Assembly (NCBI GenBank): GCA_018262245.1
Contig: JAGTRV010000012.1
Coordinates: 1 to 61,253 of the forward strand
Source of the DNA: Pseudomonadota bacterium
GTDB lineage: Bacteria; Pseudomonadota; Gammaproteobacteria; Burkholderiales; Rhodocyclaceae
Length of the DNA stretch: 61,253 bases
Reading direction: 5' to 3'
The notes below the pieces were generated by a model that saw only the letters and a program-made list of their open reading frames with translations, did no database searches and had not been told where the DNA came from. The position numbers and the translations under genes are program-made. This document shows, one piece after another, positions 1-61,253 of this stretch (its first letter is position 1; each line of letters begins with the position of its first letter).

Positions 1-73
1 TGATGAGCAATTCGCTATTGCCGCCTAAAAACGGTTAGCCGGGGCTGCTAGAGCCTTGTTACCAAAGATAGCC

Positions 74-95
74 GGCGGGGACTTCGGTCCCCGTC
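74..95 (-). terminator. Stem-loop downstream of tonB (weak terminator candidate)
   Basis: A 9-bp stem (one G-U pair) closes a TTCG/CGAA tetraloop about 20 bases past the tonB stop on the minus strand. There is no real T-run after it (GGCTATCTTTGG follows), so it is either a weak terminator or a 3' end stabiliser. Nothing else recognisable lies in bases 1-115. Confidence 0.35.
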
Positions 96-115
96 GTCAC
101 GTCCACATTCCAGAA

Positions 116-802
116 TCAGCTATCCAGCCGGAAAACGATAGGCACGATGACCGATGCCTCGATTGGCTCGTCGCCACGCTTGGCCGGGATGAAACGCCAG
201 CGGGCCACGGCCTGGCGCGCCGCTTCGTCGAGGCGGTCGTAATTGCTGCTTTTTTCCAGATCAACCGTCGCGGCGGTGCCGTCGCTGCTCACCCGGACTT
301 TGAGCAGGACCTTGCCCTCTTCACCAAGGCGGCGCGACAGCGGCGGGTATTTGGGTTCCGGATTGTTCAGGTAGGCCGCATTGAAGCGGGCAGCTGTCAC
401 CGGAGTGGCAGAGGGCGCAGTTGGGGTGGGGTTGGCCGCGACCCGGGCGACGGGTTCGGGGGCAACCGGGGCTGGCGGGGCGACCGTTGGTGTGCTTGCC
501 GTGACCGGTTTCTGATCCGGTGTCATGGCCAGGACCGGGCGCGGCTTGGGGGCAGCGGGGGCGACCGGTGCCGGTTGTGGTTTCGGCGTGCTGACCGGCT
601 GCACTACCGGCGCCGGGCGCAGGGCTTCGATTAGTTTGACGGTGAGTGGGCCGGGTGGCGGGATGTCGAGCTGGCTGACGACCTTGCCCAGCGGGTAGGC
701 GAGCACGGCAGCGTGCAGGCCGATGGCGACCAGGAAAAAGCGACCGCTCCTGCGCCATTCAGGCAGTTCTGGTTCGAAATGGAGAAGTCGCTCGGCAGAC
801 AT
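116..802 (-). CDS. tonB: TonB-family energy transducer
   Basis: Couples the inner-membrane proton motive force to outer-membrane receptors through the periplasm. The 228-residue protein has a short cytoplasmic N-terminus, one membrane anchor at about residues 21-40, a Pro/Ala/Val-rich periplasm-spanning linker (about 60-135) and a TonB C-terminal domain (about 145-228) containing the EPKYPPLSRRLGEEG motif and a final VPIVFRL strand. It is the last gene of a four-gene minus-strand operon behind a TonB receptor, a beta-propeller and a TlpA-like protein, only four bases after the latter. This suggests a TonB dedicated to that receptor. No exbB/exbD is present in the window, so those partners must be elsewhere. 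Confidence 0.93.
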   Translation of the reverse strand: MSAERLLHFEPELPEWRRSGRFFLVAIGLHAAVLAYPLGKVVSQLDIPPPGPLTVKLIEALRPAPVVQPVSTPKPQPAPVAPAAPKPRPVLAMTPDQKPVTASTPTVAPPAPVAPEPVARVAANPTPTAPSATPVTAARFNAAYLNNPEPKYPPLSRRLGEEGKVLLKVRVSSDGTAATVDLEKSSNYDRLDEAARQAVARWRFIPAKRGDEPIEASVIVPIVFRLDS

Positions 803-806
803 TTTT

Positions 807-1277
807 CTATTTTACGTGTTCGCTGGCCCACTGTTCGAGTTGTGCTGTCGGCAGGACCCCGGAGTGCCCCTTGCGCTGCTGCCGTCCATCGTAAAAGTAG
901 GTGCGCGGCAATTCGCCATACCAGCGGCGGTCGATTTCATAACGCAGCCGTTCGGGCTGGGCGTCGGCGAAGATCCAGCGTGCCTGGGGGGCAACGCCGT
1001 AATCCTGGGCCAGTTGCTCGAGTTCAGGGGCTTCGGCCGGCGTATCGGTGGCGACCAGGATCAGTTCCAGTTTCGGATATTTGCGGACCAGTTCGCCGAG
1101 GGCCTTGAGCTCGGCCGGGCAATGCGTGCAGCTGGCCGACCAGAAACCGAGGATGAAGGGTTTCCCTTTTTGTGCCCGTTCGATTTTTTGCAGGGATCCG
1201 CTGACGAAGGGGCGCATCTCGGCCTGGGCCAGACCGGCGATCAGCAGTGCGGCGATCAATATGGCGAGGCGCTTCAT
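807..1277 (-). CDS. TlpA/thioredoxin-like periplasmic protein
   Basis: A 156-residue periplasmic thioredoxin-fold protein. A signal peptide (about 1-19, ending AQA-E) is followed by the TlpA-like core FILGFWSASCTHC with the active-site pair C50/C53, then helices and the cis-Pro region LPRTYF. TlpA/ResA relatives reduce disulfides or metal-binding cysteines, often during copper or haem delivery. The gene overlaps the beta-propeller gene by 4 bp and precedes tonB by 4 bp. Context suggests it keeps cysteines of a neighbour reduced, possibly the CxCC motif of the propeller; that role is inference. The SCTHC site differs from DsbA (CPHC), which argues for a reductase. Confidence 0.85.
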   Translation of the reverse strand: MKRLAILIAALLIAGLAQAEMRPFVSGSLQKIERAQKGKPFILGFWSASCTHCPAELKALGELVRKYPKLELILVATDTPAEAPELEQLAQDYGVAPQARWIFADAQPERLRYEIDRRWYGELPRTYFYDGRQQRKGHSGVLPTAQLEQWASEHVK

Positions 1278-2479
1278 GGCGCAATCCGCGAGCGTTTCAA
1301 ACCATCTGCCGTGGTATTCCAGACCAGCCAGGGGATACCACGGTCGGTGAGCAGCAATGGATCGTCGGCGGCACCGGCGGTGCGGGCCAGACTGGTCGGG
1401 GCCGACCAGGTCTGGCCCCGGTCGCGCGAGGTCATCAGGCGGATGTGATTGAACTTGCCGTCGAATTCCCGCCAGACGAGTACGACCTTGCGCCCGACAA
1501 CCGCCACTTGCGGGTGTCCGGACTGGGCATCAAGCTTGCCGAAGTGGAACGGACGGCTCATCGTCTCGCCGTCGATGCGGCGATAGTGCAGACCGGGCGA
1601 TTTTTCGGCGCCGGTAAACCAGGCGATGTGGCGACTGCCTTCGTTGTCGATAGCCAGTGCGCCGCCATGGTGCGGACAGGCATCGATTTCCCAGCCATCT
1701 TCAGAAACGCGGCGCAGCGGTTCATCGAGGCGGGCCAGCGCGAAGTCGCGGACGTTCTTGCCGAAAATCTGGCGCCAGAAAACGACCGGGGTGCCGTCGC
1801 TGTCAGCGGCCAGGCCCAGGCGGCAGCATTCGCAGGAGTTGTCGGCCAGCTTGCGGTTGGTTGCGAAGCTGCGCCCGCCATCGGTCGAGCGGGCGGTGTA
1901 GATGGCCGCACCGCGATAGTCCGGGTTGCCGGTGCCGTCCCGCTTGTCGATCCAGGCCAGCGTCACGCCGCCGGCATCGGCCAGCATGGCGTTGAAGCGA
2001 TGCGTGATCGGGCGGCTGTCGTCATTGACGGTGACGGGTTCGCTAAACGTCTGGCCGCCATCTTCGGACACCGAGAAGCGGACGTGCCCGGCAAACGGTT
2101 GCGGCAACGCCTGCGTCCAGCTGAGATAAACCCGCTGCCCGGCAACAGCGATCTGCGGGCGGGCTTCGCCATCGGCCGAGATCAGCTCGGGTTGGCGGTT
2201 GACCGTCACCGCTTCGCTGAAGGTCTTGCCGGCATCCCTGGAATGGCTGACGAAAATCTGCTGGCCGATCACGCGGGCCAGCCAGAGTTGGCTTGCGTCG
2301 AATTGTGCAGCAATGGCCAGGCGGGGCGCCGTCTGTTGTTTTTCCAGCCAGACCTTGGCGTAGTCGACCTTGGGCTTGGTGTCGTGGGCCAAGTGGTCGG
2401 CATGGTCATGGGCGGCCGCCGTGTCGGCGAGCAGCAGTGCGGCCAGCAAGACGCTAGCGCGTGCCGAAGTCTTTACCAT
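1274..2479 (-). CDS. Secreted Asp-box (BNR/sialidase-like) beta-propeller with His and Cys motifs
   Basis: Contains a signal peptide (about 1-23) and then a His-rich mature N-terminus (HDHADHLAHD, about 24-33). Four Asp-box repeats of the S-x-D-x-G-x-T/S-F/W type lie near residues 80, 138, 198 and 351, which marks a six-bladed sialidase-like propeller. The Arg triad expected of a true sialidase could not be identified, so glycan hydrolysis is not claimed. Two unusual motifs stand out: CECC at about 216-219 and ACPHHGG at about 268-274, both plausible metal or haem ligands. It overlaps the upstream TonB-receptor gene by 7 bp and the downstream TlpA gene by 4 bp, so it is translated with them. 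A periplasmic or surface metal-binding partner of the receptor is the favoured but unproven role. Confidence 0.8.
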   Translation of the reverse strand: MVKTSARASVLLAALLLADTAAAHDHADHLAHDTKPKVDYAKVWLEKQQTAPRLAIAAQFDASQLWLARVIGQQIFVSHSRDAGKTFSEAVTVNRQPELISADGEARPQIAVAGQRVYLSWTQALPQPFAGHVRFSVSEDGGQTFSEPVTVNDDSRPITHRFNAMLADAGGVTLAWIDKRDGTGNPDYRGAAIYTARSTDGGRSFATNRKLADNSCECCRLGLAADSDGTPVVFWRQIFGKNVRDFALARLDEPLRRVSEDGWEIDACPHHGGALAIDNEGSRHIAWFTGAEKSPGLHYRRIDGETMSRPFHFGKLDAQSGHPQVAVVGRKVVLVWREFDGKFNHIRLMTSRDRGQTWSAPTSLARTAGAADDPLLLTDRGIPWLVWNTTADGLKRSRIAP

Positions 2480-4590
2480 TTGGCCTGGATCCCGACGGTA
2501 AAGGTGCGTGGCAGGCCAGGGGCGAAGGTCGGGTAAATCACGCCACCGGCGGTTTGTGTTCCGGTACTTTCCGCGTAACGACGGTCGGTCACGTTATGCA
2601 CGTTGCCGAACAGGCTGATATCGCGGTACAGCGGATAAGCGCCGCGCAGGTTAAGCAGGTCGTGACCATCGTACTTCGTGGTGTTGGCCTGGTCGGACCA
2701 CCAACTGCTGAAGTGCAGCCATTCGGCCTGGACCATGCCGCTCTTGGCATCGCCCCAGGTCAGGCGGGTATTGGCGATGGTGCGGGGGGCGAGTTCCATT
2801 TCCTTGCCAGTGTAATCGATCGTGCCAACGCGCCACTCGCCATAGGTGTGCTTGGCGTGCGAGAGGGCGGTATCGAGTCGCCAGGCGGAAGCGATCTGGA
2901 CGCCGAGGCCGATTTCGATCCCTTTGTGCAGCGTCTTGCCGGCATTGGTCGAGGTCGTGATGTTGGTGACCGGGTCGCGGTAGCTCAGGATGTCGTCGGT
3001 CTTGGTCATGTAATAGACCGAGACCTCGTAGTTTACGGAACGGTTAATGTTGCCACGCAGGCCGGTTTCGACGCTGTCGACCTTGATAGGTTTCAGGTTG
3101 CTGGCGGCGATTGCTGCGGCATTCGCTGCAGCGGCGCTGGCGGCGACGGAGGGTCGGAAGAGCTGGCCTTCGGACGGGGCGCGGAAGGCGTGGTTGTAGG
3201 CGGCGAAGGCGTTCAGAGAATCGCTGAAGGCGTAGGTGGCACCCAGCTTGGGACTGAGGTGGTTGAAGCTCAGGTCGCCATCGGCGACCTGCCCGTAATA
3301 GGCGGAGCCGACGACGACCGGAGAGGTACCGTAGCGGTTGTCGAAACGGTAGGTGACATGGTCCTGGCGCAGGCCGGCAGTGATGCGCAGCTTTTCGATC
3401 GGCGAAATCTCACCATGCACATAGGGCGAGATTCCCTGATAGGTCACGTCGTAGTCATAGACCCGGGCGCCCATCGTGTAGCCGGTGTAGATTTTGGTGT
3501 AGCCGCTGCCGGTCGAGGTCGTGTTGATGCGGTTTTCGATGCGGCTGCCTGGACTGTGGTCGAGGTCGATACCGACGATGAAACGGGTGCGCAGCGGCTC
3601 GAAGTCGTGGCGATACTTGATCTGGGCGCCGAAGGACTGGTTCTCGGTGGTGTAGATGGTCGGGTCGTAGGACAGCGACCAGTTGGCCAGCAGATCCATC
3701 GAATCGTTGCGGTAGTAGGGGGTGATGCTGAGCAGCGAGTTGCCCCACTCCTTCTCGTAGGCGGTCGACAGGCGGAAGGCGTCGACCTTGCGCAACGAGA
3801 TCGGGGTGTAGTTGGCCTTCGGATTGTTGTCGTAATCGTTCTTCGAGATGGCCGAGCTGCCGGCTGTCTGCTGGTCGATCTTGGAGAAGGTGGCGACCGT
3901 CTTCAGGGTTGCATCATCGCCGATAGCGCTGTCCCAGCGCAGGGTGCCGCTCTGTCGATCGTACGCGGTCTTGTCGCGCCAGCCGTCGGTGTGGCTCAGG
4001 TTGAGGTCAGCCCGGAAAGCATGGTCGCCAAAGGCGCTGCCGCCGGAAACCATGGTCCGCGCCCAGCCGTAGCTGCCGCCTTCGAGCGAGCCTTCGATTT
4101 CCGGTTTGGTCGGTGGCTTGCGGGTCAGCACATTGACCACGCCACCGATGGCATCGGAGCCGTAGAGCGCACTGCCTGGTCCCTTGTTGATCTCTATGCC
4201 GCCGGCCATCGGCAGGTTCACCTCGTACAGGGCGTTGTGGTTGAAGAAGCCAGTGGACCGGGTCGGGATGCCATCCTCCAGGTAGAGATAGACGGGGTTG
4301 GTGGTCAGCGGCTGGCGGATGGCCGTCTGATGGCCCTCGCCACCGGTGACGTTGACCCAGACGCCGGCGACCTGGCCCATGATTTCGCTCGGGTGCGTCG
4401 GCTTGACCTCGCGCAACGTTTTTTCCTTGATGACGCCGACCGTGGCCGGCGTTTCGCTGACCAGTTGCCCCTCACGCGTGGCGGTAACGGTGACTTCGGC
4501 CAGAGAGGTGTCAGCTGCGACTACTTGGGTAGAGGCAAAGGCCGAAAGGACCGCCAGCGCCAACGGCGCGAGTGCAAAACGCTTCATCAT
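2473..4590 (-). CDS. TonB-dependent outer-membrane receptor, first gene of TBDR-propeller-TlpA-TonB operon
   Basis: A 705-residue TonB-dependent receptor. It has a signal peptide (about 1-26), a TonB box (AEVTVTATREG, about 31-41), a plug domain (about 45-155, with GGIEINKGPGSALYGSDAIGG) and a 22-strand-type barrel ending in the C-terminal aromatic residue (AKW). The substrate is unknown: it lacks the CxxxM copper site of the receptor encoded at 5365-7617. It heads an overlapping operon with a His/Cys-bearing propeller, a TlpA-like reductase and a TonB. A 19-base element matching the upstream region of the copper receptor lies 83-101 bp before the start codon, so the two receptors are probably co-regulated and both serve metal or metal-complex uptake. 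Confidence 0.92.
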   Translation of the reverse strand: MMKRFALAPLALAVLSAFASTQVVAADTSLAEVTVTATREGQLVSETPATVGVIKEKTLREVKPTHPSEIMGQVAGVWVNVTGGEGHQTAIRQPLTTNPVYLYLEDGIPTRSTGFFNHNALYEVNLPMAGGIEINKGPGSALYGSDAIGGVVNVLTRKPPTKPEIEGSLEGGSYGWARTMVSGGSAFGDHAFRADLNLSHTDGWRDKTAYDRQSGTLRWDSAIGDDATLKTVATFSKIDQQTAGSSAISKNDYDNNPKANYTPISLRKVDAFRLSTAYEKEWGNSLLSITPYYRNDSMDLLANWSLSYDPTIYTTENQSFGAQIKYRHDFEPLRTRFIVGIDLDHSPGSRIENRINTTSTGSGYTKIYTGYTMGARVYDYDVTYQGISPYVHGEISPIEKLRITAGLRQDHVTYRFDNRYGTSPVVVGSAYYGQVADGDLSFNHLSPKLGATYAFSDSLNAFAAYNHAFRAPSEGQLFRPSVAASAAAANAAAIAASNLKPIKVDSVETGLRGNINRSVNYEVSVYYMTKTDDILSYRDPVTNITTSTNAGKTLHKGIEIGLGVQIASAWRLDTALSHAKHTYGEWRVGTIDYTGKEMELAPRTIANTRLTWGDAKSGMVQAEWLHFSSWWSDQANTTKYDGHDLLNLRGAYPLYRDISLFGNVHNVTDRRYAESTGTQTAGGVIYPTFAPGLPRTFTVGIQAKW

Positions 4591-4672
4591 CGAATCCTAA
4601 TTGATTTGTATCAAAAAATACTTATGAAACAGATGGTTAGGAGCGGATGATACGGAGCGCACCGGTGCGCGT

Positions 4673-4691
4673 GAATGTGGCAAATTGTCGC
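4673..4691 (-). promoter_or_regulatory. Putative operator half shared with the 7689-7714 palindrome
   Basis: The stretch GAATGTGGCAAATTGTCGC matches bases 7683-7701 with one mismatch (G for A). It includes the TTGTC half of an Fnr-like TTGTC-N4-GACAA box, but the second half (CCCTG) is degenerate. It lies between the Crp/Fnr-type gene and the receptor operon starting at 4590, at a distance from the start codon similar to that of the other copy. A binding site for the neighbouring regulator is inference. Confidence 0.55.
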
Positions 4692-4724
4692 ACCCCTGGC
4701 GCCATGCCTTGGGTGGCAAGCTTT

Positions 4725-5300
4725 TCAGGGGATTGCTACGCCGAGCGCGAAGCTGCGGGTGGCATGGACGCCGTTGATGCGGATCGAGCGGATCATCTCG
4801 CTACGCTCCAGTTGTTTGACGATGCGCGAGATCGTTTCGAAACGCAGATCGGTAATATCGGCGATGTCCTGACGGGTGGGCAGGACGACACGGCCAGCCT
4901 GATCGGCGAGTAGCCGAATCAGGCCGAGGACGCGGTCAGTGGCCTGGCCGCCGCGCAGGGCGACCAGTTCGGCCGCCCGTTGCTGGGCATTGGCCAGCGA
5001 GGTGAGCAGCGATGCGCTGTCGGCAGCTTCGGGGCCTTCCGGCCAGGGGGTCAGGCGGCACTGGGTCAGCGCCGTGGCGCGGAAGGTGTAGCAGCCGAAG
5101 AGCAGGGTTTCGCAGCCGAGAATGTCGCCGGCAATGGCCAGGCTGGCAAACGTGGCCAGGCCATCGTTCGCCATGTTGTCCAGACGGACGACGCCTTCAC
5201 GCAGGCGCCAGCCATTCCCCGGGGCGCGGGCCGAGTAGATCAACGCACCAGCTGGTAAATGTCCTTGGTTATTGGATGAGGTGGCAGACGTTGCTCGCAT
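4725..5300 (-). CDS. Crp/Fnr-family transcriptional regulator
   Basis: A 191-residue regulator. The N-terminal half is a shortened effector (cyclic-nucleotide-like) domain. The C-terminal helix-turn-helix (about 140-165) has RQDIADITDLRFETISRIV, with the E-x-x-S-R recognition residues (E155, S158, R159) of Fnr-type proteins. Only three Cys (63, 70, 81) lie in the effector domain and there is no N-terminal Cys cluster, so it is not a canonical 4Fe-4S Fnr; a Dnr/NnrR-like or metal sensor is possible. The start at 5300 is chosen because AGGAAAAACC precedes it. It sits between two TonB-receptor genes that share a candidate operator, and a terminator hairpin lies just 26 bp upstream, so its own promoter must be very close or it relies on read-through. 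Confidence 0.87.
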   Translation of the reverse strand: MRATSATSSNNQGHLPAGALIYSARAPGNGWRLREGVVRLDNMANDGLATFASLAIAGDILGCETLLFGCYTFRATALTQCRLTPWPEGPEAADSASLLTSLANAQQRAAELVALRGGQATDRVLGLIRLLADQAGRVVLPTRQDIADITDLRFETISRIVKQLERSEMIRSIRINGVHATRSFALGVAIP

Positions 5301-5325
5301 GGTTTTTCCTTGTCCAAAAATGATA

Positions 5326-5349
5326 AAGCCCCGGCCAGGGCCGGGGCTT
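5326..5349 (-). terminator. Rho-independent terminator of the OprC-like receptor gene
   Basis: A 10-bp perfect stem (AAGCCCCGGC paired with GCCGGGGCTT) with a 4-base loop lies 16 bases after the receptor stop. On the minus strand it is followed by TTTATCATTTTT. It separates the receptor gene from the Crp/Fnr-type gene. Confidence 0.85.
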
Positions 5350-5364
5350 GCCAGGTTCAATGGC

Positions 5365-7617
5365 TTAAAACTTGACGTTGAGTCCAGCGTAAATCGAACG
5401 CCCCATACCGGGAACTACAATGCCCCAGGCCGGCGAATAAGTGCCAGTGGTACTCATGGTGGTGCCCTGGCCGGTGTAGGCCCCCCCGAGCGGCAAGTAG
5501 TAGAAGCGGTCGAAGAGGTTCTCGACACCGAGGTCAATACGGACGTTTTTCCACGTGTAGCTGGTACGCAGATGGGTCAGACTGTAGCCAGCCGTGTGGA
5601 TCTCGTTGCGGGCCGAGGAAACATCGTTCTTGCCGCTTATCCCAACCAGTTCAAGTGCGTTACTCCAGCTGCCGTATTGGTGCGTGAGTGCCAGTTTTCC
5701 GTTGAGCGGCATGATGTTGTACAGGTTACCGCCGGTGTCGCGGTTTTCACCTTTTGTGTAGTTCATCAAGCCGCGCAGGCCGAACTCACCCAAGCCGGTT
5801 TTAGCCAGCGGCATGCGGCCGGAGAGGTCGAGGCCGTAGAGGCGGGCGGACTGGTTGGCGTATTTGAGGACGACAAACTGGTTGTTCGTGATCGCGAAAG
5901 CAGTCAGGCGTGTTGCATCGATGTAGTCATCGACATGGGTGTAGTACGGGGTTGCCTTCAGTTCCCAGCTACGGTCTGCAGCATGCCAGTCGAAGGTGAA
6001 GGAAGCGGTGTAGGCCTTTTCCGGTTTCAGATCGAGGTTGCCGACATAGCCGTTGCCATCGCCGACGAAGTTGTTCATCAATGCGGCCATGGTCGAAGTC
6101 GACCAGGTGTAGCGCTCGTACAGGTTGGGCGAACGAACCTTGCGGGCCAGTCCGAACTCTATGTCGGACATGTTGTTCGCCGTGTACCGGGCGAGGGCTG
6201 TCAGGTCGACATTGTTGTCGCTGCGGTTATGGTCGCGGTTGTTGAAGGTGTTCGCATCCGTAGCGTAACTGCTGCTATAGCCCTGAATATCACCGGCATC
6301 GGTTTCAACCCGCTCGTACCGAGCGCCGAGCAAGGTTGTCCATTGCTTGCCGATACGGCGTTCCCATTCCGCAAAAGCGCCGAGGCGATCACGCTTGCCA
6401 TCCTTGATATTGTCGAAGGTATTGGGGTACATGCCGCCGCCGGAGGCCGGCCACCAGTCGTTGAGCGTGTAGTGCTGGTACAACGTACCGATGCGCAGCA
6501 GATCATTGGCGCCGAGCTCGATATCGGCTTTCAGATTGACACCTGTCGTTTTGCTGCTTGTGTACATCGGCATGCCTGCAGCACAGCCTGACATGCCGCC
6601 CGTGATTGGTGAGCAGGGGGTGCCGTTAAGAGAGTTCGACCCACCCGACATGCCGCTGTACCAATACCGCTTGTCTGCCCCGAAGTCCATGAAGTGATCC
6701 ACCGTCTCATGGTAGGCGCGAGCTTCGAACGTACCCCAGTCGTACTGGCCGAGATAGCGCAGGTTGATGCGCTTCTGCTCGTTATCCAGCATGTCCATCC
6801 GCTGGTTGGGGTAGAGCTGGTAGGGAACGTCCTGATAACCGAACTTGGCTTCGACCAGGTGGTTGCCGCCACGCACGGCGAAGCCGAGGGTGTGGGTGCG
6901 GCTTTCGTAGGCCGTCGAGCCGACTTCGTCGAGGGCCAGCGTGTGGCCAATGCGGCCAGTCGTTGTCCACGTCTTGAAATTACCGCCAGCCTTGTAGTTG
7001 TCAGCCTTGGCCAGGGCGCCGGTATAGCTGATGCTAATGTTTTCGGTTGCTAGCGTGGCAGAAAGGTTCCCGCCCTGAGCATTGTTGTTGCTGTGGAAGA
7101 AGGCGCCGATTTCACCCTTGGCCAGGAGGCCCTGGTCCGGTGTCGCGAATTGAGGAGCGGCCGACTCGGCAACGATGGCGCCGCCGATACTGTCCCCGCC
7201 AACGCTGACTGGAGAGATGCCAGCAAATACCTTGATCTTCGATACGTTGGTTGGGTCAAGGTAGGAAAGCGGTGGGTTCATGTGGTTGGGGCAGGAGGCG
7301 ATGAAGTCCATGCCATCCACGGTGATGCGCAGGCGGTCGTCGGCTAGGCCATGGATGACGGGCAGGCTGGATACACCGCCGGCACCGTACAGGCTGACGC
7401 CGGGTACATCGCGCAGCAAGGCAGCCGTATCGCGGGTGATGGCATGCTGGGCGGCAATTTCCGCTGAGCCGATTTGCTGCGGCGTGGCCGCGTCACGAAT
7501 CTTGCTCGCGCTAACCACTACCTCATTCAATGTTGTTTGGGCGGCTGCCTGTTGCGCTGCCAACGATGAAAAGGCGACGGCCAACGCCGCCGCCAACGGA
7601 TGGATGCGATACCCCAT
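5365..7617 (-). CDS. OprC/NosA-like TonB-dependent copper receptor
   Basis: A 750-residue outer-membrane receptor with a signal peptide (about 1-26), a TonB box (LNEVVVSASK, about 30-39), a plug (about 45-160) and a barrel ending LNVKF. The plug carries CPNHM at residues 109-113, the CxxxM pair that binds copper in OprC of Pseudomonas aeruginosa. A second Met/Cys-rich stretch, MSGCAAGMPMY, lies in the barrel region. OprC and NosA import copper and are induced in low-oxygen denitrifying growth, where copper is needed for nitrous oxide reductase. Here the gene diverges from a His-rich Sel1 gene over a perfect palindrome and ends in a strong terminator. The copper assignment rests on the motif and general family resemblance. 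Confidence 0.9.
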   Translation of the reverse strand: MGYRIHPLAAALAVAFSSLAAQQAAAQTTLNEVVVSASKIRDAATPQQIGSAEIAAQHAITRDTAALLRDVPGVSLYGAGGVSSLPVIHGLADDRLRITVDGMDFIASCPNHMNPPLSYLDPTNVSKIKVFAGISPVSVGGDSIGGAIVAESAAPQFATPDQGLLAKGEIGAFFHSNNNAQGGNLSATLATENISISYTGALAKADNYKAGGNFKTWTTTGRIGHTLALDEVGSTAYESRTHTLGFAVRGGNHLVEAKFGYQDVPYQLYPNQRMDMLDNEQKRINLRYLGQYDWGTFEARAYHETVDHFMDFGADKRYWYSGMSGGSNSLNGTPCSPITGGMSGCAAGMPMYTSSKTTGVNLKADIELGANDLLRIGTLYQHYTLNDWWPASGGGMYPNTFDNIKDGKRDRLGAFAEWERRIGKQWTTLLGARYERVETDAGDIQGYSSSYATDANTFNNRDHNRSDNNVDLTALARYTANNMSDIEFGLARKVRSPNLYERYTWSTSTMAALMNNFVGDGNGYVGNLDLKPEKAYTASFTFDWHAADRSWELKATPYYTHVDDYIDATRLTAFAITNNQFVVLKYANQSARLYGLDLSGRMPLAKTGLGEFGLRGLMNYTKGENRDTGGNLYNIMPLNGKLALTHQYGSWSNALELVGISGKNDVSSARNEIHTAGYSLTHLRTSYTWKNVRIDLGVENLFDRFYYLPLGGAYTGQGTTMSTTGTYSPAWGIVVPGMGRSIYAGLNVKF

Positions 7618-7688
7618 GAAGCTCTCCCTGATTTATTGGTATTTAAGTGGGCGCTAATTGTCCGGGAGTTGCAGGGGGGCGGGAATGT

Positions 7689-7714
7689 GACAAATTGTCG
7701 CGCGACAATTTGTC
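7689..7714. promoter_or_regulatory. Perfect 26-bp palindrome between divergent genes (candidate Fnr-like operator)
   Basis: GACAAATTGTCGC is followed directly by its exact reverse complement. The centre (7695-7708) reads TTGTC-GCGC-GACAA, which has the 5-4-5 geometry of an Fnr/Dnr box. It lies 72 bp before the copper receptor start (minus strand) and 118 bp before the Sel1-protein start (plus strand), so it could control both. The Crp/Fnr-type protein encoded at 4725-5300 is the obvious candidate ligand. Confidence 0.75.
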
Positions 7715-7831
7715 TAATTCCAAAGAAGGAAGATCGAACCTAGGATGCCGGCATTCCTGCGTCTTTTGCTCAAGCGTCGATTGCCCGCCGATGTCTGTTT
7801 TGGGCGTCAGAGCGTTTTTTGGAGAATTGCC

Positions 7832-8419
7832 ATGTCCGGACCAATGCTGCGGTTTTGCCTTGCCCTCTGCCTTTCCCTGTTTAACCTGAGCAGTTTCGCC
7901 GCCAGCGCGGACGAGGAGATGCGGGAGGCTGCCATGTTGCTCAAGGGCGGTGAAGCTGGGCGCGCGGTGGCGATCTGGGAGGCGCAGGCGGCCAGAGGCA
8001 ATATCGATGCTGCCTACAACCTGGCGGTCATCCACCAGTATGGCGATGGCGTTCCGCTCGACTACGCGAAAGCGATGCGCTGGTACCGCCAAGCTGCCGA
8101 CCAGGGCGACAAGGTTTCGCAACTCCAGATCGGGCTGATGTACCAGATTGGTCAAGGCGTGCCGGTCGACGAAGCCGAGGCGCACCGCTGGTTTACCATG
8201 CATCGCAAACACCATCTGCACCATGAGCATGAGCCGAAGATGGTTGCCTGGCGTCAGCAGGCGCTGGCCTTGATCGATGAGCGCGATCGCCGTGAACAAG
8301 TTGCCGCTTCGCGCGCCAGTTCGGTTCAGGTGCTGGCCGAACTCAGGCGGCGGGCCGGGATGAGTAGCGAGCGGCCGATGGAAACGGCGGCGCTGGAGCC
8401 TGCATCAAGCATCCGCTGA
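7832..8419 (+). CDS. Secreted Sel1-repeat (TPR-like) protein with a His cluster
   Basis: A 195-residue protein with a signal peptide (about 1-24) followed by two Sel1-like repeats (about 59-94 and 95-130; AAYNLAVIHQYGDGVPLDY and the degenerate second unit). Right after them comes a His cluster, HRKHHLHHEHE (about 124-134), then a charged C-terminal helix. Sel1 repeats are protein-interaction scaffolds. The His cluster is not part of the repeat consensus and could bind Cu or Zn. The start at 7832 has GGAGAATTGCC before it; an upstream in-frame start at 7745 would hide the signal peptide. It is transcribed divergently from the copper receptor across a palindromic operator, which suggests a linked role. 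Confidence 0.82.
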   Translation: MSGPMLRFCLALCLSLFNLSSFAASADEEMREAAMLLKGGEAGRAVAIWEAQAARGNIDAAYNLAVIHQYGDGVPLDYAKAMRWYRQAADQGDKVSQLQIGLMYQIGQGVPVDEAEAHRWFTMHRKHHLHHEHEPKMVAWRQQALALIDERDRREQVAASRASSVQVLAELRRRAGMSSERPMETAALEPASSIR

Positions 8420-8434
8420 TTTGGTGCGTTTAGC

Positions 8435-10330
8435 CTAGAGGTAACGCAGCAGCATGCTGATCACTTCGTCAGCCCGGAAGGGTTTCGCGATGAAGTCGTC
8501 CATGCCGGCGGTGATGCATTGTTCCCGATCTTCCTCCATGGCATTGGCGGTCATGGCGACAATTGGCTGGCGTGGCAGCTTGAGTTCTGCTTCCCGGATG
8601 CGCAGGAGCCGGGTTGCTTCGACGCCATCCATTTCGGGCATCTGCATGTCCATCAGAATCAGATCGAAGGTGTCGCGTTCGACCGCGGCCAGCGCTTCCA
8701 GACCATTGACGGCAATGGTCACGCGGCAGCCATAGCGGGAAAGCAGCTTTTCGGCGATTTTCTGATTGACCGGCGTGTCTTCGACCAGGAGGATTTGCTT
8801 GTTGGTCAGTTTGCACTGCGCCGCTTCCTTGTCGAGTTCGGCGATCTTCGGGGTCGATTTTTCGGCCTGATCGAGATGGATCAGCAAATGAAAGCGGGTG
8901 CCTTCGCCCACCGCACTTTCAACGCGAATCTCGCCATGCATCAGCCGGACAAGACGCTCGACAATCGAGAGCCCGAGGCCGGTGCCACCATACTTGCGCG
9001 TTGTCCATTCTTCGGCCTGGGCGAAGGGGTCGAAGATATTGCCCAGTTTGCTGGCCGGGATGCCGATGCCGGTATCAGCGACGGTGAAGTGGACACGCCA
9101 CAGCTTGCTGTTTTCGAGGGTTTTCTCGCAATGCACGCGAATGGCGACCTCGCCATGCTCGGTAAATTTGAGTGCATTGGACAGCAAATTGTTGAGCACT
9201 TGCTGGATGCGCACCGGGTCGCCCAGAAGGTGTTCGGGGAGTTCGGTGTCGGCGGCCCAGTAGAGGCGCAAGCCCTTGTTGGCAGCCACCGATGAATAGA
9301 GCGCGACCACGCTGTCCAGCAAGCTGCTCAGGTCTAGCGGAATGTGTTCGAGGTTGAGTTCACCGGCATTGATCTTCGAGAAATCGAGGATGTCGTTGAG
9401 AACACGCATCAGGTTGTCACCCGAGGATTTAACCCAGGTCAGGTATTCGCGTTGTTCCTCGGTGAGCTCTGTGGCCAGCGCCAGTTCGGTCATGCCCAGG
9501 ATGCCGTTCATCGGCGTCCGTATTTCATGACTCATCGTGGCCAGAAAGGAGGTCTTGGCGCGGGCTGCCGTCTCGGCGCTTCTGGCCAGTCGGGCCTGTT
9601 CGTCGCGTGAGGCGGTGAGTTCAAGAATGCGCTCGGCCACAGCCCGTGACATGGCGTTGAAGGCGGCACCAAGGCGCCCTACCTCGTCGTTGCCTTCGGG
9701 CACCGGTGGCGGGGTCAGGTTGCCGGCGGCAACTGCTTCGCTGGCCTGGGTCAGGCCCGCCAGATGGCGGGTCAGGAAATAGCCGAGCAGGATCATCAGA
9801 CCGGCCGAAAGCAGCATCTCGATCAGGGCGATGAAAATGCCTTGGGAGAACAACTGGTTATGGGCGGTCCGGATTTGCGAGAGATCGATGCCGATGTGCA
9901 GCGAACCCATTTTCTGGCCATAGGTAACGACCGGAACCAGCACGTCGTAGCGCGGTTTCTGCTTGTCGGCATCAAAGATATTGAGGTGCGGGTCGGCTGG
10001 CGGCAGGGCTGCGCCTTCCGGCCAGCCGCTGCTGGCCACCAGTTTTCCGTCATTGTTGGCAAGCGCCAGGTAATCGATGCCGCCAACCTTGGTGCTTTCG
10101 TCGAACACCGCCTGCACGGTGGCATAGTCGCGCTGGGCCAGTGGCGCCACGATGGCGGCGATCAGCACGGGGGCGATTTCCTCGACATGCTGCTCCGCCT
10201 GTCGGCCCATATGGGTGGTCAGCAGGCGCAGGCTGTTGGCGACCAGCAAAGTCAGCATCACCGCTTCGATGGCAATGGCGACGATCAGCAGCCGACCTCG
10301 CACCGAGCGAAGCGGCGATGTGAATTTCAT
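8435..10330 (-). CDS. Hybrid sensor histidine kinase (HAMP-HisKA-HATPase-REC)
   Basis: A 631-residue inner-membrane kinase. TM1 lies at about 12-34, a periplasmic sensor domain at about 35-160, TM2 at about 165-187 and HAMP to about 240. The HisKA phosphoacceptor H268 is in [15 protein letters not shown]. The HATPase has DTGIGIP and GGTGLGLSI, and a C-terminal receiver has [13 protein letters not shown] as the phospho-Asp site. No DNA-binding output is fused and no response-regulator gene is adjacent. Its start overlaps the end of a PhnD-like periplasmic binding protein gene by 4 bp, so the two are probably a sensor pair: the binding protein detects a ligand and engages the periplasmic domain. 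The pair overlaps the end of ptsI, which is unusual. Confidence 0.92.
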
Positions 10331-11181
10331 TTTGAACTCAGCGCCTGCCGCGTTTCAGCGACATACGGGTCCATCGCCTCAAGTTCGCGCGGCTTCAGGC
10401 TGCGATAGCCATCCAGCTTGTTCTGCTCAAAGTAATTCTTGCCTTCGGGGGTGGCGGCAAACGACCAAAGGGCTTTTTCGATGCCCTTGCGCTCTTTGGC
10501 CCAGCGCTTGTTGAGCATATAGACCCGGCCGGCCATCGCTTCGCTTTCGGCCAGGATGCGCATGCGGGGGCGGATATCCGGCGGCAGCTTCTGGTAATTG
10601 GCCAGCGACGTAAAGGCGGCGGCGGCCTCGCCGGCGAGAACCTGGCGGCTGACGCTGTCGGCGGCCGAAACGTAGCGGACGGGAACGTCACCGAGATTCT
10701 GCTTTTTCAGCCATTGCTGGCCCCACAGCGTGACCAGCGAAGTGGGCGACAGTCCGAGGACGGATTTCCCTTTCAGGTCGGCCGCTGTGTGGATCGGCCC
10801 ATTCTTGTCCACCAAGGCTACTGCCTTGAATTCGGCGACATAGGTCAGCAGCGGCAGGTAGGCGGCATCGGTCTGGTAGAGGCGGGCCTGGTGCCCGGTC
10901 GTGACGGCGATGTCGTATTCCTGATTCAGGGCGCGGCGGGCAAATTCGCTGAAATCCGGGGCAGTCTGAACTTCCACGGGTTGCTTCAGGGCTGCTTCCA
11001 GAGACCGGCGCAGCGGCTGGTACATTTCCAGAATCACCCGGGCGCTGGTGTGGGGGGCAATGCCCAGTACGAAGGGGCGGGGTTCCTCAGCCCAAGCCGG
11101 GCCAAGGATGGTGGCGCAGGCCATGCCAAAGAAAAATTTCAGGAAAAAGCGGCGCAAGGTGGAGGGATTCCGGTCAGGCAT
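10327..11181 (-). CDS. PhnD-like phosphate/phosphonate-type periplasmic binding protein
   Basis: A 284-residue protein with a signal peptide (about 1-31, ending AWA-EE) and the two-lobed PhnD fold. Features include [20 protein letters not shown], then [29 protein letters not shown] and a C-terminal helical region. Family members bind phosphonate, phosphite or related ligands. No ABC permease or ATPase follows; instead it overlaps a hybrid histidine kinase by 4 bp, and its own start overlaps the end of ptsI by 8 bp. It is therefore likely a receptor subunit for signalling rather than for transport. The ligand cannot be told from sequence. Confidence 0.85.
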
Positions 11182-12916
11182 TCAACTTGTCCAGTGCCTC
11201 GCGCAGCTTCATCGGCTCGTCGAGGCGCAGGATGCGGCGGACGTTGGGGGCGAGTTCATTGACTTCGGCCTTCAGCACGCGATTCTTGACCTTGAGGATC
11301 TGCGACGGGTGCATCGAGAAGATGCGCAGGCCCATGCCGAGCAACAGGCGGGTGAGGTCCGGGTCGCCGGCCATTTCGCCGCAGACGGAAACCGGAACGC
11401 CGACTTTTTCCGCCATCGACAGCGTATGGGCGATCAGCATTAGCACGGCCGGGTGTAACGGGTCGTAGAGGCCGGCCACCTGCTCGTCTGAGCGGTCGAT
11501 GGCCAGCGTGTACTGGATCAGGTCATTGGTGCCGATCGACAGGAAATCGAGCCGGCGCAGGAAAAGACCGACGGCCAGTGCGGCAGCGGGGATTTCGATC
11601 ATGCCGCCGACTTCGATGTTTTCGTCGAAGGTGGCTTTTTCGCCGCGCAGGCTGGATTTGGCCTGCTCCAGTGCCGCCAGCGTCTGGTCGATTTCGTGGG
11701 CATGCGCCAGCATCGGAATCAACAGCTTGATCGGGCCGTGTTTCGAGGCGCGGAGGATGGCCCGTAACTGGGTCTGGAACATCCGCGGCTCGGCCAGCGA
11801 CAGGCGGATGGCCCGCCGGCCGAGGGCCGGATTGGTCTTGACCCGGTCGCCGGCGTTGCCTTGCGGGTTCAGATCCTTGTCGGCGCCAAGGTCGAAAGTG
11901 CGGATGGTGACCGGCCGCCCGGCCATGCCCTTGACCACTTTTTTGTAGGCCTCGTACTGCTCCTGTTCGTCCGGCATGTCGCCGCGGTCAAGGAAAAGGA
12001 ACTCGGTACGGAACAGGCCGATGCCCTCGGCGCCGCAATCCAGGGCTACCGGAACGTCATTCGGCAGTTCGATATTGGCGAACAAATGCACCGAAACACC
12101 ATCGATCGTCTCCGATTTTGCAGTCTTCAGGCGCTTGAGCTTGGTCTTTTCGAGCTCAATCTGTTCTTTGCGCAGCTGGTACTCGTCAAGTACCCGCTGA
12201 TCCGGATTGACGATGACAACGCCGCGCATGCCATCGACGATCAATTGCTCGCCATCGCGGATCAGTCCGCGCGCATTTTCCAGGCCGAGCACGGCCGGGA
12301 TCGCCATGCTGCGGGCGAGGATGGACGTGTGCGACGTGGCCCCGCCCACGTCGGTAATGAAGGCGGCGAAACGGTGTTCCTTGAAGGCGATGGTATCGGC
12401 CGGCGACAGGTCGTGGGCGACGACGATCAGTGCCTCTTCCTTGGAACGTTTGGCCGTTTTCAGGGCATTTCGGCTGCGGTGGCCGAGCAGTTCCTTGACG
12501 ACGCGTTCGACCACCTGCACCACGTCGAATTTGCGCTCGCGCAGGTAGGGGTCATCGAACTGCTCGAATTGCCCGACCAGATGCTCCATCTGCTGGACCA
12601 GCGCCCATTCGGCGTTGCAGCGGCGCTCGCGGATGATGTCGCGCGGCTTGACGGCCAGTTCCGGGTCCTCGAGGAACATCGTGTGAATGTCGATGAAGGC
12701 ATTGAGCTCGGCCGGGGCGTGCTCGGTGTTCTCCTTCATCAGGATCAGCTCTTCCTTGACGGCATTGACCGCCATGTCGAAGCGCTCGATTTCCTTGTCG
12801 ACCATGCGCGGCGCCAGGGTCAGGTGCGAGACCTCCAGCGTGGCGTGCGACATCAGCATGGCCCGCCCGATGGCGATGCCCCCGGAAACTCCCAGGCCGT
12901 GCAGTGTGAAGCTCAT
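11174..12916 (-). CDS. ptsI: Phosphoenolpyruvate-protein phosphotransferase (PTS Enzyme I)
   Basis: Transfers phosphate from PEP to HPr in the cytoplasm. The 580-residue length is normal for EI. The phospho-His is H196 in GGATSHTSILARS, PEP-binding motifs are GIGLFRTEFLF and DLGADKD, and the catalytic Cys is in VSVCGEMAGDP near the C-terminus. It follows HPr and an EIIA-Man type gene in the order EIIA-HPr-EI. No sugar permease (EIIC) is present, which is typical of betaproteobacterial regulatory PTS systems that signal carbon/energy state rather than import sugar. The gene end overlaps the PhnD-like gene by 8 bp. Confidence 0.97.
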   Translation of the reverse strand: MSFTLHGLGVSGGIAIGRAMLMSHATLEVSHLTLAPRMVDKEIERFDMAVNAVKEELILMKENTEHAPAELNAFIDIHTMFLEDPELAVKPRDIIRERRCNAEWALVQQMEHLVGQFEQFDDPYLRERKFDVVQVVERVVKELLGHRSRNALKTAKRSKEEALIVVAHDLSPADTIAFKEHRFAAFITDVGGATSHTSILARSMAIPAVLGLENARGLIRDGEQLIVDGMRGVVIVNPDQRVLDEYQLRKEQIELEKTKLKRLKTAKSETIDGVSVHLFANIELPNDVPVALDCGAEGIGLFRTEFLFLDRGDMPDEQEQYEAYKKVVKGMAGRPVTIRTFDLGADKDLNPQGNAGDRVKTNPALGRRAIRLSLAEPRMFQTQLRAILRASKHGPIKLLIPMLAHAHEIDQTLAALEQAKSSLRGEKATFDENIEVGGMIEIPAAALAVGLFLRRLDFLSIGTNDLIQYTLAIDRSDEQVAGLYDPLHPAVLMLIAHTLSMAEKVGVPVSVCGEMAGDPDLTRLLLGMGLRIFSMHPSQILKVKNRVLKAEVNELAPNVRRILRLDEPMKLREALDKLNA

Positions 12917-12922
12917 GGCGGC

Positions 12923-13192
12923 TTATTCCCCCTCGCCGAAATAGTCGGCGATCAGCGCCAGCAAGGCTTCCATCGCCTCAGCTTCGTCGGCACCATCGGT
13001 TTCCAGCGTGACTTTCGAGCCCTTGCCGGCGGCCAGCATCATCACGCCCATGATGCTTTTGGCGTTGATGCGGCGCGTGCCCTTGCTCATCCACACCTCG
13101 CACTTGTACTTGCCGGCGAGCTGGGTCAATTTGGCGGAAGCGCGGGCATGGAGGCCCAGCTTGTTGATGATTTCGGTTTCGGTCGTCAGCAT
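12923..13192 (-). CDS. ptsH: Phosphocarrier protein HPr
   Basis: An 89-residue HPr that carries phosphate from EI to EIIA. H15 lies in KLGLHARASAK and the regulatory Ser46 in INAKSIMGVMMLAAGKG, so phosphorylation by an HPr kinase is possible; no hprK is in the window. The start at 13192 gives the canonical HPr length. Upstream in-frame codons would add an unrelated 15-residue extension. It lies 6 bp before ptsI and 4 bp after the EIIA gene in a compact operon. Confidence 0.96.
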   Translation of the reverse strand: MLTTETEIINKLGLHARASAKLTQLAGKYKCEVWMSKGTRRINAKSIMGVMMLAAGKGSKVTLETDGADEAEAMEALLALIADYFGEGE

Positions 13193-13196
13193 GTTC

Positions 13197-13586
13197 TTAA
13201 TGTTCCCGCATGTTGAAAATGCCGTCACGACCGCCATCGCGGGCTCTGACGAGCAGGGTTTCCATGCCTTTGTCGCGATAGGTCAGGGCGCGCAACAGCA
13301 TTGGTAGATTGACCCCGGTCAGGCCTTCGACGCGACCGGGTTCGAGCAACTTGAGGGCAAGGTTGGCCGGCGAAGCGCCAAATATGTCGGTCAGCACCAA
13401 CACGCCCTCGCCGTTATCGAGCGGTTTGAGCATCTCACGCGCCAACGCCAGCAGATCCAGCGGGTCATCCTGAGCCGAGACGCCAAGCTGGTTAACTTGC
13501 GCCGGACGCTTGTTCAGCACATGACAGGCATTCTGTATGAGTGCCTCGCCATAACTACCGTGAGTGATAAGCAGAATCCCGATCAT
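13197..13586 (-). CDS. PTS EIIA component, mannose/ManX type
   Basis: A 129-residue cytoplasmic EIIA of the mannose (ManX/AgaF) superfamily. The phospho-acceptor is H9 in LLITHGSYGEAL, and GVLVLTDIFGASPANLAL is the second family motif. With HPr and EI downstream and no EIIB/EIIC, it is the terminal phosphate acceptor of a regulatory PTS. The gene is preceded at 25 bp by an EamA exporter gene on the same strand, but functional linkage with that is doubtful. Confidence 0.93.
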   Translation of the reverse strand: MIGILLITHGSYGEALIQNACHVLNKRPAQVNQLGVSAQDDPLDLLALAREMLKPLDNGEGVLVLTDIFGASPANLALKLLEPGRVEGLTGVNLPMLLRALTYRDKGMETLLVRARDGGRDGIFNMREH

Positions 13587-13610
13587 GCTTCGGATTCTAA
13601 CCGAAGCATT

Positions 13611-14492
13611 TTACCTGCGGCTGACGATCAATATCCCAATAACAACAAAAGTGGCTCCGGTCGTCTGTTCCGGCGAAATATGTTCGCCGAGTAGCCACCA
13701 GCCGAAGCCGATGGTCAGCATCGGGCCGACCATGCCGAACAGCGAAGCCCGCCCTGCCCCGATCCGCCGAATGGCCGCCGACTGGGCGAACACCGGCACG
13801 ATGGTGGCGAAGATCGCCATCGCCAAGCCCCAGCCATAGACTGGCATGGGCTGGATGAAAGCCGAGAACGGTTGGGTCGCCATGAAGTGGAGCAGCGTGA
13901 CGGCTGACGAGACCAGCATGGCCAGTGCCGAGAAGCGCATCGCGCCGAGCCGGGCGATCATCGGCGCACTGCCGGACAGGTAGAGTGCATACGAAACGCT
14001 GGAGCCGAAGACCAGGGCGCCGCCGATCAGCACATTGCGCGGTTCGCCCAGCCCGAGGTCGTGGATGAACGCGAAGCCGATGCCCGTGTAGCACAGCGCT
14101 ACCGCGATGCCCTCGCGGCGGGTGAAAGGCTTGCCCTGGAACAGTACACCGATCAGGATGGTCAGCGTCGGGTAGGTGAACAGGATCAGCCGTTCCAGCC
14201 CCGCCGAGATGTATTCCAGTCCCCAGAAATCGAGAATGCTGGCGCCGTAATAGCCCAGGCAGCCGAGCATGACCAGTTGTCCCCAGTCGCGCCGCGACAG
14301 GCTGGCGCCCGCCTTCTGCCCGGCCAGCCCGACCCACAGGAAGACTGGCAGCGCAAAGCCCATGCGCAAGGCGAGCAAAGTGATGGCATCGACGCCATAC
14401 GGATAGGCCAGCTTGACGAAGATCGCCTTCAGCGAAAAGCCGAGTGCTGCCAGCAAGGCCAAACCTGCACCATAAGCATTCGTTTTTTCCAA
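13611..14492 (-). CDS. EamA/DMT-family transporter
   Basis: A roughly 293-residue inner-membrane drug/metabolite transporter with about ten hydrophobic segments and two EamA repeats (the second starts near FGSSVSYALYLSG). The start is uncertain: a TTG at 14492 follows GGGAACGA and gives a normal length (MEKTNAYGAGLALLAALGF, counting TTG as Met), whereas the ATG at 14552 would add about 20 residues and run into the divergent LysR promoter region. The LysR gene at 14593 is transcribed away from it, a common layout in which the regulator controls the exporter. The substrate is unknown. Confidence 0.85.
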   Translation of the reverse strand: MEKTNAYGAGLALLAALGFSLKAIFVKLAYPYGVDAITLLALRMGFALPVFLWVGLAGQKAGASLSRRDWGQLVMLGCLGYYGASILDFWGLEYISAGLERLILFTYPTLTILIGVLFQGKPFTRREGIAVALCYTGIGFAFIHDLGLGEPRNVLIGGALVFGSSVSYALYLSGSAPMIARLGAMRFSALAMLVSSAVTLLHFMATQPFSAFIQPMPVYGWGLAMAIFATIVPVFAQSAAIRRIGAGRASLFGMVGPMLTIGFGWWLLGEHISPEQTTGATFVVIGILIVSRR

Positions 14493-14592
14493 AGTCGTTC
14501 CCGGGTAGTTTGTGGCAGAGCGTATTAAAAGCCGCGTCAGCAGGCAGGGCAATTGGTATTATTCAAATCAAGCATTCGTTCTGGACGAAACC

Positions 14593-15504
14593 ATGCGTTA
14601 CGATCTTCCCGACCTGCGGCTGGTCGCCGCGATTTCCGATTCCGGCAGCCTGACCCGCGCGGCCGAACAGGTGCATCTTGCCCCATCCTCGGCCAGCCAT
14701 CGGCTGACGCAGCTTGAAGCCGCCCTCGGCATCCCGCTCTTTGCCCGCCACGCCCGCGGCCTGACGCCGACGCCGGCCGGCGAATCGCTGCTTCGTCATG
14801 CCCGGCAGGTCTTCGCCCAGCTCGAACAGATGCATGCCGACCTGGCCCCCTACGCCAGTGGCCTGCACAGCCAGGTCACCGTTTTCGCCAATACCAACGC
14901 CATCAACTGTTTCTTGCCGGAAGACCTCGGTGATTTCCTGCGCGAACATCCGCACATCCAGGTCAGCCTTGAAGAGCAGCCGAGCCCGGCAATCATTCAG
15001 GCGGTGGCCGCCGGGCAAGTGGAAATCGGTGTGGTCGCCTCGGAGGGAGGTCTGGCCGGTGTCGAAACCCGGCCCTATCGGCAGGACAGGCTGGTGCTGA
15101 TCGTTGCGCCCGGCCACCCGTTGGCCGAAAAGCGCGAACTGGCCTTCGCCGATGTGCTGGCCGAGCCTTTCGTCTGCCTGCACGCCGGCAGCGCCATCCA
15201 CACCTTCATGATGAACCACGCCGCCCGGCTCGGCGGCCGGCTCGATGTACGTATTCAGGTGCGCAGCTTCAGTGCCGTTTGTCGCATGGTGGCGGCCGGG
15301 GTCGGCATCGGCATGGTGCCGCGCTCGTCGATAGGCGCCGCCGATGCCCTCAAAACCATAGAAATCACCGACCAGTGGGCGCCCCGCGACCTGCAACTCT
15401 GCATTCGCTCAAGGGCCGCCCTTGGTCCGGCTGCCGCGGCCCTGTTCGACCATCTGGCTGGCAAGGGAGGCGTCCGGGCTGAAGCGCCACCGTCGGCCGG
15501 CTGA
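14593..15504 (+). CDS. LysR-family transcriptional regulator
   Basis: A 303-residue regulator with the N-terminal winged helix-turn-helix (LRLVAAISDSGSLTRAAEQVHLAPSSASHRL, residues about 6-40, written here as one domain) and a LysR substrate-binding domain (about 90-290, with QVEIGVVASEGG and AAGVGIGMVPRSS). The ATG at 14593 is preferred because it puts the HTH at the usual position; an upstream in-frame extension to 14512 lacks homologous character. It is divergent from the EamA exporter with about 100 bp between them, and probably regulates it and itself. Confidence 0.92.
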   Translation: MRYDLPDLRLVAAISDSGSLTRAAEQVHLAPSSASHRLTQLEAALGIPLFARHARGLTPTPAGESLLRHARQVFAQLEQMHADLAPYASGLHSQVTVFANTNAINCFLPEDLGDFLREHPHIQVSLEEQPSPAIIQAVAAGQVEIGVVASEGGLAGVETRPYRQDRLVLIVAPGHPLAEKRELAFADVLAEPFVCLHAGSAIHTFMMNHAARLGGRLDVRIQVRSFSAVCRMVAAGVGIGMVPRSSIGAADALKTIEITDQWAPRDLQLCIRSRAALGPAAAALFDHLAGKGGVRAEAPPSAG

Positions 15505-15506
15505 CG

Positions 15507-15536
15507 ATTCGGCGCCTCGGCCGGAGCCGAATTTTT
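15507..15536 (+). terminator. Terminator of the LysR gene
   Basis: Seven perfect pairs (ATTCGGC with GCCGAAT), then a G-A mismatch and two more C-G pairs, followed by TTTTC on the plus strand. It starts 3 bp after the LysR stop. Confidence 0.7.
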
Positions 15537-15594
15537 CGCCCGGCGTGCCCAGGTGGGCGGTGAGTGCGAGGAAGGGCGCTGTATTGGTCGCCCG

Positions 15595-15783
15595 CTATCT
15601 CGCCTGGCGTTCCTTTTCGTAGTCCGAATAGCTCTGTCGGTTGATCCGTGCCAGGCAACTATCTACCTCGCTGGGTGGAAGTTTTCGGCACTGGTGTTCG
15701 GAGCTTTGTTGCCCTGCCTCGTAGGCGGTCTGGCAGCCGCAGAGGGAAAGCAGGCAAAAGGCGAAGATTGCGCTTGGTCGCAT
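15595..15783 (-). CDS. Small lipoprotein of unknown function
   Basis: A 62-residue protein. A type II signal peptide (MRPSAIFAFCLLSLCGC) has an LCGC-like lipobox, and the mature part is about 45 residues, polar and with two further Cys (HQCRKLPP and VDSCLARINRQ). The ending SYSDYEKERQAR is charged. The start at 15783 places the lipobox Cys at residue 17. I do not recognise a function. It is convergent with the LysR gene and sits downstream of a DUF3365 gene on the same strand, about 130 bp away. Confidence 0.7.
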   Translation of the reverse strand: MRPSAIFAFCLLSLCGCQTAYEAGQQSSEHQCRKLPPSEVDSCLARINRQSYSDYEKERQAR

Positions 15784-15868
15784 GGCATTTCTCCATCCGG
15801 GAAGGCTGAGCGGGAATGCCATTGTGCTTGACGCGAAGCTTTGTGCAAAGCGTGGCCGGACAAGCCTC

Positions 15869-15895
15869 GACCAGTCGCGGTTTGAGCGACTGGTC
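15869..15895 (-). terminator. 10-bp perfect hairpin after the DUF3365 gene
   Basis: GACCAGTCGC pairs exactly with GCGACTGGTC across a 7-base loop, 16 bases past the DUF3365 stop. No T-run follows on either strand, so termination is probable but not certain. Confidence 0.5.
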
Positions 15896-15910
15896 GCCTT
15901 GGCGCGCAGA

Positions 15911-16477
15911 CTACAGCGGGCGCTTGACCGTCAAGGCGCCGCGAATCTGGCCCTTGGTATAGCCGGTTGCCTGGTCGTGCGGGTAGCTTTCAGCCAGCTT
16001 GGCCTTCAGGCCGGCATCGAAGTTTTCGGCGGCGCCGTGGCAGTTCAGGCAGACATCGCCGACTGGCAGTGCCTTCATGTAACGGAACACCTGCTTGCCG
16101 TCGATGGTGACGATCTCGCTCTTTTCCAGCGTGTCGATTTTTTCGCCGTTGGCGGCGCGGATATTGAAATCGGCCAACTGGCGAACTTCCCACAGATCCG
16201 GCGTGCCGCGCTCGGCATTGCGGGTCTTCAAACTGACGCGGCGAATGTCCCAGCCGGTCTCCTGACGCTTTTCCTTGATCAGTGCCGGCGCCTGTTCCTT
16301 GCACACCGGAATCGCTCCCGCCACACCCTTCGCGGCGACTGCTTCCTGCATGGCATTCACTACCTTGGGAACGACAGGCAGCACGGTCTTCTTGGTGTCG
16401 GCGGTCAGCGTGCCAATATCCTGCGCCAGGGCAGGCAGAGCGGCGAAGAGCAGCGACAGGGCGAACAGGGGTTTCAT
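15911..16477 (-). CDS. DUF3365 (Tll0287-like) periplasmic c-type haem protein
   Basis: A 188-residue protein with a signal peptide (about 1-18, ending ALA-QD) and a DUF3365/Tll0287-like domain, a PAS-like haem sensor fold. One CLNCHG motif (about 143-148) is the covalent haem site. ETGWDIRRVSLKTRNAERG is characteristic of the family. Relatives are free-standing periplasmic proteins or sensor domains of kinases thought to sense redox state or small ligands. It is monocistronic here with a hairpin downstream. The ligand and partner are unknown. Confidence 0.85.
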   Translation of the reverse strand: MKPLFALSLLFAALPALAQDIGTLTADTKKTVLPVVPKVVNAMQEAVAAKGVAGAIPVCKEQAPALIKEKRQETGWDIRRVSLKTRNAERGTPDLWEVRQLADFNIRAANGEKIDTLEKSEIVTIDGKQVFRYMKALPVGDVCLNCHGAAENFDAGLKAKLAESYPHDQATGYTKGQIRGALTVKRPL

Positions 16478-16534
16478 GGCGATCCTAACTAAATCATAAA
16501 ACGCTAATGCTACTCCGGCTCGCCCTTGCCGTCA

Positions 16535-17449
16535 TCATGCCATTGTCAGCCAATCGCCATGGGCGGCGTCTTCGCCACGGACGCAGGCGAAATAGGCCTT
16601 CTGCAGACGCCGGGTCAGCGGCCCGGGGCGACCCGTACCAATGCGCCGGGCATCGACTTCGACCACGGGTGTGATCTCGGCCGCCGTGCCGGTCAGGAAG
16701 ACCTCATCGGCGCAAACCACCTCGTCGCGGGTCAGGCGCTTGCTGCGCAACACCAGGCCGGCCTCCGCGGCCAGCGTGCAGACCGTACGACGGGTGATGC
16801 CGTCGAGCGCCGAAGCACTGTCCGGCTGCAGCAATTCACCATCGCGGACGATGAACAGGTTTTCGCTGGAGCCTTCGGAAACATAGCCATCGGTATCAAG
16901 CAGCAGCGCTTCGTCGTAGCCGTCGCGGCGCGCCTCGCGCACGGCGAGGATGGAGTTCGAATAGAGCGAGATCGCCTTGGCACGGCACATCTGCACGTTG
17001 GGATGGTGCCGGGCGTAGGACGACACGCGGACGCGGATGCCCTCCTCGATCGCCTTGCCGCCGAGGTAGGCGCCCCACGGCCAGGCGGCGACCATGACCT
17101 GCGCTGCCGCACCGGCCGGATCGACGCCCAGTTTTTCAGCACCGAGAAAGACCAGCGGCCGGATGTAGGCGCTGCTGAAATTGTTGCGCGTCACCGCCTC
17201 ACGGCAGGCGGTGGCCAGTGTTTCGCGGTCAAAAGGCAGGTCAATGGCCAGGATGTGAGCCGAATCCTCCAGCCGGCGCAGATGCTCGGCGAGCCGGAAG
17301 ATGGCCGGCCCACGCGGCGTTTCGTAAGCACGGATGCCCTCGAAACAGCCGTAGCCGTAATGCAGGGTATGGGTCAGCACGTGCACCTTGGCATCGCGCC
17401 AGGGCAGCCACTGGCCGTCGAGCCAGATAAATCCGTCGCGGTCTTGCAT
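16535..17449 (-). CDS. ilvE: Branched-chain amino acid aminotransferase
   Basis: A class IV PLP aminotransferase that interconverts Leu/Ile/Val and their 2-oxo acids. The 304-residue length is normal. Motifs are VHVLTHTLHYGYGCFEGIRAY near the N-terminus, the likely PLP Lys in CRAKAISLYSNSIL, GYVSEGSSENLF, and DEVFLTGTAAEITPV with DGITR for cofactor phosphate. The ATG at 17449 is preceded by GAGGAAATCC. It is monocistronic, with a 230-bp upstream region that holds an inverted repeat (17603-17618). Confidence 0.95.
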   Translation of the reverse strand: MQDRDGFIWLDGQWLPWRDAKVHVLTHTLHYGYGCFEGIRAYETPRGPAIFRLAEHLRRLEDSAHILAIDLPFDRETLATACREAVTRNNFSSAYIRPLVFLGAEKLGVDPAGAAAQVMVAAWPWGAYLGGKAIEEGIRVRVSSYARHHPNVQMCRAKAISLYSNSILAVREARRDGYDEALLLDTDGYVSEGSSENLFIVRDGELLQPDSASALDGITRRTVCTLAAEAGLVLRSKRLTRDEVVCADEVFLTGTAAEITPVVEVDARRIGTGRPGPLTRRLQKAYFACVRGEDAAHGDWLTMA

Positions 17450-17602
17450 GATGGATTTCCTCAAAATGGGGTGAAACCGGCAGTGGCCGGAGGGCCGCGT
17501 GAGGGTGGCGCGGTGGGTTCCGTCGGGGCCGCTACCGGGTAGGTGGGCTGCTGGCGGAGCTTTGGGGTGAGGCTAGGATGGGCCGGTTTTCGGCCTCGCT
17601 CA

Positions 17603-17618
17603 AACGATTTGAATCGTT
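17603..17618. promoter_or_regulatory. Inverted repeat in the ilvE upstream region
   Basis: AACGATT-TG-AATCGTT is a perfect 7-bp inverted repeat about 155 bp before ilvE, between it and the end of a LysR gene. It could be an operator, but no regulator can be assigned. The rest of 17450-17679 shows only a 5-bp G+C hairpin at 17581-17595. Confidence 0.3.
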
Positions 17619-17679
17619 ATCGAGTGAATCAGGTTCATCCGATGGCTGAAGCTGGCTTCAAGTCACCTGGCGAAAAACT

Positions 17680-18555
17680 TCATTTTTGGCTGGTTTTTCG
17701 GGTGGAGCGCAGCAGCCAGCGAATGAAGGCCATGATCGCCGGTTTTTCCTGCACGGCTGGCGGGGCGACAATGTAAAAGCTGCGGTCCGCGCAATCCTGC
17801 GGAAAGGGTCGAATCAGCCGGCCTTCGGCCAGATAGGGTGCGGCCAGCGTGCCGGCCATCAGGGCCACGCCGTGGCCGGCGACAGCGGCTTCAAGCATGA
17901 GCAGCGCGTCTTCGTAATTCGGGCCGGTCGACGGTTCCGGGTGCTGGATGCCAGCCGCCGCGAACCAGCGTTGCCATGACAGCAGCGGATGGCGCAGCAA
18001 GCGGACCTGATCGAGATCCTGCGGTGTATTCAGGCTGGCCGCCAGTCCCGGACTGCACACCGGAAAAACCCGTTCCTCGAACAGTTTCCAGGCGAGCAGA
18101 CCGGGCCATTCCTCCTCGCCATAACGCAGCCCGATATCGGCCTCGCCGTTGAGCAGCGGGCCGAGGCCGGTGGCGGTGCCGAGGCTGAATTCGAGGTCCG
18201 GGTGGGCCTCCTGATATTCCGCCACGCGCATGACCAGCCACTTGCTGCCGAGCGCCGGCGCTGCCGAAATGCGCAGCCGTTCGCGTTGAGGGGCGCGTAG
18301 CACGGCGCTGGCTTCGTCGAGTCGCAACAAGGCATCGCGCACCACGGCCAGATAACGCCGCCCGGCGGTGGTCAGCACCACGGCCCGATGCCGGCGCTCG
18401 AACAGCGCCTGGCCGAGATGTTCCTCCAGTTGCCGAATGCGATGGCTGATCGCCGAGGGCGTCAGGTGCAGGGCCTCGGCCGCAGCCAGAAAGCTGCCGA
18501 GCCGGGCGGCGGCTTCGAAGGCGGGCAGGGTGTGGAGCGGCGGCAGGTCGTGCAT
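17680..18555 (-). CDS. LysR-family regulator, GcvA-like
   Basis: A 291-residue regulator. The winged HTH is at about 8-50 (AAARLGSFLAAAEALHLTPSAISHRI in two helices), followed by a GcvA-type effector domain (RISAAPALGSKWLVMRVAEYQ; EADIGLRYGEEEWPGLLAWKLFEE). The ATG at 18555 places the HTH as in GcvA; the longer reading to 18660 has no family resemblance. It is divergent from a short leader ORF and chorismate mutase, with about 300 bp between them, so it may control the chorismate mutase-EamA pair. Confidence 0.9.
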   Translation of the reverse strand: MHDLPPLHTLPAFEAAARLGSFLAAAEALHLTPSAISHRIRQLEEHLGQALFERRHRAVVLTTAGRRYLAVVRDALLRLDEASAVLRAPQRERLRISAAPALGSKWLVMRVAEYQEAHPDLEFSLGTATGLGPLLNGEADIGLRYGEEEWPGLLAWKLFEERVFPVCSPGLAASLNTPQDLDQVRLLRHPLLSWQRWFAAAGIQHPEPSTGPNYEDALLMLEAAVAGHGVALMAGTLAAPYLAEGRLIRPFPQDCADRSFYIVAPPAVQEKPAIMAFIRWLLRSTRKTSQK

Positions 18556-18669
18556 GGTGGCAGGCCGGGGGCGAGTGATTGGGCTATGCCGAGTATTCTG
18601 CCCGAATACAGCCGGTTCGTTATTTCGGTCGTCTTGACGCAGCGCACAATATGCCTTCAAAATGGACCA

Positions 18670-18762
18670 ATGAACTGCGAAATCTCCCTGTTTTCCCTGA
18701 AGGCCCCGTCTCGCCGCATCCTGCGTGCGTGGCGCGTTGCCATTCGTCCGGGGCCGGGGTGA
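18670..18762 (+). CDS. Possible 30-codon leader ORF ahead of chorismate mutase
   Basis: ATG to TGA encodes 30 residues starting MNCEISLFSLK and rich in Arg/Pro towards the end. It ends 27 bases before a strong terminator hairpin (18790-18820) that itself precedes the chorismate mutase gene. A TTGACG element about 30 bases upstream could be a -35. The layout resembles an attenuator, but there is only one Phe pair region and one Trp, no run of regulatory codons, so the ORF may be incidental. Confidence 0.3.
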   Translation: MNCEISLFSLKAPSRRILRAWRVAIRPGPG

Positions 18763-18789
18763 AGTAGTCGATTTCTCCCAGAATTCAGC

Positions 18790-18820
18790 AAAGGCCGCGG
18801 ATTTGAACCCCGCGGCCTTT
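18790..18820 (+). terminator. Strong rho-independent terminator/attenuator upstream of chorismate mutase
   Basis: An 11-bp perfect stem (AAAGGCCGCGG with CCGCGGCCTTT) and a 9-base loop are followed by TTGTTTG on the plus strand. No convincing long gene ends just before it; only the 30-codon ORF does. It stands 40 bp before the chorismate mutase start, so it may be a conditional terminator. Confidence 0.75.
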
Positions 18821-18860
18821 TTGTTTGCCCCTTGTTTATCCCTGATCGAAAGGAAGCGCC

Positions 18861-19190
18861 ATGACCCGTATTGCCCACCGAATCGCCCAATGCGCCTCGC
18901 TGGCTGAAGTGCGCCAGAACATCGACCGGCTGGATCGCGAACTGGTCATGCTGATTGCCGAGCGCGGGGCTTACGTGACACAGGCGGCTGGTTTCAAGAA
19001 AACGGCTGTCGAAGTTCCGGCCCCGCCGCGGGTGGTGCAGGTGCTGGCCAAGGTGAACGCTCTGGCGCTGGAAGTCGGTGCCGAGCCGGCCGTGGTCGAC
19101 GCCACCTGGCGCGCCATGATCGCCGCCTTCATCGACAGCGAGCGCCTTCATCAGGCCGCCTTGCATCCTCCTGCGCCACAAGCGAATTGA
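18861..19190 (+). CDS. AroQ-type chorismate mutase (PchB-like)
   Basis: A 109-residue all-helical AroQ fold expected to convert chorismate to prephenate in the cytoplasm, or to act as an isochorismate-pyruvate lyase as PchB does. Visible features are the helix-1 motif VRQNIDRLDRELVMLIAERGAYV with the active-site Arg/Lys, FKKTAVEVPAPPRVVQVL, and WRAMIAAFIDSE in helix 3. A GAAAGGAAGC ribosome site precedes the ATG. It is monofunctional, with no fused prephenate dehydratase or dehydrogenase. An EamA exporter follows at 13 bp. A strong hairpin 40 bp upstream may attenuate transcription. Confidence 0.87.
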   Translation: MTRIAHRIAQCASLAEVRQNIDRLDRELVMLIAERGAYVTQAAGFKKTAVEVPAPPRVVQVLAKVNALALEVGAEPAVVDATWRAMIAAFIDSERLHQAALHPPAPQAN

Positions 19191-19203
19191 ACCGGAGAAA
19201 CCT

Positions 19204-20088
19204 ATGTCCGTCCCCCTCGCCTATCTCGGCATCGTCCTGATCTGGTCCACCACGCCGCTCGCCATCCAGTGGAGCAGCCAAGGTGTCGGCTTTGCCCTCG
19301 CCGTGCTCGCCCGCATGGTGATCGGTGTCGTTGTCGCCGGCCTGCTGGTCGCGCTGTGGCGTATCCCCTTTCCGCTGCATGAACGGGCACGCCGCGCCTA
19401 TCTGGTCGGCGGGCTGTCCCTGTTCGGCGGCATGGCACTGACCTATTGGGGCGCCCGCTATGTGCATTCCGGGCTGATTTCGGTGATGTTCGGCCTGTCG
19501 CCGCTGGCCGCTGCCATTCTGGGTGCGATCTTTGTCGGTGAGCGCTCGCTGACGCCGGTCAAGCTGATCGGCATGTTGCTCGGTGCTGTCGGTCTGGCGA
19601 CCATCTTCATCCACGGCGACACGCTGGGCCATGAACACGCGCTGGCCGGGCTGTTCGCCGTGCTCTGTGCGGTCACGGTCTACTCCGGCGGCATGGTCTG
19701 GCTCAAACAGATCGGGGACGACAGCCCGCCGCTGGCCACCACCGTCGGTTCATTGACCGTGTCGCTACCGCTGTTCGGGCTGGTCTGGTGGCTCAGCGGC
19801 GCCCAGTTGCCCGCCGTCGTGCCGCCGCGCGCTGGGGCGGCGGTTGTCTATCTCGGTGTGTTCGGCTCGGTGATTGGTTTCGCGCTGTACTACTACGTGA
19901 TCAAGCATCTCGAAACCTCGAAAGTCGCCCTGATCACGCTGATTACTCCGGTCATCGCCCTGCTGCTCGGCAACTGGCTCAACGGCGAAACGATCGGCTT
20001 GCGCCTGTGGATCGGCACCGTGCTGATCCTGGTCGGCCTGAGCGTGCATCAATGGGAGATGCTGGCCGGCTTCCGGCGGCGCACCTGA
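19204..20088 (+). CDS. EamA/DMT-family transporter
   Basis: A 294-residue transporter with about ten membrane segments and duplicated EamA domains (first about 5-135, second about 145-285; LGVFGSVIGFALYYYVIKH in the second). It is 13 bp behind chorismate mutase and so likely co-transcribed, which raises the possibility that it exports an aromatic compound; this is inference. The gene ends just before a 9-bp hairpin. Confidence 0.88.
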   Translation: MSVPLAYLGIVLIWSTTPLAIQWSSQGVGFALAVLARMVIGVVVAGLLVALWRIPFPLHERARRAYLVGGLSLFGGMALTYWGARYVHSGLISVMFGLSPLAAAILGAIFVGERSLTPVKLIGMLLGAVGLATIFIHGDTLGHEHALAGLFAVLCAVTVYSGGMVWLKQIGDDSPPLATTVGSLTVSLPLFGLVWWLSGAQLPAVVPPRAGAAVVYLGVFGSVIGFALYYYVIKHLETSKVALITLITPVIALLLGNWLNGETIGLRLWIGTVLILVGLSVHQWEMLAGFRRRT

Positions 20089-20095
20089 GTTGGGT

Positions 20096-20123
20096 CATCG
20101 GGGCTGGTTCAGCGGCCCCGATG
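20096..20123. terminator. Hairpin between convergent EamA and GFA genes
   Basis: CATCGGGGC pairs perfectly with GCCCCGATG around a 10-base loop, 8 bp after the EamA stop and 17 bp before the end of the convergent gene. No T-run is present, so it may be a bidirectional weak terminator. Confidence 0.45.
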
Positions 20124-20139
20124 CTCATCTGACGACGCC

Positions 20140-20487
20140 CTAGCGGGAGCGCCCGTCGATATGGGTGACCGCCAGCGACGATAGTTCGACCCCCTCAAGG
20201 CAACGCGCATTGATCGCCGCCTTGCGATTCCCGGCCGGGTCCGTACCCTCGCCAAACGGATGAATGCCGCACTTCGGGCAGAAGTGATGCTTGATCGACT
20301 GCTTGCCGAAGGTGTAGGTGGCCAGATTGCTCTCCGGCGTCAGCAGGCGCAACTTGTCGCGCGGCACGAACCAGTGCAGCGAGCCCATGCGCGAACAGAT
20401 GGAGCAATTGCAATCCATGACCTTGGAGAGCTCACCCTCCACTTCGAAAGCGATTTGCCCACAGTGACAGCTGCCTTTGTAGATCAT
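20140..20487 (-). CDS. GFA-family zinc-binding protein (glutathione-dependent formaldehyde-activating enzyme-like)
   Basis: A 115-residue GFA/CENP-V fold protein. Zinc ligands are visible as SCHCGQI (7-9), CNCSICSR (about 26-31) and FCPKCGIHPFG (about 70-74). Members bind zinc and sometimes S-hydroxymethylglutathione. Most are annotated only by fold, and this short version has no extra domain. It lies 43 bp after a START-like gene on the same strand, so they may form a pair. Confidence 0.88.
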   Translation of the reverse strand: MIYKGSCHCGQIAFEVEGELSKVMDCNCSICSRMGSLHWFVPRDKLRLLTPESNLATYTFGKQSIKHHFCPKCGIHPFGEGTDPAGNRKAAINARCLEGVELSSLAVTHIDGRSR

Positions 20488-20529
20488 GCCGGTTCTCCTG
20501 GATTGGTGAAATTGGGTGTGGCGGGAAGC

Positions 20530-20973
20530 TTATTGCGGAATTTCAGGTTCAACCAGCGCCGCCAGTTGCCCCAGTGATTCCTGCCAGCCGAGATAGCACA
20601 TCTCGACCGGAATCGCGTCCGGAATGCCCTCCTGCACGATATTGAGCTCGGTGCCACATAACACCGGCGTCAGCGAGATGGTTACCTGCAGAACACCCGG
20701 CAGATTGGGGTCGTCGAACTGGTCGGTATAGCGCAGCAGTGCGTTGGGAACGAGTTCGAGATACTCGCCGCTGAACGTATGACCTTGCTGCGTCGTGAAG
20801 TTGGTAAACGACATCCGGAAAGTCCCACCCACCCGCGCTTCCATGTGGTGAACCGTGCAGGTGAAACCATGCGGCGGCAGCCACTTGGCCATTGCTTCGG
20901 GGGTCGTAAAGGCGCGATACACGCGCTCGGCCGGGGCTTTCAAGACGCGGTGAAGACGAACGGTGCCTGGCAT
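20530..20973 (-). CDS. SRPBCC/AHSA1-type START-like protein
   Basis: A 147-residue helix-grip fold protein of the AHSA1 group. The N-terminal strand and helix HRVLKAPAERVYRAFTTPEAMAKWLPP, the GGTFRMSF strand and the C-terminal helix with GWQESLGQLAALVEP fit the family. These proteins bind hydrophobic ligands or partner proteins; enzymatic activity is rarely known. The ATG at 20973 has a GGAG about 11 bases upstream and gives the typical domain boundary; an upstream start at 21012 would add 13 residues without homology. Confidence 0.85.
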   Translation of the reverse strand: MPGTVRLHRVLKAPAERVYRAFTTPEAMAKWLPPHGFTCTVHHMEARVGGTFRMSFTNFTTQQGHTFSGEYLELVPNALLRYTDQFDDPNLPGVLQVTISLTPVLCGTELNIVQEGIPDAIPVEMCYLGWQESLGQLAALVEPEIPQ

Positions 20974-21033
20974 GGTGTTGTGCTCCGGTGAAGGGGTAGG
21001 CGTTCGACGCATTTTTGGGAGGGAGGTTCTCCG

Positions 21034-21837
21034 TTATTCCCGCTTGCTGACGTAGCGGCCGCTGACCCAGCGTTGCGCTGTCGGATGGATGCGGTACCAG
21101 CCGTTACGCACCTCGTAGATCGCCAGCAGCGCGCCATTGGCCACGGCGCCGAGTTGGGTGCCATCCACGCCAGGCTTGTCGCGGATGCGGAGCGAGGGCG
21201 TATTGACCTCGCCCTGGAACAGGGCCTGCGGCGGCGCGGGAGGATTGGTTGCCGCGCCCATCGCCGCGGCGATCAGCGGGAGAAAGCCGGCCTGGGCGGC
21301 GGCCACGCTGTTGCCACCAAAGAAGGCGGTGCCGGGGCAAGACTTGGTATTGCCGCTGCCGTTGGTGCGTTGTCCGGTATTCAGATCCCACCAGTGGTGA
21401 TAAACCACGTGATCCGTGTCGCAGGGCAGGCCAAAACGCATCAACAGCCGCGCATTAACGGTCACGATAGCCTTGCGCTGGGCATCGCTCATGACGTCCC
21501 CGCCCAGATCAAAATTGCCCAGGTTCTCGATGCACAGGCCATTTTGATTAGCTCCCTTGATGCCGGCCGGAATCGTGTTGAAGCTGCGGCACAGAACAAC
21601 GTCGCCATCCGGGAATACGGTCAGGTTCTGGGCGATTTCAGCAAATCCACGCTCCAGATGGGAGCGCTCCATGCTTTCACACAGGGCGATGTGGTTATTG
21701 CCCTTGAAATGGGCATAACCCGGAATATAGGTATGGTGGTTCTGGATGAGGCCGATCTGCCGGTCAAACCGATTGGCATTGAGCCAGCCGGTGAATTCGA
21801 CCAGCGACATGCGGACGAACTTTCCCTTTTTTTCCAT
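21034..21837 (-). CDS. N-acetylmuramoyl-L-alanine amidase-like protein with C-terminal SH3b domain
   Basis: A 267-residue protein with an amidase_2/PGRP-like domain (about 25-185), with possible zinc ligands in HHTYIPGYAHF and TDHVVYHHWWDL plus SCPGTAFFGG, and then a C-terminal bacterial SH3 domain (about 205-264, NTPSLRIRDKPGVDGTQLG). Such enzymes cut the amide between MurNAc and the stem peptide. No signal peptide is visible (the N-terminus is charged MEKKGKFVRMS), so export would need a holin, another route or lysis; a phage-endolysin-like or toxin-like origin is possible. No phage genes adjoin. Catalytic residues were not confirmed by alignment. Confidence 0.75.
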   Translation of the reverse strand: MEKKGKFVRMSLVEFTGWLNANRFDRQIGLIQNHHTYIPGYAHFKGNNHIALCESMERSHLERGFAEIAQNLTVFPDGDVVLCRSFNTIPAGIKGANQNGLCIENLGNFDLGGDVMSDAQRKAIVTVNARLLMRFGLPCDTDHVVYHHWWDLNTGQRTNGSGNTKSCPGTAFFGGNSVAAAQAGFLPLIAAAMGAATNPPAPPQALFQGEVNTPSLRIRDKPGVDGTQLGAVANGALLAIYEVRNGWYRIHPTAQRWVSGRYVSKRE

Positions 21838-21991
21838 GGCGTTCCCCTGTTGGTGAGAGATGCATCATTCGTGCAACAACTAGCAGTACTGGTCTGCCCA
21901 GTATTGTTTTAAGGACTGGAGTATTCGTGTTCATGACGCACAACGTTGAAAATCACCGGACGAAGGCAAGCGCAGCTTGCCGGAGGGGATG

Positions 21992-22615
21992 TTAGCCAAC
22001 AGTGGCACGTGTTCCATGTTTTAGCCCACGCGCGACAACCAAGGCGCCATAAATGACCGGAAGATTTGGCATTAGCGTTTGAAGTTCTCCCTCCGCGACT
22101 CCCAACATCGCTTCAGCAGCTTTGAGGTAGCCCTGCCCCTCAAAAACTCGAAACTCTTCAAGGATCAGGTTGTGAGGACTGGATTTCACCAAATACCCCA
22201 TATTTCCTGTTGCTCCATCGAGGTGCTGAATATTTTCGTAGAAGAAGAGACCAACAGAGTCGTTGCAGATAGGCTCAGCTAAACCGAATTTCAATTTGTA
22301 TTCTTCGATCCGCTGTCGGGCTGATCGGTAATCAGCATGAGCGAGGGAGTCAGCGCACTGACGGATGACAATTATTTGATTGTACTTTTCGGGGAGAATG
22401 TCCTTTATGTGGCGTTCTAGTTTTTTGCGAGGGTAGTCCACATGTTTCCGAACAAAATCATCAAACGAGTGGCGTGTTAAATGCTCCTTGTGAACGCTTG
22501 CTTCCGCAAGCAGCCGAATATGAAACTCCACTCGACGCGCTCGTGCCATCAATTCGAGCATAGTTTCGACGGATTGCTCGAAGTACTGCGCCAAGGCGTT
22601 TGCGTTCTTATCCAT
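21992..22615 (-). CDS. Hypothetical protein, A+T-richer orphan
   Basis: A 207-residue soluble, charged protein with mostly helical predicted character, starting MDKNANALAQYFEQ and containing a patch MLELMARARRVEFHIRLLAEASVHKEHL. I recognise no family. Its codon use and its flanks (about 22000-22850) are visibly richer in A+T than neighbouring genes, which suggests horizontal acquisition. No integrase, repeat or tRNA flanks it. HEPN-like or abortive-infection roles are conceivable from the helical RHSFDDFVRKHVDYPRKKLE region but are not supported by a recognisable motif. Confidence 0.65.
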   Translation of the reverse strand: MDKNANALAQYFEQSVETMLELMARARRVEFHIRLLAEASVHKEHLTRHSFDDFVRKHVDYPRKKLERHIKDILPEKYNQIIVIRQCADSLAHADYRSARQRIEEYKLKFGLAEPICNDSVGLFFYENIQHLDGATGNMGYLVKSSPHNLILEEFRVFEGQGYLKAAEAMLGVAEGELQTLMPNLPVIYGALVVARGLKHGTRATVG

Positions 22616-22864
22616 GTGGCTAACTATTAAGTAAGCCTCCCAAAATGGCAGGCATATTCATCAATACAAAATTTAAAAATTACGTCAAACCATATGGATG
22701 ATGGAAATATGTGTGTCCGAAAGTGGCTGTAAATACCATGCATCCATTTTGCATCGGAACATCAATGCTATCTGTTCCAAGCTTCGGGTACGAGCATAGT
22801 GAATGGCTATGCCGTTGGCAATCTTGTGTGGCCTGTTGAGCGCAGTTCGGTCTGCAGAAACGAA
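22616..22864. other. A+T-rich gap without a recognised gene
   Basis: About 250 bases between the hypothetical gene start and the pstS terminator. The composition is visibly lower in G+C than the flanks, with runs such as AAAATTTAAAAATTACG. I see no ORF of note, RNA motif or repeat; it probably holds the promoter of the minus-strand hypothetical gene. Confidence 0.5.
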
Positions 22865-22890
22865 AACGCCTCGCGCTAAGGCGAGGCGTT
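22865..22890 (-). terminator. Rho-independent terminator of pstS
   Basis: AACGCCTCGC pairs perfectly with GCGAGGCGTT over a 6-base loop, 19 bases past the pstS stop, and is followed on the minus strand by TTTTCGTTTC. Confidence 0.88.
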
Positions 22891-22909
22891 GTGCGTTGAG
22901 GTCCGGCAG

Positions 22910-23965
22910 TTATCGGAGGCTGTTTATGCCGATGGGAACGCCCTTTGCATCGACGATCTCCGAAATCACCCGGAAGGCTTTCCCCTGGATGATCGACGGC
23001 AGGCGGACGAAGTTGGCCTGTTTCGCCAGGTCGTCACCGCGCATGAATGCCTCGGTGAAAAAACGGGTGACCTGGATGGTTCGTTCCGGATTGTTGGAGA
23101 CTCGGGGCATGACGATAAAAGTGCCCATCGTGATGGGCCAGCTGCTTTTCCCGGTCTGGTTGGTCAGCGTCTGAGTGAAGTCGCCGGTCTGCTTCCAGAC
23201 GCTCTGGGCAAGCGCTTCACGGAAGGTGTAAGGCCCGGCTTCGACGATGGCGCCGTCCGCATTCTTCATGGCTGCCCCCGTGAGCTTGTAATCCAGTACG
23301 TAGTTGTAATCCACGTAACTGATGCTCCCGGGCGTCGATTTCACTGCTTCGGCAACGCCCTTGCTGCCCTTGACCGACGTGAACGAGGCTGGCCATTTGA
23401 GGTTCGTGGCAACGCCCATCTTCTGTTTCCATGCCGGACTGACCTTGGCCAGATAATCGGCAAAGTTGTAAGTGGTGCCAGAGCCATCGCTGCGGACGAC
23501 CGCGACTATCGGTTTCGCGGGAAGGCTCAGGCCGGGATTCAAGGCGCGGATCTCAGGTGCATCCCAGTGCTCAATTTCCCCCAGGAAGATTCTGGCCAGC
23601 GTGGGGCCGTCCAGAACAAGCGGTTTTTCCATCTTGGGCAGGTTGATGACGGGAACTGCGCCGGTGATGACCGTTGGAAAGAGGATAAGGTTGTCCTTGG
23701 CCAGTTGCTCATTTTTGAGAGCGACATCCGTGGCGCCGAAATCGGCCTGACGGGCGCGAGCTCTCTCGACCCCGGCCGATGAGCCGACGGGATCGTAGTT
23801 CAGCACGAAACCGCCTTCACGTTTCAGTTGATCCGCCCACAGCTTGTAGATCGGGTAGGCGGCAGACGACCCGGCACCGGTCATCGGTTCTGCGGCGATG
23901 AGGGTGCTGGCGTATAAAAACAACGCGGCGGCTAGCAGTGCTGCTCTGGACATTGGAGATTGCAT
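22910..23965 (-). CDS. pstS: Phosphate ABC transporter periplasmic binding protein PstS
   Basis: A 351-residue protein with a signal peptide (about 1-25) and a PstS fold. The phosphate-binding signatures are MTGAGSSAAYPIY near the mature N-terminus, DPVGSSAGVER, DFGATDVAL, and VRSDGSGTTYNFADYL. In Gram-negatives PstS delivers phosphate to PstCAB. Those permease genes are absent here, so this is an orphan copy with its own terminator, and may be a second, differently regulated binding protein. The start at 23965 has AGGAAAAA just upstream. Confidence 0.93.
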   Translation of the reverse strand: MQSPMSRAALLAAALFLYASTLIAAEPMTGAGSSAAYPIYKLWADQLKREGGFVLNYDPVGSSAGVERARARQADFGATDVALKNEQLAKDNLILFPTVITGAVPVINLPKMEKPLVLDGPTLARIFLGEIEHWDAPEIRALNPGLSLPAKPIVAVVRSDGSGTTYNFADYLAKVSPAWKQKMGVATNLKWPASFTSVKGSKGVAEAVKSTPGSISYVDYNYVLDYKLTGAAMKNADGAIVEAGPYTFREALAQSVWKQTGDFTQTLTNQTGKSSWPITMGTFIVMPRVSNNPERTIQVTRFFTEAFMRGDDLAKQANFVRLPSIIQGKAFRVISEIVDAKGVPIGINSLR

Positions 23966-24151
23966 TTTTTCCTGTTTTTGTAAGGGGGGCGGCAACTTGC
24001 ACCGAGCTGCCGTTGCGAGGGCGCGGATTTTACAAAATTTTCACGAACTTTCCCCGGGCGCTAGGCTGCTCACCATATCGGCAGGCCATCGCATCGAATG
24101 GGTTTGGATCGACTCGCGTTAGCTCGTCAAATCAAAGGTAAGTTCAATTAA

Positions 24152-25777
24152 TCAGCGCCGTCCGCCCAGGATTGACCCCAGCACCCCGCGCAGAATCTGC
24201 TTCCCGATTTCCCGGCCAACCGTGCCGGCAACGCCGCGAGCGGCGCTCTTGGCAGCACTTTCGAGCACGCCTTCGCGATGACCACCACGCGGGCCGGTGG
24301 TGCCGGTCAGGATGTCGCCGAGGCCGCCGAACAGGCCACCGCCCGAGCTTTCCTGCGGGGCGGGGGCGCTTTGCCGGGTTTGCGGCGCTTGTTCATAGCG
24401 CGGCTGTTGCTGGTTGGCATGGTTGCCCCAGTCGCTGTCGTTGAGGCTGCTGTTGCCGGCCGGTGGCGCCGGAATGGCACCGGGGGCGGCTTGCGTGGCG
24501 GCAGGTTTGCCGCGCAGGATTTCGTAGGCGGATTCGCGGTCGACAGTCTGGCCGTAGGTGGCGAGCATCGGCGAGGCGTTGATCATGGCCTGGCGTTCGT
24601 CGGCGGTCAGCGGGCCGAGGCGGGAGGCGGGCGGGAAGATTGTGCTGCGCTCAACCATGGTTGGCCGGCCCTTTTCATCGAGGAAGGAAACCAGCGCTTC
24701 GCCGACGCCGAGTTCGGTGATCACGGTGGCGGCATCGAACTTGGGGTTGGCGCGCATGGTTTGCGCTGCAGCTTGGACGGCCTTCTGGTCACGCGGCGTG
24801 AAGGCGCGCAGGGCATGCTGGACGCGGTTGCCGAGCTGGCCGAGGATCTTTTCAGGGACGTCGAGCGGGTTCTGCGTGACGAAATAGACGCCGACGCCCT
24901 TGGAGCGGATCAGACGGACCACCTGTTCGACCTTGTCGGTCAGCGCCTGCGGGGCGTCGGTGAACAGCAGATGGGCTTCGTCGAAGAAGAAGACGAGCTT
25001 GGGCTTGTCCAGATCGCCGGCTTCCGGGAGTTGTTCGAACAGTTCGGAGAGCAGCCAGAGCAGGAAGGTGGAGTAGAGCGCCGGGGCTTGGACCAGCTTT
25101 TCGGCGGCGAGGACGTTGATGACGCCGCGGCCGTTTTCGTCGACCTTCATCAGGTCGTTGATATTGAGCATCGGTTCGCCGAAGAACTGGTCGCCGCCCT
25201 GCTCTTCCAGCGTCAGCAGGCCGCGCTGGATGGCGCCGATCGAAGCGGTCGAGACATTGCCGTATTCGGTGGTGAAGTCCTTGGCGTTTTCGCCGACGTA
25301 CTGGATGCAGGCGCGCAGGTCCTTCAGGTCGATCAGCAGCAGGCCCTTGTCGTCGGCGATCTTGAAGACCAGTTGCAGCACGCCGGTCTGGGTGTCGTTC
25401 AGGTTGAGCAGACGGGCGAGGAGCAGCGGGCCCATGTCGGAAATGGTGGCACGGACCGGAATGCCGCCCTGGCCGAAGACGTCCCAGAAGGCGACGGGGT
25501 TGGCATAGGGGGTGAAGCCTTCAAGGCCGAGGTCCTTGAGGCGGGTTTCCAGTTTCGGGGTCAGGGTGCCGGCGGCGCCCATGCCGGAGAGGTCGCCCTT
25601 CACATCGGCCATGAAGACCGGCACGCCGGCATACGACAGGCGTTCGGCCATCGACTGCAGGGTGACCGTCTTGCCGGTGCCGGTGGCGCCGGTGATTAGC
25701 CCGTGGCGGTTGGCCATCTGCGGCAGCAATGCGGGATAACCGTCTTCGGACTTGGCGAGGTAGAGAGGTTCGGACAT
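24152..25777 (-). CDS. HerA-like ATPase/helicase (DUF853 family)
   Basis: A 541-residue cytoplasmic P-loop ATPase of the HerA/FtsK-like superfamily, DUF853 group. Walker A is GATGTGKT at 30-37, Walker B is [12 protein letters not shown], and a sensor/arginine region is in [23 protein letters not shown]. The C-terminus (about 430-541) is low-complexity Pro/Gln/Ser and ends with a Gly/Arg-rich tail ([21 protein letters not shown]). The role is unknown; relatives may act in DNA translocation. The ATG at 25777 has AGGAGCC about 8 bases upstream. It is divergent from yebC with about 160 bp between them. Confidence 0.9.
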
Positions 25778-25870
25778 GGCGGCAGGCTCCTGCTGGAAAA
25801 GTATCCCGGCATTCTAGCAACGCGGCGATACGGCTTTGTTAAATAGCGTAAGTTTGGGGGCTACTGAGGC

Positions 25871-25899
25871 CTGACGAGAAGCCGCCGGGCGAGTAAAAT
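25871..25899 (+). promoter_or_regulatory. Putative sigma-70 promoter of yebC
   Basis: CTGACG (25871-25876), a 17-base spacer, then TAAAAT (25894-25899). The -10 lies in the loop of a 6-bp inverted repeat (GGCGAG/CTCGCC, 25888-25905), about 38 bases before the ATG. The match to consensus is fair only. Confidence 0.45.
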
Positions 25900-25936
25900 C
25901 TCGCCTTCTTCGTTATTTGCATTCAGGGAAAACAGC

Positions 25937-26662
25937 ATGGCTGGTCATTCCAAGTGGGCCAATATCCAGCACCGTAAAGGTCGCCAGGACGAGAAGCGCG
26001 GTGCCGCCTTCTCCAAAATTGCCAAGGAAATTACCGTTGCGTCCAAAATGGGCGGCGGCGACATCAACTTCAACCCGCGCCTGCGTGTGGCGGTCGACAA
26101 GGCCAAGGGCGTCAACATGCCCAAGGACAAGATCGATACCGCGATCAAGAAGGGTACCGGTGAGCTGGAAGGCGTCGAGTACATCGAGATCCGCTACGAA
26201 GGCTACGGCATCGGCGGCGCGGCGATCATGGTCGACTGCCTGACCGACAACAAGGTGCGCACGGTGGCCGAAGTTCGCCACGCCTTCTCCAAGTTCGGCG
26301 GCAACATGGGTTCCGATGGCTGCGTGGCGTTCCAGTTCAAGCACTGCGGCCAGATGATCTTTGCCCCGGGCACCGATGAAGCGGCGCTGATGGATGCGGC
26401 TATCGAAGCCGGCGCCGACGATGTGACGACCAATGACGACGGCTCGATCGAGGTTTTGACCCCGCCGAACGACTACATGGCCGTCAAGGATGCGCTGGAA
26501 GCGGCCGGTTTCAAGCCGGAGTTCGGCGAAGTGACGATGAAGCCGGAAGGCGAAAACGTTTTCGCCGGCGAGGACGGCGTGAAGATGCAGAAGCTGCTCG
26601 ACGCGCTGGAAAACCTCGACGACGTGCAGGAAATCTACACCACGGCAGTCATCGAAGACTGA
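25937..26662 (+). CDS. yebC: YebC/PmpR-family protein (TACO1-like)
   Basis: A 241-residue three-domain protein beginning [14 protein letters not shown], the hallmark N-terminus, with domain II containing [17 protein letters not shown] and the C-terminal [15 protein letters not shown]. Members act as transcription regulators (PmpR, quorum sensing) or as translation factors relieving proline stalls. The length is normal. It often sits immediately before ruvC, but here three unrelated genes separate them. Confidence 0.96.
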
Positions 26663-26671
26663 TGTTTCCCG

Positions 26672-26701
26672 CCACGGATTCCCCGCCCGGGGAGTTCGTG
26701 G
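26672..26701 (+). terminator. Imperfect hairpin after yebC
   Basis: CCACG/CGTGG outside and TCCCCG/CGGGGA inside, with small internal bulges and a 2-base loop (CC), about 10 bases past the yebC stop. CCTTGCTTG follows, so the T-run is poor. Confidence 0.4.
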
Positions 26702-26730
26702 CCTTGCTTGCTGCAGCCTAAGGATCCACC

Positions 26731-27216
26731 GTGAATCTTCGTCAGCTTTCCCTTGCCTTGATCGTCGCTTCACTGAGCCTTTCGGCTGCTGCCGCCCAGC
26801 TTTCCTGCCCCGATCTGGCCAGTGCCGTTCAGGTGAACGCCTGCCCGACCGAGGAAGAGCTGCAATTCACCTACACCGGCTATTGCAGTGATAACGCCAA
26901 GGCTTACGCCAATCAGACCGATTCCTGCATCCGCTATGAGGACTATCGTCAGATGAAGAACCTGGCGCGCTGGGAGTCGAAGGATGGCGAATTTGACGCC
27001 TACGTTTCCTGCGATCTGCCCGCCAGTCAGTTCAAAGCGTTGAAAGCGACGAGCATGGCCGTGGTGCAACAGGGCAAGCTGACCAAGCCGACCAAGCTGG
27101 TATGCGTCTATCCGAAGGGCATCAATTTCACCTATCGGACCAAGCAGACTTGCGCCGTCGACAACGAAAAGGCTTGTGCGGCCGATGCGACCAACTGCCG
27201 GGCGACTTGCAACTGA
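26731..27216 (+). CDS. Secreted Cys-rich protein of unknown function
   Basis: A 161-residue protein starting at GTG, with a signal peptide (about 1-22, ending AAA-QL) and ten Cys in the mature part (SCPDL, ACPTE, YCSD, SCIRY, SCDLP, VCVYP, TCAVD, ACAAD, NCRATC), enough for five disulfides. A disulfide-bonded periplasmic protein is likely. I do not recognise the family. It lies between yebC and an exonuclease gene, with 95 bp to the latter. Confidence 0.75.
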   Translation: MNLRQLSLALIVASLSLSAAAAQLSCPDLASAVQVNACPTEEELQFTYTGYCSDNAKAYANQTDSCIRYEDYRQMKNLARWESKDGEFDAYVSCDLPASQFKALKATSMAVVQQGKLTKPTKLVCVYPKGINFTYRTKQTCAVDNEKACAADATNCRATCN

Positions 27217-27310
27217 ACGTTGAGCCGCCGATGAGGCGCCTTGCGCCACAACGTCTTGCCTCGATACCGGTCGGTAGCAGGGCCTTGCAGTGTGACGGGG
27301 GCGCCAGAGT

Positions 27311-27817
27311 ATGACGCAGCCGATCGTCATCGACATCGAAGCCTCCGGATTTGGCCGGGGCAGTTATCCGATCGAAATCGGCTTCTACATGCCCGATGGC
27401 GGCGCCTACTGCGCGCTGATTCAGCCTGAGGCGGGATGGACGCACTGGGACGAATCCGCTGAGGCGGTGCATGGCATCACGCGTGAAGTCCTGCTCGCCA
27501 AGGGGCGGCCGGCAGTCGAGATTTGCCTTGAACTGAATCGGCGTTTGCGCGGGGAACGTCTGTATTGCGATGCCTGGGCCTATGACTATGTCTGGCTCAG
27601 CAAGCTCTATGATGCAGTCGATCTGGTGCCGACCTTTACGCTGAGGGATATCCGCGAGCTGCTCGAGGATTGCGAAATGACCTTGTGGCATATCACCCGC
27701 GCTTCGGTTGAATTACGCCTGCAACTGCGCCGCCACCGGGCCAGTGGCGATGCCCGCGTGCTGTTCGAAACCCTGCTTGAGGCACGCAAGCGCTGTGCCC
27801 CGGATTGGACCAACTGA
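27311..27817 (+). CDS. DEDD-type 3'-5' exonuclease-like protein
   Basis: A 168-residue RNase H-fold exonuclease. ExoI motif IVIDIEASGFG supplies D8 and E10, ExoII is in CDAWAYDYVWL, and ExoIII is probably HRASGDARVL (H then D four residues later). This is the set of acidic residues for two-metal cleavage of DNA or RNA. The length matches single-domain members of the DnaQ-like family. Its stop overlaps the next gene's ATG (TGATG), so it is coupled to an EamA exporter for no obvious functional reason. Confidence 0.82.
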   Translation: MTQPIVIDIEASGFGRGSYPIEIGFYMPDGGAYCALIQPEAGWTHWDESAEAVHGITREVLLAKGRPAVEICLELNRRLRGERLYCDAWAYDYVWLSKLYDAVDLVPTFTLRDIRELLEDCEMTLWHITRASVELRLQLRRHRASGDARVLFETLLEARKRCAPDWTN

Positions 27818-28668
27818 TGCAGCGCTTCTACCCCTTTCTTTTTGTTTTTCTGTGGAGCACCGGCTTCATCGGGGCCAAGTACGGCCTGCCCTATGCCGAA
27901 CCGCTCTCTTTCCTGCTTAGCCGCTATGGGGCGGTGATCACGCTGATGACGGTCATCGCGCTGGCGACCCGGGCACCCTGGCCGAGAAAGCCGCGTGACT
28001 GGCTGCATATCAGCATATCCGGCGTACTGGTCCATGCCGTTTATCTCGGCGGCGTTTTCGTGGCCATCAAGCATGGCCTGCCGGCCGGGGTGACGGCGCT
28101 GGTCGTCGGCATGCAACCGCTGCTGACGGCTTTGGGCGCCGGCTGGCTGCTCGGTGAAAAAGTGACTGGCCGGCAATGGGCCGGCTTGGGGCTGGGCTTT
28201 GTCGGCGTCGGCATGGTCGTTTCCGGCAAACTAGGCGAGGCCGCATTGGGGCCGATGCTGATTCCGGCGCTGGTTGCGCTGCTTGGCATTACGGCCGGTA
28301 CGCTGTACCAGAAACGCTTTTGCCCGAAGTTCGACCTGCGGACCGGATCGGTGATCCAGTTTGTCCCGACAGCGATCATTACCGCCATTACCGTGGCCGT
28401 GTTCGAGGATTACCGGATCGAATGGAACGGCCATTTCCTGTTCGCCTTGGGCTGGCTGGTGCTGGTCCTGTCGATCGGCGCGATCAGCCTGCTCAACCTG
28501 CTGATCCGCAGCGGCAGTGCGGTCAATGTGGCCAGTCTGTTCTACCTGACGCCACCGATGACGGCGCTGATCGCCTTCTTCATTTTTGGCGAAAGTTTGA
28601 CCCTGACTGCGGCGCTTGGCATGGTGGTGGCCGTTAGCGGCGTTTATCTGGTGGCGAGGACGAAATGA
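27817..28668 (+). CDS. EamA/DMT-family transporter
   Basis: A 283-residue, roughly ten-segment membrane protein with two EamA repeats ([29 protein letters not shown] in part, and [20 protein letters not shown]). The first helix [20 protein letters not shown] is typical. The start overlaps the exonuclease stop and its own stop overlaps ruvC's ATG (ATGA), so transcription from the yebC side may continue into ruvC. It is the third EamA gene in this window. Confidence 0.88.
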
Positions 28669-29204
28669 GCATCACGACCCCCCGTATCCTTGGCATCGAC
28701 CCCGGCCTGCGGGTGACTGGCTTTGGTGTCATCGAACTGCACGGCAAGCAACTGGTGTACGTCGCCAGTGGCTGCATCAAGTCGAACGACAAGGAGTCGC
28801 TGCCGGATCGGATCAAGACTCTTTTCGCCGGTATCAGCGAAGTTATCGCGACGTATCAGCCCAATCAGGCGGCGGTGGAAAAAGTGTTTGTTAACGTCAA
28901 TCCGCAATCCACTTTGCTGCTGGGTCAGGCGCGGGGAGCGGCAATCAGCGCACTGGTACATGCCGGATTGCCGGTCGCCGAATACACGGCGCTGCAAACC
29001 AAGCAGGCCGTGGTCGGCCATGGCAAGGCGGCCAAGGATCAGGTGCAGGCCATGGTCGTTCGCCTGCTCAACCTGCCCGGAGCTCCGACTGCAGATGCCG
29101 CCGACGCTCTTGCCTGCGCCATTGCCCACGCCCATGGCGGCCAGGGTTTGGGGGCGATGGCGACGGCTGGCTATCGCATTCGCGGCGGGCGACTGATAGG
29201 ATGA
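28665..29204 (+). CDS. ruvC: Holliday junction endonuclease RuvC
   Basis: A 179-residue dimeric resolvase that nicks Holliday junctions after RuvAB branch migration. The acidic residues are in [15 protein letters not shown] (D), VEKVFVNVN (E) and the C-terminal [16 protein letters not shown] (D, D). The length is normal. It overlaps the preceding exporter gene by 4 bp and is 49 bp before ruvA. Confidence 0.97.
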
Positions 29205-29253
29205 GAAACTGTGTGAAAATACAGTACTTTTTCCAGAAAGAGATTTCCCCGAA

Positions 29254-29832
29254 ATGATCGGACGACTGACCGGTATCCTCGCCGAAAAGAATCCCCCGCA
29301 GATCGTGCTTGATGTGAATGGCGTCGGCTATGAACTCGACGTGCCGATGAGCACCTTCTACAACCTGCCGGCGGCGGGGGAGAAGACCAAGTTGCTGACG
29401 CATTTCGCGGTGCGCGAGGACGGCCACTATCTGTACGGATTCCTGACCGAGGCAGAGCGCTTTGCCTTCCGCCAGTTGTTGAAAGTCTCGGGTATCGGAG
29501 CCCGTACCGCGCTGTCGGTGCTCTCCGGTCTGTCGGTCGGTGATCTGGCGGCAGCCGTGGCGCAGCAGGAATTGGGGCGTCTGATCAAGATTCCCGGCAT
29601 CGGCAAGAAAACGGCCGAGCGCCTGCTGCTTGAACTGAAGGGCAAGCTGGCCGATGCGACCGGCGTTTCGCTGCACGCGGCGGTCGACGACAGCAAGCAG
29701 GATATTTCCAACGCCCTGCTCGCCCTTGGCTACAACGAGAAGGAAGCTGCCTCGGCCATGAAGCAACTGCCGGCCGATGTCAGCACGTCCGATGGCATCC
29801 GGGCGGCACTCAAACTGCTGTCCAAGGTCTAG
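29254..29832 (+). CDS. ruvA: Holliday junction branch-migration protein RuvA
   Basis: A 192-residue subunit with domain I ([21 protein letters not shown]), tandem helix-hairpin-helix DNA-binding motifs ([18 protein letters not shown] and [20 protein letters not shown]), and domain III which contacts RuvB ([16 protein letters not shown]). It is in a cluster with ruvC and ruvB, with an AI-2E-family permease gene placed between ruvA and ruvB. Confidence 0.97.
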
Positions 29833-29834
29833 AC

Positions 29835-30890
29835 ATGTTCCCGGCTGGCGATCCCCGACGCTTGGCGCAGATCTCGCTGGTGGTGCTGCTGATCATCGGC
29901 TGCATCACGGTGCTGCTGCCGTTCATCGGCGCCGTGTTGTTCGCCTTTGTCGTCTGGATGTGCACCTGGCAGTTTTATGCCGAAAAGCTGCTACCCCGGC
30001 TCGGCGGGCGCGACACGCTGGGCGCCTCACTGATGACGCTGGCGCTGGTCCTGGTGACCTTGTTGCCGATGATATTTTTGGCCGGTTCGCTGGCCAATGG
30101 CACCGATAACCTGATCGATTTCATCAAACCTTATGTCGAACAAGGCTTGCCGGCCAATCCGCCAGCCTGGTTGAGCGCTCTGCCTTTCTTCGGCACGGAA
30201 ATCGATAGCACCTGGCACCGCCTGGCCAGCAATCGCGAGGAGCTGAATGCCACGGTCAGGCAGTTGCTTGTGCCAGCCCGCCAGTTCGTACTGGCACTTG
30301 GCGGGATTGCCGCCAACGGCTTGTTGCAGCTGGCGCTGGTGCTGTTCGTCACCTTCTTTCTGTACCGCGATGGCGCGGCAATCAGCCATGCGCTCTATGT
30401 CGGCGCCCGCAAGCTGGGCGGCGACCTCGGCGAAAACATGCTGGACAAGGCGCGTGGCACCGTGGTCGGCGTCATGCTCGGCATCGTCGGTACGGCAGCG
30501 GCGCAAGGCACGGTGGCGATGATCGGCTTCCTGATTGCCGGCGTGCCGCAGGCCATGCTGCTCGGTTTTGCCACCTTCTTTTTGTCGATGATCCCGATCG
30601 GCCCGCCGCTGATCTGGGGTGGTGCGGCGGCCTGGCTGTATAGCGATGGCCAGACCGGCTGGGCAATCTTCATGGTGATCTACGGCCTGTTCGGGATCAG
30701 CAGTATCGACAACTTCGTCAAACCCATCCTGATCGCCTATGGCGCTGGCCTGTCCATCCTGCTCATCGCCCTTGGCGTGCTGGGCGGTGTGCTGGTCTTC
30801 GGCTTCATCGGCATCTTTCTCGGGCCGGTGCTGCTGGCGCTTGGCGACATGCTGCTCCAGCGCTGGATTCGTGAGGAAACGCTCGCATGA
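29835..30890 (+). CDS. AI-2E-family (PerM/YdiK-like) membrane transporter
   Basis: A 351-residue protein with seven to eight hydrophobic segments. It starts [16 protein letters not shown], and the C-terminal half has the family motif [16 protein letters not shown] and [25 protein letters not shown] (in two segments). Members include TqsA and Na+/H+ antiporters; the substrate is unknown here. Its start is 2 bp after the ruvA stop and its end overlaps ruvB by 4 bp, so it is translated within the ruv transcript. Confidence 0.9.
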
Positions 30891-31963
30891 TCGAAACCGA
30901 CAAACTGACTCCTGCGGTCGACCGCACGAATTTGGACAGAGTCGTGGCGCCGCAAACCAAGTCGGCCCAGGAAGAGGCGCTCGAACGCGCCCTGCGCCCC
31001 AAGCGGCTGGCCGACTACACCGGTCAGGTCAAAATCCGCGAACAGCTGGAAATCTTCATTCAGGCGGCACGGAATCGCAGTGAATCGCTCGATCACGTGC
31101 TGCTCTTCGGCCCGCCAGGCCTGGGCAAGACGACGCTGGCTCACATCGTGGCTGCTGAAATGGGTGTCAACCTGCGCCAGACTTCCGGCCCGGTGCTCGA
31201 ACGCGCTGGCGACCTCGCCGCCATCCTGACCAATCTTGAACCGCACGATGTGTTGTTCATCGACGAAATCCACCGTCTCAGCCCGGTGGTCGAGGAAATC
31301 CTCTACCCGGCACTGGAAGATTTCCAGATCGACATCATGATCGGCGAAGGTCCGGCCGCCCGTTCGGTCAAGCTGGATCTGCCACCCTTTACGCTGGTTG
31401 GTGCGACGACCCGGGCCGGCATGCTGACCAACCCGCTGCGCGACCGCTTCGGCATCGTTGCCCGTCTGGAGTTCTACACGGCGGAAGAACTGAAGAGCAT
31501 CGTCAGCCGTTCGGCGTCGCTGCTCAATGCGCCAATCGACCCCGAAGGCTCCTTTGAAATCGCCAAGCGCTCACGCGGTACGCCGCGTATCGCCAATCGC
31601 CTGCTGCGCCGCGTCCGCGACTACGCCGAGGTCAAGGCGGACGGCAACATCACCCGCCAGGTGGCCGATGCCGCGCTGCACATGCTCGACGTCGATCCGG
31701 CCGGACTGGATATCATGGACCGCAAGTTACTCTCCGCCATTATCGACAAGTTTGGTGGTGGCCCGGTCGGCGTGGACAACATTGCGGCGGCCATCGGTGA
31801 AGCGCGCGACACCATCGAGGATGTGCTGGAACCCTACCTGATCCAGCAGGGCTACCTGCAGCGCACCCTGCGCGGCCGCATCGCGACACCGGCCGTCTAT
31901 CGCCATCTCGGCCTGGCCGAACCGAACAGCGCCATCGTGCGTGACTTGCTCGCCGAAGAATAA
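30887..31963 (+). CDS. ruvB: Holliday junction branch-migration ATPase RuvB
   Basis: A 358-residue AAA+ motor that pumps DNA through RuvA. Walker A is [13 protein letters not shown], Walker B is [13 protein letters not shown], the sensor/Arg finger region is [16 protein letters not shown], and the winged-helix C-terminus contains [19 protein letters not shown]. The length and start ([11 protein letters not shown]) are normal. It overlaps the AI-2E permease gene. Confidence 0.98.
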
Positions 31964-32030
31964 GGTCATCTCGGCGGTCCTCCATCCCGGGCTATGATGC
32001 GTTAATAGAGCTTCATCCCGGGAGGATTCC

Positions 32031-33425
32031 ATGAAGAAATTGCTCGTTGCCGGCGCGTTGGCCGCCGTAGTTGGCTCAGCGCAGGCGTTTTGCGGTTTTT
32101 ATGTCGGCAAGGCCGATGCCAATCTGTTCAATGAAGCCTCACAGGTCATTGTCGTCCGCGACGGCGACAAGACCGTGGTCAGCATGCTCAACGATTACAA
32201 GGGCGATGCGAAGGAGTTCGCGCTGGTCGTGCCGGTGCCGACTGTGCTGCAAAAGGGCCAGATCAATGTCGGCGACAAGAAGACTTTCGATCGCCTCGAT
32301 GCCTACTCGGCGCCCCGTCTGGCTGAATATTACGATCCCAATCCCTGTGATCGACGCCTGTACGAGATGCGGAGCAAGGACGCTGCGGTGGCCCCGATGG
32401 CTGCGCCGGTGGGCAGTGCCGCCGCCAAGGCCCTCGGCGTGACCATCGAAGCCAGCTACACAGTGGGTGAGTACGACATCGTGATTCTCTCGGCCACCCA
32501 GTCGGATGGCCTCGAAACCTGGCTCAAGCAGAGCGGCTATCGGATTCCGGCCAATTCGGCCAAGGCGCTGGCGCCGTACATTCGCCAGAACATGAAGTTC
32601 TTCGTGGCGAAAGTGAATCTGGCCGAGCAAGCCAAGTCCGGCTTCACGATGCTGCGCCCGCTGCAGTTCGCCTACGAATCCGAAAAGTTCATGCTGCCGA
32701 TCCGTCTTGGCATGGCCAACGCCAACGGCCCGCAGGACCTGATCGCCTACATGCTGACCAAGAACGGCCGGGTCGAGACCAGCAACTACCGCACGGTCAA
32801 ACTGCCGGCCAACATGGACCTGCCGGTTTTCCTGAAGCAGGGCGATGAATTCCGCAACTTCTACAAGGCGATGTTCGGCGAACAGGCAAAGAAAGAAGGC
32901 TATCGTGCCGTCTTCACCGAGTATTTTTGGGATATGGGCTGGTGCGACCCGTGTGCCGCCGATCCGCTGTCGCCGGAAGAACTGCGCAAGGCTGGCGTCT
33001 TCTGGGTGGGCGCACCGAATAACGAGGTGCAGCCGCTGCCGCTGCCCGGTCAGCCGCAGACGCGCATCATGCCGCCGCGGCCGTTTCCCGGAGGCGGTGC
33101 ACAGCCGGTGATGCTGACCCGCCTGCACGTTCGCTACACCCCAGAAACATTTCCGGAAGACTTGATGTTCCAGGAAACCAAGGATAGACAGAACTTCCAG
33201 ACCCGCTACGTCCTGCGCCACCCGGCCAAGGTCGAGCCGAACGCCTGCCCGGAAGCCAAGCCTTACCTTGAGAGCGTGATCAAACGTCAGGAAAACGAAG
33301 CACAGCAACTGGCCACGCTGACCGGCGGCGACATCAACGCCATTCGCAAGAAACTGACCCTGCCTCCGGTACCACCACAAAAGCCATGGTGGGATGGTTT
33401 GTGGGGTAACGGCGCCGCCAAATAG
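32031..33425 (+). CDS. DUF2330 secreted protein
   Basis: A 464-residue protein. The signal peptide (about 1-19) ends AQA, followed by the DUF2330 N-terminal CGFYVGKADANLFNEASQV. It continues with NVGDKKTFDRLDAYSAPRLAEYYDPNPC, AYMLTKNGRVETSNYRTVKLPAN and a C-terminal charged tail. Several Cys (DPNPC, WCDPCAADP, NACPEAKPY) suggest disulfides in the periplasm. The family's function is unknown. It is followed at 22 bp by an NqrB/RnfD-like membrane protein gene, which suggests that the two work together, perhaps in electron transfer or envelope redox; this is inference. Confidence 0.85.
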   Translation: MKKLLVAGALAAVVGSAQAFCGFYVGKADANLFNEASQVIVVRDGDKTVVSMLNDYKGDAKEFALVVPVPTVLQKGQINVGDKKTFDRLDAYSAPRLAEYYDPNPCDRRLYEMRSKDAAVAPMAAPVGSAAAKALGVTIEASYTVGEYDIVILSATQSDGLETWLKQSGYRIPANSAKALAPYIRQNMKFFVAKVNLAEQAKSGFTMLRPLQFAYESEKFMLPIRLGMANANGPQDLIAYMLTKNGRVETSNYRTVKLPANMDLPVFLKQGDEFRNFYKAMFGEQAKKEGYRAVFTEYFWDMGWCDPCAADPLSPEELRKAGVFWVGAPNNEVQPLPLPGQPQTRIMPPRPFPGGGAQPVMLTRLHVRYTPETFPEDLMFQETKDRQNFQTRYVLRHPAKVEPNACPEAKPYLESVIKRQENEAQQLATLTGGDINAIRKKLTLPPVPPQKPWWDGLWGNGAAK

Positions 33426-33447
33426 GCCGCCGCTGGGGCAAATTGTC

Positions 33448-34281
33448 ATGGATGCACGCATTTTCCAGATCGGTTTTCAGGCAATCCTGCTGGCAGCCGG
33501 TGTGCTGCTCCGTGACTTCAGCCTGCTGCCCTTGCAGATGGGGTTGGCGCTCGCTTCGGCGGCGGCAACCCAGTCTTTCTGGCTACGTGTTTTCCGGTTG
33601 CGGGGAGTCGGCTATCTCAGTCCATTGATCACCGGATTCGGGCTGTCGTTATTGCTACGGGCCGATAGCCTGTGGCTGCATCCACTGGTCGCCTGCCTGG
33701 CGATCAGTGGCAAATTCCTGCTCCGGGTTAACGGCAAGCATGTCTTCAACCCGGCCAATTTCGGGGTGGGTGTGGCCCTATTGGCCTTGCCCGGGGCTTG
33801 GGTGTCTCCGGGGCAGTGGGGTAACGACCTCGGCATCGCGGTCTGGCTGATTGGCCTTGGCGCACTGGTCGCCCAGCGGGCCCGCCGTAATGACGCCTCC
33901 TGGTTGTTCCTGGCCATTTTTCTTGGCCTGTTTGCCGCCAGGCTGTTTCAACTCAGCCACAGCTTCGAGCGGGCGTGGGAAATCTTCTGCCATCAGGCCT
34001 TGAACGGCGCCCTGCTGCTGTTCGCCTTCTTCATGATTTCCGACCCGATGACCCTGCCCGATCGCCCTGTCGCACGGCGGCTTCACGTCGGCCTGGTCGC
34101 CGTTGCGGCATTTGCCTGGCAGTTCCTGTTCTACCGGCCGAATGGGGCCTTGTGGGCGCTTTTGTGTCTGGCGCCGCTGGTGCCGATATGGGATTCGATC
34201 TGGCCGGGGAAGCGTCACAATTGGCATGGAAACAGATCGTTACAAAACAATGTTGCGGCGCAAGGTAAAATCCCGGGATGA
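33448..34281 (+). CDS. NqrB/RnfD-like integral membrane protein
   Basis: A 277-residue protein with about eight membrane segments. It resembles the NqrB/RnfD family: GKHVFNPANFGVGVALLALP in the first half and ALLLFAFFMISDPMTLP in the second, the place where RnfD/NqrB carry covalent FMN on Thr (here T of SDPMT). It is free-standing, with no other rnf/nqr subunit genes nearby. Whether it binds flavin is unknown. It is 22 bp behind the DUF2330 gene and overlaps ybgC by 4 bp. Confidence 0.75.
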   Translation: MDARIFQIGFQAILLAAGVLLRDFSLLPLQMGLALASAAATQSFWLRVFRLRGVGYLSPLITGFGLSLLLRADSLWLHPLVACLAISGKFLLRVNGKHVFNPANFGVGVALLALPGAWVSPGQWGNDLGIAVWLIGLGALVAQRARRNDASWLFLAIFLGLFAARLFQLSHSFERAWEIFCHQALNGALLLFAFFMISDPMTLPDRPVARRLHVGLVAVAAFAWQFLFYRPNGALWALLCLAPLVPIWDSIWPGKRHNWHGNRSLQNNVAAQGKIPG

Positions 34282-34700
34282 AATACGAGCCGAAGCCCAA
34301 CGCCTTCTCGATCCCAGTCCGCGTTTATTACGAGGATACGGATGCCGGCGGTGTTGTTTACTACGCCAATTACCTGAAATTTTTCGAACGCTGCCGTACC
34401 GAATGGATGCGCTTTGCCGGCCATGACCAGTCAGCATTGGCTTCGGAAGCCGGCATTGGCTTCGTGGCACGCAAGGCGAGTTGCGAATATCTGAAGCCGG
34501 CGCGACTCGACGACGAGTTGATCGTTGGCCTGGAAGTTGAAAAACTGACTCGCGTCCGCGTCATCTTCCGCCAGCACGTCCGCCGCGGCGATGTCGAACT
34601 GGTCACCGGTACCGTCGAAATCGCCTGCGTCAACATGGCGACCATGACGCCGGCCGCCATCCCCGATTTCCTGCATCAAAAACTGGAAGCGCTTAAATGA
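34278..34700 (+). CDS. ybgC: Tol-Pal-associated acyl-CoA thioesterase YbgC
   Basis: A 140-residue hot-dog fold thioesterase. VYYEDTDAGGVVYYANYLKFFER carries the catalytic Asp in DTDAGG, and the rest is a single domain of normal length. YbgC hydrolyses short acyl-CoA/acyl-ACP and is the first gene of the Tol-Pal cluster in most proteobacteria. It overlaps the preceding gene by 4 bp, and its stop overlaps the presumed tolQ ATG (ATGA at 34697-34700). Confidence 0.95.
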   Translation: MKYEPKPNAFSIPVRVYYEDTDAGGVVYYANYLKFFERCRTEWMRFAGHDQSALASEAGIGFVARKASCEYLKPARLDDELIVGLEVEKLTRVRVIFRQHVRRGDVELVTGTVEIACVNMATMTPAAIPDFLHQKLEALK

Positions 34701-34740
34701 ACGTCACCCTCTCCAGGCCAGTGCGGTCGTTCAGGCCGTC

Positions 34741-35349
34741 ATGGCGCTGCTCGCCGGCGTTTCCTTCATGTCGTGGTACTACATTTTCATGAAGCTGTTT
34801 TCGGTCAAGCAGGCGAGAAGCAAGACCGAAACCTTTGAGCGCGATTTCTGGTCGGGTGGCGATCTGAACAATCTCTACAACAGCGCAGTGAATGATCGTC
34901 ACCATGCCGGTTCGATGGAGCGCATCTTCGAAGCAGGCTTCCGCGAATTCACCAAGCTCAAGGGCCAGAAGAACCTCGACCCGAAGGACATCGTCGACGG
35001 TTCCCGCCGCGCCATGCGCGCCACCTACCAGCGCGAGATGGATGCCCTCGAATCGCATCTTTCTTTCCTTGCCTCGGTCGGCTCGGTCAGTCCGTACATC
35101 GGCCTGTTCGGCACCGTCTGGGGCATCATGCACGCCTTCCGCGGCCTGTCGAATGTCGGTCAGGCGACGCTGGCCTCCGTCGCCCCCGGTATTGCCGAAG
35201 CGCTGGTCGCCACCGCTATCGGCCTGTTTGCCGCCATCCCGGCCGTGCTGGCCTACAACCGCTTCTCGCATGACATCGACCGCCTGGCAACCCGCTACGA
35301 GTCGTTCATGGAAGAGTTTTCCAATATTCTCCAGCGGCAGATGCGTTAA
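34741..35349 (+). CDS. tolQ: TolQ, 5' end apparently frameshifted
   Basis: Inner-membrane proton-channel subunit of Tol-Pal. The intact frame from ATG 34741 gives 202 residues (MALLAGVSFMSWYYIFMKLF and the GLFGTVWGIMHAF and GIAEALVATAIGLFAAIPA helices), shorter than the usual 225-230. Homology continues upstream in this frame (LQASAVVQAV before the ATG, within TM1), yet no ATG, GTG or TTG is present there. The expected start at 34697 (overlapping the ybgC stop; MNVT) is in a different frame and only about 15 bases away. This fits a deletion of 3n+1 bases, or a sequencing error, near 34709-34712. If real, TM1 is damaged. Confidence 0.9.
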   Translation: MALLAGVSFMSWYYIFMKLFSVKQARSKTETFERDFWSGGDLNNLYNSAVNDRHHAGSMERIFEAGFREFTKLKGQKNLDPKDIVDGSRRAMRATYQREMDALESHLSFLASVGSVSPYIGLFGTVWGIMHAFRGLSNVGQATLASVAPGIAEALVATAIGLFAAIPAVLAYNRFSHDIDRLATRYESFMEEFSNILQRQMR

Positions 35350-35352
35350 GCC

Positions 35353-35760
35353 ATGCGCCAGCGCCGTCTAAAAAGCGAAATCAACGTCGTGCCTTATATC
35401 GACGTCATGCTGGTGCTGCTCGTCATCTTCATGGTGGCGACGCCGATGATGACGACCGGTTCGGTCGATCTGCCGGCTTCCGGTACGGCACCGCAGAAAC
35501 CGGATAAATACATCAAGGTGCAGATCAAGGATGATGGCAGCCTGTCGCTGTTCAATATCAAGGGTGACGAGTCCAAGCTGAAGGGCATCAAGGAACTGAA
35601 GGCCGAACTCGCCACCTTGAAGGCGGCTGACGACCAGACGCCAATCCTGATCGCCGGCGCCAAGGAAACGCAGTACAAGAACGTCATCGAAGTGCTCGAC
35701 GAAGCCAAGCGCGCCGGGTTCCAAAGAGTTGGCCTGGAAACCGCCAGCGCCAGCAAGTAA
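35353..35760 (+). CDS. tolR: TolR
   Basis: A 135-residue inner-membrane protein with a single N-terminal helix (MLVLLVIFMVATPMM, about 17-31) bearing the conserved proton-path Asp in YIDVMLVLL (D16), then a periplasmic domain. TolR forms the ExbD-like partner of TolQ and links to TolA and the cell wall. It starts 3 bp after tolQ. tolA follows directly. Confidence 0.96.
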   Translation: MRQRRLKSEINVVPYIDVMLVLLVIFMVATPMMTTGSVDLPASGTAPQKPDKYIKVQIKDDGSLSLFNIKGDESKLKGIKELKAELATLKAADDQTPILIAGAKETQYKNVIEVLDEAKRAGFQRVGLETASASK

Positions 35761-35766
35761 GTGGAC

Positions 35767-36603
35767 ATGATCCTCGACAAACCCGAAGAGCCTGGCAAGA
35801 AATACGCGCTGGCGTTCACCATTCTGGTGCACGTAGCCTTGCTTGCCTTTCTGTTCTTCGGGGTGCAGTGGAAGCGAAGTGCGCCTGAGGTGATGGAGGT
35901 CGAGCTATGGTCGCCTCGCCCAATGCCGGCACAAGTGGTTCCGCCGCCTCCACCGCCGCCGGAACCGGAAGTCAAGCCGGAGCCGAAGCCAATCCCCAAG
36001 ATCGAGCCGAAAGCTGAACCGAAACCCGAGCCGGTGCTGAAAAAGCCGGAAATCGTGGTCAAGGAAGAAAAGAAGAAGCCCGAGCCCCCCAAGCCGGAGC
36101 CCAAGAAACCGGAACCGCCGAAGCCTGAGCCGAAAAAGCCGGAACCACCGAAGGCCGAGCCGAAAAAGCCGGAACCACCCAAGCCGGAAGTCAAAGCGCA
36201 GCCCAAGTTCGATTTCAGCAAGGAACTGTCGCGCGAAACCTCGGAATTGAAGCCGCGCCCGAATGCCCAGCAAATGGCCAATGCGGCGGCGGCGGAAGCC
36301 GAGCAACGGGCATCTTCGAACAAGCGTGGGCTGGCCGATTACGCAACCAAGATTCGCGTCAAGGTGCGTGGCAACATCATGCTGCCGCCAGCGATACAGG
36401 GTAATCCGGAAGCGGTTTTCGATGTCAGCCAGCTGCCGACCGGTGAAGTACTGGACGTCAAGCTGAAGCGCTCCAGTGGCAATTCTGCGCTGGACAGCGC
36501 GATCGAGCGTGCCATCCGGAAATCCTCGCCCTTGCCAAAACCGGACGACCCATCGCTTTTCAAGCGTGAACTGGAAATCAAATACCGGCCGTATGAAGAG
36601 TAA
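35767..36603 (+). CDS. tolA: TolA
   Basis: Links TolQR to Pal and TolB through the periplasm. It has an N-terminal membrane anchor ([21 protein letters not shown]), then an extended Pro/Lys/Glu domain with four copies of a [10 protein letters not shown]-like decapeptide (36073-36192), and a C-terminal TonB-like fold ([43 protein letters not shown]). The full 35761 reading begins with GTG; the ATG at 35767 (278 residues) is an equally good start. It is shorter than E. coli TolA, as is common in betaproteobacteria. Confidence 0.94.
36073..36192 (+). repeat. Tandem 30-bp repeats in tolA
   Basis: Four imperfect 30-base units encode [10 protein letters not shown] variants in the TolA spacer domain (last unit ends PEV). 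These repeats can change length by slippage. Confidence 0.75.
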
Positions 36604-36625
36604 AATCGCGCGAAACCTTTTGAAA

Positions 36626-37906
36626 ATGAACGCAATGTCCCGAATTTCCCGTCGTATTTTCCTCGCCCTGGCCTTGTCTTTAGCCGGTCTGGCGCAGGCT
36701 CAGCTGTCCATCGAGATTACTGGTGCCGGTGCCAATCGGATTCCGGTGACCATCGTCGACTTTCCTGGCGATCCGACGGCTGCCCGCGTGGTCACCGCGA
36801 CGGTGCGCGCTGACCTGGAGCGAAGCGGCCTGTTCAAGCTGGTCGATAACGGCACCGCCGCTTTCGATGAAAACGCCCCGGTCAATCACGCCGAGTGGAA
36901 AGGCAAAGGGGCGGACGCCCTGGCCGCCGGCAGTATCGCTCGCAGCGCCGATGGCCGCATGGAAGCCCGTTTCCGTCTGTACGACACGCAAAAAGGCGTA
37001 TCACTGGGCGGTGCCGCTTACGTGACCAACAATAGCCAGCTGCGGGCTGCCGGCCACCGTATCGCCGACTTCATCTACGAAAAGCTGACCGGCGAGAAAG
37101 GGGTTTTCTCGACCCGTATTGCCTATGTCGTCAAGGCGCGTGGCCAGTTCCTGCTGCAGATCGCCGATTCGGACGGTCAGAATGCCGCTACCGCCCTGAG
37201 CTCGACAGAGCCGATCATTTCGCCGGTCTGGTCGCCGGATGGCGGGCGTCTGGCCTACGTCTCCTTTGAAAAGAAGAAGCCGGTCATCTACGTGCATACC
37301 CTGGCTTCCGGTCAGCGTCACATCGTCGCCAACTTCAAGGGCTCCAATTCAGCGCCGGCCTGGTCGCCCGATGGCCGCAAGCTCGCTGTTGTCCTGTCCA
37401 AGGATGGCAATTCGCAGATCTACTCGGTCAATGCCGATGGCAGTGGCCTGCAGCGCATTACCCAGTCTTCCGGCATCGATACCGAGCCGCGCTACTCGGC
37501 AGACGGCGGCACCATCTACTTCACCTCCGACCGCGGCGGCAGCCCGCAGGTCTATCAGGTCGGCGCCAGCGGCGGTGACGCCAAGCGCGTCACCTTTGAA
37601 GGTAGCTACAACGTTTCGCCGCGCCCGGCGCCGGATGGCAAGAGCCTGGCCTTCATCAGCCGGCGTGAAGGTCGCTTCCAGCTCGCCGTGATGGATCTGG
37701 CCAGTCGCCAGGTGCAGGTGGTCAGCGATTCCAACAAGGACGAATCTCCAAGCTTCGCCCCCAACAGCCGCATGATCCTGATCGCCACTGAAATCGGCGG
37801 TCGCGGCGTACTATCGGCTGTGTCCAGCGATGGCAGGATCAAACAACGCCTCTCGGTCGCCGCAGGTGATGTACGCGAACCGGCCTGGGGCCCTTACTAT
37901 CAATAA
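36626..37906 (+). CDS. tolB: TolB
   Basis: A periplasmic Tol-Pal component, 426 residues from the ATG at 36626. The signal peptide (about 1-25) ends AQA-Q. An N-terminal domain is followed by a six-bladed WD/PD40-like propeller ([63 protein letters not shown]). It binds Pal and TolA. The start is one of several in frame; 36593 and 36635 are possible. It lies 22 bp after tolA and 18 bp before pal. Confidence 0.96.
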
Positions 37907-37924
37907 TCCTCACCGGAGAACCTC

Positions 37925-38467
37925 GTGAAAAAACTGCTGATCCCCGCCCTGCTGTCGGCCCTGCTGGCTGCTTGTTCCACCACCCCGCTGCCGGAAGACG
38001 GCGGCGCCCCCGTCGAGTCGCGTAGCGGCTCCGGCTCGGGCGTTGCACCGGTGACTGCCGGTGGCCTCGATGCCAGCGGCCTGCCGCGCGAGTTGACCGA
38101 TCCGAAGAGCAAGCTGTCGCAGCGCAGCATCTACTTCGATCTCGACAAGTACGAAGTCAAGGACGAATACAAGGATCTGGTCGCCGCTCACGCCAAGTAT
38201 CTGGTCGCCAACAAGGGCTTCAAGGTGCTGCTCCAGGGCAACACCGACGAGCGCGGCAGCCGCGAATACAACCTGTCGCTCGGCCAGAAGCGGGCCGAAG
38301 CCGTCAAGCGTTCGCTGACCCTGCTCGGCGTCAAGGATGACCAGATCGAATCAGTCAGCCTCGGCGAAGAAAAGCCGAAGGATGCCGGTCATGACGAAGC
38401 AGCCTGGTCGCAAAACCGTCGTGCCGACATCCTCTACAAGGCTGCTGACGGCCGCGGCGAGTTCTAA
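37925..38467 (+). CDS. pal: Peptidoglycan-associated lipoprotein Pal
   Basis: A 180-residue outer-membrane lipoprotein. The lipobox is LLAAC (Cys17). The C-terminal OmpA-like domain (about 65-175) binds peptidoglycan through NTDERGSREYNLSLGQKRAEAV with conserved Asp and Arg. It is a partner of TolB and completes the Tol-Pal complex for outer-membrane constriction. A linker rich in Ser/Gly (GSGSGVAP) separates the two parts. Confidence 0.97.
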   Translation: MKKLLIPALLSALLAACSTTPLPEDGGAPVESRSGSGSGVAPVTAGGLDASGLPRELTDPKSKLSQRSIYFDLDKYEVKDEYKDLVAAHAKYLVANKGFKVLLQGNTDERGSREYNLSLGQKRAEAVKRSLTLLGVKDDQIESVSLGEEKPKDAGHDEAAWSQNRRADILYKAADGRGEF

Positions 38468-38470
38468 GCC

Positions 38471-39205
38471 ATGCGCCCGGTTCGAATCGCCCTTCTGATC
38501 GCCGCATTGGGTGCCGTCCAGGCCCATGCCGGTGTGTTTGACGACGACGAAGCGCGTCGCCAGGTTGCCGATCTGAAGATCAAGACCGAAGCGCGGTTCG
38601 ACCAGCAGGCCAAGGCCCAGCTGGATCTGGCCGGCCAGATCCAGCGCCAGGCTGAAGAGGTTTCCCGCCTGCGCGGCCAGATCGAAACGCTCAACTACGA
38701 GTTGGAGACGGCCAAGAAGCGCCAGCAGGATTTCTACCTCGACCTCGACACCCGTTTGCGCAAATTCGAGTCGCCCGCTGCTGCTGCCGGCGATACGCCC
38801 AACGGGGCGGCCGCCAAGCCGGCCGTTGATCCGGCCAAGGAAAGCCAGGATTACGAAGCGGCCCTGAATCAGTTCAAGGCTGGTAAATACAAGGAAGCTG
38901 CCGTTGGTTTCGGCGCTTTCGTACAGAAGTATCCGGACAGCTCGCTGGCCCCCAATGCCCAGTACTGGCTGGGTAACGCCTGGTATGCCCAGCGTGACTG
39001 CAAGCGCGCCATCGAGGCGCAAAGTCTGGTCACCACCAAGTATGCCGAGAGCGCCAAGGCGCCGGATGCCTGGCTGGCCATTTCGACCTGCCAGCAGGAA
39101 ATGGGCAACCCGACCGGTGCCAAGCGTTCGCTGGAAACGGTCATTGCCAAGTACCCCTCTGCACCTGCCGCCGACACAGCGCGCGAACGACTGAAGAAGA
39201 AGTAA
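38471..39205 (+). CDS. cpoB: CpoB (YbgF), Tol-Pal-associated TPR protein
   Basis: A 244-residue periplasmic protein with a signal peptide (about 1-21, ending AHA-G), a coiled-coil trimerisation region (about 40-100; QRQAEEVSRLRGQIETLNYE) and a C-terminal TPR domain (about 125-240; YEAALNQFKAGKYKEAAVGF). CpoB coordinates peptidoglycan synthesis with Tol-Pal during division. It starts 3 bp after pal and is followed directly by queE. Confidence 0.95.
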   Translation: MRPVRIALLIAALGAVQAHAGVFDDDEARRQVADLKIKTEARFDQQAKAQLDLAGQIQRQAEEVSRLRGQIETLNYELETAKKRQQDFYLDLDTRLRKFESPAAAAGDTPNGAAAKPAVDPAKESQDYEAALNQFKAGKYKEAAVGFGAFVQKYPDSSLAPNAQYWLGNAWYAQRDCKRAIEAQSLVTTKYAESAKAPDAWLAISTCQQEMGNPTGAKRSLETVIAKYPSAPAADTARERLKKK

Positions 39206-39844
39206 TTGGCACTCCGCATCACCGAAATTTTTTACTCGCTGCAGGGCGAGGCATCGCGGGTCGGGCTGCCGACGGTTTTCGTTCGTCTTACCGGCTGCCC
39301 GCTGCGTTGCAGCTGGTGCGACACGACCTACAGCTTTACCGGTGGCGAAGCAGCTACCGTTGAATCGGTGCTGGCGGAAGTGGCCAAATATCCGGCTCGC
39401 CAAGTTTGTGTCACCGGCGGTGAGCCGCTGTCGCAAAAGGATTGCCTGCCGCTGCTGACTGCCCTGTGCGATGCCGGCTACGACGTTTCGCTGGAAACTT
39501 CCGGCGCGCTTGATGTATCAGCGGTTGATCCGCGTGTCGCCCGGATCATGGATCTCAAGGCACCGGATTCGGCCGAGTCGGCCAGGAACTTGTGGGAAAA
39601 CCTGACCCTTCTGACGCCGCGTGATGAAATCAAGATCGTCATCGCTTCGCGTGGCGACTACGAATGGGCGCGCGACGTGCTGCGCCAGAAAAAACTGGAT
39701 CAAGTCTGTTCCGTACTTTTTTCGCCGGCACAGGGGTTGATCGAGCCGCAGTCGCTGGCGGAATGGATACTTGAAGACGGCCTGAATGTGCGCTTCCAGC
39801 TCCAGCTGCACAAGCTCCTTTGGGGTAACATGCAGGGAAAATAA
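39206..39844 (+). CDS. queE: 7-carboxy-7-deazaguanine synthase QueE
   Basis: A radical-SAM enzyme of queuosine/preQ0 biosynthesis, 212 residues with a TTG start directly after the cpoB stop. The SAM-cluster motif is CPLRCSWCDTTYSF (Cx3Cx2C). SLQGEASRVGLPTVFVR near the N-terminus binds substrate, and VCVTGGEPLSQ contacts SAM. QueC, the next enzyme of the pathway, is encoded separately at 47.2 kb. The adjacent position with Tol-Pal recurs in many betaproteobacteria and has no known meaning. Confidence 0.96.
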   Translation: MALRITEIFYSLQGEASRVGLPTVFVRLTGCPLRCSWCDTTYSFTGGEAATVESVLAEVAKYPARQVCVTGGEPLSQKDCLPLLTALCDAGYDVSLETSGALDVSAVDPRVARIMDLKAPDSAESARNLWENLTLLTPRDEIKIVIASRGDYEWARDVLRQKKLDQVCSVLFSPAQGLIEPQSLAEWILEDGLNVRFQLQLHKLLWGNMQGK

Positions 39845-39858
39845 GTACGGAGACAAAA

Positions 39859-40221
39859 GTGACAACTAATCGCCGCAAGTTTTCCCGCATTCCGTTCAAG
39901 AGCGAAGCCAGGCTTTTTCTTCCCGATGGGGAATGCTTTGTCGAGGTTCTGGATCTCTCGCTGAAAGGTGCGCTGATTCGCCTGAAGGACTCGATGTTCG
40001 TCATGGTCGGTGCCAACGGTACCCTCAAAATTCTGCTCGACAACGTTGGTACCAGCATCCGCATGGAAGTGACCGTCGTGCATCACCTCGCCAACAGCTA
40101 TGGCCTCGCTTGCCGTGAAATCGATCTGGATAGCGTCACGCACTTGCGTCGCCTGGTCGAGCTTAATCTTGGCAATGAAGCGATGGCCGAGCGGGAATTT
40201 GCCCTGCTGGCAAATACCTGA
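39859..40221 (+). CDS. PilZ-domain protein
   Basis: A 120-residue single-domain PilZ protein starting at GTG. The c-di-GMP-binding signature is RKFSRIPF (RxxxR) at about 5-12 and DLSLKGALIRL (DxSxxG) at about 31-41. It probably binds cyclic-di-GMP and passes the signal to an unidentified partner. It is 14 bp behind queE and 217 bp before a GGDEF-EAL gene, so a c-di-GMP enzyme and a receptor are close neighbours. Confidence 0.92.
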   Translation: MTTNRRKFSRIPFKSEARLFLPDGECFVEVLDLSLKGALIRLKDSMFVMVGANGTLKILLDNVGTSIRMEVTVVHHLANSYGLACREIDLDSVTHLRRLVELNLGNEAMAEREFALLANT

Positions 40222-40263
40222 TCGAAATCCATTCCGTGACTTATTGCTCACGTCGCCTGTTTT

Positions 40264-40279
40264 AGGGCTTGCTAGCCCT
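40264..40279 (+). terminator. Short hairpin after the PilZ gene
   Basis: AGGGCT paired with AGCCCT around a 4-base loop and followed by TTTTA, 43 bases past the PilZ stop on the plus strand. Confidence 0.55.
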
Positions 40280-40312
40280 TTTACCTTGCGGTCATAATCC
40301 GGCAATAATTTG

Positions 40313-40363
40313 TCCCTCCCGGATGCCGTTCGGCCGGGAACGGTGATGAGCTTGGGAGGAGCC
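40313..40363 (+). other. Possible structured 5' leader of the GGDEF-EAL gene
   Basis: The 217-base gap before the GGDEF-EAL gene contains an outer complementary pair (CCTCCC and GGGAGG) enclosing a 6-bp stem CCGTTC/GAACGG with a GGCCGG-type loop. It does not match the GEMM c-di-GMP riboswitch. Simple chance pairing in a G+C-rich region is possible. Confidence 0.25.
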
Positions 40364-40437
40364 ATGGTTGTAGCGGGGATTTTGTTTTTCGCGTCCAGTC
40401 GATTGCGCGCCTTTTCTGTTCCCCGGTTTTCTGCGCA

Positions 40438-42657
40438 ATGAAGCCTAGCCAAGGTGCTGTGCTACCTTGTTGCCCGGACGACGCCAGGCATGGCATTGGC
40501 ATTAATCCGCCGCTGCTTTGCGATCTGCAGCTTTCGATTTTTGAACACGCGGGTCGCGCAATCATTCTGACCAATCCGGACGGACTGATTTCCTATTTCA
40601 ATCGTGCCGCTCAGCAGATGCTGGGTTATACCCCGGAAGAGGTGGTCGGACGTGAGACGCCGTTGCTCTTCCATTTGGCTGATGAAATATCCGCCTGTGC
40701 CCGGCTCTATTCATGTGAACCGGATGGTACCCCGCCCGCCGGCTTTGGGGTGTTTATCTCCCGATTGAAGCTGAAAATTCGGGATGAAGCGGATTGGACC
40801 TACGTTCGCAAGGATGGCTCGCATCTTCCCGTCAGCTTGGCAGTCAGTGTGCTGCGTGATGCCAAGGGTGGTGTTCAGGGCTATCTCGGCATCGCCTCCG
40901 ATATTTCGGAGCGTCGCCGGATGGAGCATGATTTGCGCATTGCAGCGATTGCCTTCGAGTCCCAGGCGGCAATCATGGTGACTGATGTGAATCAGCGCAT
41001 TCTGCGGGTCAATCAGGCATTTACCAAACTCACCGGCTACTCTGCCGAGGAAGCCATTGGACAGACGCCTGGCATGCTCAAGTCGGGGCGGCAGGATGCT
41101 GATTTTTATGCGGCAATGTGGTGTTCGCTGGGTCAGTGCGGGCATTGGCAGGGCGAAATCTGGAATCGCCGCAAGAACGGCGAGATATTCCCCGAGTGGC
41201 TGACGATCAGCGGCGTTCGCGATGGCCGAGGCAAGGTGACTCATTACGTCAGCACTTTTTCCGATATCAGCAATCTCAAGGTCGCCGAATCGGAAATCCA
41301 CCATCTGGCTTTCTACGATCCACTGACCGCCATGCCGAATCGCCGTTTGTTGCTCAACCGGCTCGATCAGGCGTGTGTTTCCGCCAAGCGCAGCGGGCAG
41401 TTCGGCGCCTTGCTGATTATCGACATCGATCATTTCAAGACGCTCAACGATACGCTCGGACACGACGTTGGCGATCACCTACTGGTCGAGGTTGCCAGGC
41501 GGCTTAGCGCTTGCATCCGGGAAGGCGACACAGCAGCCCGCCAAGGGGGCGACGAGTTTGTCGTGATGCTTGAGGAATTGGGCTCGGAGCAGGAGGGGGC
41601 CGCTGTTCAGGCTGAGATTGTTGCCGAGAAGATTCGTCTTGAACTCGCACGGCCCTATCTGCTGAATGGCGATACCGAGTATTTCCGTTCGGCCAGCATC
41701 GGGATCAGCCTGTTCTTCGGTCAGGAAAAAACAATCGATATTCTGCTCAAGCAGGCCGATATCGCCTTGTACAAAGCCAAGGATGCAGGTCGCAATGCAA
41801 TCCGTTTCTTTGACACCGCCATGCAGACGACGCTGGATGAACGGGCTGAGCTGGAAGCAGGGCTCCGCCGGGCGCTGGTGCGCGATGAATTCGTGCTCTA
41901 TGTTCAGCCGCAGGTCGATGCCGTACGTCGCCTGATTGGCGCCGAAGCCTTGTTACGCTGGCAGCCTCCGGGGCGGGCAATGGTCGCGCCGAACGATTTC
42001 ATTCCGCTGGCCGAGGAAACCGGGTTGATTGTGCCCATCGGAGTCTGGGTGTTGGATCAGGCCTGTGCCGAATTGCGCCGCTGGGCCGATGATCCGCGCA
42101 GCGCAAGCCTATTCTTGTCGGTCAACGTCAGCGCTCGCCAGTTTCGGCAGGCCGATTTCGTCGCGCAGGTGGCAGATGCGTTGGCCAGGCATGGCGCCAA
42201 TCCCCGTTTGCTCAAGCTCGAGCTGACGGAGAGCCTGCTGCTCGACAATGTTGAAGAGGTCATCGAGAAGATGCTGGCCTTGCGTGCCATCGGCGTGCGC
42301 TTCTCGCTGGACGACTTCGGGACAGGCTATGCCTCCCTGTCTTATCTGAAGCGCTTCCCCTTCGAGCAATTGAAAGTTGATCGTTCCTTCATCCGGGACA
42401 TCAACATCAATCCGGATGATGCCGCCATCGTCAGGGCCATCATCGCCATGGGCAATACGCTGCGTCTTAGCGTGGTTGCCGAAGGCGTCGAGGACGACTT
42501 GCAGCACGCTTATCTCGTCAAGCACGAGTGCAGCCTGTTTCAGGGCTACTTGTTTGGCCGACCGATGTCTTTCGATGATTTTCGGGCCTCGCTGGGGAGC
42601 GAACCGCCCCCCAGGGCTGACCCTGCCATTGAGCCAGCTGATAACTGGGTGATCTAG
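40438..42657 (+). CDS. PAS-GGDEF-EAL diguanylate cyclase/phosphodiesterase
   Basis: A 739-residue cytoplasmic c-di-GMP enzyme with no membrane segment. Two PAS-PAC units (about 30-165 and 166-285) come first; they may bind haem or flavin. GGDEF is intact at 370-374 (RQGGDEFVVML), with an RxxD I-site (REGD) five residues before it. EAL is intact (E503-L505, GAEALLRW), followed by SVNVSARQF, KLELTES, DDFGTGYASLSYL and LKVDRSFI. Both catalytic sites look competent, so net activity cannot be told. Its end overlaps the convergent livF by 4 bp. The PilZ neighbour suggests a shared signal. Confidence 0.93.
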   Translation: MKPSQGAVLPCCPDDARHGIGINPPLLCDLQLSIFEHAGRAIILTNPDGLISYFNRAAQQMLGYTPEEVVGRETPLLFHLADEISACARLYSCEPDGTPPAGFGVFISRLKLKIRDEADWTYVRKDGSHLPVSLAVSVLRDAKGGVQGYLGIASDISERRRMEHDLRIAAIAFESQAAIMVTDVNQRILRVNQAFTKLTGYSAEEAIGQTPGMLKSGRQDADFYAAMWCSLGQCGHWQGEIWNRRKNGEIFPEWLTISGVRDGRGKVTHYVSTFSDISNLKVAESEIHHLAFYDPLTAMPNRRLLLNRLDQACVSAKRSGQFGALLIIDIDHFKTLNDTLGHDVGDHLLVEVARRLSACIREGDTAARQGGDEFVVMLEELGSEQEGAAVQAEIVAEKIRLELARPYLLNGDTEYFRSASIGISLFFGQEKTIDILLKQADIALYKAKDAGRNAIRFFDTAMQTTLDERAELEAGLRRALVRDEFVLYVQPQVDAVRRLIGAEALLRWQPPGRAMVAPNDFIPLAEETGLIVPIGVWVLDQACAELRRWADDPRSASLFLSVNVSARQFRQADFVAQVADALARHGANPRLLKLELTESLLLDNVEEVIEKMLALRAIGVRFSLDDFGTGYASLSYLKRFPFEQLKVDRSFIRDININPDDAAIVRAIIAMGNTLRLSVVAEGVEDDLQHAYLVKHECSLFQGYLFGRPMSFDDFRASLGSEPPPRADPAIEPADNWVI

Positions 42658-43364
42658 ATTCCCAGATAACGGTGCCAGATGCCGTGATCGGCATCGAGCT
42701 CGGCCGATGAGCCACGCCAGACGACCTGCCCGCGCTCGATGATGGTGTGGCGGTCGGCCAGGGCGATCAGTTTCTCGACATACTTGTCGATGACCAGCAC
42801 GCTCTGTCCCTCGTTGCGCAAACGGGCCAGGCAAGCCCAGATTTCATCGCGGATCAGCGGGGCGAGGCCTTCGGTGGCTTCGTCGAGGATCAATAAACGC
42901 GGATTGGTGACCAGCGCCCGGCCGATGGCCAGCATTTGCTGTTCGCCGCCGGAAAGCTGGTTGCCGAGATTTTTTGAGCGCTCGAGCAGGCGGGGGAAAA
43001 GCTCGTAGACACGAGCCGGTGTCCACGGCTCAGCGACGCCGCGCCGGTTGGCGAAAAAGGCCTCCAGATGCTCGTCGACGGTCAGATTCGGGAAGCACTG
43101 CCGGCCTTCCGGGACCAGCGCGATGCCTGCCCGGCCAATATGATCGGCCCGCCGGCCATCGATGCGCTCGCCGGCGAAGCGGATGCTGCCGGCCTTGACC
43201 GGCTCCAGCCCGCAGATGGCACGCAGCGTCGTCGTCTTGCCCATGCCGTTGCGGCCAAGCAGCGTCGCCGCCTCGCCCTCGTTCATGGCCAGATCGAGGC
43301 CGAACAGCACCTGGCTCGGGCCATAGGCGACTTCCAGACCGGCAACTTCGAGCAGGGCCGTCAT
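42654..43364 (-). CDS. livF: Branched-chain amino acid-type ABC transporter ATPase LivF
   Basis: A 236-residue cytoplasmic ATPase with Walker A LGRNGMGKTTTLRA, signature LSGGEQQMLAIGRAL and Walker B LLILDEATEGLAP, of the LivF type. It is the last gene of the order livK-H-M-G-F (transcribed right to left) and its start overlaps livG by 4 bp. The end overlaps the convergent GGDEF-EAL gene by 4 bp. The true substrate could be another small hydrophobic amino acid or amide. Confidence 0.93.
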   Translation of the reverse strand: MTALLEVAGLEVAYGPSQVLFGLDLAMNEGEAATLLGRNGMGKTTTLRAICGLEPVKAGSIRFAGERIDGRRADHIGRAGIALVPEGRQCFPNLTVDEHLEAFFANRRGVAEPWTPARVYELFPRLLERSKNLGNQLSGGEQQMLAIGRALVTNPRLLILDEATEGLAPLIRDEIWACLARLRNEGQSVLVIDKYVEKLIALADRHTIIERGQVVWRGSSAELDADHGIWHRYLGI

Positions 43365-44116
43365 AGGTGGTCTCCCAGATAGGCGCGGCGGACTTCCGGA
43401 TCAGCCCGTACGTCATCCGGCGTGCCGGTGCAGATCAGGCGGCCATTGACCAGAACCGAAATGCGGTCAGCCAGGCGGAAGACGGCCGCCATGTCGTGCT
43501 CGACAAGCAGGATGGTGACGTGGCGGGCGAGATGCTCGATCAGTTCGACCATCCGGGCCGATTCTTCGGGACCGGTGCCGGCCATCGGCTCGTCGAGCAG
43601 TAGCATTTTCGGCTTGGTGGCCAATGCCATGGCCAGTTCCAGTGCACGTTGCTCGCCGTGGGCCAGATTGCCGGCGATGGTGTCGATGCGCTGGGCCAGC
43701 CCTGTTTGTTCGAGGTAGCTGCGGGCTTCTTCGAACATGGCCGTTTCGCTGCGGGCGGGTCGCCAGAAGCGAAAACTGCTGCCGGCATCCTGTCGCCCCT
43801 GCACGGCCAGCGCCACATTGTCGAGCGCCGACAGGCCGAGGAAGACATTGGTGATCTGGTAAGAGCGCGCCATGCCGACAGCGACGCGCTGATGCATCGA
43901 GAGCTTGGTCACGTCGCGTCCGGCAAAATGCACGCTGCCCGAGTCGGGCTGCAGGGCGCCGGAAACATGGTGAATGAAGGTCGTCTTGCCGGCACCGTTG
44001 GGCCCGATCAGGGCGTGCACTTCGCCGGCTTCGACGCTGAAATTGACCGCTTGAAGCGCGTCGACGGCCGCGAAGCGGCGCGACAGGTTGCGGACGTCGA
44101 GCAGCGCCTCAGTCAT
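43361..44116 (-). CDS. livG: Branched-chain amino acid-type ABC transporter ATPase LivG
   Basis: A 251-residue ATPase. Walker A is IGPNGAGKTTFIHHVSG, the LivG-specific region is ARSYQITNVFLGLSALDNVALAVQG, and the modified signature LAHGEQRALELAMAL precedes LLLDEPMAGTGPEES. The ATG at 44116 is chosen since upstream in-frame sequence is low-complexity. It overlaps livM by 8 bp and livF by 4 bp. Confidence 0.93.
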   Translation of the reverse strand: MTEALLDVRNLSRRFAAVDALQAVNFSVEAGEVHALIGPNGAGKTTFIHHVSGALQPDSGSVHFAGRDVTKLSMHQRVAVGMARSYQITNVFLGLSALDNVALAVQGRQDAGSSFRFWRPARSETAMFEEARSYLEQTGLAQRIDTIAGNLAHGEQRALELAMALATKPKMLLLDEPMAGTGPEESARMVELIEHLARHVTILLVEHDMAAVFRLADRISVLVNGRLICTGTPDDVRADPEVRRAYLGDHL

Positions 44117-45059
44117 GGCGTTTTCCAAACAGGGCAGCGACGCCTTTGGGGGCGAAAAGCACGACACCGAGCAGGAGCAGGCCGAGGGCGATATGCCAGT
44201 GCTCGGTGACGCCGACCAGGCTTTCTTCAAGCATCAGGAGGATGACCGCCCCGACGACACCGCCATACAGGTAGCCAACCCCACCGATGATGACCATGAC
44301 CAGCAGGGTGCCGGATTGCGTCCATTGCAGCAGGTTGGGGCTGGCCAGACCGGTCAGGTTGGCCAGCAGGGCCCCGGCCAGCCCGGCCAGAGCACCGCCA
44401 AGCGCGAAGCAGATCAGGCGGTAGCGGAAGACCGGATAGCCCAAGGCTTCCATGCGCGTCTCGTTCTCGCGGATAGCCTGGATGACCCGGCCGAAGCGGG
44501 CATCGGCCAGCCGTCCGAAAAAGACCATGACCAGCGCCAGGCAACCAAGGGTGGCATAGAACAGTGCGCTATCGCTGGTCAGGCTGAAGCCGCCCAGCAT
44601 CATCCGGCTGGCCAGTGGCAAGCCGTCATCGCCCCCCCAACTGCGCGCCGAAACGAACAGGTAATAGGCCATCTGGGCGAAGGCCAGCGTGATCATGATG
44701 AAATAGACCCCCCGCGTCCGCAGGCTGATTGCGCCAACAACCAGTGCCAGCAGCCCGGCGGCGGCCATGGCCAACGGAAAGGCCAGCAGGGCATCGGCGA
44801 TGCCGCTGCTCATGCAGATCGCCGCCGCATAGGCGCCGGCCCCGAAAAAGGCCGCGTGGCCGAGCGAAAACATGCCGCCGAAGCCGAGCACCAGATTCAG
44901 GCTGGAGGCCGCCAGCGCGAAGATCAGCACGCGGGTGGCAAAGCCGATATAGAACTCCTGGCCGAAGGCGGTCAACGCCGGCGGCAAGGCGAGCAGCGCC
45001 AGCAGCAGCGCGAGGACGACCGGTTTCTGGTAAGTGGCGGGACGGTAAAAAGCCATCAT
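44109..45059 (-). CDS. livM: Branched-chain amino acid-type ABC permease LivM
   Basis: A 316-residue membrane protein with about ten hydrophobic segments and the permease motif in ALGYPVFRYRLICFALGGALAGLAGALLAN (in two parts). It starts [13 protein letters not shown] and overlaps livH at one end and livG at the other. With LivH it forms the translocation channel for amino acids delivered by LivK. Confidence 0.92.
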   Translation of the reverse strand: MMAFYRPATYQKPVVLALLLALLALPPALTAFGQEFYIGFATRVLIFALAASSLNLVLGFGGMFSLGHAAFFGAGAYAAAICMSSGIADALLAFPLAMAAAGLLALVVGAISLRTRGVYFIMITLAFAQMAYYLFVSARSWGGDDGLPLASRMMLGGFSLTSDSALFYATLGCLALVMVFFGRLADARFGRVIQAIRENETRMEALGYPVFRYRLICFALGGALAGLAGALLANLTGLASPNLLQWTQSGTLLVMVIIGGVGYLYGGVVGAVILLMLEESLVGVTEHWHIALGLLLLGVVLFAPKGVAALFGKRHD

Positions 45060-45970
45060 GCCCTCGCCGGAAACAGGCCTTGCGGCTTGAAGAACAGGAT
45101 GCCGGCCATCAGCAGGTAGATCAGGATCGAAGCCAGTGCCGGGCCGAGGGTCGCGGCGGCGTCAGCCGGCAGCAGCGCGCGCAGCAGGGTGGGCAACAGC
45201 GCCCGGCCCAGCGTATCGACGGTGCCAACGATCAGGCTGCCGACCAGGGCGCCGCGAATTGAGCCGATACCGCCGATGATGATCACGACGAAGGCCAATA
45301 TCAGCACGCTTTCGCCCATGCCAACCTGCACGGCAAGCAACGGTCCGAGCAGGCCGCCGGCCAGCGCACAGAGCGCGGCGCCGAAAACGAACACTGCGGT
45401 GAACAGGCCTTGCACGTTGATGCCCAATGCTTCAGTCATTTCTCGATTCGAGGCCCCGGCGCGTACCCACATGCCAACCCGGCTTTTCGCCACGAGCAGA
45501 TAGAGCAGCCCGGCGACAGCCAGACCGAAGGCGATGATGACCAGCCGGTAGGCCGGGTAGAAGAAGCCGCCAATCTCGACCGGGCCGGACAGGGCTTCCG
45601 GCGGGTTCAACATCAGCGCTGCTGGTCCCCAGATCCAGCGCACGGCTTCGTTGGCAATCAGGATCAGGGCGAAGGTGGCGAGCACCTGCGACAGGTGGTC
45701 GCGCTTGTACAGTTGCCGGAACAATGACAACTCGAGCAGCAGGCCGAGCACGGCCGCTCCGGCAACGCCGGCACCCAGTCCGATCCAGAAAGAATCGGCC
45801 GCCTGTGCTGCAGCAGCGACGAAGTAAGCACCCACCATGTAGAGCGAACCATGGGCCAGATTGATGCAGTCCATGATGCCGAAGACGAGCGTCAGCCCGG
45901 CGGCGAGCAGGAACAGCATCAGGCCGAATTGCAGGCCGTTGAGGGCCTGCTCGAGAACCAGCTGGATCAC
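45056..45970 (-). CDS. livH: Branched-chain amino acid-type ABC permease LivH
   Basis: A 304-residue membrane protein beginning [34 protein letters not shown], a typical LivH start, with about eight segments and [31 protein letters not shown] in the coupling region. The coupling of start and stop codons with livM and livK shows an operon. Confidence 0.93.
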
Positions 45971-47133
45971 TTCATCTTGCAGGAAGCAACGTAGGCATCC
46001 GCATGGTTGGTGAAGATGGTGCCCATGGTCTTGTTGGTGACCCGGCCCTGGGCATCCTTGCCGATGGCCCGCAGGTAGTAGTTCTGCACCGGGTAGTGGT
46101 TGGTGTTGAACTTGAAATCGCCGCGCACGGACTTGAAGCGCTTGGCTTCGAGTGCTTTTTGCAGCGCAGCCTTGTCTTCGACCTTACCCTTCACGTCGCG
46201 CACGGCAGCGTCCATCATCAGTGCGGCATCGTAGCCTTGCGAAGCGTAGAGCGAGGGCAGGCGGCCATATTCCTTCTGGAAGTCGGCAACGAAGCGCTTG
46301 TTCTCGGCGTTGTCCATGTCGTGCGCCCAGTGCGACGAGTTGAACATGCCCATCATCGAACTGCCGACGGCCTTGATCACATCTTCATCGGCCGAGAAGC
46401 CGGGGGCGAACAGCTGCGTGTCGCGCGACAGGCCGGCGGCAACGAACTGTTTGACGAAATTGATGCCCATGCCGCCCGGCAGGAAGAAGAACAGCGCATC
46501 CGGCTTGGTGGCGCGAATCTGCGCCAGTTCGGCGGCGTAATCGAGCTGGCCGAGCTTGGTGTAGATCTCGTCGGCGACCTTGCCCTTGTAGTAACGCTTG
46601 AAGCCAGATACCGCATCCTTGCCGCCCGGGTAGTTCGGAGTAACGATCACGACATTCTTGTAGCCCTTGTCCTGAACGATCTTGCCGACGGCTTCGTGCA
46701 GGTTGTCGTTCTGCCAGGCGACGTTGAAAAAGAAGGGGTTGCACTGCTCGCCGGCGTATTGCGAGGGGCCGGCATTGGCCGAAATGTAGAAGGTCTGGTT
46801 CTGGAAAACGGCCGGGCCGACGGCCAGCATGATGTTGGAGAAGACGATGCCGGTCATGAAATCGACCTTGTCCTTCTTCAGGAATTTATCAGCCGTCTGC
46901 TTGGCGATATCCGGATTCTGCTGGTCATCGGCGATCAGCACTTCGGCTGGCAGGTTGCCGAGCTTGCCGTTCAGATGCTTCATGGCCAGATTGAAGCCGT
47001 CGCGAATATCGACGCCGAGGCCGGCGCCAGGGCCGGACAGTGTCGAAACCAGCCCAACCTTGATCTGGTCGGCGGCATGGGCGGAACCGGCAAGCATCAG
47101 GGCGGCTGCAAGGGCAGTCAGGCGAAGCGACAT
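45967..47133 (-). CDS. livK: Branched-chain amino acid-type periplasmic binding protein LivK
   Basis: A 388-residue Venus-flytrap protein. The signal peptide (about 1-20) ends AHA-A; the mature part starts [19 protein letters not shown]. It has [19 protein letters not shown] and the hinge with [17 protein letters not shown] periplasmic leucine/isoleucine/valine or urea/amide-type receptor is likely. It is the first gene of the transporter operon and is divergent from queC with about 97 bp between them. Confidence 0.92.
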
Positions 47134-47229
47134 GGCAATCTCCGGAAAGGCATCAAAGTCGGAAATTGTAGCTTAGTAACAAGCAGATACGGCTCAAATC
47201 GGGGTCAATTTCGGGTATATTCGCGCCCC

Positions 47230-47907
47230 ATGATGAAGAAAGCCGTCGTTCTCCTTTCCGGTGGACTCGATTCCGCCACATGTCTGGCCATTGCTCGCAG
47301 CCAGGGTTTTGAATCCTATTGCCTGTCCTTCAATTACGGGCAGCGCCATTGTGCCGAGCTGGTCGCGGCCGACCGTGTCGTCAAGGCGCTGGGCGCGGCC
47401 GAGCATCGCGTGCTCAATTTCGGCCTGGCCCAGTTCGGCGGTTCCGCCTTGACCGATACCAATATCGCCGTGCCGACCGAAGGCGTGCAGCCGGGTATTC
47501 CGGTCACCTACGTGCCGGCCCGCAACACCATCATGTTGTCTTTGGCCCTGGCCTGGGCGGAGGTGCTGGGCAGTCGCGACATTTTCGTCGGCGTCAATGC
47601 GGTGGATTATTCAGGCTACCCGGACTGCCGCCCCGAATACATCGCCGCTTTCGAAACCATGGCCAATCTGGCCACCAAAGCAGGGGTCGAAGGCCACAAG
47701 CTGTCCATCCACGCGCCGCTGATCGATCTCTCGAAGGCCGAGATCATCCGCACAGGCGCAGCGCTGGGCGTCGATTACAGCCTGACCGTTTCCTGCTACC
47801 AGGCCGATGAACAGGGCCGTGCCTGCGGGGTTTGTGATTCCTGCCGCCTGCGGGCCGAAGGATTTGCCGCTGCCGGACTGGCCGATCCCACTCTTTACCG
47901 CGCCTGA
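47230..47907 (+). CDS. queC: 7-cyano-7-deazaguanine synthase QueC
   Basis: A 225-residue enzyme that converts 7-carboxy-7-deazaguanine to preQ0 with ATP and ammonia. The N-terminal PP-loop is [18 protein letters not shown] zinc site is in [25 protein letters not shown] (Cys set near the C-terminus). Upstream in-frame sequence back to 46003 is antisense to livK and is not coding. A TATATT at 47216-47221 could be the -10, which would put transcription start within a few bases of the ATG. No preQ1 riboswitch is visible. Confidence 0.96.
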
Positions 47908-47909
47908 TC

Positions 47910-49013
47910 ATGGAAACTGCCGTTTCGCCCAATGCTGTTCTCTGGCTGGCCTTTGCCGTTGCCTTCGTGTTTGGCGCCATTGCCCAGAAAACCCACTTCT
48001 GCACGATGGGGGCGGTCGCCGACATCGTCAACATGGATGACTGGAGCCGCATGCGGATGTGGCTGCTGGCCATCGGTGTTGCCATTCTCGGCGCGGCCAC
48101 ACTACATGGTGCAGGGCTGATCGACCTCGGCAAGTCGATCTACCGCACGCCGAATTTCACCTGGCTGTCCTATCTGGTCGGTGGTGCCTGCTTCGGTATC
48201 GGCATGGTGCTGGCCTCTGGTTGCGGCGGCAAGACGCTGATCCGTATCGGCGGTGGCAATCTGAAATCGCTGGTCGTCTTCATGGTGCTTGGCCTGGTTG
48301 CCTACATGACCATGCGTGGCATCTTCGGCGTCTTCCGGGTCAATGTGCTGGAAAAGGCGGTCATCAATTTCCCCGGCGGGCAGGACATCCCGGCCCTGTT
48401 GGTCGCGCTTGGTCTGGAGGCAAAAACGGCCTTCCTGCTGGCCGTGATCGCCATTGGTGGCGGATTGACCGCATTTTCGCTACTCAAGCGCGATTTCTGG
48501 ACCTTCGACAACCTGCTCGCCGGTTTTGGCGTCGGTCTGACCGTGGTCGCCGCGTGGTATGTCAGCGGTCACCTCGGGTATATTGCCGAGCACCCGGATA
48601 CGCTGGAAGAGGCCTTCATCGCCACCAACAGTGGTCGCATGGAAGCGCTGAGTTTCGTCGCGCCGCAGGCCTACACGCTGGAGTTGCTGATGCTGTGGTC
48701 CGATAGCAGCCGCACCGTCAGTTTCGGCATCGCCACGGCACTGGGCGTGATTGCCGGCTCCTTCGTCTGGTCCATCGTGACGCGCAGCTTCCGCTGGGAA
48801 GGTTTTGCCGGTATCGAAGACACCGCCAACCACCTGCTCGGCGCGGCGCTGATGGGCTTCGGCGGAGTGGTCGCCATGGGCTGTACGGTTGGCCAGGGTA
48901 TTTCCGGCTTTTCGACGCTGGCACTGGGTTCCATCGTCACCTTCCTGGCCATTGTCGCTGGTGCTGCAGCGACGCTGAAGTTCCAGTACTGGCGACTGAT
49001 GCGCGAGGCCTAG
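47910..49013 (+). CDS. YeeE/YedE-family sulfur (thiosulfate-like) transporter
   Basis: A 367-residue inner-membrane protein with about nine segments. Conserved Cys motifs are HFCTMGAVAD (about 30-40), LASGCGGKTLIRIGGGN (about 105-121) and MGCTVGQGISG (about 323-333). In TsuA/YeeE of this family such Cys relay thiosulfate or another reduced sulfur ion. A MBL-fold exported protein follows after a small gene on the other strand. It is 2 bp behind queC, so read-through from it is possible. Substrate not tested. Confidence 0.9.
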   Translation: METAVSPNAVLWLAFAVAFVFGAIAQKTHFCTMGAVADIVNMDDWSRMRMWLLAIGVAILGAATLHGAGLIDLGKSIYRTPNFTWLSYLVGGACFGIGMVLASGCGGKTLIRIGGGNLKSLVVFMVLGLVAYMTMRGIFGVFRVNVLEKAVINFPGGQDIPALLVALGLEAKTAFLLAVIAIGGGLTAFSLLKRDFWTFDNLLAGFGVGLTVVAAWYVSGHLGYIAEHPDTLEEAFIATNSGRMEALSFVAPQAYTLELLMLWSDSSRTVSFGIATALGVIAGSFVWSIVTRSFRWEGFAGIEDTANHLLGAALMGFGGVVAMGCTVGQGISGFSTLALGSIVTFLAIVAGAAATLKFQYWRLMREA

Positions 49014-49020
49014 GTGTAGA

Positions 49021-49239
49021 TCAGGCCGCCTCGTTTTCCTTCAGCTTCTCGATGACCAGCGGGAAGGCGCCCGAGCCGATCAGGGCGATGGCGGAAACGA
49101 TGAAGGCCAGTCCGGCCATCGGGTCGTCGAGCACCGGATGCAGGCTGGCGCCGAAGCCGGCCAGACTGATGGCGCCAGGAATGGCACAGAGTACCCCGAG
49201 AGCGGTCAGGGCAAGGAAAGAGAACGGGTAGCGGCACAT
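49021..49239 (-). CDS. Small membrane protein of unknown function
   Basis: A 72-residue protein with two hydrophobic segments (FLALTALGVLCAIPGAISLAG and MAGLAFIVSAIALIGSGAF) and a short charged C-terminus (EKLKENEAA). The ATG at 49239 is chosen; an upstream ATG at 49284 would add 15 residues. I do not recognise a family. It is convergent with the YedE gene (8 bp apart) and divergent from the MBL-fold gene with 71 bp between them. Confidence 0.6.
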   Translation of the reverse strand: MCRYPFSFLALTALGVLCAIPGAISLAGFGASLHPVLDDPMAGLAFIVSAIALIGSGAFPLVIEKLKENEAA

Positions 49240-49310
49240 GGCGTCAGTGTAGACGAGCGCCGGATTCGGCGCGATGATAGGCACCTATTTTAACGTTTCA
49301 GGATGTGCTT

Positions 49311-50324
49311 ATGAACCGTCGCCTTTTCCTGCGCTCCGTGGCTGCCATCTCGGCGCTGGGGGCGGCCGAGTTCGCCCCGTGGCAGGCGATGAGCGCCTTC
49401 GCCGAAGAGATCAGCGATTTCGTCCGTGGCCCGGCAATCAAGGACTATCCGCTGCGCCAGATTTCGAAGCATGTCTGGATCATCTTCACTCCCGATGCTT
49501 TCCCGACGCCGGAAAACCAGGGGATGATGAGCAACGTCACCTTCGTCAACACCAGCCAGGGTATCGTGGTCGTCGATACCGGTGCTTCGGTGCAGATCGG
49601 CGAAATGTCCATCCGGCAACTGGAGCGTTCGCTGAAAAAGCCGGTCATCGCGATCATCAACACCCATTACCACGGCGACCACTGGCTGGGAAATCATGCC
49701 TACGTCGATCGCTACGGCAACAGCCTGCCGATTTATGCCCACCCCGGCACCATCCAGGCGATCAAGGGTATTCAGGGCAGTCTGTGGCTGACGCTGATCG
49801 AAAAGGCGACCAACCAGGCTTCGCTCGGCACCCGTATCGTGCCACCCAATACGCCGCTCGAACATGGGGCCGTGCTCAAGTTCGGTGATGTGACCCTGCG
49901 CATTCATCACTATGGCACCGTGCACACGCCCTTCGATCTGTGTGTCGAAGTGGTCCAGGACGGCGTGACGCTGGTTGGCGATATTGCGATGGACCGGCGC
50001 ATTGCCAACATGGATGACGGTTCCTATCTCGGCACTTTCAAGGCCTACGACACGCTGGTCAAGAAGACGGGAACCCGGATCTGGCTGCCGGCGCACGGAG
50101 AACCGGGCGAACACGTGCTGAAATGGAACCGCGAACTGTTCGAAGGCATCTACCGCCCCTGCGAGCAGGCAGTCAAAAATGGACTACCGCTCGAAGAGGC
50201 CAAGGCGCTGGTTCTCAAGGACCCGCGCGTCGCCAGCCGGGCCAAAGAAACCAGGGGTTTCGAGGCGAATATCGGCAAGTACGTCAGCATCGCCTACCTG
50301 GAGGCCGAAGCGGCCGGCTTCTGA
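49311..50324 (+). CDS. Tat-exported metallo-beta-lactamase-fold protein (SoxH-like)
   Basis: A 337-residue periplasmic MBL-fold hydrolase. The N-terminus MNRRLFLRSVAAISAL carries a twin-arginine-like motif (NRRLFLR), so it is probably exported folded. The metal motif is THYHGDHW (HxHxDH), with further ligands in HYGTVHTPF and VGDIAMD and LPAHGEP near the end. Most relatives act on quinoprotein or sulfur pathways (SoxH) or are uncharacterised. It neighbours a YedE sulfur permease gene, which supports a sulfur-related role, and is 104 bp before selO. Confidence 0.85.
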   Translation: MNRRLFLRSVAAISALGAAEFAPWQAMSAFAEEISDFVRGPAIKDYPLRQISKHVWIIFTPDAFPTPENQGMMSNVTFVNTSQGIVVVDTGASVQIGEMSIRQLERSLKKPVIAIINTHYHGDHWLGNHAYVDRYGNSLPIYAHPGTIQAIKGIQGSLWLTLIEKATNQASLGTRIVPPNTPLEHGAVLKFGDVTLRIHHYGTVHTPFDLCVEVVQDGVTLVGDIAMDRRIANMDDGSYLGTFKAYDTLVKKTGTRIWLPAHGEPGEHVLKWNRELFEGIYRPCEQAVKNGLPLEEAKALVLKDPRVASRAKETRGFEANIGKYVSIAYLEAEAAGF

Positions 50325-50428
50325 GCGGCGAACCATCTGCGCTTTTCGTGTTCAGAGGAAAGGGCTGGCCGGCACGCCACTTGCTGCATGCCGGAATAGC
50401 CTGATTTTCTTGCCAGAAACCCGACACG

Positions 50429-51928
50429 ATGAACGCCCCAGAATCCCTGCCTGTTGAATTTCCCGTCTTCGACAACAGCTTCGCCGCACTGCCTGAAGCT
50501 TTCTACACCCGCCTTGAGCCGCATCCGCTGCCTGAACCTTACGTGGTCGGTGTCAGCACTGAGGTGGCTGACTTGCTCGGCCTGCCTGCCGAGTTGATGC
50601 ATAGCCCCCAGTTTGCCGAGATCTTCGCTGGCAACCGCCTCCTGCCGGGCAGTGAACCCCTGGCCGCCGTTTATTCCGGCCACCAGTTTGGCGTCTGGGC
50701 CGGGCAACTTGGCGACGGACGGGCGCATTTGCTGGGTGGCCTGCGTAATGATCAGGGGCATTGGGAAATCCAGCTCAAGGGGGCGGGACGAACGCCCTAT
50801 TCGCGCGGTGCCGACGGCCGAGCCGTGCTGCGTTCGTCGATTCGTGAATTTCTTTGTTCGGAAGCGATGGCCGGCCTCGGCGTGCCGACGACGCGGGCGC
50901 TGTGCGTGATCGGGGCGGATCAGCCGGTGCGCCGCGAGGAAATCGAAACGGCTGCCGTGGTGGCCCGCGTTGCACCGGGCTTCGTGCGTTTCGGCTCCTT
51001 CGAGCACTGGGCTTCGCGTGATCGAAGCCGCGAATTGCAGCAACTGGCCGATTACGTCATCGACACCTTCCGGCCCGAATGCCGTGATGCGGAGAACCCC
51101 TACGATGCCCTGCTGCGCGACGTTTCCCGCCGTACCGGCGAACTGATCGCCCACTGGATGGCGGTCGGCTTCATGCATGGCGTGATGAACACCGACAACA
51201 TGTCCATCCTCGGCCTGACGCTGGACTACGGTCCCTTCGGTTTCATGGAGGCCTTCGATGCCGGCCACATCTGCAATCACTCGGATCACCAAGGGCGCTA
51301 TACCTATCGCAACCAGCCGCATGTCGCCCAATGGAACCTCTACTGCCTGGCCGATGCTTTCCTGCCGCTGTTGAAGCATCCGGATGTCTCCCGGGCGGCA
51401 GTCGATGAAACCTATGGCGATGCCTTCGCCCAGACCTTCGAGCGCCTGATGTGCGCCAAGCTCGGCTTGCGTCATGCCTTGCCGGATGACGAAAATTTCA
51501 TCGGTGAAACCTTCGGCTTCCTGCAGCAGCATCGGCCGGATTTCACGCTGTTTTTCCGTCGGTTGTCTCGACTGAGTGGCGGGCTGGACGGGGAAGCCAT
51601 GGCCAAAGCCGATGCCCCTTTGCGCGACCTGTTTGTCGATCGAGCCGCCTGCGATGCCTGGCTGGCCAACTGGCGGGCCAGGCTGGCGCAAACGCCGTGG
51701 GACGATGGCGAGCGCCAGGCATCCATGCTCGCCGCCAATCCCAAATACGTGCTGCGCAACTGGCTGGCTGAAGCGGCAATCCGCAAGGCGAAGCTGAAGG
51801 ACTATTCCGGCGTGCAGCGCCTGCTCACCTGTCTGCGCCGACCCTACGACGAGCAGCCGGAATTCGACGATCTGGCCGCCCTGCCGCCCGACTGGGCCAG
51901 CGGGTTGGAGGTCAGCTGTTCGAGCTGA
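50429..51928 (+). CDS. selO: Protein adenylyltransferase SelO (YdiU)
   Basis: A 499-residue pseudokinase-fold AMPylase that transfers AMP to Ser/Thr/Tyr of redox proteins. [17 protein letters not shown], the glycine loop region [18 protein letters not shown], the [26 protein letters not shown] block and [20 protein letters not shown] (metal-binding Asn/Asp) are family features. It ends GLEVSCSS, with Cys (TGT) where selenocysteine occurs in some eukaryotic homologues. The end overlaps the convergent kinase gene by 17 bp. Confidence 0.95.
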
Positions 51929-53891
51929 GCGGCATTTTCCGGGTTTCTTTCAGCCAGCGCAGCATGATCATGAACAGGTTGTCCGGATCGACCGGCTTGG
52001 CGATGAAATCGTTCATGCCGGCATCCATGCAACGTGCGCGGTCCTCGGCAAAGGCGTTGGCGGTCATCGCGATGATCGGCACGTCGGCATAGTCTGGAAT
52101 CTCACGGATAGCCTGGGTGGCGCCGAGGCCATCCAGCTCTGGCATCTGCATGTCCATCAGGATCAGGTCGTAGCGGTATTGCAGTGCCATTTCCAGTGCC
52201 TGGGCACCATCTGGTGCAATGTCGACGGCAAAGCCAAGCGTTTCGCGCAATAGTTCGAGCGCAACCTCCTGATTCACCCAGTCGTCTTCGGCAACCAGGA
52301 TGCGGCTCTTGCCGAATTCGGTTTTCAGCCGTTTTTCAGCCTCGACGCCATCGTTGTGCGCCTCGACTGTCGGAGCGTGCAGCGGTTCGGCTCGCTGCAG
52401 ACGGACCGTAAAGGTAAATTCGCTGCCGGCCCCCGGTGTGCTGACGACCTGGATTTCCCCGCCCATCAAGCGAACGAGGCGCTGGCAGATCGGCAGACCC
52501 AGTCCCGTCCCGCCATATTTTCGCGTGGTCGAACCATCAGCCTGTTCGAATGGGTTGAAAATCCGTCCGATCGCTTCCGGGGCGATGCCGATGCCGGTAT
52601 CCCTGACCGACAGTTCGATGTGCACTGCTTTCTCGTCGTCCTCGACGACGCGGGCGACGATGCGGACCTCGCCGCGCTCGGTGAATTTGATCGCATTGCC
52701 GGCCAGGTTGAGCAATACCTGTTGCAGGCGAAGCGGGTCGCCAAGCAGGCGCAACCCCTTGAGCCGGGAGTCGACGTCGAGAATGAAGCGCAGGCGAGCC
52801 GATTCGGCGCGCGGTGTCAGCAGACTGGCCACATCGGCGGCCAGTTCGGGAATTGAAAAGGCGGTCTGCTCCAGCGTCATCCGTTCTGCATCGATCTTCG
52901 ACAGGTCGAGAACGTCGTTAAGCAATTGCAGCAGATGATTGGCCGCATTGTCGATCTTCCCCAGCTTGTCCACCTGGAGCGGGTCGGCGTTTTGGCGCTT
53001 GAGCATGTAGGTCATGCCGATGATGGCATTCATCGGCGTCCGCAATTCATGGCTCATGTTGGACAGGAAAGTACTCTTCGCCCGGCTGGCCGCTTCGGCT
53101 GCTTCCTTGGCCACGGACAGGGCCTGCGTCCGTTCCTGCACGGTGTCTTCGAGGTGATCGCGTTGATCGGCCAGTTGCCGGTCGCGCTCGGCGATTTCCG
53201 CGAGCATTGAATTGAAAGTATCGCCCAGGCGACCGATTTCGTCGTCCGAATAGATCTTGGCGTGGCGCGAATAATCCTTCGAATTGGCGACGTATTGCGC
53301 CGTATCGGTCAGCGAGCCGAGGGCGGCGAGGATGGCAGCCAGCATTTTGCTGGCGATGGCAAAGGCGATCACGAACGAGATGGTCAGGGCCAGCAGCGAA
53401 AGAGCCAGGTTCCAGGCGATGGCTTGCCAGACCTGATTCAGGCTGGCTGTAATCGATACGGTGCCGACCACCCCGTCTTCCGAGCGGATGGGCACGGCGA
53501 CCGTGACATTTGACCAGTCGGCATAGACGGCACGTTCGCGATGCGGTCGATCGCCGAGATTGACCTGCGCGGGTAGCTGGCGATTGACGGCATCGAAGAT
53601 GTAGCGAAAATCCGAGTCGAGGCCGAGCAGACGTACCGTCAGGACGTCCGGATGCTCGGCAAACGAACTCAGCAGCTGCTTGGCCCCCTTGGTGTCCTTG
53701 AATTCGATGACCGCCGAGGCATTGAAGGCGACGACATCGGCCATGGCGAACAATTCGTTCGTTTTCGCCTGGCGTCGCTGGTCAATTTCACGAACTGCAA
53801 AGGTCAGGAAGGAAAGCAGCAGACCGATCCCGAGTGACACTGCAATGGCCAGCGCAATTTTCTTGCGGATGGTCTGGCGGGTACCACTCAT
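51912..53891 (-). CDS. CHASE8-like hybrid sensor histidine kinase (HAMP-HisKA-HATPase-REC)
   Basis: A 659-residue inner-membrane kinase. TM1 is at about 11-33, a periplasmic CHASE8-like domain ([35 protein letters not shown]) at about 40-150, TM2 at about 155-180, HAMP to 235, HisKA with [23 protein letters not shown], HATPase [15 protein letters not shown] and [10 protein letters not shown], and a receiver with [18 protein letters not shown]8 is also the sensor of YfiN, which is bound by periplasmic YfiR. Remnants of a YfiR-like gene precede it (see 53947-54110). The start at 53891 follows GGAGG at 8 bases, so the longer 53996 reading is rejected. Confidence 0.9.
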
Positions 53892-53946
53892 CAATCGCCT
53901 CCGAGGACTTGTTAGGCAAGACGCAGCATTTGCGAACCGGGGGTTA

Positions 53947-54110
53947 GTCCACTCCGGGACAGGGATTGGCATTGACGACGAATTGAGTCCGGCCACTGCT
54001 ACGGGCCTGTTCGGTCCCTACGCCAAGTCGGATGTAACTTTCCGAATCGCTGACCGTCAGTATGGGCTGGCTATCTAGCCAGCGCAATACCGCGCTGATC
54101 GGGCTTCTTC
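53947..54110 (-). pseudogene. YfiR/DUF4154-like C-terminal fragment (probable)
   Basis: In one minus-strand frame, codons read SAVLRWLDSQPILTVSDSE and continue through SYIRLGVGTEQARSSG to a stop just before 53947. QPILTVSDS with the following residues recalls the YfiR-like DUF4154 C-terminal region, but the final part (TQFVVNANPCPGVD) does not match well. There is no start codon with a long N-terminal half in this frame. Tentative remnant of the regulator that would accompany a CHASE8 kinase. Confidence 0.4.
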
Positions 54111-54320
54111 GATCTCGGGCATGACGAGCTGTTGGCGGTGTGGCATATCGCCCCGACTGGTTGCCCCAAGACCGCGAATGACCTCGATGCGTTCGATATC
54201 TTCAAGCGGAATCGCACCCTGTTCCCCCGTGTCTGAGAATAAGGGCTGATAGGTGCTGCGTCCGTCGCCCAGCACCTGCAACTTGTTGGTAAAGCGGCCG
54301 TTGAAACCTCGGGCCGTCAT
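54108..54320 (-). pseudogene. TonB-dependent receptor plug fragment
   Basis: The minus-strand reading is about 80 residues: MTARGFNGRFTNKLQVLGDG, then RSTYQPLFSDTG and DIERIEVIRGLGATSRG. That is the middle of a TonB-receptor plug (xRGFNGRFxNKLQVLxDGRS and ERIEVIRGPGA). The homology stops at SRG, where NAVNGVINI would be expected; the frame then ends without barrel sequence and no N-terminal or barrel coding is nearby. This is a decayed gene left between the kinase and the Tim44-domain gene. The ATG drawn at 54320 is not a real gene start. Confidence 0.65.
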
Positions 54321-54372
54321 GGCGTATCGACTTTGGTCGATTTACGCCAACGGTATGCCATGGGCAGAAATG

Positions 54373-54406
54373 AAAAAGCCGGCAAGCGTTGATGCGCTTG
54401 CCGGCC
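54373..54406 (-). terminator. Strong terminator of the Tim44-domain gene
   Basis: GCCGGCAAGCG pairs exactly (11 bp) with CGCTTGCCGGC around a 6-base loop (stem 54378-54388 and 54395-54405). On the minus strand TTTTTCATTTC follows. It starts 20 bases after the stop. Confidence 0.92.
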
Positions 54407-54424
54407 AATTTCAGACTTCAGGTG

Positions 54425-55291
54425 TTACTGGACTTGCTGGATGCCTGCCAATGTCCAGCCGCGGCTGTTGTCGGTCGGCTTGGTCATGTGCCAGATTTCG
54501 TCGAACGGTGCGGCTGCCGCATCCTTCTCTTCGCGGATCAGGCCGGTGAAACGGAGGCTGACGATGTAGCGGCTGGGCTCCTCGGCAACATCGATGACCT
54601 CAGCATTCAGTTGCACGACATCGGTTTCCTGCTTGGCATTGCCGCGCTCGGCCATTTCCATCTTGATTTCGGCGAACATTTCCGGCGAGGTGAATTCGCG
54701 GATGTCGTCCAGATTGCCAGCATCGTTGGAGGCCTGCAGGCGAATGAAGTTGACCTTGGCGTTGCGGACAAAGCCTTCAACGTCAAAACCGGCCGGGATG
54801 TTACCGCCCGTCGTTGCACTGGCCAGCGGCGCGGCAGCGGAACCACCAGCCGGGATGAAATCCGGCTGATGCGGCGCATTGTTGCCGTAGTTGGCATTGG
54901 CCCCCGCATACTGCATGCCGCCTTGTTGGGAAGCCGCCGCCTTCTTGCGCATGAAATAGCCGATGACACCGATCACGGCCACGGCAAGCAGCGCCATCAT
55001 CATGAAGTTGGCCAGGCCTTCACCGAAGCCGAAATGCGACGCCAGTGCAGCCAGGCCAAGACCGGCGGCCAGACCAGCCAGCGGGCCCATCCAGGAACGC
55101 TTCGGTTGGGCTTGCGGGGCCGCAGCGGGTTGCTGCTGGGCGGGGGCGGCGGTGGTCGACTTGCTCGGGGCAACCGACTGGCGTTGCATGCCAGAGGAGC
55201 TGCCGCCACCGAGGCGTTTGGCCTCGGCATCATTGATGTGCAACGTGAAGCCGAGCACCAGTGCGGCGGCCATCATTACGAAATTCTTCAT
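54425..55291 (-). CDS. Tim44-domain membrane-associated protein
   Basis: A 288-residue protein with a signal peptide (about 1-24), a Gln/Ala/Pro-rich linker, then a pair of hydrophobic segments (LAGLAAGLGLAALASHFGFG and FMMMALLAVAVIGVIGYFM), and a C-terminal Tim44-like domain (about 165-288; DVEGFVRNAKVNFIRLQASND, EMFAEIKMEMAERG, PFDEIWHMTKP). It is a common and poorly studied betaproteobacterial protein with a possible role in envelope maintenance. It ends in a strong terminator, so it is the last gene on this strand before the kinase. Confidence 0.87.
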   Translation of the reverse strand: MKNFVMMAAALVLGFTLHINDAEAKRLGGGSSSGMQRQSVAPSKSTTAAPAQQQPAAAPQAQPKRSWMGPLAGLAAGLGLAALASHFGFGEGLANFMMMALLAVAVIGVIGYFMRKKAAASQQGGMQYAGANANYGNNAPHQPDFIPAGGSAAAPLASATTGGNIPAGFDVEGFVRNAKVNFIRLQASNDAGNLDDIREFTSPEMFAEIKMEMAERGNAKQETDVVQLNAEVIDVAEEPSRYIVSLRFTGLIREEKDAAAAPFDEIWHMTKPTDNSRGWTLAGIQQVQ

Positions 55292-55391
55292 ATTTGTCTC
55301 CGGGTGGAAAAGTTACAGCACGTAGTGTAGCGGTTTACTGTTGCTGAAAAATTATCTTCGCCCTGTGTGACAGTTCGAGAAAACCGAAGTT

Positions 55392-56675
55392 TCAGGTGCG
55401 ATTGAACAGGGCGGCTGTCGCTTCTGGATTGGAGGGAAAGTAGAAGTGTACGTAGGAGGCCGTCAGTCGATTTTGCCGATAGATAGCCTCACCTTCGCGG
55501 CCGTCAGCCGTCTGGGCACGAACCAGCGGGACGAGCGGGGTTTCACTCTTCGAGTAATGGAAGGTGTGACCGGAAAGCCGACCCTCTGGTAACTCGGCGA
55601 ACTGGGTGCCGAGCGCAGCCAGGCGTTGCTGCATGACCGAGCGGCCGGGCAGCAAACCGCCAAAGTCATGGCAGACACCGGCCTTGTCGATGACTTTCTC
55701 GAACAGGCTCATCATGCCGCCGCATTCGGCGAGCAGGGGTTTGCCTGCGGCGACATGGCTTTTCAGCGCCTGCCACAGGCCGGTGTGCCGGCTGAGTGCG
55801 TCGGCGTGCAGTTCGGGATAGCCGCCGGGCAGCCAGGCTGCATCGCATTCGGGCAACTCGTCACCATTGACCGGTGAGAAAAAGCGCAGTTCGGCGCCAA
55901 GTGCGGTCAGCGTTTCCAGATTGGCCGGGTAGATGAAGCCGTAGGCTGCATCCCGGGCGATGGCGATGCGCAGGCCGGCAAGCAGTGGCGGGATGGCCGG
56001 CGGTGCGCAGTTTTCAAAGAGTACTGGTTTTGGCAGATCAACCGTCGCGCTGGCAGCCAGGGAGTCGGCCAGATGGTCGAGGCGGGCTTCCAGATCGGTG
56101 ATCTCGGCCGCCTGCAACAGGCCAAGATGACGTTCCGGCAGGCTGTTCGCCGAGCGCGGCAAGGCGCCAAACCAGCCCATGCCGGCCGGCAGGCTGTCGC
56201 GCAGCATCTCGGTATGCCGTTCGCTGCCGACCCGGTTGGCCAGCACGCCGGCAAAAGGCAGGCCGGGTCGGTAGGTGGCCAGGCCGTGGGCAACGGCGCC
56301 AAAGGTCTGGGCCATGGCGCCAGCATCGATCAGGGCCATGACCGGAATGCCGAAGCGTTCGGCAATGTCGGCCGCTGACGGCTGGCCGTCGAACAGGCCC
56401 ATCACGCCTTCGACCAGGATCAGGTCGGAATCCGCCGCCGCCCGGGCCAGACGCCAGCGGGCATCAGCCTCGCCGCACATGCCGAGGTCGAGGTTCTGGC
56501 AGGCGCGACCGCTGGCCATGGCATGAATCTGTGGGTCGAGAAAGTCAGGACCACACTTGAAGACGGTGACGCGCCGGCCTTGCCGGGCATGCAGTCGGGC
56601 CAGTGCTGCGGTGACGGTGGTCTTGCCCTGGCCGGAAGCGGGGGCGGCGATCAGCAGTGCGGGGCAGGCCGGCAT
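55392..56675 (-). CDS. cobB: Cobyrinate a,c-diamide synthase CobB/CbiA
   Basis: A 427-residue glutamine-dependent ATP amidotransferase that amidates two side chains of cobyrinate. The P-loop IAAPASGQGKTTVTAALA is N-terminal, and ILVEGVMGLFDG follows. The class I glutaminase domain lies at about 235-427 with the Cys in LLAECGGMM and a His in FHYSKSE. It is the last gene of the btuB-led operon, translated by an overlap with cobO. It belongs to de novo corrinoid synthesis, whereas the rest of this operon is uptake and adenosylation. Confidence 0.95.
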   Translation of the reverse strand: MPACPALLIAAPASGQGKTTVTAALARLHARQGRRVTVFKCGPDFLDPQIHAMASGRACQNLDLGMCGEADARWRLARAAADSDLILVEGVMGLFDGQPSAADIAERFGIPVMALIDAGAMAQTFGAVAHGLATYRPGLPFAGVLANRVGSERHTEMLRDSLPAGMGWFGALPRSANSLPERHLGLLQAAEITDLEARLDHLADSLAASATVDLPKPVLFENCAPPAIPPLLAGLRIAIARDAAYGFIYPANLETLTALGAELRFFSPVNGDELPECDAAWLPGGYPELHADALSRHTGLWQALKSHVAAGKPLLAECGGMMSLFEKVIDKAGVCHDFGGLLPGRSVMQQRLAALGTQFAELPEGRLSGHTFHYSKSETPLVPLVRAQTADGREGEAIYRQNRLTASYVHFYFPSNPEATAALFNRT

Positions 56676-57265
56676 CAGAATTCGAGACCCGGCATGGCCT
56701 TGATGCCGCTCTGGAAAGCGTGCTTTTCCATGCCGATGTCGCTGACCGTATCGGCCGCATCGCGCAGGGCCTGCGGTGCGGCGCGGCCGGTGATGATGAC
56801 GTGCTGCATCAGGGGGCGGGAGAGCAGTTTGGCGATGACGGTGTCGAGATCCAGCCAGCCATACTTGAAGGCGTAGGTCATTTCGTCGAGCACGACGAGG
56901 CCGATGGCCGGGTCGCTCAAATGGCCGCAGGCAACGTCCCAGGCAGCCTGCGCAGCCCGGGCATCGCGGTCCTTATCTTGGGTTTCCCAGGTGAAGCCCT
57001 CGCCGCCGACATGCCATTGGACGTTGGGCTGCAGGCGGAAGAAGGCTTCCTCGCCGGTGTCCGAGCGGCCTTTGACAAACTGCACGACGCCGACCTTCAG
57101 GCCATGGCCGAGGGCGCGGGCGACGACACCGAAGGCAGCACTCGACTTGCCCTTGCCGTTGCCGGTGTTGATGACCAATACACCGCGTTCTTCCTGAGCC
57201 GCCTCGATCTTGCTGTCGATGACGGCCTTCTTTTTCTGCATACGTTCTTCGTGAGTGATAGTCAT
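56675..57265 (-). CDS. cobO: Cob(I)yrinic acid a,c-diamide adenosyltransferase CobO
   Basis: A 196-residue P-loop enzyme (CobA/BtuR type) that adds the 5'-deoxyadenosyl group to the corrinoid cobalt. The Walker A is INTGNGKGKSSAAFGV and the conserved VLDEMTYAFKYGWLD follows. The length is normal. It overlaps cobB by one base and is 3 bp downstream of btuD. Confidence 0.96.
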   Translation of the reverse strand: MTITHEERMQKKKAVIDSKIEAAQEERGVLVINTGNGKGKSSAAFGVVARALGHGLKVGVVQFVKGRSDTGEEAFFRLQPNVQWHVGGEGFTWETQDKDRDARAAQAAWDVACGHLSDPAIGLVVLDEMTYAFKYGWLDLDTVIAKLLSRPLMQHVIITGRAAPQALRDAADTVSDIGMEKHAFQSGIKAMPGLEF

Positions 57266-57268
57266 TGT

Positions 57269-58042
57269 CTATTCCGGAATGAAGCAGCGATGGCCGCGGT
57301 CTTCGATCTGCCGCAGGCCATAGCCGTATAGGTCGGACAGCGTTTCAGCTGTCAGGATGTCGTCGACCGGCGCGATCTCGGTCCGGCCATCGCCGAAGAC
57401 GAGTAGCGCCCGGTCACAGAAGCGATGGGCCAGCGCCGGGTCGTGCAGAACCATGATGACGCCGGCGCCGCAGTCGCGGGCCGTGCCGGCGAACAGTTCG
57501 AGCACGGCCATCTGGTGATTGAGGTCGAGATGCGACAGCGGTTCGTCGAGCAGATAGAGCGGTGCGGCCTGTGTCAGCAGCGTGGCGATGGCCAGCCGCT
57601 GGCGTTCGCCACCGGACAGGGTGTGAATCTGCCGGGTTTCCATGCCATCGAGCCCCACTGCTTTCAGCGCACCACGCGCCAGTTCCGCGTCGCGGGTCGA
57701 TTCCCAATCCCAGCGGCCAAGGTGCGGATGGCGGCCGGTCAGCGCAGTTTCCAGCACGGTCGAGCCAAAGGGATCGTTCTGGAACTGTCCGAGCCAGGCC
57801 CGCTGCAAGGCGGCCTGACGCGGCGGCATCAGCGCGGCATCTTCGCCATCCAGCAACACGGCGCCGCCTGCAGCCTTGCGCAGGCCGGCCAGCGTGGACA
57901 GCAAGGTCGATTTGCCGGCGCCGTTGCGACCGAGGATGGCGACGCGTTCACCGGTTGCCACGGCGAAATTCAACCGGTCGACCACGGTTTTGTCACCGAT
58001 TTCAACGCGCAGCTGACGAGCTTCTAGCAGGGGGCGGCTCAT
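57269..58042 (-). CDS. btuD: Cobalamin ABC transporter ATPase BtuD-like
   Basis: A 257-residue FepC/BtuD-type ATPase for vitamin B12 or siderophore import. Walker A is LGRNGAGKSTLLSTLAG, signature HTLSGGERQRLAIATLL and Walker B YLLDEPLSHLDL. The ATG at 58042 overlaps the btuC stop by 4 bp; longer in-frame reading upstream to 58600 is antisense btuC material. No binding protein btuF is present in the window. Confidence 0.94.
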   Translation of the reverse strand: MSRPLLEARQLRVEIGDKTVVDRLNFAVATGERVAILGRNGAGKSTLLSTLAGLRKAAGGAVLLDGEDAALMPPRQAALQRAWLGQFQNDPFGSTVLETALTGRHPHLGRWDWESTRDAELARGALKAVGLDGMETRQIHTLSGGERQRLAIATLLTQAAPLYLLDEPLSHLDLNHQMAVLELFAGTARDCGAGVIMVLHDPALAHRFCDRALLVFGDGRTEIAPVDDILTAETLSDLYGYGLRQIEDRGHRCFIPE

Positions 58043-59016
58043 TTCGGCTGCCTCGACAACAGGAAAAGGAAGACCGGCACGCCGATCAGTGCCGTCAGTA
58101 CGCCGACTGGCAACTGTTGCGGGGCGATCAGGGTCCGCGCCAAGGTATCGGCCAGCACCAGCAGCGAGCCGCCGGCTAGCACCGAAGCCGGTAGCAATAG
58201 CCGCTGGTCGTTGCCGGTGGCCAGGCGCACCAGATGCGGGACGACCAGTCCGACGAAGCCGATTGAGCCGGCCGTGGTGACCGACGCCGCCGTGGCCAAA
58301 GAGGCGAGCAGATAAATGGCGTAGCGCAGCCGGCCGACCGCAACGCCCAGTGCCTGTGCCTGCATCATGCCGCGCGATAGCAGGTTCAGTTCGCGGGCGA
58401 AAGGCATGGCCAGGGCCAAAGCGACGACCAGTGCCAGCAAGGCCGGCCACCATTGGGTGCTCTGCCCGAGGTCGCCCATCAGCCAGAACAGCATGCCGCG
58501 CAGCTTGTGTTCTTCGGCAATGGCCAGCATCAGCGCGACCAAGGCGCCGCAGCCGGCGGCGACGATGACGCCGGTCAGCAGCAGACGGGTCTGGGTCCAA
58601 CTGCCATCGCCGTGGGCCAGCCCGAAAACGATGAACATCGCGCCTAGCGCCCCGGCGAAGGCCAGTCCGTCGATACCGAGCACCGGCAGGCCGACCAGGA
58701 TGGCAAACATCGCTCCTACCCCGGCGCCGCCAGAAATGCCCAACACATAAGGGTCAGCCAGCGGATTGCGCAACAGCACCTGCATCAGTGCGCCGGCCAG
58801 AGCGAGCAGACCACCGCAGGCAAAGCCGGCAATCGCTCGCGGCAGGCGCAACTGCAGAACAACGTCGCCGGCGCCGCCTTCCTGGCCGAGTAACGCCCCC
58901 AGCACTTCGCCATAGGAAACCTTGAAACTTCCCACCGTCAACGCCAGCCCGAAACTGGCCACGGCCAACAGGCAGAGGCTGGCGAGGATCAGAAAGGCGC
59001 GTTGGCGAGTGGGCAT
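58039..59016 (-). CDS. btuC: Cobalamin ABC permease BtuC-like
   Basis: A 325-residue FecCD-type permease with about ten membrane segments (MPTRQRAFLILASLCLLAVASFGLALTVG; VLLRNPLADPYVLGISGGAGVGAMFAI). It forms the pore with BtuD. It lies 24 bp after the btuB-like gene on the same strand. Its role in B12 rather than iron uptake is inferred from the riboswitch and the cobO/cobB neighbours. Confidence 0.93.
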   Translation of the reverse strand: MPTRQRAFLILASLCLLAVASFGLALTVGSFKVSYGEVLGALLGQEGGAGDVVLQLRLPRAIAGFACGGLLALAGALMQVLLRNPLADPYVLGISGGAGVGAMFAILVGLPVLGIDGLAFAGALGAMFIVFGLAHGDGSWTQTRLLLTGVIVAAGCGALVALMLAIAEEHKLRGMLFWLMGDLGQSTQWWPALLALVVALALAMPFARELNLLSRGMMQAQALGVAVGRLRYAIYLLASLATAASVTTAGSIGFVGLVVPHLVRLATGNDQRLLLPASVLAGGSLLVLADTLARTLIAPQQLPVGVLTALIGVPVFLFLLSRQPK

Positions 59017-59040
59017 GAGTTGAGTCGTTATTGCTGACGG

Positions 59041-61011
59041 TTATTTGAAGTCATAGCGGGCAGTCATGACAAAACTACGCCCGTCGGCAGGATAGTAGTA
59101 GTAATCGGTCGCGTAGCCGTAAGCAGCGCTCGACTGATAAGTCGCCCAGTTGGCGTATTTCTTGTCGAAGGCATTGAGTACCTTGGCGGCAATCGTCCAT
59201 TGGCTGAATTTCCAGGCGGCCATCAGGTCCGTTGTCGTATAGCCACCCACCTGCCTCCGCGTGTTGGCATAGTCGCCGCTCACGTAGCGTTCTCCGACGT
59301 AATTGACTGTCGCGCTGTACTGGCCGAATTGCTGGGCATTCCACTGTAGCGCCAGCGCGCCCTTGTTTTCGGCGACCATCGGGATCTGTTTGCCAGTGAA
59401 CGAGCCGCTACGGTAGGTCGCGTCCAGATAGGTATAGCTGCCGCGCAGGGCGAGGCTCGAGGTGGCCTGCCATTGCGCTTCCAGTTCGATGCCCCGGCGC
59501 TGGGTCGGGTCGGTGTTGATGTTGGTGTACAAATTGCTGTCGAACAGGATTTCATCCGTCAGCTTCATGTCGAAGGCCGCGGCTTTGACCGATATGTCAC
59601 CCCGGCGGGCAGAGGCGCCGATTTCCTTGATGGTGCCGTGTTGGGGGCGCAGGTTGGCGGAAAACACGGAGTTTCCGGACATGATGTCGTAACCGAACAG
59701 CTCGTCGGTATTGGCGAAACGGAAGGTGGTGCCTGCCTTGCCATAGACCTGCCAGTGACTGCCGGCATACGTCAGGCCGATTTCTCCGGCGTTCTTCGTG
59801 CGCTGGGTTTCGCCCTGAATCGAACTGTCGGCGGCGCTTTGCCACATGCGCTGCGAACGGGCGCCGAGCATCAGGCCCCAGTGCTCATCGAAGTGGGTCA
59901 GGTTCTGCAGGTACAGGGCCTGGCTGTCCTGCTCGGCGCGGGCGCGGGAAGTGCCAAACAGTGCGCTGTTGCTGACTGAGCGCCAGTCGCCGTGGTACTG
60001 ATCGAAACCGATCACGGTCTCGCTGGCGGCCAGGCCGGGCAGGCCATGCGCCCAGCGCAGGCGAGGCGTGAAGGACCAGTGCTCTTTCTCCCGCTCGTAA
60101 GTGGAGCGATAGACGCCGGAGTACGAGTCGTAGTTATCCTGATCGAAGGAAAACTCGGCATTGAACAACAGATTCTGGGCGATTTCAGCTTCAACGCCCG
60201 GGCGAATCCGGAAGCCGTCGCGATGCTGGTGATCCTGTGGTGTTTTCGAGTAGCGCGGGCGCTGATCGTAGTCGGCCTGCGAGAGAGCACCCGGCAGCCT
60301 GGCGCTTTCATCGAAGCCGGAAAAGTCGACGAAACCCTTGGCGCTGCTGCCATCAATGCCGACTCGGCCGGCCAGCGAAGTCTGGGTGGCGGCTGAGTTC
60401 TGGCGCCAGCCATTGGTGTCGGCGAAGTGTCCAGCCAGGTTGATGTGAGCGCTTTCACCGCGAGCGGACAGTTGCGCATCGGTGGTGAGCAGCCCGTTGC
60501 TGCCGGCGCCGAGCGTAATGTTCTGCTGCGTACCAGTCGCTTTCTTGGTGATGATATTGACCACACCGCCACTGGCGCCATCACCGTAGAGCACGGTACC
60601 CGAGCCGCGCATGATTTCGATTCTCTCGATGTTGCTCAAAGGGATCAAGGACCAGTTGACCGAGTCCATGGCCGCCGGGTTGAGACGCTGGCCATCGAGC
60701 AGGATCAGGGTGTTCAGCGAAGCGGTAGCGGGGCCGAAGCCGCGCAGATCGACGCTGGCATCGATGCCGAAACCGCCATAAAGGGCGCTAACGCTGATGC
60801 CGGCCTGTGTTTTCAGAAGGTCGGGCAAATTGCTGGCCGGGCTCTGACGAATATCCTGCGCAGAGATCACGGTGATATTGGCTGGCAGGCGGGAGTCGAT
60901 TTGCTCGAAGCGGGTTGCCGAAACGACGACCGCCGGCATTTCTGCTGCGTCATGGGCGAAAACGCTCGAAATGCACAAGGGCAGGGAGAAAACGAGATAT
61001 TGCGGCTTCAC
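59041..61011 (-). CDS. btuB: TonB-dependent cobalamin receptor BtuB-like
   Basis: A 656-residue TonB-dependent receptor. The GTG at 61011 follows GGAAAGGAAAGCTCC. A signal peptide (about 1-18) ends HA, then comes the TonB box MPAVVVSATRFEQ. The plug is about 25-150 (DSVNWSLIPLSNIERIEIMRGSGTVLYGDGASGGVVNII in parts), followed by a barrel that ends with the aromatic terminus MTARYDFK. The cobalamin riboswitch in front and btuCD, cobO and cobB behind identify corrinoids as the likely cargo. Confidence 0.92.
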   Translation of the reverse strand: MKPQYLVFSLPLCISSVFAHDAAEMPAVVVSATRFEQIDSRLPANITVISAQDIRQSPASNLPDLLKTQAGISVSALYGGFGIDASVDLRGFGPATASLNTLILLDGQRLNPAAMDSVNWSLIPLSNIERIEIMRGSGTVLYGDGASGGVVNIITKKATGTQQNITLGAGSNGLLTTDAQLSARGESAHINLAGHFADTNGWRQNSAATQTSLAGRVGIDGSSAKGFVDFSGFDESARLPGALSQADYDQRPRYSKTPQDHQHRDGFRIRPGVEAEIAQNLLFNAEFSFDQDNYDSYSGVYRSTYEREKEHWSFTPRLRWAHGLPGLAASETVIGFDQYHGDWRSVSNSALFGTSRARAEQDSQALYLQNLTHFDEHWGLMLGARSQRMWQSAADSSIQGETQRTKNAGEIGLTYAGSHWQVYGKAGTTFRFANTDELFGYDIMSGNSVFSANLRPQHGTIKEIGASARRGDISVKAAAFDMKLTDEILFDSNLYTNINTDPTQRRGIELEAQWQATSSLALRGSYTYLDATYRSGSFTGKQIPMVAENKGALALQWNAQQFGQYSATVNYVGERYVSGDYANTRRQVGGYTTTDLMAAWKFSQWTIAAKVLNAFDKKYANWATYQSSAAYGYATDYYYYPADGRSFVMTARYDFK

Positions 61012-61069
61012 GGAGCTTTCCTTTCCCGGCAGACGTCCCCGCTGCCGGAATGCGTTGAGACGGAAGCGC

Positions 61070-61253
61070 GGGAGGCAGCTGGTCGAGAAACCGGCACCAC
61101 CACCCCGTGGCACTTCCAATGGGGGTTCCAGGCCGGTATCCGGGCTCACAAGTCTTGACGTATCGCCTTCCCAGGTATTACCCAGTGGCTATGTGATACG
61201 CCCGCACTTGCTTACCGTTGCGGGGGCAGCAGCGGCATGGTCTCGTTGGAGAC
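61070..61253 (-). promoter_or_regulatory. Cobalamin (AdoCbl) riboswitch, 5' end cut by window
   Basis: On the minus strand, CTGCCCCCGCAACGG, the B12 box AGCCACTGGG (plus 61181-61190), GGGAAGGCG and GAGCCCGGATACCGGCC occur in the canonical order and spacing. The 5' part of the aptamer lies outside the window. It precedes btuB by about 60-240 bases and should shut down the operon when cobalamin is plentiful. The expression platform (terminator or ribosome sequestering) is unresolved. Confidence 0.93.

Follow-up and report, generated by a model that had tools for sequence, protein, structure and literature searches.

Two TonB-dependent receptor genes in 61,253 nt of contig sequence from a Rhodocyclaceae bacterium (the window, meaning the whole stretch of DNA that was analysed) are preceded by the same short DNA element, and a gene for a Crp/Fnr-family regulator lies between them. 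This raises the question of which protein reads the element and what it would control. The features concerned are as follows.

5365-7617, minus strand: OprC-type TonB-dependent copper receptor gene, with CxxxM (C109/M113) and HxM (H308/M310) (alignment, profile match)
5326-5349, minus strand: terminator-like hairpin between the receptor and regulator genes (consensus match only)
4725-5300, minus strand: Crp/Fnr-family regulator gene with an ETxSR motif and without the FNR Cys set (alignment, model, structure matches)
2473-4590, minus strand: second TonB-dependent receptor gene, YncD/PqqU-like (sequence match)
1274-2479, minus strand: BNR-repeat protein gene, unit of the second receptor (sequence match)
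807-1277, minus strand: thioredoxin-like (AhpC/TSA) protein gene, same unit (sequence match)
116-802, minus strand: TonB gene, same unit (sequence match)

The product of 5365-7617 matched the solved OprC in a profile comparison (E 5e-30), and the CxxxM-HxM residues C109, M113, H308 and M310 were invariant in 31/31 sequences, the window's own counted. With the NCBIfam TonB-copper model TIGR01778 it scored 125 bits and did not reach the cut-off of 472; a heme-receptor model scored slightly higher, at 143 bits, and likewise stayed below its own cut-off. The receptor has the copper residues of OprC and, judged by these residues, is a putative copper importer. It shares the CxxxM-HxM site with the OprC/NosA copper receptors, which are made without oxygen and repressed by copper according to the accessible parts of PMC8610252 and PMC7558416. 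For the product of 2473-4590, the closest solved relatives by sequence were YncD/PqqU.

The earlier note had described a perfect palindrome upstream of the OprC-type gene and a 19-base stretch, overlapping its left half, that recurs with one mismatch upstream of the second receptor gene. Both descriptions held. The 26-bp palindrome at 7689-7714 (GACAAATTGTCGCGCGACAATTTGTC) contains no mismatch and had no equal in length in 20 dinucleotide shuffles of the window, and a further palindrome of that length lies at 38620-38645; 4673-4691 differs from 7683-7701 at one of 19 bases. The repeat taken alone is weak support for a relation between the two places, as the window contains 45 (overlapping) 19-base near-repeat pairs against 0-11 in shuffles (mean 1.7). 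The shared element was accepted as real because of its position, its genome-wide rarity and its conservation upstream of orthologues. TGTGRCAAATTGTCGCR occurs at 0 mismatches in only two places in the 3.78 Mb genome, which are the two window elements. Similar distances to both receptor genes had also been claimed and were recovered, with 93 bases (centre 4684) and 76 bases (centre 7694) from box centre to start codon; the -10 hexamer lies 32 bases from the centre in each case.

The unit common to both elements is a 17-bp dyad, TGYGRCA-N3-TGYCRCA. The TTGTC-N4-GACAA core that had been put forward as the operator is present in the sequence, yet it marks the place where two back-to-back boxes meet, and the recurring unit is GNGRC-N5-GNCGC.

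7686-7702, minus strand, CGCGACAATTTGTCACA: promoter-proximal RegA-type box upstream of the OprC-type receptor gene, with its centre at 7694 (matches the shared pattern without mismatch)
7701-7717, minus strand, TTAGACAAATTGTCGCG: weaker RegA-type box, back to back with the former, centre 7709, 15 bp off (2 mismatches)
7689-7714, no strand: 26-bp perfect palindrome, the junction of these two boxes (palindrome search, shuffles)
4676-4692, minus strand, TGCGACAATTTGCCACA: RegA-type box upstream of the second receptor gene, with its centre at 4684 (shared-pattern match, conservation)

The OprC-type box was found with at most two mismatches in the sister genomes G112 and G062 and in 14 named relatives. 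In the two sister genomes the inner palindrome is asymmetric (TTGTCGCGCGGCAA), with the GCGRC half-site retained. Among promoters having a box, 13/45 named and 4/21 family ones carried another at a distance of exactly 15 bp on the upstream side. When the palindrome was tested as an FNR box (TTGAT-N4-ATCAA), it had two mismatches to TTGAYNNNNRTCAA, and an FNR/CRP reading of it was dropped on spacing, the sister-genome changes and the co-occurrence pattern described below.

Both boxes precede a predicted promoter at a fixed distance.

7657-7662, minus strand: -10 hexamer GACAAT (4/6) for the OprC-type receptor gene, its first base 32 bp away from the box centre (alignment, offset statistics)
4647-4652, minus strand: -10 hexamer TATCAT (5/6) for the second receptor gene, its first base 32 bp away from the box centre (offset statistics, promoter pattern scan)
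4670-4675, minus strand: -35-like hexamer TTCACG abutting the box (consensus match)

The promoter pattern scan returned three promoter-like sites against a shuffle mean of 1.2 and did not pick up the hexamer at 7657-7662, the position at which GAnAAT was kept in 16/17 aligned promoters. At +31/+32, offsets picked after inspecting the data, a TATAAT hexamer with at least four of six letters followed the box in 40/45 named, 21/21 family and 4/4 second-receptor promoters; over the other offsets the rate had a median of at most 2%, with 13% and 24% as the next best. Placement 31-32 bp before the predicted -10, in both window promoters and most box-bearing relatives, is the position of a class II activator. 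The boxes at C99, C217 and C78:3004 were without a good hexamer at +31/+32, and 9/13 second-receptor promoters had no box at one mismatch or fewer.

The half-sites of the window boxes, GTGGC-N5-GTCGC and GTGAC-N5-GTCGC, fit the RegA-type consensus GNGRC-N5-GNCGC (PMC5506826). The dyad is close to the RegR site GNGRCRTTNNGNCGC and the PrrA site YSCGGC(5)GWCRMA as given in the accessible part of that source: the window boxes fit 11 and 9 of the 12 defined letters of the PrrA consensus and lack the inner TT of the RegR consensus. Metal and NO regulators with odd dyads, for example CusR and NorR, were considered and set aside once the RegR/PrrA consensus was seen to fit the box. Published RegA-family sites are described as degenerate or variably spaced in the available text of PMC5506826 and PMC4064962, whereas the box here is a near-palindrome with a fixed spacing to the -10.

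A RegA-type response regulator (P0001) and a RegB-type kinase (P0002) are encoded side by side on contig C217 of the same genome, with reading frames that overlap by 4 bases (L041). The helix MHRRTLQR of P0001, which we take to be the recognition helix of a Fis-type helix-turn-helix, is identical to that of PrrA (1umq; E 5e-14). The best NCBIfam matches were NF033791 for P0001 (169 bits, cut-off 250 not reached) and NF033792 for P0002 (E 5e-70; 236 bits, cut-off 350 not reached). With the adjacent kinase and regulator, the MHRRTLQR helix, the half-sites, boxes near regB/regA, and respiratory and copper-chaperone genes near boxes, the arrangement resembles the RegB/RegA systems known as PrrB/PrrA, ActS/ActR, RegS/RegR and RoxS/RoxR. 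It differs from Rhodobacter capsulatus RegA, for which the accessible part of PMC9147068 describes Cys156 as a copper/oxygen switch. P0001 contains no cysteine, and therefore this switch cannot operate in it; visual inspection of the open frames in the 4.2 kb surrounding regB/regA showed no senC, and P0001 falls outside group 1 RegA as defined there by a Cys before the HTH and a linked senC.

The distribution of the box across genomes followed that of RegA. Among 79 named OprC-type promoters, a box with at most two mismatches was present in 45/48 from genomes with RegA and in 3/31 from genomes without (p 9e-15); the reversed motif at the same promoters gave 4/48 and 0/31 (p 0.15). In the family genomes, a set that overlaps the named one, an exact box occurred in 51/64 with RegA against 19/57 without (p 4e-7) and at least two boxes in 41/64 against 7/57 (p 4e-9), with no difference for the reversed pattern (p 0.72). 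Genomes scored as lacking RegA may have a missed or unassembled gene, in many genomes part of the candidates were scored, and, since the RegA-lacking genomes are by their titles mostly Burkholderiales, the p-values are inflated by shared ancestry. The box lay upstream of 45/79 named OprC-type genes (shuffle mean 0.2; reversed motif 1), mostly at 31-32 bp and in RegA-bearing Beta- and some Gammaproteobacteria, and within 1.5 kb of regA in 20/30 best-scoring loci (reversed motif 0/30). Exceptions with RegA and no box were L266 and L267 (Pseudomonas) and L243, with a RegA match of only 45% identity, among the named genomes, and G103 and G067 in the family; those with a box and no RegA were L196, L223 and L247, all MAGs, and G028. 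The comparison suggests that the box is read by a redox regulator encoded elsewhere in the genome and not by the regulator next door. From these sequence comparisons, both elements are very probably binding sites of the RegA/PrrA-type response regulator on C217, used as class II activator sites.

The earlier note had assigned the element to the adjacent Crp/Fnr protein, which would then run a small local regulon. What it had said of the protein itself was borne out. The model (mean pLDDT 83) and the 50 PDB matches listed, all of them CRP/FNR-type proteins, agree with a CRP/FNR fold; the motif is E-T-I-S-R, FNR-like, with ETxSR invariant in 17/17 aligned sequences; and no Cys like the FeS cysteines of FNR lies near the N-terminus, the first Cys being that of GCET, a position at which two of the 17 sequences have A and one has S. 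The gene is also a genuine neighbour at copper loci, with a homologue within the flanks of 24/80 named OprC-type loci, and loci with a close neighbour (at least 60% identical) were richer in boxes (13/14 against 32/65, p 0.003), although RegA is present in all 14 of these genomes, so the two are inseparable there. Against this assignment, the box showed no association with the regulator genome-wide (9/18 with it, 61/103 without, p 0.6); it was present in 31/33 genomes with RegA and no homologue in the flanks, where the regulator could lie elsewhere, and in 0/9 without RegA that have a distant neighbour (about 26-40% identical). An ETxSR protein would be expected to recognise half-sites of the TTGAT type, which the odd 17-bp dyad does not fit, and the asymmetry of the inner palindrome in the sister genomes also speaks against it. 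A common palindrome for the protein, sought in 23 box-less promoters, yielded only GCGC-type low-information pairs. The Crp/Fnr protein is thus probably not the reader of the 17-bp box, and we consider its local regulon improbable.

Equally improbable, in our estimate, is that another copper regulator reads the box and merely co-occurs with RegA. Rhodobacter RegA regulons look less copper-centred than the box set of the host genome, which would favour such a regulator, but the fit to RegR/PrrA half-sites, the closeness to regA in 20/30 loci and the MHRRTLQR helix shared with PrrA point to RegA. The perfect self-complementarity of the palindrome could also suggest an RNA hairpin, an attenuator or chance and no protein site. 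This we regard as next to negligible: it is the 17-bp box that conservation tracks, not the outer palindrome, and the palindrome lies upstream of the predicted -10 and so would fall outside the transcript.

The RegA reading also bears on the rest of the genome. A genome-wide search for the same box, proposed in the earlier note, gave eight exact boxes. Each has copper or TonB-receptor genes nearby, with a loose association in two cases. Counting both strands, the 17-mer matched 43 times and its reversed control 18 times. Matches with 2-3 mismatches in or near unrelated genes (the MCP-like coding frame L029; L037, L039, L040, L086, L087) were treated as chance. Of the single metal regulon for copper and low oxygen that had been proposed, the shared element and the copper/redox theme stand, through the OprC site and the boxes at copper genes, and the adjacent Crp/Fnr protein as reader does not. 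Under reducing or low-oxygen conditions RegB would phosphorylate RegA, and a RegA dimer beside the -35 region would recruit polymerase, with the weaker copy at 7701-7717 perhaps holding a second dimer. Output of the copper importer would rise together with Sco1, PCuAC and NosL as a copper-supply regulon. Additional control may come from the Crp/Fnr protein and from FNR, which has its own box at 4601-4614.

More tentatively, and with somewhat less than even confidence, we propose that in Rhodocyclaceae and relatives RegA is the master switch of copper demand, and that through its near-palindromic, fixed-geometry class II box the copper supply line (OprC-type importers, the second TonB receptor, Sco1, PCuAC, NosL and copper oxidases) is coupled to the redox state of the cell. 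If true, this would give a direct transcriptional reason, in these bacteria, for OprC/NosA-type importers at low oxygen. Little is known about how copper import is switched on in bacteria. The RegA-type box, which precedes OprC-type genes in dozens of genomes and mostly lies 31-32 bp from the -10, offers a concrete, testable candidate regulator; it also provides a cleaner model site for this family, in which sites proved hard to define. Titles and abstract starts in the open-access literature gave no report of an OprC/NosA-type receptor under the control of RegA, PrrA or RoxR. For Pseudomonas aeruginosa oprC the reported regulator is CueR (accessible part of PMC7558416), and the two Pseudomonas promoters examined here had no box. 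In Methylomonas a TonB receptor was affected by RegA, yet ChIP found no binding there (PMC13274454). CrtA (BfrG) likewise ties TonB-dependent copper import to respiratory oxidases, with some Sco1/PCuAC linkage (available text of PMC12914433); unlike the system here, it is controlled post-transcriptionally by CruR in Bordetella and forms a sequence cluster apart from OprC.

A separate observation, absent from the earlier note, concerns the second receptor gene.

4601-4614, no strand, TTGATTTGTATCAA: perfect FNR box, downstream of the predicted transcription start (pattern search)

As in FNR/DNR regulons, this FNR-type box occurs with an FNR-like protein with N-terminal Cys encoded in the same genome (L270), whereas the element shared by both receptor units is no FNR box. 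Genome-wide, perfect FNR boxes numbered 15, against 0 for the reversed-pattern control.

The perfect 26-bp palindrome that the earlier note had described at 7689-7714 was confirmed in the sequence, as was its near-copy, with 4673-4691 differing from 7683-7701 at one base. The 19-base near-repeat alone was unremarkable in 61 kb (0-11 such pairs in 20 shuffles, 45 overlapping pairs in the window). Perfect 26-bp palindromes numbered none in 20 shuffles versus two in the window, the other being at 38620-38645 (GCTGGATCTGGCCGGCCAGATCCAGC). Zero-mismatch matches to TGTGRCAAATTGTCGCR were found only at the two window places in the 3.78-Mb host genome. The genes were arranged as follows.

Genes in the window, in order of reading
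5365-7617, minus strand: OprC-type receptor gene
Between this and the next gene: terminator-like hairpin (consensus match only)
4725-5300, minus strand: Crp/Fnr regulator gene
2473-4590, minus strand: second receptor gene
1274-2479, minus strand: BNR protein gene
Thereafter, minus strand: thioredoxin-like protein gene, then TonB gene

The unit common to both promoters was an odd-length dyad, TGTGGCA-AAT-TGTCGCA at 4676-4692 and TGTGACA-AAT-TGTCGCG at 7686-7702 (minus strand), that is GTGRC-N5-GTCGC, hereafter called the box (TGYGRCA-N3-TGYCRCA). The available portion of PMC5506826 gives the RegR site as GNGRCRTTNNGNCGC and the PrrA site as YSCGGC(5)GWCRMA. The window half-sites agreed with RegR, but its inner TT was absent, and the two boxes matched 11 and 9 of the 12 defined PrrA letters. 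The 26-bp palindrome arose because a second, weaker box (7701-7717) is spaced 15 bp from the main one. Exactly this spacing, with the extra box upstream, was seen in 13/45 promoters with a box from named GTDB genomes and in 4/21 from the family, and 15 bp was the commonest box-box distance in both sets, by a slim margin in the family (3 at 17 bp); among four second-receptor promoters it was not the commonest. Two sister genomes, G112 and G062, have TTGTCGCGCGGCAA in place of the inner TTGTCGCGCGACAA, a change that abolishes the symmetry and retains the GCGRC half-site. Elsewhere in the family the 14-bp core TTGTCGCGCGACAA was found once, in G025, likewise adjoining a box.

Host contig C217 carries two adjacent genes, one for a regulator resembling RegA (P0001) and one for a kinase resembling RegB (P0002). 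Their best NCBIfam matches were ActR/PrrA/RegA and ActS/PrrB, both under the equivalog cut-offs, and the P0001 helix MHRRTLQR was identical to that of PrrA. A one-mismatch box is flanked by regB and a cytochrome c gene, and in the 30 best-scoring family loci a box (≤1 mismatch) occurred within 1.5 kb of regA in 20, compared to none for the reversed motif. In contrast to R. capsulatus RegA, which binds copper and is switched via Cys156 according to the available part of PMC9147068, the host-genome RegA is cysteine-free.

The box was then compared with the presence of RegA. The best 80 of 568 OprC-type receptor loci that a capped candidate list gave for named genomes were used. L241, with less than 100 bp of upstream sequence, was left out, and 45 of the other 79 carried a box (≤1 mismatch) within 300 bp upstream, compared to a shuffle mean of 0.2 and one for the reversed motif. 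RegA was found in 48 of the 80 genomes searched. A box with up to two mismatches was present in 45/48 promoters with RegA and 3/31 without (p 9e-15), and with up to one mismatch in 42/48 and 3/31 (p 2e-12). Exceptions were L266, L267 (both Pseudomonas) and L243, with RegA and no box, and the MAGs L196, L223 and L247, with the reverse; Tepidiphilus behaved as expected, L209 having both and L249 and L251 neither. The named genomes lacking RegA are, by title, mostly Burkholderiales, and the genomes in this comparison are therefore not independent.

In the family set of 121 genomes, RegA (E < 1e-30) was present in 64 and absent from 57, after the weak-hit genomes G039 and G096 were moved out of an initial 66; some absences may be misses, since 28 candidates were scored in most genomes. 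An exact box was present in 51/64 versus 19/57 genomes (p 4e-7) and at least two in 41/64 versus 7/57 (p 4e-9), and the reversed pattern showed no difference across the 121 (p 0.72). Of 31 family receptor promoters (30 loci and the host's second copy, from 48 match rows), 25 had a box at ≤2 mismatches and 21 at ≤1. Counted by hand per genome, the box was found in 23/25 with RegA and 1/5 without, the exceptions being G103 and G067 (RegA, no box) and G028 (box, no RegA). The two sets are not independent tests because their records overlap (at least L198/G101, L210/G008, L249/G096 and L251/G039).

The earlier note had instead taken the Crp/Fnr regulator to read both elements. Its fold is of the CRP/FNR type (model mean pLDDT 83; all 50 PDB matches listed were of that kind), and the E-x-x-S-R motif held up, ETxSR being invariant in 17/17. 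A close Crp/Fnr neighbour was associated with the box at named loci (13/14 versus 32/65, p 0.003), and all 14 genomes also had RegA. As box reader, however, the regulator was made unlikely by the counts: the box was present in 31/33 named genomes with RegA and no Crp/Fnr neighbour in the flanks, in 0/9 with such a neighbour (distant homologues) and no RegA, and in 9/18 family genomes with the regulator versus 61/103 without (p 0.6). A site of its own was sought in 23 of the promoters lacking the box and not found. Since a Crp/Fnr homologue was near the OprC-type receptor in 24 of the best 80 named loci, a partnership with copper import looks real. Distant homologues (about 26-34% identical) near OprC-type genes without a box were seen in the Burkholderiales-type genomes L213, L221, L234, L235, L238, L243 and L244.

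The box centre was 32 bp ahead of the first base of GACAAT (7662-7657) at the OprC-type receptor and of TATCAT (4652-4647) at the second receptor. In promoters with a box at ≤1 mismatch, a TATAAT-like hexamer (≥4/6) was found at +31/+32, offsets chosen after a first look, in 40/45 named, 21/21 family OprC-type and 4/4 second-receptor promoters; over offsets 10-59 the median was ~2% or less, with next best values of 13% and 24%. Nine of 13 second-receptor promoters examined had no box at ≤1 mismatch (L171, the fourteenth, was cut off and dropped). In an alignment of 17 promoters the conserved blocks were the box, its terminal CATT and GAnAAT (16/17). A pattern scan gave TTCACG-17-TATCAT at the second receptor, the -35 hexamer directly abutting the box, and no promoter-like pair at the OprC-type receptor. 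If transcription starts ~7 bp past the hexamer, the box centre would lie at about -43/-44, where a class II activator is expected, and RegA bound there could activate both receptor promoters in this way. We infer this activation, and likewise the occasion for it.

A genome-wide box search, as the earlier note had proposed, gave eight exact boxes (two for the reversed pattern), all near copper or TonB-receptor genes.

Box sites in the host genome (hexamer, at +31/+32)
C23, exact: second receptor
C9 (L080:2045-2078), two exact, spaced by 17 bp: intergenic region of divergent TonB-receptor-like genes; hexamer
C78:303, exact: PCuAC-like gene (named by eye); perfect TATAAT at +31
C78:3004, exact: ~870 bp ahead of COX1, loose; no hexamer
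C99, exact: Sco1/PCuAC operon; no hexamer
C179, exact: ~280 bp ahead of Sco1 gene, loose; hexamer
C180, exact: two NosL genes; hexamer
Window, one mismatch: ahead of OprC-type gene 5365-7617
C3, one mismatch: ahead of second OprC-type gene; hexamer
C217, one mismatch: ahead of regB; no hexamer

In R. capsulatus, RegA affects nosL and other nos genes, as stated in the accessible part of PMC5359404. One-mismatch box-like sites with rightly spaced hexamers were also seen at L084:2101-2158, near sigma-factor/FecR-like genes (by eye) and adjoining another TonB-receptor-like gene.

The copper theme of the earlier note was supported for the OprC-type receptor, which has CxxxM-HxM in 31/31 sequences, the copper ligands of OprC in the part of PMC8610252 available. 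Its profile matched solved OprC at E 5e-30, and it scored under the NCBIfam TonB-copper cut-off and slightly higher, again under cut-off, with a heme-receptor model. The second receptor would be a copper receptor by association only, since its nearest solved structures were YncD/PqqU.

A perfect FNR box (TTGATTTGTATCAA, 4601-4614), overlooked in the earlier note, is centred 17 bp ahead of the second-receptor start codon and downstream of the predicted transcription start, a repressor-like position. Perfect FNR boxes numbered 15 genome-wide versus none for the reversed pattern, and the host has a gene (L270) for an FNR-like protein that carries cysteines at its N-terminus. Zero-mismatch FNR-type boxes were also upstream of OprC-type genes in G008, G080, G019, G069, L225 and L254. 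Thus, low-oxygen control may be layered, with FNR acting besides the RegA-type box.

Neither RegA-type regulators and their sites nor OprC is new. RegA is reported to control TonB-type iron uptake in Methylomonas, although no binding was seen at the receptor promoter (PMC13274454). RegA-type control of OprC/NosA receptors was not found in a search of the open-access literature. For RegA-type sites, the box at OprC-type genes is unusually clean.

The BNR and thioredoxin-like genes recur in G112, where the TonB receptor next to them (L079:11992-14265) is a different one from the second receptor, and there the box lies ahead of the TonB gene instead of the receptor gene. The BNR protein keeps SCECCR in the window and in G112 (L079:10812-12017) despite the differing receptor alongside, and is possibly a periplasmic metal-handling protein. 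A Sel1-repeat gene (Pfam; 7745-8419) is divergent from the adjoining OprC-type gene in the window, as is one named by eye in G112 (L079:6636-7274); another, also by eye, lies beside a Crp/Fnr gene in G008 (L011:748-1356). Finally, a phosphonate-binding-type periplasmic protein gene (10327-11181) adjoins a sensor-kinase gene, and the two possibly form a two-gene sensing unit.
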